33,004 nt of DNA, taken from IMG/VR virus record IMGVR_UViG_3300034022_000795, positions 1 to 33,004 of that record; one strand, written 5' to 3'. This document shows positions 1 to 33,004 of this stretch, in pieces. This DNA comes from a virus. Position numbers and translations under genes: made by a program. Numbering within the stretch: the stretch's first letter is position 1; each line of letters begins with the position of its first letter. The notes beneath the pieces were generated by a model. The model worked only from the letters and a program-made list of their open reading frames with translations. It did no database searches and was not told where the DNA came from.

Positions 1-532
1 CGCTCGCGTCCACGCCGTATTTACGCAAGATCTGGAATTCACCGGCCATCGCGGATGCCAGATTCTCGCGGATCATCTTCGGGTCGGCATTGTCCTGACT
101 GGCAAGATCACCCACCCTGACTTCCAGCTGCTCGGCAAGGTTTTGGGCCATCTGCTTACCGACGCCCTGATTTGTCAGTTGGTTGACACTTGCGAGATAG
201 CTTTCAAGAATTTCCGCCTGTGAGCCAAGACCCTTCGATTCCAGTGCGGCGGAAAACTTTTTGGCTTGATCTGCGGAATTACCCAGCAGGACGTCCGTCT
301 TGGAGAGCGTTTCGTTCAGGGTGCTGGCGTTGCTGATGCTGTCGCCGATGCCGTTGGCGACCATTGAAAACGCCCCGCCGATTCCTTTGGCGAGGATGGT
401 CCCAAGTGCGACCGATCCGACCTGTTTGGCGAATCCACCGATCGCGGAAAACGCCTTGGATAAGCCTGATGTCAGGCCGGAAAGGTTGGTCCCGATCCGG
501 ACATAGAGTTGAGAGACTTCGTTACCCGCCAT
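1..532 (-). CDS. tail tape-measure protein, N-terminal part (runs off the left edge)
   Basis: The frame is open from an ATG at 532 to the window edge, giving 177 residues without a stop. The protein begins MAGNEVSQLYVRIGTN and continues with glycine/alanine-rich helical sequence (VGSVALGTILAKGIGGAFSM) and long amphipathic helices. This is typical of phage tape-measure proteins, which set tail length and are injected with the DNA. A purine-rich ribosome site (GGAAAGGATC) lies just before the ATG. The start overlaps the end of the frameshifted tail-chaperone frame by 11 bases, exactly where tape-measure genes normally sit. The C-terminal part is outside the window, so total length and any lytic domains cannot be judged. 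Confidence 0.8.
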   Translation of the reverse strand, partial: MAGNEVSQLYVRIGTNLSGLTSGLSKAFSAIGGFAKQVGSVALGTILAKGIGGAFSMVANGIGDSISNASTLNETLSKTDVLLGNSADQAKKFSAALESKGLGSQAEILESYLASVNQLTNQGVGKQMAQNLAEQLEVRVGDLASQDNADPKMIRENLASAMAGEFQILRKYGVDAS

Positions 533-1180
533 GATGGTAGATCCTTTCCAGCGAACGGGTGATAGACATGAGCGTGTCGGGTTGCAATAGGCCCGGTGGG
601 TCCGAATCTTCAGTGACCAGGGCGATGGCTTGCAAAGGTGTCAGCTCCAACACATCCCGATAAGACAGGTGGCATTCGATCACGATGTGGCGAATCAGTT
701 TGTGCCAGTTGACCGGGTCGCCTGATCCGCCTGAGTCGGGTTTGGATCACCCGGTCTCTTGCCGGTCCAAGCGTAGGTCGCAAGATCAGCGAACCGCATC
801 GGGTCCATCACGTCCACGATGGCGGCGGCTTGTGCTGACGAGGTGTCCGGTTGAAACCGTCGCATCATCTCCGCAACCACGGCAACCTGTAGATCAATCG
901 AGCGGAGGATGAGTGCCACGCCGTCTTCGGAGTCGATCGCGGGCGGAAAGTAGGCTCGCTGGCGAATCGCAACCTTGAAGATCTCAGCGACCACGGCTGG
1001 AGCCTGACCACGGCTGGCGATGTTGGCCAGATCCATCGGATCATCGGCTACCTTTCGCACCGTGGCTTGGATCCGTGACCGGCCACCGATCGTCAAGGGG
1101 GACAACTTGTAAGTTGCCCCGCTCGATTCGACCTCGATAAAGTCGTCACCAAGTTCGTTTAAATGAAATACGGCTGGCAT
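522..1180 (-). CDS. tail assembly chaperone fusion made by -1 frameshift (G-T type)
   Basis: Downstream of the 695-1180 gene the -1 frame is open from about 746 to a TAA at 522-524. It has no plausible start codon of its own, yet reads like real protein: DPVNWHKLIRHIVIECHLSY, then DVLELTPLQAIALVTEDSD. A slippery heptamer, AAACCCG in the A AAC CCG register, lies where the two frames overlap and would join them through a GDPNPDSGGSGDPV linker. This matches the lambda gpG/gpGT arrangement, in which a minority fused chaperone loads tape-measure protein during tail assembly. The stop overlaps the tape-measure start by 11 bases. Expression by frameshift is inferred from position, frame and slippery site. 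Confidence 0.65.
695..1180 (-). CDS. tail assembly chaperone, zero-frame product (gpG-like)
   Basis: This 161-residue protein starts MPAVFHLNELGDDFIEV and is predicted to be mixed alpha/beta. It lies between the putative major tail protein and the tape-measure gene, the standard place for the abundant tail chaperone. I recognise it by position and by the frameshift arrangement at its end rather than by a sequence signature. Its C-terminus past the slippery site (TQADQATRSTGTN) is low in complexity, as expected if the frame-zero tail is dispensable. It would bind tape-measure protein in the cytoplasm until the tail tube polymerises. Confidence 0.65.
   Translation of the reverse strand: MPAVFHLNELGDDFIEVESSGATYKLSPLTIGGRSRIQATVRKVADDPMDLANIASRGQAPAVVAEIFKVAIRQRAYFPPAIDSEDGVALILRSIDLQVAVVAEMMRRFQPDTSSAQAAAIVDVMDPMRFADLATYAWTGKRPGDPNPTQADQATRSTGTN
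737..743 (-). other. -1 ribosomal frameshift slippery site
   Basis: The minus strand reads A AAC CCG in the frame of the upstream chaperone gene, which fits the X XXY YYZ rule (AAACCCG). The -1 frame has a stop at 747-749, just upstream, and stays open to 522. The zero frame ends at 695. The shift must therefore occur between these limits, and this is the only heptamer there that fits. AAACCCG is a less common slippery sequence than A- or G-rich ones. Confidence 0.6.
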
Positions 1181-1189
1181 GATCGGTCC

Positions 1190-1636
1190 TTAATTGGCGA
1201 CGAGTGTGCAATTTTCGGTGGTCAAATCGCCGTGATTTTGGAGGCTGAAATCCATATTCAGGATGTCGTTCGGATCGAGCGAAGTGGCGTACTTGGTGAT
1301 CATGAACGTACCGATAATTGACAGACTTCCAGAGGAGACATTGGCGGTCAGGAAATCGCCCCGCTTGAATGTCCATGTGGTGCCGTTTGAAAACGGTGCC
1401 GTCAGGTTGGATTGACTGACATAGCAGGAGAGTTCCATTGTGGTTTTGGAGTTGCCATAGGCCACCAGCGTACCGTTCTGGTTTGTGGGTGCCTCTGCGA
1501 CTTCGATTTCGCCGTCAATGGAGCCGGACTTGATTACCAGTGGGATGTTGCCAGTGCTATTGGCGACAAGGTTCTGCGTGATTGGCGAGATGATCACGGT
1601 TCCATTCCGAAATGTCTGCGGATTGCCTTTTGGCAT
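1190..1636 (-). CDS. putative major tail (tube) protein
   Basis: This 148-residue protein (MPKGNPQTFRNGTVIISP) is rich in Ser, Thr, Asn and Gly and is predicted to be mostly beta strand, as expected for a tail-tube subunit. It sits between the tail-terminator-like gene and the tail chaperones, the usual place of the major tail protein. Phrases such as GTTWTFKRGDFLTANVSSGS and LNMDFSLQNHGDLTTENCTL fit a beta-barrel that packs in rings, but I see no diagnostic motif. The function rests on gene order and composition. Confidence 0.55.
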   Translation of the reverse strand: MPKGNPQTFRNGTVIISPITQNLVANSTGNIPLVIKSGSIDGEIEVAEAPTNQNGTLVAYGNSKTTMELSCYVSQSNLTAPFSNGTTWTFKRGDFLTANVSSGSLSIIGTFMITKYATSLDPNDILNMDFSLQNHGDLTTENCTLVAN

Positions 1637-1656
1637 GGCTTAAAGCCCTTTCAGAT

Positions 1657-2031
1657 TCAGGAGGGGGTAACGAGGAAGTCGATACTGAATTCAAACGCCC
1701 AGATGTTGATTTGGCCCGTTGCAAATGGAGTGGCAAACTGTTCTGGCTCGCTGGTCAGGTTGATCAGACCGGGGCAGGTGAAACCGGTCATCATGGTGAT
1801 CGCCGCAAAACCGTTTGTGTAGGCTGAAACAGCGTCCACATCGAGTATCGAAAACTTGTATTTGTACGTGTCCATGTAAAATGGAGCGTTTGCATAATCG
1901 CGTGCGAACCCGGCAGGCGTAACCACGGCGACCGGTGGGCTGTCTGTTTCAGGTGCATATTCCAGCCACAAATTAGGGAGCGAGCCTTTGTTGGCCGTCC
2001 AGTAATCTTGAATCAACTGTGGGAGGTTCAC
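1657..2031 (-). CDS. putative tail terminator / tail completion protein
   Basis: This is a 124-residue protein beginning MNLPQLIQDYWTANKGSLPN. Its length, alpha/beta character and place just after a head-closure-like gene and before the major tail protein match the tail terminator class (lambda gpU, HK97 gp10-downstream type), which caps the growing tail. The start overlaps the preceding gene by four bases (2028-2031), consistent with translational coupling. There is no specific sequence signature, so the assignment comes from synteny. Confidence 0.5.
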   Translation of the reverse strand: MNLPQLIQDYWTANKGSLPNLWLEYAPETDSPPVAVVTPAGFARDYANAPFYMDTYKYKFSILDVDAVSAYTNGFAAITMMTGFTCPGLINLTSEPEQFATPFATGQINIWAFEFSIDFLVTPS

Positions 2032-2396
2032 GCGGGTACCGCCAGACTAGGCTTGCGGCGGATGACTTCCACTTCGGTGTGGTGATTAGCGAGCGATGGC
2101 AACCGGACTGAGTCCACCTGGGCGGTGAAATCTAGCCCCGTGTCAGACTGGATCCGCAGCCAAAAGTTTTGTTCAATCGGTTGTATTTGAACGCCCGGCA
2201 GATAGACCGTGTAGCGGCCTAGGGTCTGCTCGAAATTGCCCTTTTGGACATATCTGAATGTGGACTTCTGATCGACCCGACATCGACATGCAATCACCTT
2301 GACGAGAGCTTGTGTGGGCTGCCCCATCGCTCCCTTGGTGTTGGTCTCTTTATAGATCGTTGCGGTTGCATTTAGCAGGTTGGCAGGAAGACTCAT
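2028..2396 (-). CDS. head-tail adaptor / head closure protein
   Basis: This 122-residue, predicted all-beta protein starts MSLPANLLNATATIYKETNT. The 'ATIYKETNTKGAMGQPTQAL' style opening followed by 'VKVIACRCRVDQKS' resembles the phage head-tail joining (SPP1 gp16 / HK97 gp7-like) family, a small beta-barrel that plugs the portal-connector complex after packaging. It has four-base overlaps with both neighbours (2393-2396 and 2028-2031), so the three genes are translationally coupled. Confidence is moderate: the fold call is by pattern, and the order connector, adaptor, gp10-like, terminator is slightly permuted in some phages. Confidence 0.55.
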   Translation of the reverse strand: MSLPANLLNATATIYKETNTKGAMGQPTQALVKVIACRCRVDQKSTFRYVQKGNFEQTLGRYTVYLPGVQIQPIEQNFWLRIQSDTGLDFTAQVDSVRLPSLANHHTEVEVIRRKPSLAVPA

Positions 2397-2797
2397 TTTG
2401 TGCCTGCTTTCTTGAGTGCGTCGCGGATCTTCTGTTGCATGATCGGTAACGCCCTTTGGAACGCGGGTCCAAGGAACGGGCGTGCGGGCAAGCCTGACTC
2501 TGGATCGCCAAACTCGTGAACGCGACCGTATTTCATCATGTCCCGTGGCCCGACTTTGGACGATAAGCCGTCAGGTGCAATTTCAAACCCGATTGAATTT
2601 CTCAGGTATCCGGTTTGCTTGTGCGGTGGCGTGCCTGGTGCTGATGGTTCGCCGGGGAATGATCCTGCCACCGACAATATTTCTTTTGTGAACTCGTCCA
2701 TTTTGAATGTGCAACGCTGGATAGCCTTGACCATCGCAACATGGACGTTGCGAGAATATTTATTACCACGCCATTTGACGGTGATATTTGTGGCCAT
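2393..2797 (-). CDS. HK97 gp10-family tail protein
   Basis: This 134-residue protein carries the pattern of the HK97 gp10 family, tail components at the head-tail interface: a Lys/Arg-rich N-terminus with an amphipathic helix, then PGEPSAPGTPPHKQTGYLRN, then a valine/glycine strand region, 'YGRVHEFGDPESGLPARPFL' and 'GPAFQRALPIMQQKIRDAL'. The 'SP/PP-TG-LR-SI', 'HEFG' and 'ARPFL-PA' landmarks are the family signature. The stop overlaps the next gene by four bases. Length is normal for the family. Confidence 0.8.
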   Translation of the reverse strand: MATNITVKWRGNKYSRNVHVAMVKAIQRCTFKMDEFTKEILSVAGSFPGEPSAPGTPPHKQTGYLRNSIGFEIAPDGLSSKVGPRDMMKYGRVHEFGDPESGLPARPFLGPAFQRALPIMQQKIRDALKKAGTK

Positions 2798-2801
2798 TTG
2801 T

Positions 2802-3389
2802 TTACCCTGCCGCCATGATGCGATAAGGCTGAATCAGCGTCGAAAGGAAGGGCGGTAACCCCTTCATAAACGCGGTGTTCAGGACATAGCTATAGTCGCC
2901 AATCGACTCGCTGGATGCGACCGAGGATTTCGATTGCATATCCAACATCCAAGTCATGAACGCACCTATGAGCATGTCCTGTACTGTCTGGTCAAGCCCA
3001 TCGCTGGTGTATGTCACGACGATATTCGAGATGCCCGGTGTCCAGCCTGAAAGCTGATTCTGAAAGCCTTGATATTGTCGCGACAATCGACCATCGGAAT
3101 CGAATTTCAATCCGGTGATGTCAGCGGAATTGCCGCTGATTACCACTGATATCAATGCAGTGACGGGCGAACAATTGAGCCAAAGGATTGTCTGGTTTTC
3201 GCCCTTGAACGATTGTATTTTGGTTCCGGCGGAAATCTCGCGGCCAAGTGATTGCACCAGGAACGATTCGGCGGCCATTGCAAGAGCCTGTAAAGGCCCC
3301 GGCGCAAGTGCGGCTAGTTGTGGATACAGATTGGTGACCGATGGCGAGATTGGCACGGTGATATCTCTTGAAATAGATCCCGCCTGCAC
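2802..3389 (-). CDS. putative gp6-like head-tail connector protein
   Basis: This 195-residue protein follows the major capsid gene directly, the usual position of the HK97 gp6-like connector that forms a ring under the portal. The early region (PQLAALAPGPLQALAMAAES) and the late helical segment (DQTVQDMLIGAFMTWMLDMQ) resemble the N- and C-terminal helices of the family, in which residues near the end read like 'LGDYSY'. Here 'SESIGDYSYVLNTAFMKGLP' is present before 'LIQPYR', another recognisable feature. It is longer than many gp6-like proteins (about 100 residues) because of a central beta-rich insert. Function is inferred from position and these patterns. Confidence 0.6.
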   Translation of the reverse strand: MQAGSISRDITVPISPSVTNLYPQLAALAPGPLQALAMAAESFLVQSLGREISAGTKIQSFKGENQTILWLNCSPVTALISVVISGNSADITGLKFDSDGRLSRQYQGFQNQLSGWTPGISNIVVTYTSDGLDQTVQDMLIGAFMTWMLDMQSKSSVASSESIGDYSYVLNTAFMKGLPPFLSTLIQPYRIMAAG

Positions 3390-3441
3390 GGGGAAGACAT
3401 GCAGGCGGGACGGGGCGGCGGAGAACTAAGCAACTAATAAA

Positions 3442-4914
3442 TCAGATGCCCTTGAGGGCACGGATTGCGCTGGGCTGGACAACACGACCACCACGACGAG
3501 CGCGAAGAACGAATTCGTACGCACCGTTTTTGTAGGCCGGCTGGTCGTTGACTTTGATGGTCGGACTGACCCGGTCCAACAGGTAGTAGGCGGACTTGAA
3601 ATCGCCGAAGTAAATGAAGTTCGTCGCAGCTGCGATCGACGGAACGTTTTCTGAGATGATGATCGGGCGGCCTAGAAGACTGCCGTTCAGCCAGGTCGAA
3701 CCACCGCCAGGCGTGTCGCCGATGAAACCGTAGTTCGGCATGAACAAAGGTCGTTGCGAGCCATCGACCAGTGCGGCAAGCGAGGCAAGCGTGGCAGATG
3801 ACATCAACCACGATCCGGCGGCCCGGAACTGCTGAGGACATCCGTAAAACACGTTGATCAGATCCACATACTTGACCACGGCGGTCGTCGTGGCTGCGAT
3901 CTGGATCGCTGTCTGAATACCGGACTCTTGAAGACCCCACGGCTGGCTGGAACCGGTGCCGGTGACCAGCTTTTTATCTGTTTCCCACGACAAACTTTTT
4001 TGGAAGATATCGGGGATCAGCGTCGAAAGCCCGTAGGCGTTGTCTTCGAGTAAAGAAATCGAAAACGTGCCATAGGCCCAGACTTCGTTGACATTAATCG
4101 TCACGTTTTCAATCGCGAGATTGGCCGATTGATCGGTCGGGCTGGAAGGCGTTTCAGTGCCCCACTCGACGGTGACTGGAGCTGCAACTTGCAACGGTTG
4201 CAGGACCGATCCACCGGCGATCGTCGTGGACTTGACGCGTGGAAAACGCGTTTCGTAGGCGGTGGTCGGGATCGTGCGGACCGCGTCTTGCAACATCCCT
4301 GCCGTGGGCGGGTTCATAATCAGTTCCGACCACTGGATCGGGACCAATGCACCACCGATACCGGCGTTGCCGATCGTACCCTGTTCCGTGAAGGCTTTTC
4401 GGAGGATTTCGCCAGAGCCGAAAACATCACGTCCACCGGACCGCATGTACTTCAGGACTTCGCGTTTGTAAGCCGGTGTACAAGCCTTTTCGATGGTGTC
4501 AATCGAGTAACCATCGGCAAGATAAGCCTCAATCGTCGCGCCTTTTGGCTCGATTTCGGGCTGGTAAGCCTTGTTTGCAAGATTCACTTTGTACCCACCA
4601 GCGACCATGCCAGGCTGTGCCGTGTAGCCAGCCGGTGTGCCCTTGACATCGTAGGCCGATGCGGGTCGATTGGTGGCAGGAACTTGTGTCTCCCACGCGT
4701 TGTGTGCAGTGACGCTGGCTTGCAACTGGGTGCGGGAGGCGTCGATATCCTGTGACTTGGTGATAGCGGCACGGTTCGCAACTAGTCGCGACTGTACCGA
4801 TGTCATTTCAGCCGCTTCTTCGGCGGTGTAATTGGTTTTGGCGAGGAGTTCCGAAGCACGTGCCGAGAGGCTGGTGGCTTCGGACTGCAAAACAGCAATC
4901 TCGGAATTAAGCAT
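3442..4914 (-). CDS. HK97-fold major capsid protein with N-terminal scaffold-like domain
   Basis: This 490-residue protein begins with about 90 residues of coiled-coil sequence (SEIAVLQSEATSLSARASEL...). In HK97-type capsids this is the delta/scaffold domain removed by the prohead protease. The rest contains phage-capsid landmarks: 'GTIGNAGIGGALVPIQWSEL', a central 'WETDKKLVTGTGSSQPWGL', 'WLMSSATLASLAALVDGSQR', 'GSLLGRPIIISENVP', 'FGDFKSAYYLLDR' and an arginine-rich end, 'FVLRARRGGRVVQPSAIRAL'. These match the phage major capsid family. It is the structural shell subunit. The gene is separated by about 7 kb from the protease gene that would process it. A possible promoter lies upstream at 4,992-5,019. 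Confidence 0.9.
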   Translation of the reverse strand: MLNSEIAVLQSEATSLSARASELLAKTNYTAEEAAEMTSVQSRLVANRAAITKSQDIDASRTQLQASVTAHNAWETQVPATNRPASAYDVKGTPAGYTAQPGMVAGGYKVNLANKAYQPEIEPKGATIEAYLADGYSIDTIEKACTPAYKREVLKYMRSGGRDVFGSGEILRKAFTEQGTIGNAGIGGALVPIQWSELIMNPPTAGMLQDAVRTIPTTAYETRFPRVKSTTIAGGSVLQPLQVAAPVTVEWGTETPSSPTDQSANLAIENVTINVNEVWAYGTFSISLLEDNAYGLSTLIPDIFQKSLSWETDKKLVTGTGSSQPWGLQESGIQTAIQIAATTTAVVKYVDLINVFYGCPQQFRAAGSWLMSSATLASLAALVDGSQRPLFMPNYGFIGDTPGGGSTWLNGSLLGRPIIISENVPSIAAATNFIYFGDFKSAYYLLDRVSPTIKVNDQPAYKNGAYEFVLRARRGGRVVQPSAIRALKGI

Positions 4915-4991
4915 GGTCGGGTATACCTTTTCGCCGGGCTAAGTTAAGTCTGCGGCCTGCCCGTAAGAGCCACAGATAATCATGTACCTAC

Positions 4992-5019
4992 ATTATCACC
5001 TAATCTGGTCACAACGCAA
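4992..5019 (-). promoter_or_regulatory. possible promoter for the capsid-tail genes
   Basis: On the minus strand TTGCGT, a 16-base spacer and GATAAT lie about 80 bases before the capsid start. The -35 element overlaps the end of the peptidase gene (stop at 5,009). The leader that follows contains a short hairpin (CTGTGGC paired with GCCGCAG). A separate promoter would let capsid be made in excess over the upstream genes. The match is reasonable but not strong. Confidence 0.35.
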
Positions 5020-5806
5020 GTGCAGGTGCCGTGTCAGGCGTGATCGTTGCAATTGCAGAGACGGAATAGGCGTCGAAACCCCATCCTTGAATATTCCGTT
5101 CGCACAGCCAGGCACGCCCATTCTGGCCCCATCGCGTGCCCCAACTGTTCTGCCACCTGATCAACCATTGCCCATCTGGTGCCCGCTTCATCCCTAGTCC
5201 GCCCATCACAGCGTGATTGTGCGAGCCTGAGCGGTTCGATGGGCAACCGTTGGCATCGAGTGCGTTAAAACCGGAATTGACTGGCACAGAGAAATTGAAC
5301 GGTCGCCTGAGTTGAGTTGCAACGCACAGATCGTCCCAAGTTAAGAGCGTCGTACCAATTTCAATTTTGAACCGCTTGCAATCATTGCGTGCCTGTTGCT
5401 TGACTGAGGACGGATTAATCGTGCCGAATGGAACCAGCGAAGTCTCGCAAGTGCCTGACTTCTCTAGTAGTTGGAGTGCCTCGGCAATGCTTGACCCGGT
5501 GTCCCAGCCACGGCACAAGTCGGCATAAATCAACCAGGGTGATAGGTCGATATGAGGTTGCCCGGCTATCCAGCGAGCCACTTCCAGCGATGTGGCTGCG
5601 GCGTGTCCGTTGCAGGCACCGAACTGCCCTTGATCTTTGATCTTGATTGGGAAGTTTGGTGATGAGGTGAGATCGAATTCCACCCATTCGCTTGGCAGGA
5701 TGGCCGGAAGCGGCTGCGAGCCGAGTTTGAGACTGATAGACGGTGGACGGTTGCCCATGCCCCGCCAATCGTTCCCGAAACACGGGAATAGTTCGGGCTG
5801 GCTCAT
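5009..5806 (-). CDS. papain-like (C1A) cysteine peptidase
   Basis: This 265-residue protein has the papain catalytic set: oxyanion Gln59 and nucleophile Cys65 in DQGQFGACNGHA, His198 in GSHNHAVMGG, and Asn220 in LIRWQNSWGTRWGQNG. The spacing (Cys to His about 133 residues, then Asn-Ser-Trp-Gly) is that of C1A peptidases. It has no signal peptide of its own. I chose the ATG at 5,806 because it overlaps the upstream stop as ATGA; an in-frame upstream extension reads only in the neighbour's shadow. The gene follows one for a secreted protein and holin-like genes, so it may be virion-associated or help release or host-envelope degradation. The substrate is unknown. Confidence 0.8.
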   Translation of the reverse strand: MSQPELFPCFGNDWRGMGNRPPSISLKLGSQPLPAILPSEWVEFDLTSSPNFPIKIKDQGQFGACNGHAAATSLEVARWIAGQPHIDLSPWLIYADLCRGWDTGSSIAEALQLLEKSGTCETSLVPFGTINPSSVKQQARNDCKRFKIEIGTTLLTWDDLCVATQLRRPFNFSVPVNSGFNALDANGCPSNRSGSHNHAVMGGLGMKRAPDGQWLIRWQNSWGTRWGQNGRAWLCERNIQGWGFDAYSVSAIATITPDTAPALAL

Positions 5807-6315
5807 TTGATCGCCTCCAAGATCGCCATGATGTCGGCAAGATTGGCAGGTCGGATCACCTTGACCAGCTTGCCGTTTGCGTCTTGTAGGATCACGCAAG
5901 GCGTGCCGGTCGATTGTAATGACGCACGAAACCCAAGGCTGTCGATGTCCGATTCGGTTGCCAGATACGACCGATAATTTATCGCCTTGCGCTCGACCTC
6001 GCTCCTGAGGGCGGAATCGGTCCGCCATGCCGCTTGATCAGGGTTATCCGTGTCAACGATCACGCTCAACCACTTGACGCCCGTGATGGTGTCAGGGATC
6101 GGTATTGGGATCGGTCGTGGTTGTGGTCGCGGCTCTTCACCAGACCGCAGGATCAGTACCGAGCCAGACTGTTTGCCGATCAGGTAGGTGTTGCCGCCAT
6201 CGACAAAGATCCATGAAGACTCGGACATAGCGGGCAGGGATGTTGCCTGCCCCGTGTCTGCCATGACTGGCATGGCGACTAGCGATATCAGCAGCGAGAG
6301 GAGCGGTTTGAGCAT
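5803..6315 (-). CDS. secreted protein with thioredoxin-fold-like C-terminus
   Basis: This 170-residue protein has a clear signal peptide (MLKPLLSLLISLVAMPVMA, then DTGQ). A short beta-rich segment (WIFVDGGNTYLIGKQSGSVL) follows, then a proline-rich linker (PRPQPRPIPIPIP). The C-terminus, 'TGTPCVILQDANGKLVKVIR', recalls the cis-Pro loop of thioredoxin-like folds (TPT/V-F-dG), but there is no CxxC. I start at the ATG at 6,315 because AGGA lies just upstream and it places the signal peptide at the very N-terminus. A TTG 18 bases upstream is possible. It is coupled by ATGA to the peptidase and could be its exported partner. Function is unknown. Confidence 0.6.
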   Translation of the reverse strand: MLKPLLSLLISLVAMPVMADTGQATSLPAMSESSWIFVDGGNTYLIGKQSGSVLILRSGEEPRPQPRPIPIPIPDTITGVKWLSVIVDTDNPDQAAWRTDSALRSEVERKAINYRSYLATESDIDSLGFRASLQSTGTPCVILQDANGKLVKVIRPANLADIMAILEAIK

Positions 6316-6343
6316 GATTCCTGCCAATATCAAGAGGGTTAGT

Positions 6344-6502
6344 TTAGAGGCCCAACCGACTTTTTAAGGCGGTCAATAACTCAAGGTGAGCCGCCTTTCT
6401 TATCTGAGCCTTTTCGTCTTCGGATCTCAGTGCCGCCTCTGCGAGTTTAGCGTTCGCGGCTGAAACCACCTGATCTATTGCTGCGAGGATTTCAGGATCC
6501 AT
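6344..6502 (-). CDS. small helical protein of 52 residues, unknown function
   Basis: A short gene begins with ATG at 6,502 (MDPEILAAIDQVVSAANAKL) and ends with TAA at 6,344-6,346. Codon positions look coding, and a strong GGGGGA ribosome site stands just before the ATG. It fills the space between two supported genes with almost no slack. The protein is Ala/Lys/Glu-rich and predicted to be a long amphipathic helix or coiled coil. No family is recognised. Small helical proteins near holin-like genes can be lysis accessories, but this is only context. Confidence 0.6.
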   Translation of the reverse strand: MDPEILAAIDQVVSAANAKLAEAALRSEDEKAQIRKAAHLELLTALKSRLGL

Positions 6503-6504
6503 TT

Positions 6505-6750
6505 TTATTCCCCCTTGTAAACGGCGTGCATTTGTGACTTCTGCCCGTCAATCAATTCTCCGAGATCATCTGTGGAGATCGTGCCTGGCTCGCCAGAATC
6601 GAGCGTGTCAGCTATCTGGCGCAGCAGTGCTGGTAACACTGACTGGATCAACGGCACGGCTACCAGCCTGATCAGGGGCCAAATTATCGCGAACGGAATG
6701 AGCGGAAAGCCCATGTTGTTGCGGTCATCGGCTGAGGCGGTATCGGTCAT
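6505..6750 (-). CDS. small membrane protein, holin-like
   Basis: This 81-residue protein (MTDTASADDRNNMGFPLIP) has one long hydrophobic stretch (FPLIPFAIIWPLIRLVAVPL, continuing IQSVLPALL) and an acidic, charged C-terminus. The start at 6,750 overlaps the upstream stop as ATGA; an ATG two codons earlier is also possible. Small size, a single membrane segment and position among other tiny membrane genes next to a secreted peptidase suggest a role in lysis or membrane insertion. There is no specific holin signature. Confidence 0.55.
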   Translation of the reverse strand: MTDTASADDRNNMGFPLIPFAIIWPLIRLVAVPLIQSVLPALLRQIADTLDSGEPGTISTDDLGELIDGQKSQMHAVYKGE

Positions 6751-6956
6751 TTGCATCCCCAGAAATTGAACTTGCCAAATTTAAATGGACTCTTGTATTT
6801 AGCGACTCTCCCGAAGGTCGTGACGTAAGCGACTTGAGCAGCCGGTGGCCCATTGATGACAGTCACGGTGGTGGCAGCTACCGAGGATTGCACGGTAGGT
6901 GGACACTGACCGTTCTGGCATGATTGAGCAGTGATGAAAATGATTTCAGCGAGCAT
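6747..6956 (-). CDS. small protein with N-terminal hydrophobic segment, unknown
   Basis: This 69-residue protein starts MLAEIIFITAQSCQNGQCPP and ends in a basic/aromatic tail (YKSPFKFGKFNFWGCK). A weak signal-like N-terminus, two closely spaced cysteines and a late cysteine suggest a secreted or membrane-attached peptide. It is coupled by ATGA to the next gene. A strong hairpin at 6,988-7,017 precedes it. I do not recognise the family. Confidence 0.45.
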   Translation of the reverse strand: MLAEIIFITAQSCQNGQCPPTVQSSVAATTVTVINGPPAAQVAYVTTFGRVAKYKSPFKFGKFNFWGCK

Positions 6957-6987
6957 GGTGGGAACCTTGTTTTAAAGTGTAATAGAG

Positions 6988-7017
6988 GATGTTCCCGAAA
7001 CAGATTTCGGGAACATC
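6988..7017 (-). promoter_or_regulatory. perfect 13-bp intercistronic hairpin
   Basis: The segment GATGTTCCCGAAA pairs perfectly with TTTCGGGAACATC across a four-base loop (13 base pairs). It lies in the 67-base gap between two minus-strand genes. No T-run follows directly on the minus strand, so it is not a standard terminator. It could be an RNA-processing, stability or attenuation element within the long operon. Confidence 0.6.
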
Positions 7018-7023
7018 ACGAAG

Positions 7024-7296
7024 TCAGTCAGGATCGGGGAACCGTCGCTCAAGTTCTTTGAGTTTCAATTCCTTTTCGATCGCCATTTTTTCACGTTTCA
7101 AGCGGATCGAATAGATCGCCTGAATCACTCCCGCCGCTGTTGCCAGCATGGCAGGGATAGACCTGATAAATGCAATCACAACTGATTCCTCCGGCTGAAT
7201 TGCAACTTCTGCAACAGTCCAACCGGAATATAAGAACCAGATTGGAACAGTGAGAAGCGAATAATCAGCGGTGGCCGGAATATCAGTCGGTTGCAT
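7024..7296 (-). CDS. small membrane protein with charged C-terminal helix
   Basis: This 90-residue protein has an N-terminal hydrophobic stretch (YSLLTVPIWFLYSGWTVAEV), a second one (VVIAFIRSIPAMLATAAGVI), and a highly charged C-terminal helix (KREKMAIEKELKLKELERRF). Two membrane segments and a charged cytosolic tail fit the general plan of class II holins or phage membrane anchors. It follows another two-segment membrane gene. The holin role is inferred from topology and context. Confidence 0.5.
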   Translation of the reverse strand: MQPTDIPATADYSLLTVPIWFLYSGWTVAEVAIQPEESVVIAFIRSIPAMLATAAGVIQAIYSIRLKREKMAIEKELKLKELERRFPDPD

Positions 7297-7301
7297 TGGT
7301 G

Positions 7302-7523
7302 TTAGCTCAGCGAGGGTGGGAGTTTATCGCCTGATGCGAGGTAACGTGCAAGTTGAGCAATTGCAAATGTGATTGCAATACCGAGCGGTGCGATGGTATC
7401 CACAATCTTAGGCAGATCCGCTTGGATCACGCCGACGGCTGTGATAGCTCCCACAAAAGCAGCACGGATGATCGTTGTGCGTGCTTGGTCGTAGTTGACT
7501 TGACCCAAAATATCCTTGATCAC
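7302..7523 (-). CDS. small membrane protein, holin-like
   Basis: This 73-residue protein (MIKDILGQVNYDQARTTIIR) has two hydrophobic helices (AAFVGAITAVGVIQ and TIAPLGIAITFAIAQLARYL) and a short polar tail. It overlaps the thermonuclease-like gene by four bases (7,520-7,523). The size and hairpin-like topology fit a holin. No family motif is seen, and no classical endolysin is visible beside it. Confidence 0.5.
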   Translation of the reverse strand: MIKDILGQVNYDQARTTIIRAAFVGAITAVGVIQADLPKIVDTIAPLGIAITFAIAQLARYLASGDKLPPSLS

Positions 7524-8062
7524 TTTTTTTCACCTTTCGTTATCGGTTTCTTCTTGCGAAACTCCCAAGGTGGTTGCACATTGGGATCTGACCACAAGCC
7601 CCGTCTGGCTGTCTTGGCTTGTGCCTGAGCGGATTGTAATTCTTTATCGCGTTTGGCGTATTGTTCGTACCAGTGAGCAGCACCGATTTCAACCATTTTT
7701 GTGTTGATATCGACGCCGTCGCATTTGATGCGGGCGACGGTACGACCGTAAGTCTTGGCATTTGTTTCGGTAATTACCGTCACCTTCTTGCCGTAAACGA
7801 GTTGCGACAGCATGGCACGACTCGTAAAGCCGTAAGGCTGAGAGCCCTTGTCATACTTGGTTTCGACCCGTTTTCCGTTCACGGTTTTGGTGCTGACTTT
7901 GATTTCAGGCGCGTCAATTCCGTACAACCGAATTTCGATCTTATCCGGTGACCCCGACACCGTGACTTTAATCGTGTCGCCATCGTGCACGTCGGTGACG
8001 GTGGCATCGTATGGCGGTGGGGCAAATGCGAGTAGGAGCGTGGCGATTGTGGCGAGGATCAT
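7520..8062 (-). CDS. secreted thermonuclease (SNase-like) family nuclease
   Basis: This 180-residue protein has an N-terminal hydrophobic signal (MILATIATLLLAFAPPP) followed by an SNase domain: TDVHDGDTIKV (calcium-site aspartates), IRLYGIDAPE (Arg45 and Glu53, equivalents of catalytic Arg35 and Glu43) and TYGRTVARI (Arg107, equivalent of Arg87). The family cleaves DNA and RNA with calcium. The start at 8,062 overlaps the upstream stop as ATGA; an in-frame upstream extension only shadows the neighbour. The C-terminus is very basic (FRKKKPITKGEKK). An exported nuclease within the adsorption/lysis block is notable; it could degrade DNA outside the cell or compete with other phages. Confidence 0.85.
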   Translation of the reverse strand: MILATIATLLLAFAPPPYDATVTDVHDGDTIKVTVSGSPDKIEIRLYGIDAPEIKVSTKTVNGKRVETKYDKGSQPYGFTSRAMLSQLVYGKKVTVITETNAKTYGRTVARIKCDGVDINTKMVEIGAAHWYEQYAKRDKELQSAQAQAKTARRGLWSDPNVQPPWEFRKKKPITKGEKK

Positions 8063-8433
8063 GTGCCGTTCCCGTTTGGTGGTGCTGGTGGCTGAGGTGG
8101 CTGAGGTGGTGCGACATAATCCCACCGTTGCAATCCGACTGCCGCAAGACAGGCATCAAATCCGGGATCTGAACTACCAAGGATAATGCCGGGGATGTTT
8201 CCTTCGACGATGATCCCGCTGTTGATCGCCATGTACCACGCTTGAGCGGTGATCAGGCAAGGGCGGTCGATTTCGGTTTCGACGTAGTAATTCCCGTTCG
8301 CGCCCCACCACTCGACATTAGTTGCAATTTCTCGCAACTTGATTCCAGCCTCATCAATGTTGCCACTGAAGCAACTTGCGAAGGTTGCACGCGAGTTCGG
8401 CAGGATCGCGAAATAGATGTTGATTGGAGTCAT
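8059..8433 (-). CDS. uncharacterised phage protein with proline-rich tail
   Basis: This 124-residue protein begins MTPINIYFAILPNSRATFAS. It is followed by 'VEWWGANGNYYVETEIDRPC' and ends with a proline-rich, probably flexible tail (PPQPPQPPAPPNGNGT). It lies directly after the LamG-type protein with an AAGGA ribosome site. It may be a fibre-assembly chaperone or accessory protein, but nothing in the sequence proves this. Confidence 0.5.
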   Translation of the reverse strand: MTPINIYFAILPNSRATFASCFSGNIDEAGIKLREIATNVEWWGANGNYYVETEIDRPCLITAQAWYMAINSGIIVEGNIPGIILGSSDPGFDACLAAVGLQRWDYVAPPQPPQPPAPPNGNGT

Positions 8434-8442
8434 GTCGCGTCC

Positions 8443-10569
8443 TTAGTCGCTGATGTGCGGGGTTGCGGGAGGCGTGAAATTGCCGGTGTACCACGCTTTT
8501 TTGCTGATGCGGAGGTCGTCGAAGTAGCCTTGAAAATAGTTTGCTATGCTTGTCCCGCCGATCAAAGGCCCGCCTTGCACAAAACTCACGGCGCAAGCAA
8601 CCGCTGTTCCGCCAATTCCGTCCACATGTATTTTTGACGATCCAGAGGATCGTACAACAGCAACATGGTACCACTGATTCAGGTTCAGTGTTGAGGTTAC
8701 AGCGAAAATAGTTGTGTCATTTGTGAGTCGTAGAAAATTGCCTGCCAAATCAAATGAAATGTAAAGAGAGTTTGTGCCGCCTTGCGTATTAATTATGTAG
8801 CCGTAAGCCTTTCTTGCGGTAATATAAATCCAAAATTCAATCGTAAAATCCGAAGTCCCAACGGCAAGTTGCGAATTGCTTACAAGAGCAAGGTAATCCC
8901 CGCTACCATCAAAATACCCACTCGCTCCACCGTATTTGCTCTGTGCCGTGCTGATTTGAGCGTTACCAACCGCCGTCACTGCCAGTGCATTCGGCCCAGA
9001 ATCCACGAAATTCGTTGACCCGTTGGCCCCGTCCATGCTCAGCAGGAGAATGGTATTCTGGGTCGCCCACTTCTTTTTCAAATAGTTTTCGACCAGTACG
9101 ATTTCAGCATCCGTCAAGAGTCGTGGATAGATGATGGTCTCGCAGGTCTTGCCGTCGTGGTAGTCGTTCAGCGGGCCACTGTTGCCGATGTAATAAGCTG
9201 CCGACGATGGGGTGATCGCTGCATTTGTGGCTAGAGATGTGACGGGGTTCCCGTTGAGTCTCACGGTCGAATTTGCTGAGCCGACCCTTGCTGTGATCTG
9301 CTGTGCCGATTGACTTGCAAGTCCACCGTGAGGCCCGAGTGCCCGTGGGTTGTTGGTACTTGGGTAGCCGTTACCGGTGGCAAGCAGATAGTTCGGTTGC
9401 CAGTCCTGTAAGGTCGATCCGGTCGCCATCATCGCCTGGCCGATCGCGGTTGATGAGTTGTAATTGTGGCCAAAAACAGCTCGGTAATTAGCTCCGGCCC
9501 AACCACTCGTCATGACGCTGAGCGCTGTGTATTCGCCCAGTGAGGCTGAGGCGGTGGTGAAGTACCAGCCAGTGCTGCTGTGCTGGATCGCTGACAAGCC
9601 GTTGACGCCGTTGACAGGCGCCCTGTAGGTGGGCCGGATGCCAAGCGTGGCCTGGGTTGCATTAAGCCCGTTGCCCGACAGGTCGTTGGCTTGCTGGATC
9701 GCTCCGTTATCAGCCGTGACGAGCAATGTGCCGGCATCGGAATAGAGTTTGTCCCATCGGCTGCCGTCGAGCCAGAGGGCTGCGCCGGTGACTGGAAGAT
9801 CAGCACCGTAATTTAAATCGAAGCCGTAACGTGATCGAAGGTAAGTGTTTAACTTGATCTCTTCATCGCCCGTCAGTTCGCGATTGCAGACGATCACTTC
9901 GGCAATCTTACCTCCGACAGAACCGATGTAATTCTTCCCGATCCAGAATCCCGGCTGGATTGCAAAAGTGTTTGTATTAGAATAAAGTTGCAACGGTGTG
10001 TAAGTGGTTTGGTACTTAAGAGATGTAAGAGCCGCGGCACGCGATACTTTGGTCACAGTAAAATTGCTTGAAATTGCGGAAGCGCCAAAATCAGAAGCGC
10101 CATTGACCCGCAACGCCTGTGTGGTTGTGGCGCCCGGCACGTTGCAAAACTGGTTGATTGACCCAGCAGAAGTGTCACCGATTGCAAAAGCACCTGCGTA
10201 CTGAGCGGACGCGCTGTAGGCCGCATTGCGAGAGACGATATAAAAGCTAAATCCGTTTGTATTTGCCGGAAATGCGGTTTCGTTGAAAAACGCTGGCGTG
10301 GTACTGGATGAAGGGAATTCCAGCACCGGAATGCCATTGATGCCGTTTGCAGCGGTGCGAAAAACAGGCCGATTCGCGGGCGTGGATTGCGAGAGATTTT
10401 TATTATTGGTGCTCTGATCGGCCCATGTTGCGACACTTGCGCCGTCAGTGGAAACTGTCAGCCCAGCGTCAGACTTGTACCAGCCGTAAAGCACGGTGTT
10501 GCCGAGAGATAACGGTGTCCACGGGGCCACCACTGTGCCAGACTGTTGAAATGCAAATGGCATCAACAT
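8443..10569 (-). CDS. multi-domain LamG/concanavalin-A-like phage surface (fibre) protein
   Basis: This 708-residue protein contains three jelly-roll-like modules. The first two are related to each other: 'LYGWYKSDAGLTVSTDGASV...WADQSTNNKNLSQ' (about 30-240) and 'LWLDGSRWDKLYSDAGTLLV...NDLSGNGLNATQ' (about 265-495). Each ends with a 'GKIAEVIVCNRELTGDEEIK'-like or 'CETIIYPRLLTDAEIVLVEN' helix. The third (about 500-705) is a LamG domain ('YFDGSGDYLALVSNSQLAVG', 'FTIEFWIYITARKAYGYIIN', 'NQWYHVAVVRSSGSSKIHVD', 'GYFDDLRISKKAWYTGNFTP'). Such domains bind carbohydrates, so a receptor-binding role is likely. The start overlaps the preceding stop as TAATG. Confidence 0.75.
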   Translation of the reverse strand: MLMPFAFQQSGTVVAPWTPLSLGNTVLYGWYKSDAGLTVSTDGASVATWADQSTNNKNLSQSTPANRPVFRTAANGINGIPVLEFPSSSTTPAFFNETAFPANTNGFSFYIVSRNAAYSASAQYAGAFAIGDTSAGSINQFCNVPGATTTQALRVNGASDFGASAISSNFTVTKVSRAAALTSLKYQTTYTPLQLYSNTNTFAIQPGFWIGKNYIGSVGGKIAEVIVCNRELTGDEEIKLNTYLRSRYGFDLNYGADLPVTGAALWLDGSRWDKLYSDAGTLLVTADNGAIQQANDLSGNGLNATQATLGIRPTYRAPVNGVNGLSAIQHSSTGWYFTTASASLGEYTALSVMTSGWAGANYRAVFGHNYNSSTAIGQAMMATGSTLQDWQPNYLLATGNGYPSTNNPRALGPHGGLASQSAQQITARVGSANSTVRLNGNPVTSLATNAAITPSSAAYYIGNSGPLNDYHDGKTCETIIYPRLLTDAEIVLVENYLKKKWATQNTILLLSMDGANGSTNFVDSGPNALAVTAVGNAQISTAQSKYGGASGYFDGSGDYLALVSNSQLAVGTSDFTIEFWIYITARKAYGYIINTQGGTNSLYISFDLAGNFLRLTNDTTIFAVTSTLNLNQWYHVAVVRSSGSSKIHVDGIGGTAVACAVSFVQGGPLIGGTSIANYFQGYFDDLRISKKAWYTGNFTPPATPHISD

Positions 10570-11645
10570 TAGGCAAAGCCTTTCAGGGCCGTGCCAAACA
10601 AGGTTGTTCCATCATAAATCAGCGACACGATATCAGTCGCATTGGCCGCCGTCGAAAGCACCGGAGCAGCACCCGCCGACCACTTGATCGTGGGCCATGT
10701 CATCAGCCTTGATCCGGTTGCATCTTGTTTGAGGATCAGATTGTATGTCCCACCCGCTGTCAGTCCTGATATCGTCAGAGAGCATGCACCAGTCAGGGTG
10801 ATTGTTGCCACTTTGAGATAATCTGAGGCCCATGTGACGCTTGCTGCGTAGGTCAGAGTGGTATTTGAGACACCTAAACGAGCGTTTGCAAGCGTGCCAC
10901 TGTTGATATTATTGGCGTTTGTGGCATCTGTTGTGGCCGATGTCGCTAGACCACTAATCTGACCAGATGAAATCGACTTGTTTGTGAGTGTCTGCGTGCC
11001 AGTGAGCGTGACGGTAGTTGCAATTGGTGCGTAAGTTGCTGCTGCCGTGGCCGCCGTCAGACCGTCGGTGATGTCATACCCACCCAGAGTGGTCGGCTTG
11101 CCAGCGAGATTGGCAAAGCTGAAATTGGCCGATGGCAAGTAGGTTGTCGCTGCATTAGCCGTGGTTAGATAGACAGTCAGACTGGATGTGAGCGCGTAAG
11201 GCGTTAAGCTGGAAGCCACAAGGAATCCAGACGGATTACCCGTGAGCGGGTAAGCATCCGTGATATTGTAGCCGCCGAGTGTGGACGGTTTGCCCGTGAT
11301 ATTGGCAAAGCTGAAATTAGCAATTGGCAAGTAAGTTGCGCTGGCCGCTGTGATCGTGAGATAGACACCCAGATTAGGCGTGCCAGTCAGGTCGCTATAA
11401 AGTCCACTGGTAGCGACATTGGCAAATGTTGGTTTGCTGGTGATATTCGCCCAGGGTAAATTACTCGTGCCGTTAGCCGAAAGCACGCCGTTGCCGGTGA
11501 CTGATAGCCCGGTTCCGACGATCACGCCGCCGATCGTGGTGGTCGTCGCGGGCGTGGACACACCACCGAGCGTGGTAAAGCTATTTGACGCCCGTATCAC
11601 GAGCGTGTTGCCAGCCGATTTGCGGATGATAATTGATTGTGCCAT
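10569..11645 (-). CDS. tail fibre protein with internal repeats
   Basis: This 358-residue protein starts MAQSIIIRKSAGNTLVIRAS and is low in charge and rich in Thr, Gly, Ala and Asn. Two copies of a roughly 30-residue unit (YLPIANFSFANITGKPSTLG and YLPSANFSFANLAGKPTTLG, each followed by GY-ITD) lie about 65 residues apart. A third weaker 'NLPWANITSKPTFANVATSG' is further upstream. These 'GKPTTLGGYGITDA'-type repeats are found in phage tail fibres. The C-terminus (TYNLILKQDATGSRLMTWPT) resembles the tip domains of phage fibres. It sits between a BppU-like gene and the LamG protein, forming an adsorption unit. Confidence 0.75.
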   Translation of the reverse strand: MAQSIIIRKSAGNTLVIRASNSFTTLGGVSTPATTTTIGGVIVGTGLSVTGNGVLSANGTSNLPWANITSKPTFANVATSGLYSDLTGTPNLGVYLTITAASATYLPIANFSFANITGKPSTLGGYNITDAYPLTGNPSGFLVASSLTPYALTSSLTVYLTTANAATTYLPSANFSFANLAGKPTTLGGYDITDGLTAATAAATYAPIATTVTLTGTQTLTNKSISSGQISGLATSATTDATNANNINSGTLANARLGVSNTTLTYAASVTWASDYLKVATITLTGACSLTISGLTAGGTYNLILKQDATGSRLMTWPTIKWSAGAAPVLSTAANATDIVSLIYDGTTLFGTALKGFA

Positions 11646-11646
11646 G

Positions 11647-12009
11647 TCAGTCAGTCACCCCCGGCAGGACCACGGCACCGCCCTGAAATTCACGGTCAAT
11701 CAAGCCTGTGGGCGATACCAATTTTAGGTCGTACAAGTAGTTTCCAGCAGTCAGATTGCTGGTGAATGCCGCATTCATCGTAGCTGTTGCCAGCCCACCG
11801 ACCAGAGATGTGATCGAAATGCCACCGGATGGGCTGGTCAGATTGGCAACAAGAGTCCCATTATTCGCGGTGTAATCCGTCTTGATCTTCATTTTCAGCG
11901 AGCATCCGGTCAGGTTCGTGGCCGTGCCGTTCGCCTCCTGAAATATCAAATACAAATTCCAGTCAGCACCCTGTTCGATGTCAACGATCTGATATGATCC
12001 AGCGGCCAT
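11647..12009 (-). CDS. BppU-like / baseplate-associated beta-sandwich protein
   Basis: This 120-residue protein has the pattern 'YQIVDIEQGADWNLYLIFQE' then 'ATNLTGCSLKMKIKTDY', 'LTSPSGGISITSL', 'ATATMNAAFTSNLTAGNYLY' and 'DLKLVSPTGLIDREFQGGAV'. I recognise this from a widespread small phage protein related to the N-terminal domain of baseplate upper proteins. It would attach fibres to the tail tip. One base separates it from the fibre gene (stop 11,647; fibre start 11,645), suggesting coupled expression. Confidence 0.6.
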   Translation of the reverse strand: MAAGSYQIVDIEQGADWNLYLIFQEANGTATNLTGCSLKMKIKTDYTANNGTLVANLTSPSGGISITSLVGGLATATMNAAFTSNLTAGNYLYDLKLVSPTGLIDREFQGGAVVLPGVTD

Positions 12010-12013
12010 TTTG

Positions 12014-12844
12014 TCACACCATTTCCATCAAGAGTGCCAGCCGTTGCGCCTCAATCACGCCCACCTCGTGCGACTTCTTTTCCGGAACATCTTCCACTTC
12101 TTCTTCAGCCTCTTCGGTCGCATCCATCGGTGATTGACTGACCAGATTTAAGAGGTTTTCAATCTCTTCCGTGACACTCGCCAGAACCTCCAGCATCGCC
12201 TTTAGTTTCAACTCGTTTTTACCAGACAGCACGCGACCGGCTTTCAGGTCGGTTCCAACCATTTGGCGTGCCGACTGCAAAGCACGATTGACAAAGTTCT
12301 TAAATGCTGGTGGGCAAGCGTCCCAACTTTTAAATGCCATGATTCTGGCGTTGGAATTGGCGGGAACTGTCACGGGTGAAACCTCCAGTAAATTAGCCTT
12401 TTCGATGAGCCGAATTGTCTTGGCATTCTTTAATCGTCTCAAGTCGGCCTCGTCAGGAGTGTACCCAGCCTTGTCCCAGATGGCTTTCAACTCGGTCGGT
12501 GTAACATTGGACACCTTAAGCGGTTCCATGCCCACAGAGAGCATCTTGATGACGCCGTCACTGATCAGCGTTCGCATCTCTTTCGCAGCTGCGATGTCGC
12601 TGAATTTCGCTTTGACAAATAGCCCCTTGGCATCTTCCCAGGCATCGGTGTATTTACCCAACGGGGCGGACCAGTTGTGCATTGATCCGCCAATGAAGTT
12701 GTCAGACAAGAACGTTTTCAGGCAGTCCTGATAACACCCTGGCATAACCACATCACCAGCCCGGTCAAGGCTGTAAAAGGTGCTGGCGTAGCCTTCAAAA
12801 CCGCCTTGACTGGCCTTGACGGTGATCTCGGTAGTTTTGAGCAT
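12014..12844 (-). CDS. HK97-type prohead protease
   Basis: The protein has 276 residues from the ATG at 12,844. It opens 'FEGYASTFYSLDRAGDVVMP', has the catalytic His in GGSMHNWSAPLG (His56) and the catalytic Ser in VIKMLSVGMEP (Ser103), and carries the family block 'NLLEVSPVTVPANSNARIMA'. These are hallmarks of the S78 prohead proteases that trim the capsid N-terminal domain and themselves during head maturation. I prefer 12,844 over an upstream ATG at 12,913 because GAGG precedes it at a normal distance and the family starts near 'K-EITVKA'. The C-terminal glutamate-rich segment (ATEEAEEEVEDVPEKK) is extra and may be a scaffold tail. Confidence 0.88.
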   Translation of the reverse strand: MLKTTEITVKASQGGFEGYASTFYSLDRAGDVVMPGCYQDCLKTFLSDNFIGGSMHNWSAPLGKYTDAWEDAKGLFVKAKFSDIAAAKEMRTLISDGVIKMLSVGMEPLKVSNVTPTELKAIWDKAGYTPDEADLRRLKNAKTIRLIEKANLLEVSPVTVPANSNARIMAFKSWDACPPAFKNFVNRALQSARQMVGTDLKAGRVLSGKNELKLKAMLEVLASVTEEIENLLNLVSQSPMDATEEAEEEVEDVPEKKSHEVGVIEAQRLALLMEMV

Positions 12845-12893
12845 GGCGGCGGCCTCAGTGGGGTAAGTAATCAATAACGGTTCAAGTGTATCA

Positions 12894-13745
12894 CTAATCG
12901 GCGATCGTGTCATCCCAATTAGTCGGTTGCTCGTCGTCGATCACTGCCGACACGCTACAGCGGCAGCCGGGGTGCAGTGGTGGGCACTGGATGGTGGCGT
13001 AATAATCTTCGCTGGCTTGACCAGTCGCGAACGGTTGACCCTTTTTCACCAGTCGTGGCCGCCCGTTGATGGTCCCGACCCGGTGGCACTGTTCGCAGGC
13101 GTCTGAGGACAACATCCAGCGATATCCGGCGACCGTGTCCATGTCCTCGGTTCCAGCCAGAAAGCCGTAATTCTGGCCACGCGATGATTCGGTGATGGCA
13201 ATCCGGCGAGCCTTCCAGCGTGCCATTTCGCCGAAATATTTGGCCAGGCGATCGGTCTTGTCTTTGAGGGTATCGCCTGCCTTTTGACCTTCGAGCAGAT
13301 CCTGCTGCATTTGCTTGATGAGCCTTTGTGCCTCGTCAGCGGTGCTGGCTTGGATGTCGTCAATCGTGGACATCGCAAGCCGGATTTCGTGTCGTTTGAT
13401 TTGATCGTAAACCGAGACATTGCGGATATCCCAGTCGGCCACATCCTGCTGACCTAGCCTGACTCGTGCTTTCCGTGCCGACGCATCGAAGATACCCAAG
13501 ATGTTTACGACGAACTGTTGCAAAAGCGGATCAGCGATGTCGTGGGTGATGTGGACACGCATCGGGTTCGACATCTGTTTCCGGTCGTAACCTGATGCGG
13601 TCTCAAACTTGATCCGGTAGATCGGCTCCAATCGCCACCAAACCGCGGCGAGCAATTTGGACACCGACTGGAATATTCGCTCCTCGTCTTTTACCTTGAC
13701 CGGATCAGGCTTCAGACTCAGCATTCTGGATTTGCTTTTGGCCAT
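12894..13745 (-). CDS. Mu F-like head morphogenesis protein
   Basis: This 283-residue protein is predicted to be largely helical for its first two thirds. It then has the minor-head-protein domain: 'MARWKARRIAITESSRGQNY', 'YRWMLSSDACEQCHRVGTIN' and 'IQCPPLHPGCRCSVSAVID'. The Cys/His pattern (CEQC-H ... CPPLHPGCRC) is characteristic of the phage Mu F / SPP1 gp7 family, which works with the portal in head assembly. I choose the ATG at 13,745 because AGGAGG lies eight bases upstream. It overlaps the end of the portal gene by about 40 bases, which is common for this pair. Confidence 0.82.
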   Translation of the reverse strand: MAKSKSRMLSLKPDPVKVKDEERIFQSVSKLLAAVWWRLEPIYRIKFETASGYDRKQMSNPMRVHITHDIADPLLQQFVVNILGIFDASARKARVRLGQQDVADWDIRNVSVYDQIKRHEIRLAMSTIDDIQASTADEAQRLIKQMQQDLLEGQKAGDTLKDKTDRLAKYFGEMARWKARRIAITESSRGQNYGFLAGTEDMDTVAGYRWMLSSDACEQCHRVGTINGRPRLVKKGQPFATGQASEDYYATIQCPPLHPGCRCSVSAVIDDEQPTNWDDTIAD

Positions 13746-14988
13746 CAAATGCGCCTCCTGCTGGTGAGTTGTCCGTGAAGTAATTGTCACCATCTTCGGT
13801 CGGTTCCAAGGCGACGATCCGACGCCCTTCGTTTCGCGTGATTAACCCGGTTTTGTACAGGTTCACTGCACGGTCGGCCTGTGCCTTTTGGTCCTCGGCC
13901 AGTGCTTCGACGTTGGCGTAATCCCATTTGAGTTGCAATCGACCGGACGGGTCATAAATGCTCAAAAGTCGTTCGTTCAGCGTCTGCCGGATCAGCTCCT
14001 GAAACGGCACGATTGAGTTGATCCAAGCGGCCCGTTGTGCCTCACGATAATTACTGTAAGTTTTGCCGGGGTCCGGAAGTCCCAGAAGCATGGGAGACAG
14101 GCCCATTGCTGACGTGATGCGTGCGACCGCGTGCATGTCCACATCCGTCAGCATCATGTCCCGTGGCATGGTTCCGAGGCTGGATACGTTCACCGGACTC
14201 GAGAAAACAAGCGGCTTGCCTTGGCTGTCCATGCCGATGCTGTCCATGATCGTCGTTCGAAGTTGGTCCCGCTGCTTTTCCTGAATCACCGATTCGCCGG
14301 TGGGAGTGACGACGATATTCGTCACGCCAGCGTTCTTCAAAATCGCCCCGGTGTAGCCGGAAAGCATGTTCACGAGAGCGATTTCACGACAACACGCCAA
14401 CAGTGGAGTGTAGCCAAGCCGGTCGTTCCACGAGTCGATTCCACGCTTGAACACGATCATTTGATCGGGCGTAAAGACTTCGATTCGGCCCGTTCCAGCA
14501 GGCAGATATTTCCACTGGTTCAGCCATCGGCTGCCATCGGTGGGGAAGTCCGGTGCCATCTGTCTGGCGTCCATCCAGTACAGCTCACCGACACTGCCCG
14601 CGTTGGTGTTGGCGATGTAACCGAACGCCGTGCCACTGGTCATCAAGTCGGTTACGATCGCACTGATCAGAGCGTGGCCGGAGTAGATGGGGTTGGGACA
14701 TTTGAGGATGTCCAGAACGGGGTGGCCTTCCAGTTCCACTTCCTCGCCAAACTTGGTTTTGATATAGAGTTTCAAGGGTACGCTGGTGACGTTGCGGGTG
14801 ATCCAGTCCAGCCCCAGTGCGACTACTGGATTCTGTCGGAAATCACCGGCCTCGGAGATCCAGTCGAATCGTGCCGATGGGATCTGCCTGGCACGTTGAG
14901 CGTAGACCGATCCACCACCACCACGCCCTGAGAAGAGCGTTTTGACGCCGTTTGTAAGGCCGCTGATCATCTGTCCAAAGTAGTTCAC
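13705..14988 (-). CDS. HK97-family portal protein
   Basis: This 427-residue protein starts with GTG at 14,988 behind AGGAG. It contains portal-family blocks: 'NPVVALGLDWITRNVTSVPL', 'EVELEGHPVLDILKCPNP', 'IVTDLMTSGTAFGYIANTNA', 'MIVFKRGIDSWNDRLGYTPL', 'MGLSPMLLGLPDPGKTYSNY' and 'REAQRAAWINSIVPFQELIR', ending with 'GLITRNEGRRIVALEPTEDG'. The portal forms the dodecameric ring through which DNA enters the capsid. It is next to TerL and the Mu F-like gene, the normal packaging order. Confidence 0.92.
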   Translation of the reverse strand: MNYFGQMISGLTNGVKTLFSGRGGGGSVYAQRARQIPSARFDWISEAGDFRQNPVVALGLDWITRNVTSVPLKLYIKTKFGEEVELEGHPVLDILKCPNPIYSGHALISAIVTDLMTSGTAFGYIANTNAGSVGELYWMDARQMAPDFPTDGSRWLNQWKYLPAGTGRIEVFTPDQMIVFKRGIDSWNDRLGYTPLLACCREIALVNMLSGYTGAILKNAGVTNIVVTPTGESVIQEKQRDQLRTTIMDSIGMDSQGKPLVFSSPVNVSSLGTMPRDMMLTDVDMHAVARITSAMGLSPMLLGLPDPGKTYSNYREAQRAAWINSIVPFQELIRQTLNERLLSIYDPSGRLQLKWDYANVEALAEDQKAQADRAVNLYKTGLITRNEGRRIVALEPTEDGDNYFTDNSPAGGAFDGQKQIQNAESEA

Positions 14989-15047
14989 GGTGGTGCTCCT
15001 AAGCCGGAATCAAGTAATTATCAGCCCATATCTTAACTCTTTTTGAA

Positions 15048-16211
15048 TTAGAGCGATACGCCCACTTTCCTGAATAGGTAATTGAAGGCCAGCGAAAGCC
15101 CGTCCACCTGGTCATCCACCTGATCTTTTTCGCCGTTGAAATCAGCGATCTCATCGAGAAAGGCGGTGATCCAATTGCCCTTGACCAGCACGATCCCACC
15201 GCGAGCCGCTTCCTTGGCCGATGGCAACGCCCGTTGGTACTTGCCGCCGGTGTGACTCTCTTCGACCACGTGGTAATCAGACAAAGCAAGTCGGGTATAT
15301 TGGTTAATTCGCTTGCCCGCCGATCCCGGTTCGCGCTCCAAGATAATCGACACATCCTGCCCGTCGGTCTCGGCTGTCTGCTGCTGGATCGTGTCCAGCT
15401 CGTCAGGTCCCCACTGGCCACGGATCACGGAATCGACATAATACTTGCCGTCAATCTTGTGCATCCGCAAGCCCACCGAATGATCGCCGCCACCACTGGT
15501 GGCTGCAGTGTCCCAGGATCGAACTGATAATCGTTCACCGTCGGGCAGCTGCTCCACCGACTGGAACCAGTGCCGTTTGTAGAGAGTCCCGCCCGGTTCA
15601 ACGAACTCGCCACCAAGTTCTTGCCGTTGCCAGTCCGCGGAGCCGATTGACGACACGCTGGAAACGAAGTCGTCAGGATTGAACAGGTTGCTTGCGGAGG
15701 TCGCTGTGGTGACGGAAACGTGAGCCTTTTTGACGAGATCGTAAAGCCAGTGCCGCGTCCCCCTGGGCGTGCTGGTCATCCACGCCTGGCCGGGTGATTG
15801 CCTAAGGCGACCGATCGCGATGAGCCATGTCTCCTCGTCCATCATCGCTGACTCGTCCATCCAGACCCACCCCAAGTTAGGACCACGGAGTCGGTCGGGG
15901 TTGTCAGCCGATCGCCAATAGATTGTGCGGTTGCCCTTGAGCACCATTTCATAATCGCTTTTGTTGAACGATTCGATTAGCCCCGCAGGTCGTGCGATCT
16001 CCAAAAACGCTCGTAGTGAAGCGGTCCGGAGCATGGGGAATGTTGGAGCCAATACCATGCCGGTGCTGTTGGATGGCATGGTGAGCACCTTTAACGCACC
16101 TGCAAAAGTTTTGCCGCTGCCGATGCCGCCGACAAAGGCCGTGAACTTCGATTCGTCAGCCCAAAATTGCTTCTGTGGGTCAGTCGCCTGAAGTAATGTT
16201 TTTTTCGCCAT
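15048..16211 (-). CDS. terminase large subunit
   Basis: This 387-residue protein has Walker A at 28-35 (GGIGSGKT), Walker B at 115-120 (WVWMDE), the coupling motif TSTPRG at 146-151, and a C-terminal RNase-H-like nuclease beginning RSWDTAATSGGGDHSVG (acidic residue 234), with later acidic residues in 'IILEREPGSAGK' and 'KDQVDDQVDGLSLAF'. It pumps DNA into proheads and cuts concatemers. It is rather short for TerL (usually 400-550) but all motifs are present. The start overlaps the DUF5681-type gene by 32 bases. Confidence 0.93.
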   Translation of the reverse strand: MAKKTLLQATDPQKQFWADESKFTAFVGGIGSGKTFAGALKVLTMPSNSTGMVLAPTFPMLRTASLRAFLEIARPAGLIESFNKSDYEMVLKGNRTIYWRSADNPDRLRGPNLGWVWMDESAMMDEETWLIAIGRLRQSPGQAWMTSTPRGTRHWLYDLVKKAHVSVTTATSASNLFNPDDFVSSVSSIGSADWQRQELGGEFVEPGGTLYKRHWFQSVEQLPDGERLSVRSWDTAATSGGGDHSVGLRMHKIDGKYYVDSVIRGQWGPDELDTIQQQTAETDGQDVSIILEREPGSAGKRINQYTRLALSDYHVVEESHTGGKYQRALPSAKEAARGGIVLVKGNWITAFLDEIADFNGEKDQVDDQVDGLSLAFNYLFRKVGVSL

Positions 16212-16506
16212 CGGTGACTTCCGGTTTAGGTAACTCGACCAAGATGCCGTAATCTTCAGTGTTCACCGGCTCCACGGATATCGGTAACGGAACTTTACCG
16301 TCCAGCCGGTCCCAGATTGCCGCCCAGTATCGGAAGTCACCTTCCAGTGCCATCTTCAAGCCCTTTTGCACCATCGCCCGCAGGAGTTCGGGCTTGGCGT
16401 CCAGCTCCGCTTCAAGGGCGATCTGGAGCGGCTTTTTGGCACTACGGCCAGCGTTGCCGGATACACCTTTGGGCCACGGTTTAAGGTTTGGGTAGTCCGC
16501 TGCCAT
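16180..16506 (-). CDS. putative terminase small subunit (DUF5681-like)
   Basis: This 108-residue protein has the motif 'LKPWPKGVSGNAGRSAKKPL', a version of the 'FKPGQSGNPxGRPK' opening of DUF5681 proteins that commonly precede large-terminase genes. The helical remainder (LLRAMVQKGLKMALEGDFRY) and the acidic C-terminus fit a small DNA-binding adaptor. It overlaps TerL by 32 bases. The small-terminase role comes mainly from position. Confidence 0.6.
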   Translation of the reverse strand: MAADYPNLKPWPKGVSGNAGRSAKKPLQIALEAELDAKPELLRAMVQKGLKMALEGDFRYWAAIWDRLDGKVPLPISVEPVNTEDYGILVELPKPEVTDGEKNITSGD

Positions 16507-16512
16507 GCGTCA

Positions 16513-17247
16513 CTACACTTTCACTGGTTTTAGTGGAGGGTTTAGAAGCGTCCGGGTCGGAGTTGCGCCGCCCCCTCCTGATTGGTTGTCAGGCGTGCCG
16601 CTGTCAGCACTTCGGACGCGTTTTGGATACGGTTGTCTGAGCGGTTCAATCTTCGCTCGCATCTCGTCATCAAGGGGGTAGAAATATTTGTGTTTTGGAG
16701 GCATTTCAGTTCGTACGCAGTCACTCAAGAGACTACAGGGCTTTAGTGTTCCTTTGAATTTTACTTTTCCACTAGGCGTTACGTTCCGGTCATGAACTTG
16801 CTTTTTAGTTTTCAAGTTAAACCATTTTGGAGTTGCGGCTGATGGTCCTGCGTAAATCCAGTTTGATGCCTGATAAATACCTCCATGATGGCTTTCGTGT
16901 GGATCTGCGTACGAAATGACACACCTAAGACCTTTGAATTCTTTTTGAATCATCTTTAGACTGATTCCAAGCATCTTGGATACGGGCCACTCGTGCCGAG
17001 ATAACGCTACTCTTTGTAGTTCACAAAATGACATTTCAGGTAAAAGAAACCTCTTTGCTGAGTGAGAACAGGCTGGTCCAGCACCTACAGAGTAAATTAA
17101 GGCACCGATGTACACGCCACTTTCCCACACCCCGATTTTCGCTGTTTTGCTTACGGGTACAGTCTTGGAGTAATGCCAGTGCTGACAAGCGAACTTTGCT
17201 GCTTCATGCGTGCACCAATCAAGTTTGAGTTCAGGGCGTGAAGACAT
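16513..17247 (-). CDS. Mom-like DNA-modification protein (GNAT-fold)
   Basis: This 244-residue protein has the pattern of the phage Mom family: 'CQHWHYSKTVPVSKTAKIGV', 'WESGVYIGALIYSVGAG', 'MSFCELQRVALSRHEWPVSK', then 'LRCVISYADPHESHHGGIYQ' and 'ASNWIYAG', ending with 'PPKHKYFYPLDDEMRAK'. In phage Mu, Mom adds a bulky group to adenine and blocks restriction enzymes. Related genes in other phages are acyltransferase-like. The ATG at 17,247 is chosen because GGGG lies upstream and the upstream in-frame sequence is shadow. It overlaps the ParB-like gene by 17 bases. Activity and the group added are inferred. The C-terminus has a Gly/Pro-rich tail (SGGGGATPTRTLLNPPL). Confidence 0.72.
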   Translation of the reverse strand: MSSRPELKLDWCTHEAAKFACQHWHYSKTVPVSKTAKIGVWESGVYIGALIYSVGAGPACSHSAKRFLLPEMSFCELQRVALSRHEWPVSKMLGISLKMIQKEFKGLRCVISYADPHESHHGGIYQASNWIYAGPSAATPKWFNLKTKKQVHDRNVTPSGKVKFKGTLKPCSLLSDCVRTEMPPKHKYFYPLDDEMRAKIEPLRQPYPKRVRSADSGTPDNQSGGGGATPTRTLLNPPLKPVKV

Positions 17248-17740
17248 GACCACACCCCGGGCATTCAGTTTTAGCCTTCTCATCAAGCCTGCCTTGATCA
17301 TCAATCGAGCCAGGCTGAAAGTCGGGTGTCAGCAACTCACTCCCCAACCCCTCCACCAACGCATCAATCTCGCTCTCGTTATACCCTGCGGCAGCCGTAT
17401 CAAACTCCTCCGATTGCAACGCCCGCAAGGTCTCAGCCAGCGCCGTGGTATCCCACTCGGCCAGTTCTGCCGTCCGGTTGTCGGCGATAGCGTAAGCGGT
17501 GGCAGCCGATCCAGTGAGTGACGACTCGACCACCTTGATATCGCTCCACCCTAGTTTGACTGCGGCCATGTAGCGACCGTTGCCCGATAGGATGATGCCC
17601 TTGGAGTCGATCACAATCGGGTGTTGCTGCCCAAACTTGCGTAGGCTGGCAACGATCGCGTCAATGTTCCGCTCCCCGTGCTTTCGCAGGTTCGCAGGGT
17701 CTTGAGATATCGAACCGATGGCAACTGTCTTGATCTTCAT
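17231..17740 (-). CDS. ParB-like nuclease-domain protein with cysteine tail
   Basis: This 169-residue protein begins MKIKTVAIGSISQDPANLRK and has the ParB/Spo0J N-terminal motifs: HGERNIDAIVASLRKFGQQH, PIVIDSKGIILSGNGRYMAA (GxGR-like box) and 'ATAYAIADNRTAELAEWD'. It lacks a helix-turn-helix domain and ends in a CPGCGHVFTP half zinc ribbon. Such stand-alone ParB proteins accompany phage methyltransferase and terminase genes. The start at 17,740 follows GGAG. It may act as a DNA-binding or nucleotide-binding partner of the modification genes beside it. Partition is unlikely because no ParA is seen. Confidence 0.7.
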   Translation of the reverse strand: MKIKTVAIGSISQDPANLRKHGERNIDAIVASLRKFGQQHPIVIDSKGIILSGNGRYMAAVKLGWSDIKVVESSLTGSAATAYAIADNRTAELAEWDTTALAETLRALQSEEFDTAAAGYNESEIDALVEGLGSELLTPDFQPGSIDDQGRLDEKAKTECPGCGHVFTP

Positions 17741-17793
17741 GCGTGTCTCCGTAAGTAACCAACGCAACTATCTTACCACCGATCCTACCGAAA

Positions 17794-18291
17794 TCACACA
17801 CCACCTGCCACGGCCGCCCGTGACTGCATGAACTCATGATACTTAGCCACCGCAAACGCCGATCGCTTGTCCGTTGCTCCCCTGAGCAGGTAGAGTGGAT
17901 CACCCTTTTTACCGGACGGCCCGTAGATTGACTCTAAGCCAGCCCTCAGTGTCGCGTCAGTGAGTTTACCACCGGCGGTGATCCATTGACCGTAATCACG
18001 CCGAGTGTAGACGGTGAGCGGTATTTGCTCGTACTCGGCTGTAACTTTCACCATGCCGATAAACTGGCTGGTAGCATCCGATGACTTCCCGAATTGATAA
18101 GAAATAAAATCTTCAATCGCAATCTCGCAGTGCCTAGCCCATCCGGATCGCAACGTTCGGCGAAGTTCGTCGTTACAGATTTTGTCAGCCGACATGATAT
18201 TTGGCAATTTGATATTGGCCGTGCCAACGATCGGTCCGATAATGCAGATTCCAGAATGCGTGCTGCCGGGGTCGATGCCGATGATTGTCAT
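17794..18291 (-). CDS. RuvC-like Holliday-junction resolvase
   Basis: This 165-residue protein begins MTIIGIDPGSTHSGICIIGP (first catalytic Asp7). It has CEIAIEDFISY (catalytic Glu) and ends with ATDKRSAFAVAKYHEFM, where the late acidic residue and helix of RuvC-fold nucleases lie. It would cut branched DNA made during replication or recombination so that concatemers can be packaged. The start at 18,291 overlaps the upstream stop as ATGA; a longer upstream reading shadows the neighbour. Length is normal for phage RuvC-like enzymes. Confidence 0.78.
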   Translation of the reverse strand: MTIIGIDPGSTHSGICIIGPIVGTANIKLPNIMSADKICNDELRRTLRSGWARHCEIAIEDFISYQFGKSSDATSQFIGMVKVTAEYEQIPLTVYTRRDYGQWITAGGKLTDATLRAGLESIYGPSGKKGDPLYLLRGATDKRSAFAVAKYHEFMQSRAAVAGGV

Positions 18292-18608
18292 GCGTCTGAC
18301 TCCTCTACTCGACTGATTTCCCAATCGAGATATTGCCGTGCTTTTTTGAGATCCTGCAACTCGCACCCTTTGTACGGTGCTCGCATGACATATTTGAGGA
18401 TGTTGCCACGATTAAACGTCTCGTGAGCACAGATCTCGATTGGTTCGATGCCGCTCGGATGGCTTGTGTAGTGCTTTGGATGTTTGATCGGGTCGTCTTT
18501 GACTAACGTGTAGTGAGTCGGATTTGATCCGGTCGTTTTCTCGCGTTCAAGGTGGCTGGTGATTTCAGCCCCGAAAGCCGACGAAAGTGCGTCTAGGTGC
18601 GATGTCAT
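18288..18608 (-). CDS. DUF3310 family protein
   Basis: This 106-residue protein has the DUF3310 signature 'IKHPKHYTSHPSGIEPIEIC', 'FNRGNILKYVMRAPYKG' and 'LQDLKKARQYLDWEISR'. These proteins are common in phages and are sometimes annotated as nucleotide-kinase-like, but their biochemical role is not firmly known. It is coupled by four-base overlaps to both neighbours, so it belongs to the DNA-metabolism part of the operon. Confidence 0.78.
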   Translation of the reverse strand: MTSHLDALSSAFGAEITSHLEREKTTGSNPTHYTLVKDDPIKHPKHYTSHPSGIEPIEICAHETFNRGNILKYVMRAPYKGCELQDLKKARQYLDWEISRVEESDA

Positions 18609-18934
18609 GCGATCGGCCTCCAGTGAGTGACGATCCAGTCCTGCGGGTCCAAGTCTTCCTCGAAACAGACCATAGCTTGTTTGTCGGTGCTCCAGTGCCA
18701 GTCGCCACCCTTAGACCAGCACCAGTCTGAATACTTTTCCGGTTCGGCTTCACGAGTGGCCAGGAATTCGAATCCTTCGGTAGTCCTGATCACGATCAGG
18801 TCGTAAGGCGGCGGCAGTTTGTCGGGCGAGCCGTCCAGGGTGATCCACACCGGCGTCATCAGGTTGTAGACCGTCAATGCCGCAGCCTTGGCCTCGCCGT
18901 GCTCTAGGCTGGCGATAAAATCAAGCGGTGTCAT
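18605..18934 (-). CDS. DUF551-like protein
   Basis: This 109-residue protein (MTPLDFIASLEHGEAKAAAL) ends 'WSTDKQAMVCFEEDLDPQDW', then IVTHWRPIA. The 'W-(short)-VTHW-P' ending preceded by 'PPYDLIVIRTTEGFEFLATR' resembles DUF551, a small phage domain of unknown function. The start at 18,934 is fixed by its ATGA overlap with the preceding small gene. Longer readings upstream are shadows. Confidence 0.55.
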   Translation of the reverse strand: MTPLDFIASLEHGEAKAAALTVYNLMTPVWITLDGSPDKLPPPYDLIVIRTTEGFEFLATREAEPEKYSDWCWSKGGDWHWSTDKQAMVCFEEDLDPQDWIVTHWRPIA

Positions 18935-19050
18935 CTTCCTCGCCTCCACTCTGCCCATGTATCCATCGCCTCTGAATAGCAGCACCTTGCCACCACCAGC
19001 AGCATCAAGCCCGTGAACGGGAATAGGAGCATCTCGAATATTTCTGTCAT
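18931..19050 (-). CDS. 39-residue single-span membrane protein
   Basis: This short gene (MTEIFEMLLFPFTGLMLLVV, then ARCCYSEAMDTWAEWRRGR) has one hydrophobic segment and a charged tail. The start at 19,050 and the stop at 18,931 both form ATGA overlaps with the flanking genes, which is strong support for a real gene despite its size. The function is unknown. Confidence 0.55.
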   Translation of the reverse strand: MTEIFEMLLFPFTGLMLLVVARCCYSEAMDTWAEWRRGR

Positions 19051-19289
19051 GCTGTGCATCGTGCCGAAGCCTCCTGTAGGGGTGAAAAGTCTGCCAATTG
19101 TGCGTCCAAGTGGCACATCCACTTGAGATCACGTGCGAATTGCAACAGGTCGGCATCGTTCGGCTTGTCTAAAACAAACCAAGCCAGATTGCCGCGGCGG
19201 ATGAAAAGTATCTCGGTCCGTTGTGAGCGGGGGTCCAGATAGGCTGAAAAACGCTCGTAACCGATCTTTTTATCGAGTACCGTTTGCAA
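19047..19289 (-). CDS. uncharacterised 80-residue protein with uncertain start
   Basis: The protein reads LQTVLDKKIGYERFSAYLDP followed by 'RTEILFIRRGNLAWFVLDKP'. The best visible start is a TTG at 19,289 with GAGG six bases upstream. The same frame stays open upstream with plausible protein sequence (NPLISLFALENDRHFRSETL) but without ATG, GTG or TTG, so the N-terminus may be longer if a rare start is used. A perfect 8-bp hairpin (19,300-19,319) lies just before the TTG. The family is not recognised. Confidence 0.45.
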   Translation of the reverse strand: MQTVLDKKIGYERFSAYLDPRSQRTEILFIRRGNLAWFVLDKPNDADLLQFARDLKWMCHLDAQLADFSPLQEASARCTA

Positions 19290-19299
19290 CGCTTCCCTC

Positions 19300-19319
19300 A
19301 GCGAAACAAGCGTTTCGCT
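19300..19319 (-). promoter_or_regulatory. intercistronic hairpin before a TTG start
   Basis: AGCGAAAC pairs perfectly with GTTTCGCT around a four-base loop. The hairpin stands directly upstream of the GAGG ribosome site of the TTG-start gene, so it could limit or expose that site. No T-run follows, so it is not a terminator. Confidence 0.45.
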
Positions 19320-19357
19320 GCGAAAGTGTCGATCGTTTTCCAGCGCAAATAGGCTGA

Positions 19358-19762
19358 TCAGGGGATTGTCGATAGTAGTCTGTCCCTCACGTCTAGTTCG
19401 AGTGTGTCTACAGCGTCTGGGTCGTTCAGGACCGCGTCCTCACCGTATCTCGCAACCGCAGCTGCGTCATATGCCGCAGCCGCTTCCTTGGCCGTGTAGT
19501 AGCCGTACCGATGATTCCCGTTGCCGACATGGACGCCAAACGATCGGTGTGACCTGCAATAACTGATGCCAATCGTCCCGCCGCTTCTGATTTTGTGCTG
19601 CTGGTGATGCTCAACGATCGTCCCTAGCGCACTGATCAGTTCGCCGCTCCCTGGCACCTCGGCATCAAGGTCCCGATCGTCTGGGAAGGTGCTGTCAGGG
19701 TTCTCGCTTTTATACTGGCGAACGATCGCGATACGCTTGTTTGTCAGGGTGGCGAGGGTCAT
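19358..19762 (-). CDS. AP2-domain DNA-binding protein
   Basis: This 134-residue protein has an AP2/ERF-like domain in its second half: 'IGISYCRSHRSFGVHVGNGN', then 'HRYGYYTAKEAAAAYDAAAV' and 'ARYGEDAVLN'. The G-F-x-T-x-x-x-A-A-x-A-Y-D-x-A-A pattern with A-x-L-N at the end is diagnostic of the fold, here with 'YYTAKEAAAAYDAAA'. In phages AP2 domains are often fused to HNH nucleases. Here it follows an HNH gene with a four-base overlap (start 19,762). It probably provides sequence recognition. Confidence 0.7.
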   Translation of the reverse strand: MTLATLTNKRIAIVRQYKSENPDSTFPDDRDLDAEVPGSGELISALGTIVEHHQQHKIRSGGTIGISYCRSHRSFGVHVGNGNHRYGYYTAKEAAAAYDAAAVARYGEDAVLNDPDAVDTLELDVRDRLLSTIP

Positions 19763-20220
19763 GACTTGACTCCGTTGCAAATCGATTTCAACCCGTCAGA
19801 ATTCTTGACCGATCGAATGTATTCTTCAACCGTTAATGTGCCCCTTTGTCGATTGTGTGCGGAGCACTCAATCATGCAGTTTTCTATGGTCAAGCCTCCT
19901 CCGCTAGACTTAGAGACGATGTGGCCGCAATCAACCTCATTGCTGCATTGCCCTTTCCCCCTTCCGCTCCAAAAGCAATACTTGCCGTGTTTTATGGCAA
20001 CTTCTACCTTGATCTTTGTGTCTGTGCTCTTTCTATAAGCCATACGATGTCGGAGTATTTCATCAATCGAAAACGGAAATACACTGCTTTTGAATTCGTG
20101 TACCCACTCACGCATTACGGCAGCCGCCATTTCAATGCGTTCAAATTCACTATTGAAGTCCGCGCCTCCAAGACGACTTTGGCGAATAGCGATATATAGC
20201 TTTAACTCATCAAATGTCAT
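19759..20220 (-). CDS. HNH endonuclease
   Basis: This 153-residue protein has the HNH core 'CSNEVDCGHIVSKSSGGGLT' followed by 'IENCMIECSAHNRQRGTLTV', with Cys pairs before and after for a structural zinc and H-I-V/N/H catalytic positions. The N-terminal half is helical. The start at 20,220 is fixed by the ATGA overlap with the methyltransferase gene. Phage HNH enzymes act in packaging or as homing nucleases. The neighbouring AP2 gene favours a site-specific nuclease. Confidence 0.75.
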   Translation of the reverse strand: MTFDELKLYIAIRQSRLGGADFNSEFERIEMAAAVMREWVHEFKSSVFPFSIDEILRHRMAYRKSTDTKIKVEVAIKHGKYCFWSGRGKGQCSNEVDCGHIVSKSSGGGLTIENCMIECSAHNRQRGTLTVEEYIRSVKNSDGLKSICNGVKS

Positions 20221-21623
20221 TGGATGCACCCTTTCAGACGTTTGTCTGCAATTGAAGCGTACCGCTCGTTTAATTCAATCCCGATATATTTTCGGCCTAC
20301 TGATAGTGCCGCAACGCCTGTCGTACCAGACCCATTAAACGGGTCGATGATCAGGTCGCCCGGAATACTAGCGCACTCAACAATTGCTGAAACTAAATCA
20401 AGCGGCAGTTGTGTTGGGAACTCTGGAACCCGCTCATTGCATGTTTGAGTTAATCGAGGAATCATCCATACGTCGTCCCAAACCTTCCCTGCTGGATTGG
20501 CACGCTTATCATTATATTTCGTCTGCCTGTCTGATGGTCTGCTAACAGATTTGGCGTTGAATATGAAGTTCTTGGGATCTCGAACGCAATAAAATATGTG
20601 CCTGCTAGTTCGGTTGAATTTTTCGGCACAATTCACGCCAAAGGTTTCGTACCACTTAATCCAGTTGCGGATGGTTAATCCTTTTGATTTCAGCAGTACA
20701 CCATATTCGGCAGCATACTCATCGCCGATCATCACCCACAAGCTGCCATCGTCCGTCAGGCAATTGATTGAACGAGTTATCCAGCCATCTACCCATGCCA
20801 TGTAATCGGTCGGTTTAAGTGAATCGGTTTTTTTTCCGTTACCGTAGTCAATCCCGATATTGTACGGGGGGTCAGCAAATATCAATCTTGATTTGGGCCA
20901 GTCGCTGGCGATTGCGTCTAGCCCTTCGTAAACGTCCACGTTTAACACTGACCATTTGGGTGAATCTTCTTTTATTGCCTCTTCCTCGGATTGCTGGGCT
21001 GCTCGCTCGAGATCTTGCAGTTTCTCCTCACGTTTGACGACCATCTTGGCCTGCGAAATAGTCAGCTTACCCTTTTCAATCTGCTCGATCAGGTCGGTTC
21101 GGCCCGCCTTAACAAGGTCGTCCGCCTGCTTAATGTAGGTTCGGTTCGTTCCCGCCGCTGTCGCCCGGTAGTGGTCGGTTAGAGCTGTAGTGTCTTTAGG
21201 TTTAATCGGTACAATTAATTGTACCGATTTATTTTGCTCCCGGACCTCATTAGTTGGTCTAGCGTTCTCTGGCCGCTCCCGTTTTGCTTCGGCGATAGCA
21301 GTTACCGTGGCGTTGTACTGATCGTCAAGAGTCTTGCGCTTGGCATCTGCAATGGCGGCCTGCGAGCTATTCAAGTGTCGCCTTTGAAAGTTCAGCGACC
21401 ACACCAACGACAGGGCTTCATGCAGTGTCCCGCTGAACGTCTCGAAACGTGGCAAAACGCCAGCCGCCTGACACGCTTGGAAGCGATTGCGACCGTCAAG
21501 AATAGCGCCCTCGTATACCAGTATGGATGATTTTAAGCCGTTAGATTTGATATCACTTGCAAGCGACGACAGGCTATCGCTATCAAGCATCGGAAATATA
21601 TTGGCAATTGAGTGAAATTCCAT
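20217..21623 (-). CDS. ParB-domain / DNA methyltransferase fusion
   Basis: This 468-residue protein has an N-terminal ParB-like domain (SLSSLASDIKSNGLKSSILV, then ILDGRNRFQAC at 41-51), a charged helical linker (about 115-220), and a beta-class amino-methyltransferase: catalytic DPPYNIGIDYGNG at 251, then the AdoMet motif IIDPFNGSGTTGVAA near 425-440 and YIGIELNERY after it. DPPY makes N6-adenine or N4-cytosine methylation likely. The order (catalytic motif first) is the beta class. The gene starts as TAATG after csrA. It would methylate phage DNA, protecting it or marking replicated DNA. The fusion is known in phages. A perfect 26-bp palindrome lies within the linker codons. Confidence 0.87.
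   Translation of the reverse strand: MEFHSIANIFPMLDSDSLSSLASDIKSNGLKSSILVYEGAILDGRNRFQACQAAGVLPRFETFSGTLHEALSLVWSLNFQRRHLNSSQAAIADAKRKTLDDQYNATVTAIAEAKRERPENARPTNEVREQNKSVQLIVPIKPKDTTALTDHYRATAAGTNRTYIKQADDLVKAGRTDLIEQIEKGKLTISQAKMVVKREEKLQDLERAAQQSEEEAIKEDSPKWSVLNVDVYEGLDAIASDWPKSRLIFADPPYNIGIDYGNGKKTDSLKPTDYMAWVDGWITRSINCLTDDGSLWVMIGDEYAAEYGVLLKSKGLTIRNWIKWYETFGVNCAEKFNRTSRHIFYCVRDPKNFIFNAKSVSRPSDRQTKYNDKRANPAGKVWDDVWMIPRLTQTCNERVPEFPTQLPLDLVSAIVECASIPGDLIIDPFNGSGTTGVAALSVGRKYIGIELNERYASIADKRLKGCIQ
21204..21229. repeat. perfect 26-bp palindrome inside the ParB-methyltransferase gene
   Basis: The half-site is AATCGGTACAATT followed by its exact reverse complement, with no spacer. It encodes residues around 131-140 (SVQLIVPI) of the fusion protein, between the two domains. 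Perfect length and an AT centre suggest a DNA-binding site or cruciform rather than a terminator. No other copy was noticed in the window. Confidence 0.6.
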
Positions 21624-21811
21624 TAGCTTTTAACGCTTTCGCTACGTTGCTTCTTTTCCCACACTTCCCGCCGATCGACAATGACCGCCGGTGGAGCCGT
21701 GAAGCCTAACTTGACCGCACCATTCCGAGCCTCAGCCACGATGACCGTGACCGTGTAACCGTTGATTGTGATGATGATCTCTTCGTTGACATTCCGTTTT
21801 AGCACTAGCAT
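21623..21811 (-). CDS. csrA: CsrA-family RNA-binding regulator
   Basis: This 62-residue protein, MLVLKRNVNEEIIITINGYT, aligns with CsrA throughout. Leu4 and Arg6 of the first strand match the RNA-contacting residues, 'VTVIVAEARNGAVKLGFTAP' matches strands 3-4, and 'PAVIVDRREVWEKKQ' matches the VxVHREEIY end (Arg47 equivalent to Arg44). CsrA binds GGA in RNA leaders and usually blocks ribosomes. The ATG at 21,811 has an ideal GGAGG site. It is unusual in a phage, and stands directly before the ParB-methyltransferase gene (TAATG junction). It probably regulates phage or host mRNAs. An ATGGAGG at its own ribosome site suggests self-repression. Confidence 0.88.
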   Translation of the reverse strand: MLVLKRNVNEEIIITINGYTVTVIVAEARNGAVKLGFTAPPAVIVDRREVWEKKQRSESVKS

Positions 21812-21819
21812 CGGTGTAA

Positions 21820-21862
21820 CCTCCATGTTGAGTGAGTGCCGGGGGTGTATGAGGCCCCCGGC
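21820..21862 (-). promoter_or_regulatory. csrA leader: GGA-bearing ribosome site and GC-rich hairpin
   Basis: The minus strand carries a perfect hairpin GCCGGGGG/CCCCCGGC (21,838-21,862, nine-base loop CCTCATACA), followed by ATGGAGG (21,820-21,826). The second element holds both the ribosome site and an A-N-G-G-A motif recognised by CsrA proteins. The hairpin loop contains CCTC, which could pair with GAGG of the ribosome site. Autoregulation is inferred. Confidence 0.5.
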
Positions 21863-21952
21863 GCGAGTGTGATTGGTCAACTCCCCTTTAGCCCAAGTGA
21901 CCTTGCCCGGCTGGTGCCGGATAAACAGGATCGGAATCAACTAATCAGGAGT

Positions 21953-22146
21953 TTGTCAGCAGGGTGGATTTACCCCCTGACAAGCCGCTGGCAGGAATCG
22001 AACCTGCCCGGGGGGTTTAGTGCCCCTCAGACCACTTAACGGCGGATGCAGCCCCGCTTGGTAATCGCTCAGGTCCCAGCCCCGATCGTCCTGCCCCCAC
22101 GACAGGGCGGGTGGTAAGGATTCCACCGGACACAATTACCACCGCC
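21953..22146 (-). ncRNA. structured leader / candidate RNA upstream of csrA, with tRNA-like element
   Basis: This 194-base stretch between supported genes has no credible ORF but strong paired segments on the minus strand. There is a 41-base hairpin (22,106-22,146; GGCG-GTGGTAA pairs with TTACCAC-CCGCC, one bulge), the tRNA-like element at 21,983-22,043, and a second hairpin at 21,953-21,983 (TTGTCAG/CTGACAA, inner GGG/CCC). Several GGA triplets lie in loops or between stems (for example GGTGGAATCC in the first loop). It may be a leader acting on csrA, a decoy RNA, or a processed phage RNA. I recognise no Rfam family. Confidence 0.4.
21983..22043 (-). tRNA. degenerate tRNA-like element with CTA in the anticodon position
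   Basis: On the minus strand a canonical T-arm (GCAGG TTCGATT CCTGC) is followed by AGCGGC, which pairs with GCCGTT at the 5' end (one G-T pair). A GGGG/CCCC stem holds a seven-base loop CACTAAA, which would present CTA (amber-reading), though the usual T33 is A. The D-arm is reduced to TTA-AGTGGTC-TGA or missing. No CCA is encoded. The total is about 61 bases. It could be a decayed tRNA, a suppressor-like tRNA or a structural mimic. Confidence 0.35.
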
Positions 22147-22185
22147 TAGAAATCGGAGCAAAGATGGCGGCTAACGGGACTGATC

Positions 22186-22536
22186 TTATGTCAACTGTTC
22201 CGGGTGGGCTGTCCAGTGACGACCTGCCTGGGACTCTTCGACCAAAAACTCGTTCCCATCCTTGTCAGAACCGAGCGAAACAATGCGGTCGTAAGGGTGG
22301 TGATTCATCGCCCGCACGATCGCAGCTGGGTCAGCGTCAGGGTCGGCAGCCAGGTTGCGAGCCAGAGCCAGTGCGGCCTCTTTGCGTGAATAGTCAAGGC
22401 CGAACTTGTACTTGCCAGCACGCTCAGGCATCATGCTGATCAGGGTGATTTCGGCCATGTTGAATTTCAATTCACGGGCGGCCAGAAATGTTTCGGCGGC
22501 TGTAAACAGTGGTGCCGTCATTGTTGCGGTGGTCAT
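22186..22536 (-). CDS. uncharacterised phage protein
   Basis: This 116-residue protein begins MTTATMTAPLFTAAETFLAA. It is followed by 'ELKFNMAEITLISMMPERAG' and 'YKFGLDYSRKEAALALARNL', with an acidic Ala/Asp region. It is translationally coupled to the gene before it by ATGA (22,533-22,536). It lies between the SSB-like gene and csrA in the early part of the operon. I do not recognise its family. Confidence 0.5.
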   Translation of the reverse strand: MTTATMTAPLFTAAETFLAARELKFNMAEITLISMMPERAGKYKFGLDYSRKEAALALARNLAADPDADPAAIVRAMNHHPYDRIVSLGSDKDGNEFLVEESQAGRHWTAHPEQLT

Positions 22537-22742
22537 GATTGCACCTCGTCCGAGCCGTTAACGTACGATTGAAATGGGATGCGGTCCGGTGTCTTACTTT
22601 CCATCCACCGCCATTGCCACCGTACGTCAGTCATGGCTCGCGAGACTAATTCAGGATCGGTCTTAGGCTCGTCGATTGCCATTTGGACGCGCTGTGATAA
22701 GCGGTCGATCTCAGTTTTTAGCAGCTCTAAATCAGTGTTCAA
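22533..22742 (-). CDS. small coiled-coil protein, unknown
   Basis: This 69-residue protein (MNTDLELLKTEIDRLSQRVQ) has an N-terminal coiled-coil helix followed by a tryptophan-rich stretch (VRWQWRWMESKTP). The preceding gap has a hairpin exposing GGA (22,784-22,805). It shares ATGA with the next gene. The function is unknown. Confidence 0.5.
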   Translation of the reverse strand: MNTDLELLKTEIDRLSQRVQMAIDEPKTDPELVSRAMTDVRWQWRWMESKTPDRIPFQSYVNGSDEVQS

Positions 22743-22783
22743 TTTACTTACCTTTCAAGGTGGTGTGTGAAACAAAGTCCTAA

Positions 22784-22805
22784 GCCGGTCAAGTCCGTGA
22801 CCGGC
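22784..22805 (-). promoter_or_regulatory. intercistronic hairpin with GGA in its loop
   Basis: GCCGGTCA pairs perfectly with TGACCGGC, leaving loop CGGACT, so the RNA shows A-C-GGA exactly as CsrA proteins prefer (ANGGA in a hairpin loop). It follows the SSB-like gene and precedes the 22,742 gene. T-rich sequence after it is interrupted (TTAGGACTTTGTTT), so weak termination is also possible. Confidence 0.5.
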
Positions 22806-22828
22806 CCAGGCGTCCATCCGTAGATGGG

Positions 22829-23539
22829 TCAGAATGGGATGCTGTCAACGTCGTCTCTCGAAACGCTGGTAGCTGGGTAGTGATGCGACCCGCTAACGGC
22901 ACGCATCATCATTGAGTCAGCGTCAGATTGGGTGTAGGCCGGTGCCGTTTGGTGTTGCGCGTAGGCTGGCTGGATCACTTTGGCCTTGAGATATTCAGGC
23001 ACGGCGTATTCGCCAACGGGTGGCTCGAAATCGCCATTACCAAACTTTTCGGCGTCAGCCACTTTAGTGAGCCCGTTGAGCCACAACTTGACGCCCTTGA
23101 AACCGTTTTGGTCGTAAGCCATCGCCTGGACATGGATCGCACCGATCATGCCGCCGTAAATCTCTGTCTGACTTTGGATCGGCTTGTTATTACGGTCCAT
23201 GATCCGTGGTGCCCGTTTATCGGAGCAGGATGCATTCAGGACCACATTACCGAAGGCCGGGTCGCCTTGCACCTTGGTTTCAAGGTCGCGATTTTTAATC
23301 GGCCAGTGCTCCTTAAAGCCTGCTGGGTTGCCGCCCCAGCGTGCCCCGAAAAACTCTCTGGCAACCGATACACAGTCGTCGTAAATTACTTGTACGATTG
23401 GGTCTTGCCGATCAAGGATCAGCGAGGCCGAGTAACGGGGTTTGCCCTTGCCGTCCTGGGACTCGCGGGGTGTCCAGATGAACGGGTAACTGATACGACC
23501 AACGGGCGAACGGTTTGGACCGAATACGAGATCTGACAT
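22829..23539 (-). CDS. DUF2815-like single-stranded-DNA-binding protein
   Basis: This 236-residue protein opens 'VGRISYPFIWTPRESQDGKG' and 'KPRYSASLILDRQDP', continues with 'SDKRAPRIMDRNNKPI' and 'EIYGGMIGAIHVQAMAYDQN', then 'FKGVKLWLNGLTKVADAEKF' and 'GNGDFEPPVGEYAVPEYL'. I recognise this as the DUF2815 family of phage SSB-like proteins. The last residues, DDVDSIPF, mimic the acidic tail of bacterial SSB that recruits replication proteins. It would coat DNA unwound by the primase-helicase. A 12-bp hairpin precedes it. Confidence 0.8.
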   Translation of the reverse strand: MSDLVFGPNRSPVGRISYPFIWTPRESQDGKGKPRYSASLILDRQDPIVQVIYDDCVSVAREFFGARWGGNPAGFKEHWPIKNRDLETKVQGDPAFGNVVLNASCSDKRAPRIMDRNNKPIQSQTEIYGGMIGAIHVQAMAYDQNGFKGVKLWLNGLTKVADAEKFGNGDFEPPVGEYAVPEYLKAKVIQPAYAQHQTAPAYTQSDADSMMMRAVSGSHHYPATSVSRDDVDSIPF

Positions 23540-23596
23540 GGATATCTTCTTTGCTGTCTATGTGTTTGGATCTGTTTGAAATGCGCTAGTAAACAC

Positions 23597-23629
23597 GCCA
23601 CGGCCAGCAAGCGAACGGCTGGCCGTGGC
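23597..23629 (-). promoter_or_regulatory. strong 12-bp intercistronic hairpin before the SSB-like gene
   Basis: GCCACGGCCAGC pairs perfectly with GCTGGCCGTGGC around a nine-base loop. It lies in the 98-base gap between the SSB-like gene and the gene before it. It has a GC-rich stem but no immediate T-run, so partial termination or protection of the downstream transcript is possible. Confidence 0.55.
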
Positions 23630-23637
23630 TCGCGGTG

Positions 23638-23946
23638 CTACACCAATGACGGTGTCTGGTTAGCGATCGCCTTTTTAGCCAGGGCGATCGCTTGAACGAC
23701 AAGGTGACTGCGGACAGGATGTAACCCGTCCTCTTCCAGCCAACTCAATTCCGATTCGACCCAGTCAAGTTTTTGACCAGAATCAGCGAGCGTGACAAAC
23801 TTCAGAAGCCAGCGAGCGTTTTCGCCTTTTTCCTTGGCCTGCTCAACTCGCTTGGCCATGACTTCTCTGACGAGTCTTTCGTGTTCGTAGGACCGGACAG
23901 CGATGTCACGCAGTTCGGATTTCAAGCAGTCAATTTCAATGCTCAC
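23638..23946 (-). CDS. uncharacterised helical protein
   Basis: This 102-residue protein (MSIEIDCLKSELRDIAVRSY) is highly charged and helical (EHERLVREVMAKRVEQAKEK), with a later 'WVESELSWLEEDGLHPVRSH'. It overlaps the previous gene by four bases (23,943-23,946). It belongs to the first three genes of the 24-kb operon, all small and coiled-coil-like. There is no recognised family. Confidence 0.5.
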   Translation of the reverse strand: MSIEIDCLKSELRDIAVRSYEHERLVREVMAKRVEQAKEKGENARWLLKFVTLADSGQKLDWVESELSWLEEDGLHPVRSHLVVQAIALAKKAIANQTPSLV

Positions 23947-24161
23947 TTGGCACCTCCTAGCATGTCTTCTGCGGATTCCACTTCAGATCGCAACACGCCA
24001 ATATCACAGGCAGTCATTGCCTCGCCATCGGCTAGCGAGAGCGGGATGTGTGCCGCCCAAGTCAGCGTGGTGAGCTGGTTCTTCAGGCGGATGATTTCTT
24101 CTGCCTGGCGAATAACTAGACGGTTCGTTCGGTCCACGTCTTGCATGTCAATGGTGTTCAT
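23943..24161 (-). CDS. small helical protein, unknown
   Basis: This 72-residue protein (MNTIDMQDVDRTNRLVIRQA) is mainly a coiled-coil helix (EEIIRLKNQLTTLTWAAHIP) with an acidic end. Both ends form four-base overlaps with neighbours, which supports a real coupled gene. The function is unknown. Confidence 0.5.
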   Translation of the reverse strand: MNTIDMQDVDRTNRLVIRQAEEIIRLKNQLTTLTWAAHIPLSLADGEAMTACDIGVLRSEVESAEDMLGGAK

Positions 24162-24469
24162 CGTGTCACCTCCGTCAACCGACTGCGCAGCCGAGCGATG
24201 GTCACGGCGGCGTGCGACAGATTGGCCGTGTGATCGTCGTCCAATAAGGCCGATTCGATGGTGTTGAGTAACCGTTGTTCGCTCTGGAAAGCGGTGTCCA
24301 GGAGCCGAGCGGTTTGCTCTTCCTCACGCTGCCGGGACGATTCAAAACGTTGTTGCAGTTCGTTGGCCATTCGCTCCCTCTCGATCCATTGGTCATCGTA
24401 ATCACGCAGGCCAGCCGTCAGGCGGGCTTGGTGGTCTGCGGACAAGTCTTGATCTAACGTGGTGTTCAT
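24158..24469 (-). CDS. first gene of the left operon, coiled-coil protein
   Basis: This 103-residue protein (MNTTLDQDLSADHQARLTAG) is almost all predicted coiled coil (RERMANELQQRFESSRQREE). It begins about 80 bases after the promoter at 24,547-24,575. Being promoter-proximal suggests an early regulator or assembly partner, but no motif shows this. Confidence 0.5.
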   Translation of the reverse strand: MNTTLDQDLSADHQARLTAGLRDYDDQWIERERMANELQQRFESSRQREEEQTARLLDTAFQSEQRLLNTIESALLDDDHTANLSHAAVTIARLRSRLTEVTR

Positions 24470-24546
24470 TGTGTGTGCTCCGCGAAGAGTGTTACTTACT
24501 GGGCTGTTTTACTTACTGGCTTCAGGCTTCTTCCCCTGATGTAATC

Positions 24547-24575
24547 AATATATCAATCTATCTATCTATAGTCAA
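24547..24575 (-). promoter_or_regulatory. promoter of the 24-kb left operon
   Basis: On the minus strand TTGACT, exactly 17 bases, then TATATT: a near-consensus sigma-70 promoter. Its spacer is ATAGATAGATAGATTGA, a run of GATA repeats that could be a binding site. It sits between the iteron region and the first gene of the left operon, so replication and transcription may influence each other. Confidence 0.7.
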
Positions 24576-24631
24576 TGTCTATTCCAAGATTTCTTGAAAT
24601 ATTTTTTGATAGCTACATGCGATACCATACA

Positions 24632-24952
24632 AGGTAGGGGTGCAAGGTAGGGGTTCGATCCGTCCGATTATCGTGTAACTTCCTATGTGGTAAAGGAATT
24701 AAAAAACAAGGTAGGGGTAGGTAGGGGTATGGAAAAAGTTCACTCACGGATGTGTGTGCGTGTGTGCGTATGCCTGTGCATGCGCACGTGTAGATGACTA
24801 TACACCCCTACCTTTTTACAATACCCCTAGTAAATAAGTATAAAACCCCTACCTTTACCCCCTACCTACACCCCTACCATGACCCCTACCTGAAGTGTGA
24901 AGTTAACCGCTAACTGTTTTTACAGGTGTCGTATTAATTAATTAATTAACGG
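24632..24952. repeat. iteron-rich candidate replication origin
   Basis: Four copies of AGGTAGGGGT face one way (24,632; 24,645; 24,709; 24,719). The reverse form ACCCCTACCT/A occurs at 24,804, 24,845, 24,870 and 24,882, with a five-C variant at 24,857 and a degenerate copy at 24,823. Copies within arrays are 10-13 bases apart, about one helical turn. Between the arrays is an alternating purine-pyrimidine tract (24,750-24,773 and 24,775-24,792) prone to Z-DNA. An AT-rich TTAATTAATTAATTAAC follows near 24,935-24,950. No gene is present in 24,470-25,021. It lies just beyond the primase-helicase gene, the usual place of a phage origin. Confidence 0.65.
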
Positions 24953-24967
24953 GGCTATTTGTAAACG

Positions 24968-24994
24968 AAAAAACACGGGTTTCACCGTGTTTTG
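24968..24994 (-). terminator. intrinsic terminator of the primase-helicase operon
   Basis: On the minus strand AAACACGG pairs with CCGTGTTT and the stem is followed by a T-run. It stands 28 bases past the primase stop. It separates the replication operon from the iteron region and the left operon. Confidence 0.75.
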
Positions 24995-25021
24995 ATGGCC
25001 CGATCAACGGTTTTGGTGGAC

Positions 25022-27388
25022 TCAAAAAGGCGACCCGGCAGGGATCACGATCCCATCGGCCTCGTACTGGTGATCAGATTCGTCTTTGATCCGCAGGCCA
25101 ATGTACCAAGTCACGTTCTGAAGCCTTCGTGATGCCGCCTTAAGTTGCTCAACACGCTTTGTGAATAGCGGTATCGCCTTGTTCGACGCCAGCACCACCG
25201 CACCATTCGCCACGGCCCACTTCTTATAAAGCTCATAGACCTGACTGGCTCGGATCCGGTCGGCGTCAGCATAGCCCGGCTTCGGCTGTGTGGTCAGGTT
25301 CTCTGAAAAGAACTCCCCAAGCCAGTCACTCGATTCCTGAACGTCCTTCCCGGCGGCCTTGATCTTATCAGGAATGGCCAGCCCGAGCGATTGGTGCTGC
25401 CTGTAGCCCTCTAGTAACCAGTTCAGGATGCCGCTTGATTCCTCTTGATGCAATACTTTCTCGTACTCAGGCTGTCGTTGCTCCTCTGGAATGGTGACGG
25501 TCCACGGCACAAACGCCAGCCTACGCCAGATGCCTGAATCCTGCCCGACGATTGACGGCATGTGGTTGGCAGCGATCGCGAATTTGTGCGTCGGGTTGAA
25601 CGACCAAAAGTTTTCGTTCATTCGCCGGGCTGTGATGGAACCATCGCCCAGGATCATTTTGATTTTGGATTCGTCCAGGGCGTCAGAAATATCAGTCTCG
25701 GATGCCAGGGCGAAACGGGCACCGTAGAGAGTGACCAGTTCCGCCGGGTGTCTGTCACCTTTGGTTTTGGCGATAAAGCCCCTTGGCATTTTAGCGAAGT
25801 AAGTGCCCATCATCAGGCCAACGGATTCGAGGATGGTCGATTTACCGTTCGCACCGTCACCATAATTGACCACCGATTCGGCCAACGTGCGACCACACAA
25901 AACAGTACCGAGCCAGCGTTGCAAAAATAGCCGAATCTCAGGATCCGGTTGAACCTGTTCCAGTGTCGCGATGAATTTCGGACAGATTGCAGATGGGACG
26001 AATTCCACATCGGCCTGTTTGGTGGACATGAACGCGGGGTCGTGCTCGAGCAGCTGCCCGCCGACGAGGTCCAAAACACCGTTCTTCAGGTTCAGATAAT
26101 CGACCTGGGCGTCAAACTGATCAGGATAAGCCATGACCCGTTTATCGGACATCGCCATAGAAGCGGCTGATTTGATCTTGGCCATCGAGCCAAGATAAGA
26201 GTCATCGCCTGTGGCGAATTCCTTGAACAGTTCATGATGCAGGCATTGGGACTGAACCCACACACCCTTTTCTCCGTCCCACGATGCCCATATTTTCCAT
26301 GATTCGATATAGCGGAATCTTTCGCCAAACGCAGCGATAACCATTTCGGCGAATTTCAAGTCAGTATAGGCTTCCTCTGGTAAAGCTGAATCGGAGAAGG
26401 CGGCAACCACCTTTGTTTTCCCCTTCTTTTTTGTCTTAACCGCAACGGTCTCGGATTCTCTAACTGGCGTTAAGACTGGAGGATTTCTTGGATTCTCTGT
26501 ACCCCACCTCCACCCATTCCTGATCGCTTGCGAATACTCTATCTCACTCAATCCTATCTGCGCCGATACCACACCTAGCATGGCGAGATCCGGGTTTGGA
26601 TCTAGGTTTTGGGATTTCATCAGGCTTGCGATATGCCATGCCGCGTTATACACAGCATCATTCCGCCCGCCTTCCTGTGTTACGCTTACTTCTGAAAGGA
26701 TGCTTTCAACGGCTTTCCGGTTGTATGGGTGATCACCTGTAAAACTGGCTGAAATTATCCGATGGTTTTCGACTGCACTTTCAATGGCATTAAAATTGAC
26801 CTTCCGTTCAAAGTCCCTGACAAGCCGTTCAATGACGCTGTCCGGTGCCTTGGATATCCTGATGTTTCCATCGCCAGGCAGTAACCATGACCTAGACACG
26901 CCTGCGGTTTTATGCCAGGTGGGAGGGATCACGGTTTGAGCTGACTTGCCACAACCAAGACGGATTTCGATTTGTTCAGTCACGCCCTTCCCGATCGGCC
27001 AGTGTTTAACGGCAGCGTCAATCTTCTGGAGTCGATCATCCCATTGGTATAACCAGTGGTTCCCACGGGACGCTCGAAAGCCAAGCGTGTAGTCTGGTGA
27101 TGCCCCAAACAGATCCGCCATTGCGTCAATTGCTTGATCGGAATCAAGGTCGACATCGAAGATTGGATAATCAGGCCCCGGCCCAAGGATTAAACCGATC
27201 CCGTTTGCCACCCTACTCGCAAACGCAGATTTAATCTCGGAGGCGGTCCACTGTCGCTTCCAGTCTTCGCCTAACGGCTTCTTGCCGTCATCGGCCCTGA
27301 TGGGGACTGGCCACATGCCGCAATCAATAGCGGCGAGTGCCGCATCTAACGGTGTTTTAGTGAATACCAGATCTTCCAATTTCGACAT
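25022..27388 (-). CDS. phage primase-helicase (prim-pol + D5/P4-type SF3 helicase)
   Basis: This 788-residue protein has an N-terminal prim-pol domain (GIGLILGPGPDYPIFDVDLD, acidic pair at 78-80; GNHWLYQW near 110) and a middle linker with an RFRYIESWKIWASWDGEKGV block typical of D5_N. The C-terminal superfamily 3 helicase has GDGANGKST at 510-518 (Walker A), 'LVTLYGARFALASETDISDA' (Walker B region), and 'MNENFWSFNPTHKFAIAANH' (motif C with terminal Asn). This is the combination found in P4-type phage and plasmid replication proteins, which prime and unwind DNA at their own origin. The C-terminal part (YELYKKWAVANGAVVLASNK) is a winged-helix-like D5 tail. It is the largest gene here and ends at the terminator beside the iterons. 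Confidence 0.9.
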   Translation of the reverse strand: MSKLEDLVFTKTPLDAALAAIDCGMWPVPIRADDGKKPLGEDWKRQWTASEIKSAFASRVANGIGLILGPGPDYPIFDVDLDSDQAIDAMADLFGASPDYTLGFRASRGNHWLYQWDDRLQKIDAAVKHWPIGKGVTEQIEIRLGCGKSAQTVIPPTWHKTAGVSRSWLLPGDGNIRISKAPDSVIERLVRDFERKVNFNAIESAVENHRIISASFTGDHPYNRKAVESILSEVSVTQEGGRNDAVYNAAWHIASLMKSQNLDPNPDLAMLGVVSAQIGLSEIEYSQAIRNGWRWGTENPRNPPVLTPVRESETVAVKTKKKGKTKVVAAFSDSALPEEAYTDLKFAEMVIAAFGERFRYIESWKIWASWDGEKGVWVQSQCLHHELFKEFATGDDSYLGSMAKIKSAASMAMSDKRVMAYPDQFDAQVDYLNLKNGVLDLVGGQLLEHDPAFMSTKQADVEFVPSAICPKFIATLEQVQPDPEIRLFLQRWLGTVLCGRTLAESVVNYGDGANGKSTILESVGLMMGTYFAKMPRGFIAKTKGDRHPAELVTLYGARFALASETDISDALDESKIKMILGDGSITARRMNENFWSFNPTHKFAIAANHMPSIVGQDSGIWRRLAFVPWTVTIPEEQRQPEYEKVLHQEESSGILNWLLEGYRQHQSLGLAIPDKIKAAGKDVQESSDWLGEFFSENLTTQPKPGYADADRIRASQVYELYKKWAVANGAVVLASNKAIPLFTKRVEQLKAASRRLQNVTWYIGLRIKDESDHQYEADGIVIPAGSPF

Positions 27389-27389
27389 T

Positions 27390-28196
27390 TCATCCTCCGA
27401 TCTGCCGAACCTTCGGACTCTGATTAGATGATTGAGAAATGAAATCTGAAATCTTCGTCAACCCCTTAGATGTCACCCTTAATTGAGCTGGTATGACATA
27501 TCCTTCTGGTGTTTGTTCGTGCAGATGATAATCCACAAATCCCATTTCTTTTGCACGCGTGGTGGCGCGTAAACGCGTGTCGCCACGCAGAGTATAAGCC
27601 CAATTTAATTCCTTTGTAATTATGAGTTTCAAGTAAGCGTGTTTGATCCCGAGTTTTTTAGCCACATCAGATACAAGGAATTGTCCGTCCAAATCAGCGA
27701 TCCGATCGAACGAGTCGGCTTTCGGCGAAAGGCACGCAATAATCAAGTCTTTGCTTGCAATTTCCCCTGCCTGCCTATCAACTTCTTCCATAGCACGATT
27801 AGCGAGGGCAAGACTTCTCCTCACATCCGAGAAGTCTGTCAGGTCGTAACTGAGTGGTTTTGGCTGAATTGGCTTGCAGTGTTCTTTGATTAAGGCGGCC
27901 GCGTCAGATTCCCGTGATCCCGGCTCCACGGGTGCCATTTCGAGCCAGTGACCAATAACATCAAAGTCAACCCACATCTCGTAGGGAGCAGTGACTTCGC
28001 TAAACTTTCCAGATGCGAATGAAGATTGTCGAATCTTATCCCTTTCCGTCACAAAGCTGAGTCCGCATATCGTACAGATGTCTCGGATATTGGCGTACCT
28101 TCGCCCCTGAATTGCGCCTTCACGCATGGGCTTATCGTTGTTAATTCTCGTCGAACTAACTTCGGTTACTTCTCGTCTGGCGATTTCGCTTCCCAT
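27390..28196 (-). CDS. KilAC-domain antirepressor-like protein
   Basis: This 268-residue protein ends in a KilA-C domain: 'KADSFDRIADLDGQFLVSDV', AKKLGIKHAYLKLIITKELN, 'WAYTLRGDTRLRATTRAKEM', GFVDYHLHEQTPEGYVIPAQ, 'LRVTSKGLTKISDF'. This is the classic phage antirepressor C-terminus. The N-terminal half (YANIRDICTICGLSFVTERD) resembles the AntA/Bro-like DNA-binding or antirepressor N-domain, but is less clear. It has a GAGGAG ribosome site and one base of spacing to the primase-helicase gene. It probably controls the lysogenic decision. Confidence 0.75.
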   Translation of the reverse strand: MGSEIARREVTEVSSTRINNDKPMREGAIQGRRYANIRDICTICGLSFVTERDKIRQSSFASGKFSEVTAPYEMWVDFDVIGHWLEMAPVEPGSRESDAAALIKEHCKPIQPKPLSYDLTDFSDVRRSLALANRAMEEVDRQAGEIASKDLIIACLSPKADSFDRIADLDGQFLVSDVAKKLGIKHAYLKLIITKELNWAYTLRGDTRLRATTRAKEMGFVDYHLHEQTPEGYVIPAQLRVTSKGLTKISDFISQSSNQSPKVRQIGG

Positions 28197-28336
28197 TTCT
28201 TCTTCTCCTCATTCTCTAACCACTGAATTGCTTCCCGTTCCTCCGCGTCGTGCAGGTCAACGTAACCCGCTTCAGGCTCTTCCAGGACACCTTGAACAAC
28301 CCCGATTGGTTGTTCCCAGACTAACCCCCGTTTCAA
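28166..28336 (-). CDS. small acidic-basic protein of 56 residues with TTG start
   Basis: The frame from TTG at 28,336 reads LKRGLVWEQPIGVVQGVLEE and ends WLENEEKKKWEAKSPDEK with TAA at 28,166-28,168. The TTG overlaps the TGA of the RHH gene (TTGA), the same coupled style as elsewhere, with a GGGG site upstream. It overlaps the antirepressor start by about 30 bases. The content is charged and plausible as a small regulator or partner. There is no family. Confidence 0.55.
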   Translation of the reverse strand: MKRGLVWEQPIGVVQGVLEEPEAGYVDLHDAEEREAIQWLENEEKKKWEAKSPDEK

Positions 28337-28521
28337 CTCGCAGCCCCTACCACAACACGGTTCGCCGCAATCTCGGTTTCCTCATTACTTTTCACCATCT
28401 CGTTTTTGACCAGCTCGTTTAGGATGCCTGACATGCTCGTTCGACTTGTGTGGGAGTGATCCCGTATCCACTCATAAACCGACTTGTCCACATTAATCAT
28501 CATCCGATGCTTTGTTACCAC
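28333..28521 (-). CDS. small ribbon-helix-helix-like regulator
   Basis: This 62-residue protein starts at GTG 28,521 after GGGG (MVTKHRMMINVDKSVYEWIR). A short strand (HRMMINVD) followed by two helices (KSVYEWIRDHSHTSRTSMSG and ILNELVKNEMVKSN) fits an RHH DNA-binding domain. As first gene of the replication operon, divergent from the rightward gene and beside operator-like palindromes, it is a good candidate regulator. The RHH call rests on pattern. Confidence 0.6.
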   Translation of the reverse strand: MVTKHRMMINVDKSVYEWIRDHSHTSRTSMSGILNELVKNEMVKSNEETEIAANRVVVGAAS

Positions 28522-28561
28522 TTTTGTCCCCTTTGTAGTCTAGTAACCAACCAACGAAAGT

Positions 28562-28590
28562 AATATAGCAATATATCTTTCTGTAATCAA
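28562..28590 (-). promoter_or_regulatory. leftward promoter of the replication operon
   Basis: On the minus strand TTGATT, 17 bases, TATATT. The spacer holds GAAAGATAT, which also occurs in the palindrome at 28,637-28,664 on the rightward side. A repressor could therefore bind both. The start codon of the RHH gene is about 40 bases downstream. Confidence 0.65.
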
Positions 28591-28605
28591 GATAATTTTT
28601 GAGAA

Positions 28606-28634
28606 TTGACTTTTCTTGCGAGATGTCATACTAT
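28606..28634 (+). promoter_or_regulatory. rightward promoter of the 28,680 gene
   Basis: TTGACT, exactly 17 bases, TACTAT. It faces away from the leftward promoter, with only 15 bases between their -35 elements. The palindrome 28,637-28,664 lies immediately after the -10 element, over the expected start of transcription, so binding there would block it. Confidence 0.6.
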
Positions 28635-28636
28635 GG

Positions 28637-28664
28637 ATATGTGGATAGATATCTTTCCACATAT
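28637..28664. promoter_or_regulatory. 28-bp operator-like palindrome
   Basis: ATATGTGGA, T, AGATATCT, T, TCCACATAT: a 28-base inverted repeat with only one unpaired position pair. It covers the probable start of the rightward transcript and ends just before the AGGAG ribosome site. It could be a repressor operator, or fold as RNA and limit translation of the gene that follows. Confidence 0.65.
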
Positions 28665-28679
28665 ATAGGAGCAAGATCA

Positions 28680-28955
28680 GTGATCACGAAAAATAAACCG
28701 ATCGAGGCTAAAACAGCCGAGGTTGGCGTCATGTTCAGAGCACCGCAGGAACTTCGGGGAGCAGTCAGAAAGATTTCGGCATGGGCCGAGATGGCTGATT
28801 TCCGCATCAACGGCAAGGTGCCGCTAGAAAAAGACATCTGGGCTTGGATGGCGGCATCTCTGTATGCCTCCGGCGAATCCAACTGGCCCGAAATGCTAAA
28901 GAACGCATCGGACTCGTTTAAGTCGATTTCGCGAAAAACGTCATCGTCTAACTAA
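28680..28955 (+). CDS. rightward gene of the switch region, unknown (possibly DNA-binding)
   Basis: The start at GTG 28,680 is chosen because AGGAG lies nine bases upstream and the palindrome ends before it. An earlier ATG at 28,599 lies upstream of the promoter. The 91 residues read VITKNKPIEAKTAEVGVMFR, then 'APQELRGAVRKISAWAEMAD' and 'PLEKDIWAWMAASLYAS'. This has a strand followed by helices and could be RHH-like, but no family is certain. It faces the RHH-like gene and the antirepressor operon, the place of a lysogeny regulator in many phages. Confidence 0.55.
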   Translation: MITKNKPIEAKTAEVGVMFRAPQELRGAVRKISAWAEMADFRINGKVPLEKDIWAWMAASLYASGESNWPEMLKNASDSFKSISRKTSSSN

Positions 28956-29040
28956 CCCGTCCTCCCCCTTTAAACTCGCAATCTGTTGGTGACACATGGA
29001 TTACGCTTCGAGAAGATCTGAATCGACGACCTTGCAAAAC

Positions 29041-29081
29041 TCCGGAGCAAAAGGTCCCCCGTTCAAATCGGGGCGGGTGTA
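29041..29081 (+). other. attachment-site-like tRNA 3'-end segment next to the integrase
   Basis: The stretch contains a full T-arm (CCCCG TTCAAAT CGGGG, 29,057-29,073) followed by CGGGTGT-A, like the acceptor 3' strand of a tRNA. A weakly matching 5' arm is seen upstream (ACACATG near 28,990), but no anticodon arm can be built. So this is probably the attP/att copy of a host tRNA end, 105 bases before the integrase ATG. Phage genes lie on both sides. The 28,956-29,185 gap otherwise holds a short inverted repeat, TAAGT-GTTCA-ACTTA (a possible arm site). Confidence 0.5.
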
Positions 29082-29185
29082 TTGCGGTAAGTCTTTAGGA
29101 TTAAGGCTTTTAAGACAAGACGTTAAGTGTTCAACTTATCCGGACTTCTTAGACAACAATGTTGAGTATTTACCACGGCGGCGAC

Positions 29186-30280
29186 ATGGCACGCCCACCT
29201 AACCCTATACCCAAGTACATGTTACATAGTTCGGGACGCGCCCGGATCTATTACAACAGTGTGTATAAGTATCTGCCCGGGCTGTACAATTCGCCCGAAT
29301 CGCGCCAAGCGTTCTACGAATTTTGCGAAATCATCCACGCAACCGGCGATTGGCCTGTTGAGGTCGTGCCCGAAAAGCCACTCACGGTGATGGAATTAGG
29401 CATCAGGTATTTAGCCCATTGCGTCACCTACTACGGCCAGAACAAGAACGGTCGTACCGAGGCGGTGAACCTGCGCTATGCGGTGGATTCGCTCACTGAT
29501 CTGTACGGGAGTCGGCTCGCCAATGAGTTCGGACCACCACAACTAAAGGCTGTCCGGAAGAGCCTGATCAAAAAGGGGCACGTCAGGCGGTCAGTCAACA
29601 AACGAGCCACCCAGATCATCGCTTGCTTTAAGTGGGCGGTTGAAGAAGGTCTGGTTGAACCGGACGTTTGGCAGCGGCTGTCAGCAGTTAAGCCGATTGC
29701 ACCTGGACGTGAAGGCGCCGTGGACAATCCAGCCGTGGAACCGGTGACAAGCTCCCAATACGAACTGGCCCTGCCCTACCTTCCCGCCGGTGTAAAGATT
29801 GCGATTCAGGTCCAGCGACTCACGGGCATGCGGTCCAAGGAACTGCTGTCCATGACTCCGCAGGATTGCGACATGTCCCGCGAGCACTGGATATATCGGC
29901 TCGAAAAGCACAAGACCGAAAAGCACATCGGCGTTGCTTATGTCTTAATCCCGGCACCGGCGGTTGAACTACTTCAGGCGTGCATGCCGAAGACATTTTG
30001 TGACCGATGGTTCCCGTGGAGCGTCGGGCATCAGCAAAAGTCTGTCGCCCGTGCGTGCCTGTCCGCTGGTGTACCACATTGGTACCCACATCAATTACGC
30101 CACAATCTGGCGACTGAGATCAACGAAAAATTAAATATTGAAGCGGCTCAAAAGGTGCTTCGTCACACCGACCCACGCATGACGCGCAGATACTCTAAAG
30201 AGACCGTGGAAGGCTTGTTAAGCGTTGCCGACCAACTCTATCCCGATGTTAATTTAGGGGGGGGGGTAGAGATAAGCTGA
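29186..30280 (+). CDS. tyrosine recombinase (integrase)
   Basis: The protein has 364 residues from the ATG at 29,186 (MARPPNPIPKYMLHSSGRAR). The catalytic set is complete: Arg216 in RLTGMRSKELL, His302 and Arg305 in PHQLRHNLATE, His327 in VLRHTDPRMT, Tyr336 in RRYSKET; a lysine near 243 (HKTEK) is in the right place. The N-terminal half is a SAM-like core-binding domain (LAHCVTYYGQNKNGRTEAVN). It would integrate the phage at the tRNA end. The start is uncertain: 27 bases upstream another ATG is in frame, and neither has a strong ribosome site. A run of ten G's codes for Gly-Gly-Gly near the C-terminus. Confidence 0.92.
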   Translation: MARPPNPIPKYMLHSSGRARIYYNSVYKYLPGLYNSPESRQAFYEFCEIIHATGDWPVEVVPEKPLTVMELGIRYLAHCVTYYGQNKNGRTEAVNLRYAVDSLTDLYGSRLANEFGPPQLKAVRKSLIKKGHVRRSVNKRATQIIACFKWAVEEGLVEPDVWQRLSAVKPIAPGREGAVDNPAVEPVTSSQYELALPYLPAGVKIAIQVQRLTGMRSKELLSMTPQDCDMSREHWIYRLEKHKTEKHIGVAYVLIPAPAVELLQACMPKTFCDRWFPWSVGHQQKSVARACLSAGVPHWYPHQLRHNLATEINEKLNIEAAQKVLRHTDPRMTRRYSKETVEGLLSVADQLYPDVNLGGGVEIS

Positions 30281-30296
30281 GTCCAACTGGCTAAAC

Positions 30297-30327
30297 GCCC
30301 GCCATCACGACGATGGCGGGCTCTTTT
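30297..30327 (+). terminator. integrase terminator
   Basis: GCCCGCCATC pairs perfectly with GATGGCGGGC around a five-base loop and is followed by TCTTTT. It lies 17 bases beyond the integrase stop. It is a clear rho-independent terminator that isolates the integrase from the next gene. Confidence 0.85.
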
Positions 30328-30346
30328 GATGATCTAAGGAGAAACG

Positions 30347-30655
30347 ATGGCGAAGAAATTACACCGCGAAGATACGAAGATTTCGCCCGCCGGTCAAAAG
30401 TTGGGTTGTCAACTTTCGCCCGATGCTTCGGCACTTCTGGGAGCGCTCGAATACACGCTCAGTTGCGGATCCGGTCAGATTGTCACCCGATCCATCGTGG
30501 CGCTGATCGACGCGCTCCCAAGAGCCCAGGCGGATGGGATCGTCGCGATGATGCGGTTACGCGGGGCTAGTTTATCGCGGCTGAAACGGTCGATTCAGGC
30601 GGTTGAAAATGTGGCTGAAACGGTGGTCGATGGTGGGGCAGGGGAGGGGGCGTGA
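30347..30655 (+). CDS. uncharacterised protein
   Basis: This 102-residue protein (MAKKLHREDTKISPAGQKLG) is preceded by an AGGAG ribosome site. A middle region, 'GALEYTLSCGSGQIVTRSIV' then 'ALIDALPRAQADGIVAMMRL', is helical, and the end is Gly/Ala-rich. It follows the integrase terminator, and no promoter was identified for it. I do not recognise its family. Confidence 0.5.
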   Translation: MAKKLHREDTKISPAGQKLGCQLSPDASALLGALEYTLSCGSGQIVTRSIVALIDALPRAQADGIVAMMRLRGASLSRLKRSIQAVENVAETVVDGGAGEGA

Positions 30656-30670
30656 AAATTATTTTGAGAA

Positions 30671-30710
30671 TATCACATAAATAGTCTTGACTCTGTATCA
30701 AAGTGTGATA
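30671..30710 (+). promoter_or_regulatory. promoter/operator of the small-gene group
   Basis: TTGACT at 30,687-30,692 is followed by TAATCT/GATAAT-like sequence (30,707-30,714), with spacing 14-16, so the -10 is uncertain. Around it are TATCACA (30,671-30,677) and its reverse complement TGTGATA (30,704-30,710), plus TATCA/TGATA (30,696-30,710). Inverted repeats over a promoter suggest repressor control. The gap 30,656-30,765 holds no gene. Confidence 0.5.
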
Positions 30711-30740
30711 ATCTATAAGTGTAACGGTAAGAAAAGTAAG

Positions 30741-30765
30741 AAACACCTAACAGGGAGCCAGAACG
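30741..30765 (+). repeat. leader repeat copy 1
   Basis: The 25-base element AAACACCTAACAGGGAGCCA plus GAACG runs directly into the ATG at 30,766. It contains the AGGGAG ribosome site. Almost the same sequence precedes two more genes. Confidence 0.7.
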
Positions 30766-31116
30766 ATGATCGCAACAACAACGACTCTTGATTCATGTGG
30801 CAAATGTGACGGAACTGGCGTTATCCAAGCCTTCCGCCATATAGACAACGGCGTTTGTTACGCTTGTAACGGTGTCGGTCAAGTAACAACTAAGGTATCT
30901 AACACGGTCGCGTTCAACCCGATCTTCAACAGTCATGACATTGAAGACCGTCGCATCAGATTCTTTGGGTCGCTTACAGTTGACAAGTTCTTGTCACTAC
31001 CTAGGGCCAAACGAGACTTTATTGCAGATTGGTCAGGGTGGCAGTACGAAACTAACCCCGCAATCTGCGATCGTTTCATGACGGTTTTTAGAGCCGCTTG
31101 GCTGGCCTCAGTCTAA
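30766..31116 (+). CDS. zinc-ribbon protein with DnaJ-type CxxCxG motifs
   Basis: This 116-residue protein has two CxxCxG-type motifs (SCGKCDGTGVI and VCYACNGVGQV), a pattern that binds zinc and is found in DnaJ's central domain and in many small phage proteins. The rest, 'HDIEDRRIRFFGSLTVDKFL' and 'RAKRDFIADWSGWQYETNP', is mixed. It may bind RNA, DNA or unfolded protein. It is the first of three genes sharing the leader repeat. The promoter at 30,687 probably drives it. Confidence 0.6.
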   Translation: MIATTTTLDSCGKCDGTGVIQAFRHIDNGVCYACNGVGQVTTKVSNTVAFNPIFNSHDIEDRRIRFFGSLTVDKFLSLPRAKRDFIADWSGWQYETNPAICDRFMTVFRAAWLASV

Positions 31117-31126
31117 CCCCATCCGG

Positions 31127-31151
31127 CCCCTCTGCGGAGGGGTAAGTTTTT
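31127..31151 (+). terminator. weak terminator/attenuator
   Basis: CCCCTC pairs with GAGGGG around TGCG, then TAAG and TTTTT. It sits between the first two small genes, so it could reduce but not stop read-through to the second. Confidence 0.5.
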
Positions 31152-31159
31152 GAGTTTGA

Positions 31160-31183
31160 AAACACCTAACAGGGAGCAGAACG
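31160..31183 (+). repeat. leader repeat copy 2
   Basis: AAACACCTAACAGGGAGCAG then AACG, one base shorter than copy 1, ending at the ATG at 31,184. Such repeats could arise by module duplication or share a regulator. Confidence 0.7.
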
Positions 31184-31474
31184 ATGAGAACTTTGATCCA
31201 GATAACCGACGCCCAGATCGACGAGATTTTCCTCGATGAATTCGGCCATTCAGATGTTTGCGAATTTGACTTATCTTACACCGCCGAAACGATCGAAAAC
31301 TTTTTGACGGCACGAAAGAACTGGCAGGACTGGGGCACACTGTCGGAAGGCGTCACCGATCTCGGCGGCTACAAGTACATCGCTGTTGACCGTTGTCAGG
31401 CTCTCAAGGGGCAAACGCGGGTCAATATTATTGTTGTTGATTTCGGCAATGCACGAGCTATTTACCAGTCCTAA
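31184..31474 (+). CDS. uncharacterised 96-residue protein
   Basis: The protein (MRTLIQITDAQIDEIFLDEF) is acidic and alpha/beta in character: 'SDVCEFDLSYTAETIENFLT', 'YKYIAVDRCQALKGQTRVNI' and 'IVVDFGNARAIYQS'. The alternation of strands and acidic helices suggests a small globular protein; the family is not recognised. It is the second member of the repeat-led group, with spacing that follows a weak terminator. Confidence 0.5.
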   Translation: MRTLIQITDAQIDEIFLDEFGHSDVCEFDLSYTAETIENFLTARKNWQDWGTLSEGVTDLGGYKYIAVDRCQALKGQTRVNIIVVDFGNARAIYQS

Positions 31475-31496
31475 ACACCTAACAGGAGCCAGTAAG
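31473..31496 (+). repeat. leader repeat copy 3
   Basis: AAACACCTAACAGGAGCCAG then TAAG, ending at the ATG at 31,497. It overlaps the stop of the previous gene. It differs from copies 1 and 2 by a missing G in the ribosome site region and a changed last block. Confidence 0.7.
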
Positions 31497-31775
31497 ATGA
31501 TCGAAAAAACAGCCTACATTCTGACGCTCACCGAAGTTTTTGACGCAACCGCCGCCGCCCACCCGGATGCGGTCCACCGAGTCGAAAGCCTCGAAGAGCA
31601 AGCTGACGGGACAATGGAGTGGGTCAACATGGCTGACGCCAAGGTGATCATTCTGAAGGGCGAAAAGGCTCTATATGTTGACGAGATTGACGGCTACCAG
31701 CTTTTGGAAGACCTTGACACGCTTACCCACGCAACTGTCAGGCTCGTGGGACTGGAGTCAGTCGATGAGGACTGA
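31497..31775 (+). CDS. uncharacterised 92-residue protein
   Basis: The protein (MIEKTAYILTLTEVFDATAA) is acidic, with 'VESLEEQADGTMEWVNMADA' and 'KALYVDEIDGYQLLEDLDTL'. It could be a small anti-defence or host-takeover factor by acidity and position, but this is conjecture. The start is fixed by the leader repeat; an upstream in-frame stretch is shadow. It overlaps the next gene by 11 bases. Confidence 0.5.
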   Translation: MIEKTAYILTLTEVFDATAAAHPDAVHRVESLEEQADGTMEWVNMADAKVIILKGEKALYVDEIDGYQLLEDLDTLTHATVRLVGLESVDED

Positions 31776-31971
31776 CTTTGTCGTCTCCAAAGACCGCCCC
31801 GAAGTGACCCACATCCCCACCGGCATGATCTGGGAGTTCAAGCGAACGCCCGAAGGCTATTGGGACGGTTTAGTGATCAATATGGATAAGTGTCCCAAGT
31901 GGCCCGCCGATGAATTGGCCAGGCTGTGCAGTCAGGCTGGAGAAGCCCTGAAAAAAGAATGGAAACTATGA
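31765..31971 (+). CDS. small uncharacterised protein of 68 residues
   Basis: This protein (MRTDFVVSKDRPEVTHIPTG) starts within the last codons of the preceding gene. It has 'MIWEFKRTPEGYWDGLVIN' and a helical end (ADELARLCSQAGEALKKEWK). The start and end overlaps, with ATGA at 31,968-31,971, show translational coupling. The function is unknown. Confidence 0.5.
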   Translation: MRTDFVVSKDRPEVTHIPTGMIWEFKRTPEGYWDGLVINMDKCPKWPADELARLCSQAGEALKKEWKL

Positions 31972-32186
31972 GTGAACCCGTCAAACGTGGCCGCGGCAGG
32001 CCGCGTGTCGAGAAAATGCAGCGTCAACCCCGCGTGTACAAGCTGACCGAGGCGGCGGGTCTTGCTGAGCGGTTCGCGTTCAGCTTGCCACCGCAGCTGC
32101 GGGATAAGATCCGGCGTGTCGCTGCGGCTCGCGGTGTCAGGGAGGCTGAAGTGGTGCGGGGGTGGTGTGAGGATGCACCGGAGTGA
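31968..32186 (+). CDS. AT-hook plus ribbon-helix-helix-like small DNA-binding protein
   Basis: This 72-residue protein begins MSEPVKRGRGRPRVEKM, an AT-hook core (RGRPR) in basic surroundings. It continues FAFSLPPQLRDKIRRVAAAR and GVREAEVVRGWCEDAPE, like an RHH strand-helix-helix. It probably binds DNA and regulates nearby promoters. It ends the small-gene group. The stop lies in a 7-bp hairpin (32,179-32,196). Confidence 0.6.
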   Translation: MSEPVKRGRGRPRVEKMQRQPRVYKLTEAAGLAERFAFSLPPQLRDKIRRVAAARGVREAEVVRGWCEDAPE

Positions 32187-32237
32187 TTTCGCTCCGATGC
32201 GGTTAGTAACTCTAATTAGTGGAGCCGGGAATGAAGA

Positions 32238-32267
32238 TTGTTGCTTGGCTATTGTTGGTGATATAAT
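32238..32267 (+). promoter_or_regulatory. promoter of the micro-ORF/RNA cassette
   Basis: TTGTTG, 18 bases, then a perfect TATAAT at 32,262-32,267. The next 110 bases hold the 34-residue micro-ORF, followed by a strong terminator. There is no larger gene in 32,187-32,423. Confidence 0.6.
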
Positions 32268-32302
32268 GTCCCCACACACAACCGGTGAAGACCGGGGCGG
32301 AA

Positions 32303-32407
32303 ATGTTGGTTGGTATGTTCACTGGCTGGCAGGACCGCAACCACGGAGCGTTCGGACGGGGATGTCGTATTTCAGAAGTTAGAACCCGCTATTCCCTAGA
32401 AGGTTGA
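32303..32407 (+). CDS. 34-residue micro-ORF or leader peptide
   Basis: MLVGMFTGWQDRNHGAFGRG, then CRISEVRTRYSLEG. A GGGGCGG site stands just before the ATG at 32,303, and the stop lies in the loop of the terminator. Whether the transcript works as a peptide or as an RNA of about 140 bases (32,274-32,416) cannot be decided. The clear promoter and terminator favour an expressed unit. Confidence 0.4.
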   Translation: MLVGMFTGWQDRNHGAFGRGCRISEVRTRYSLEG

Positions 32408-32425
32408 GCGGGTTTTATTTTATTT
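32383..32425 (+). terminator. terminator of the small cassette
   Basis: AACCCGCT pairs with AGCGGGTT around a 16-base loop that has its own CC/GG pairing, followed by TTTTATTTTATTT. It is strong on the plus strand. It separates this cassette from the convergent PKD gene, whose own stop is at 32,424-32,426. Confidence 0.75.
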
Positions 32426-33004
32426 ATAGCGAAATATAAGTCCCGTGCGAGTTTGTGCCTGCGGACCAGTAAGCGGTTAAAACGACACGGTATTTCGTGC
32501 CTGAAACATCCGTGTCGTAAGTGTGCGAAGGCGTGAGCGTGCTGATGCCGGAACTGGTAACGCCGTCTCCCCAGTCGATCGTGTAGGTCGATCCGGCGGG
32601 AATTTGGACTGTCCAAAATATCTGAAAACTGACGGCTCGAAATTTCGTCCCCGTCACCGATTTGATTGCCAGATAAACTTTCGGCAGCGGTGAATCGGTG
32701 GTCGCTCCGAACGGCATCCCCACCAGAGACGCGGTGAAATTATCCGTCACGACATCGGTGGCGTTGATCTTGGTGAATCCCAGCGTGTTGGAATAACCTT
32801 CGGTGCACGGGAAGCCAGACGCATCGTGACCGCCCCAAAACTGGGTGCCGATGATCTGATCCCCGTAGTGGTAGGTAACGTGCAGGTAGGCGATCTTGTT
32901 CACGGTTTGCGAAAATGTGAACACGAATCCCGCATTATGGGCGTAATCTGGTGGGATGAAAAACGGTGCTCCTGATGGCCCTGTGTGAACGGTGTTTCGC
33001 TGTG
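32424..33004 (-). CDS. PKD-like-domain protein, C-terminal part (enters from the right edge)
   Basis: The frame is open from the right edge (…NTVHTGPSGAPFFIPPDYAH) to TAA at 32,424, so the start is outside the window. It has 'AGFVFTFSQTVNKIAYLHVT', 'GFTKINATDVVTDNFTASLV', then a PKD-like module, 'GSTYTIDWGDGVTSSGISTL', 'TPSHTYDTDVSGTKYRVVLT', with the typical W-G-D-G and S-H-T-Y landmarks. PKD domains are in surface and fibre proteins. In this phage context a fibre or decoration protein is possible; a host surface protein is also possible if the phage ends nearby. Confidence 0.6.
   Translation of the reverse strand, partial: QRNTVHTGPSGAPFFIPPDYAHNAGFVFTFSQTVNKIAYLHVTYHYGDQIIGTQFWGGHDASGFPCTEGYSNTLGFTKINATDVVTDNFTASLVGMPFGATTDSPLPKVYLAIKSVTGTKFRAVSFQIFWTVQIPAGSTYTIDWGDGVTSSGISTLTPSHTYDTDVSGTKYRVVLTAYWSAGTNSHGTYISL

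Follow-up and report, generated by a model that had tools for sequence, protein, structure and literature searches.

Opposed iteron arrays around an alternating purine-pyrimidine tract behind a phage Prim-Pol/D5 primase-helicase gene: a likely replication origin

The described systems closest to the locus reported here are the crr region of phage P4, the origins of SaPI elements, whose centre is AT-rich, and the replication element of pRN1, while the origins of most phages with Prim-Pol/D5 helicases are, to our knowledge, unmapped. In P4, crr lies directly behind the helicase-type gene alpha and its terminator and carries type 1 repeats in both orientations, with tandem copies 9 bp apart; it is through a winged helix that alpha binds these repeats (cited in PMC4234260). 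The SaPI Rep protein is a D5-type helicase that loads itself, and with its C-terminal domain it recognises iterons located immediately 3' of its gene (PMC7581432). In pRN1, ORF904 is a Prim-Pol/SF3/winged-helix protein, and a dyad element behind its gene and terminator is required for replication; the same paper (PMC4234260) presents this element as a stem-loop and not as iterons.

The window, by which we mean the whole stretch of DNA analysed, is a 33,004-base IMG/VR virus sequence (record IMGVR_UViG_3300034022_000795, positions 1 to 33,004). Its genes, as assigned with Pfam and PHROGs, include a tyrosine integrase (29159-30280), an Ant/KilAC-domain protein, a Prim-Pol/D5 primase-helicase, an Enc34-type ssDNA-binding protein, a DNA methyltransferase and a CsrA-like protein, the last lying in the phage operon at 21623-21940 (Pfam CsrA 1e-12) and adjoining the methyltransferase gene. 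As far as these parts tell, the gene content is that of a temperate tailed phage. Genes run leftward throughout from the left end to about 28.5 kb, and a non-coding gap of 552 bases separates the end of the primase-helicase gene (25022) from the start of the next leftward gene (24469), which is the first gene of the leftward operon (24158-24469, minus strand) and has no family match in Pfam or PHROGs. In the order of transcription, this gap holds a terminator, a palindrome, five to six iterons, an alternating tract, four opposed iterons and a promoter. The terminator 3' of the primase-helicase gene (24970-24993, minus strand) is intrinsic and has a stem that is invariant in relatives, the palindrome TTAATTAATTAATTAA occupies 24934-24949 between the terminator and the iterons, and the leftward operon has a sigma-70-like promoter at 24547-24575 on the minus strand (TTGACT-17-TATATT, extended -10, 10/12 match). 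The leader of this operon contains a direct repeat GTGTTACTTACTGG/GTTTTACTTACTGG at 24489-24519, which is kept in relatives. The first-pass annotation had placed the element next to the primase-helicase and the left operon promoter; this was borne out, and the position can now be refined as downstream of the gene, behind its terminator, and upstream of the promoter.

A motif scan for the iteron AGGTAGGGGT with at most one mismatch gave 10 matches in the window, 9 of them within 24632-24891, in comparison to a chance expectation of 0.91 per whole window; none of 100 shuffles reached 10 matches, and the 9 sites of the intergenic region compare with a shuffle mean of 0.10. Exact copies lie on the plus strand at 24632-24641, 24645-24654, 24709-24718 and 24719-24728, and on the minus strand at 24804-24813, 24845-24854 and 24882-24891, together with two minus-strand copies with one mismatch each (24858-24867 and 24870-24879). 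The minus-strand sequence at 24823-24832 is a degenerate copy with three mismatches whose CTAGGGGT core is kept in relatives; with it, the originally reported figure of about ten copies in two orientations is reached (four on the plus strand, five on the minus strand, and the degenerate tenth, which brings the minus strand to six). The two orientations flank the alternating runs, and the sites span 260 bp on both sides of the tract. Start-to-start spacing is 10 to 13 bp inside the clusters, with larger gaps of 64 and 41 bp, so that the description of copies spaced by a helical turn holds only approximately. The arrays have moderate G-quadruplex potential (G4Hunter 1.6-1.8), which is not the highest of the window, and a relative with 69% helicase identity, L131, retains the G-runs while another base changes, so that a G-quadruplex is possible but not needed. 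A scan of viral contigs for GGTAGGGGT pairs returned mostly 6-bp tandem repeats, plus unrelated TGGGTAGGGGTG-like arrays. The latter (L012:2897-3270, L071:2877-3250, and also L035 and L118) lie about 1 kb downstream of a DUF5906-type helicase gene unrelated to that of the window; the TGGGTAGGGGTG core is nearly the same as the window iteron core, a likeness which may be chance convergence since the motif itself was the search target.

Between the opposed arrays stand two alternating purine-pyrimidine runs, one of 24 bp (24750-24773) and one of 18 bp (24775-24792), exactly as long as first reported and separated by one base. No other alternating run of at least 13 bp occurs in the 33 kb, and shuffled windows contain 0.09 runs of at least 18 bp each. 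By a simple dinucleotide score, both runs together form the most Z-prone 42 bp of the window, so that the earlier term Z-DNA-prone is apt as a sequence property, namely a long alternating run with low Z energy. The AT-rich stretch that had been noted beside the tract was located inside the right array at 24814-24844 (77% AT) and is a candidate melting site; the promoter side of the region is 64% AT, and the dyad centre, which is the alternating tract, is 44% AT in the window and GC-rich in compact relatives. When the region was compared with phages by Blastn, all matches were of low complexity and fell on the CA/GT tract.

The proposed initiator is the 788-aa primase-helicase encoded at 25022-27388 on the minus strand, which was characterised by Pfam, PHROGs, an AlphaFold model and a PDB match. 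It consists of a Prim-Pol domain (residues 20-182), a D5_N and DUF5906 SF3-type helicase (347-623; Pfam 8e-16 and 8e-11, respectively) and a predicted C-terminal winged helix (about 711-763), and it matches the PHROGs DNA primase family phrog_1156 at the 1e-101 level. An AlphaFold run with six near-identical sequences reached a pLDDT of only 31, and a deep alignment of 47 sequences was used instead, giving a pLDDT of 85 for residues 332-788. The C-terminus of this model is arranged as strand-helix-helix-strand-strand, a winged helix, whose second helix (about residues 735-748) is the predicted recognition helix. The DNA of this winged-helix region, 25100-25258 on the minus strand, would encode the iteron reader proposed from the AlphaFold model and from the covarying columns described below. 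The closest solved folds include the ASFV primase-helicase, the SaPI5 primase-helicase (7OLA, Z 28.6) and vaccinia D5, and a sequence profile matched 7OLA at E 7e-23 with coverage through to the C-terminus. In a search for the host, no close helicase was found among the genome contigs, and metagenome-assembled genomes gave only relatives of 33-39% identity.

The locus thus has the features of a SaPI/P4-type origin, that is, a D5_N/SF3 helicase with a predicted C-terminal winged helix and iterons directly downstream of its gene, as well as those of the pRN1 type, with Prim-Pol, SF3 and a predicted winged helix in one protein and a dyad element 3' of the gene. The layout had initially been considered unlike well-known origins, which does not stand, as opposed iterons are common to P4 crr, the SaPI origins (PMC7581432) and pRN1; since all three have them 3' of the helicase, the window belongs to a known kind of origin. 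P4 differs in its GGTGAACA-type iterons, in the Toprim primase of alpha and in its need for two sites, crr and ori1, neither of which has an alternating run of 9 bp or more. The SaPI Rep/ori pair (SaPI5, 7OLA) and SCCmec Cch2 share the helicase type and the iteron placement with the window, whereas the SaPI iterons are different and an alternating tract goes unmentioned in the available part of the SaPI description (PMC7581432). The pRN1 element has perfect 21-bp inverted arms, TTATGTCCATAGTGTCCAACT, each made up of two GTCC units 9 bp apart, and unlike the window it has an AT-rich loop with a longest alternating run of 7 bp; its stem (L320:5084-5183) is readable as two tandem GTCC iterons on each side of that loop. 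Because P4 and pRN1 have only these short runs, the alternating tract marks a variant. Acidithiobacillus phage AcaML1 (JX507079) shows the same plan in compact form behind its helicase gene, with CCGTCAGA-type iterons, CGTACACGCGCGCGCGCGTA and opposed iterons, and differs in having two to three iterons per side in about 100 bp, another iteron sequence and a helicase of 33% identity. BPP-1, which the pRN1 paper mentions, carries inverted GGCGTCAGC/GCTGACGCC arms downstream of its primase but no tract.

To see how widespread the plan is, the 700 bp 3' of the helicase stop were collected from about 84 IMG/VR relatives (about 30% identity) and three phages. In many of these relatives, an alternating CG/CA/TA tract begins 32-85 nt beyond the stop and extends for 16-28 bp, with short repeats opposed around it whose sequence varies by lineage; in all relatives the region is directly 3' of the Prim-Pol/D5 helicase. 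When the helicases were clustered at 70% protein identity and the tract was sought up to 250 bp after the stop, an alternating run of at least 16 nt was found in 11 of 25 clusters, in comparison to 1 of 711 control windows of 250 bp from elsewhere in these loci and none of 500 shuffles. As 13 of the 25 clusters have no run of 14 nt or more, the family of helicases in general does not depend on the tract. A second sample, fetched after the prediction with the AcaML1 helicase as query and representing one clade that partly overlaps the first sample, had runs of 18-26 nt in 55 of 58 distinct regions in comparison to 1 of 1807 control windows; in these regions the tract lies between arms that are reverse complements of each other. 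The compact element measures about 96 bp (a two-iteron arm, 18 bp, the tract, 23 bp and the opposed arm), has iterons 9 bp apart within an arm and lies within about 100 bp after the helicase stop. Multi-iteron forms were also observed, with eight exact copies of ATGACCGA and a 26-bp run in L140 and eight copies of CCGTCCCA and an 11-bp run in L134. Opposed iterons without a long tract occur in mycobacteriophage Angelica and in Lacticaseibacillus phage R24.1, which has an AT-rich TATATATA centre; Heather and RcRhea have no obvious element, and the other named phages inspected have no long alternating run. In compact relatives, the AT content is 28% in the tract, 34% in the helicase genes and 51% in the short stretches beside the tract. 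What is new is this GC-rich alternating tract, which occupies the dyad centre in many relatives of the helicase and is thus not peculiar to this phage; origins of this kind otherwise have AT-rich DNA there. A literature search for Z-DNA in connection with phage origins or iterons found no description, a weak negative as subscription papers were outside its coverage.

One alternative for the tract is that it is a block of primase start sites, GTG or CAC, kept for priming and not for the shape of the DNA. The pRN1 primase starts at GTG (PMC4234260), and GTG or CAC is present in 69 of 75 distinct tracts. However, 6 of the 75 have neither, 17 lack GTG and 23 lack CAC, alternating C/G-rich tracts hold these triplets anyway, and primers would not demand 18-36 bp of unbroken alternation, which leaves this explanation unlikely, albeit with some chance of being right.

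Five close IMG/VR contigs all have the same intergenic layout with almost invariant iterons. Three of them (L003-L005) retain the iterons and share 97-98% identity with the window in the helicase half, but their N-terminal primase half is unrelated in sequence; this is a naturally occurring, clean swap of the Prim-Pol half (window 26395-27388), with its boundary at about residue 331. L006 retains all iterons as well, although another sequence has taken the place of its promoter and the DNA flanking it. These module exchanges indicate that the iterons travel with the helicase half and not with the primase or the promoter, which physical linkage alone could also explain, since the helicase half adjoins the iterons. 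L131 has the same plan as the window in flanking DNA unlike that of the window, with a terminator-like stretch, GTTAGGGGT iterons, a 36-bp alternating run CATACGCGCACGCATACGCACGCACACACACACACA and opposed CCCCTAAC copies, amounting to 11 exact 8-mers in total with a tandem period of 12 bp. Nearly every copy in L131 reads AGTTAGGGGT in comparison to AGGTAGGGGT in the window, the third base differing across the whole array, and such a concerted change is expected of sites that one protein reads.

The relationship between iteron type and helicase sequence was further analysed by a covariation test on 102 distinct AcaML1-like helicases, in which the six iteron-core bases served as label and columns were corrected for entropy and chance. 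All 20 of the best iteron-tracking columns fall in the last 110 residues, which hold 80 of the 239 usable columns (p 5e-11), and reducing the set to 23 sequences below 88% identity left the outcome unchanged. Two control labels from this DNA placed only 3 of 20 (tract length) and 1 of 20 (linker triplet) columns there, and this difference from the iteron label argues against mere linkage. Several tracking columns map to the second helix of the predicted winged helix (residues 735-747) and to the wing. The test covers the AcaML1-like clade, with tree structure controlled by redundancy reduction and control labels only; within that scope, the helicase C-terminal domain appears to set iteron specificity, and for the window this would be represented by the single pair with L131.

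A different reading of the arrays is that of an operator, at which a repressor or activator, possibly the helicase regulating itself, controls the leftward operon promoter. In its favour, a good promoter is found at a distance of about 60 bp from the closest iteron, and the L006 promoter is overlapped by an immunity-type palindrome. The palindrome between terminator and iterons differs in its letters in almost every relative (L002-L006) with its symmetry kept, in TTAATTAA-, ACTAATTAGT- and ACCTATAGGT-type variants and in two copies in L003-L006, and it resembles a repressor operator whose specificity shifts. The replaced promoter region beside the conserved iterons of L006 (L006:1770-1845) has GAGAACTC repeats around the -35 box and is probably an exchanged immunity operator. 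Yet L006 kept all iterons through this replacement, the sites cover 260 bp on both sides of the tract, and in compact relatives the element lies at most about 100 bp 3' of the helicase stop and its iteron type tracks the helicase C-terminus, all of which makes an operator reading of the arrays very improbable.

We consider it equally improbable that the opposed arrays work by pairing into a stem-loop or cruciform, a proposal made for pRN1 and phage BIP-1, instead of being bound by protein as duplex iterons. The strand does fold 5.7 s.d. better than shuffles, and the pRN1 stem-loop is required for replication (PMC4234260), but the arms are tandem repeats, 9 bp apart in compact relatives and 12 bp in L131, which change together, and pairing alone would not call for such joint change; the pRN1 arms themselves consist of two GTCC repeats at the same 9-bp distance. 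The pattern of conserved pairing with free arm sequence was not found, the arms being either conserved or changed together copy by copy. Tract self-complementarity was 0.69 in comparison to 0.68 in alternation-preserving shuffles, and tracts no more palindromic than shuffles speak against a hairpin as the common denominator.

The substitutions within the tract were also compared with those around it. Among the close relatives, 15 of 41 gap-free columns of the tract vary, and 14 of the 15 changes are transitions, which keep the alternation; the single transversion, in L003, closes the one-base break and yields a 63-bp unbroken alternating run. The ratio of transitions to transversions in the window clade is 14:1 in the tract in comparison to 35:27 in the rest of the region (p 0.007). 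For pairs picked by helicase-gene similarity and aligned through the region with a free partner, it is 82:13 in comparison to 194:231 in the 30-bp flanks (p 1e-13). A 55:0 count on tracts of the same length was dropped as circular, the tract length having been set by alternation. The excess of transitions alone is not decisive because CpG decay also favours them, and it may partly stem from CpG deamination or, in L003, from a CA microsatellite; the stronger argument for a selected tract is its recurrence at the same site amid unrelated sequence. It is highly unlikely that the tract is a by-product without a role of its own, tolerated between the iterons as a microsatellite or a relic of CpG decay, despite the long CA run of L003 and the alternation-keeping transitions that CpG deamination yields, since tracts recur between opposed iterons in unrelated contexts (the 11 of 25 clusters given above, in comparison to 1 of 711 control windows), stay CpG-rich (442 CG among 800 YR steps) and have less AT (28%) than the helicase genes (34%). 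Within the best explanation, the alternating tract is most likely a selected part of the origin, in which purine-pyrimidine alternation and not the letters would be kept.

As a whole, the region is best explained as the replication origin of the phage, very probably recognised by its own Prim-Pol/D5 primase-helicase. The first-pass annotation had called it a likely origin, and comparative support for this now comes from its position 3' of the helicase, from the concerted change in L131 and from the iteron type tracking the C-terminus. The GC skew, proposed as a check, counts against an origin here, as it turns near 11.6 kb and, at its minimum, near 28.6 kb, half a genome apart, and not at 24.8 kb; third-position skew likewise has no switch at 24.8 kb in the window. 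Gene direction switches only at the 28.6 kb skew point and not at 11.6 kb.

In the mechanism we propose, the C-terminal winged helix of the helicase would bind the iterons in both orientations, and, because the iterons face each other, two helicase assemblies would load from both sides of the central tract, facing each other. Between these assemblies the DNA would open, either at the tract itself or in the AT-rich gaps, and the Prim-Pol joined to the helicase could then prime synthesis both ways. The likeliest role of the tract is structural, either as Z-DNA under negative supercoiling, with melted B-Z junctions by the loading sites, or as a flexible hinge. A more specific proposal, which we put forward tentatively and regard as possible rather than probable, is that in a large group of phages a Z-forming GC-rich tract replaces the AT-rich unwinding element, such that supercoiling drives the flip to Z-DNA and the B-Z junctions give open bases flanked by two self-loading helicase rings.

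With the plan of gene, stop, opposed iterons and alternating tract, such origins can be recognised in sequence data alone, and the survey gives matched helicase/iteron pairs with natural differences. The pRN1 'stem-loop' origin, too, seems open to a reading as opposed iterons. With a Z-prone tract kept by selection at a defined functional site, a role of Z-DNA in bacterial replication would become directly testable.
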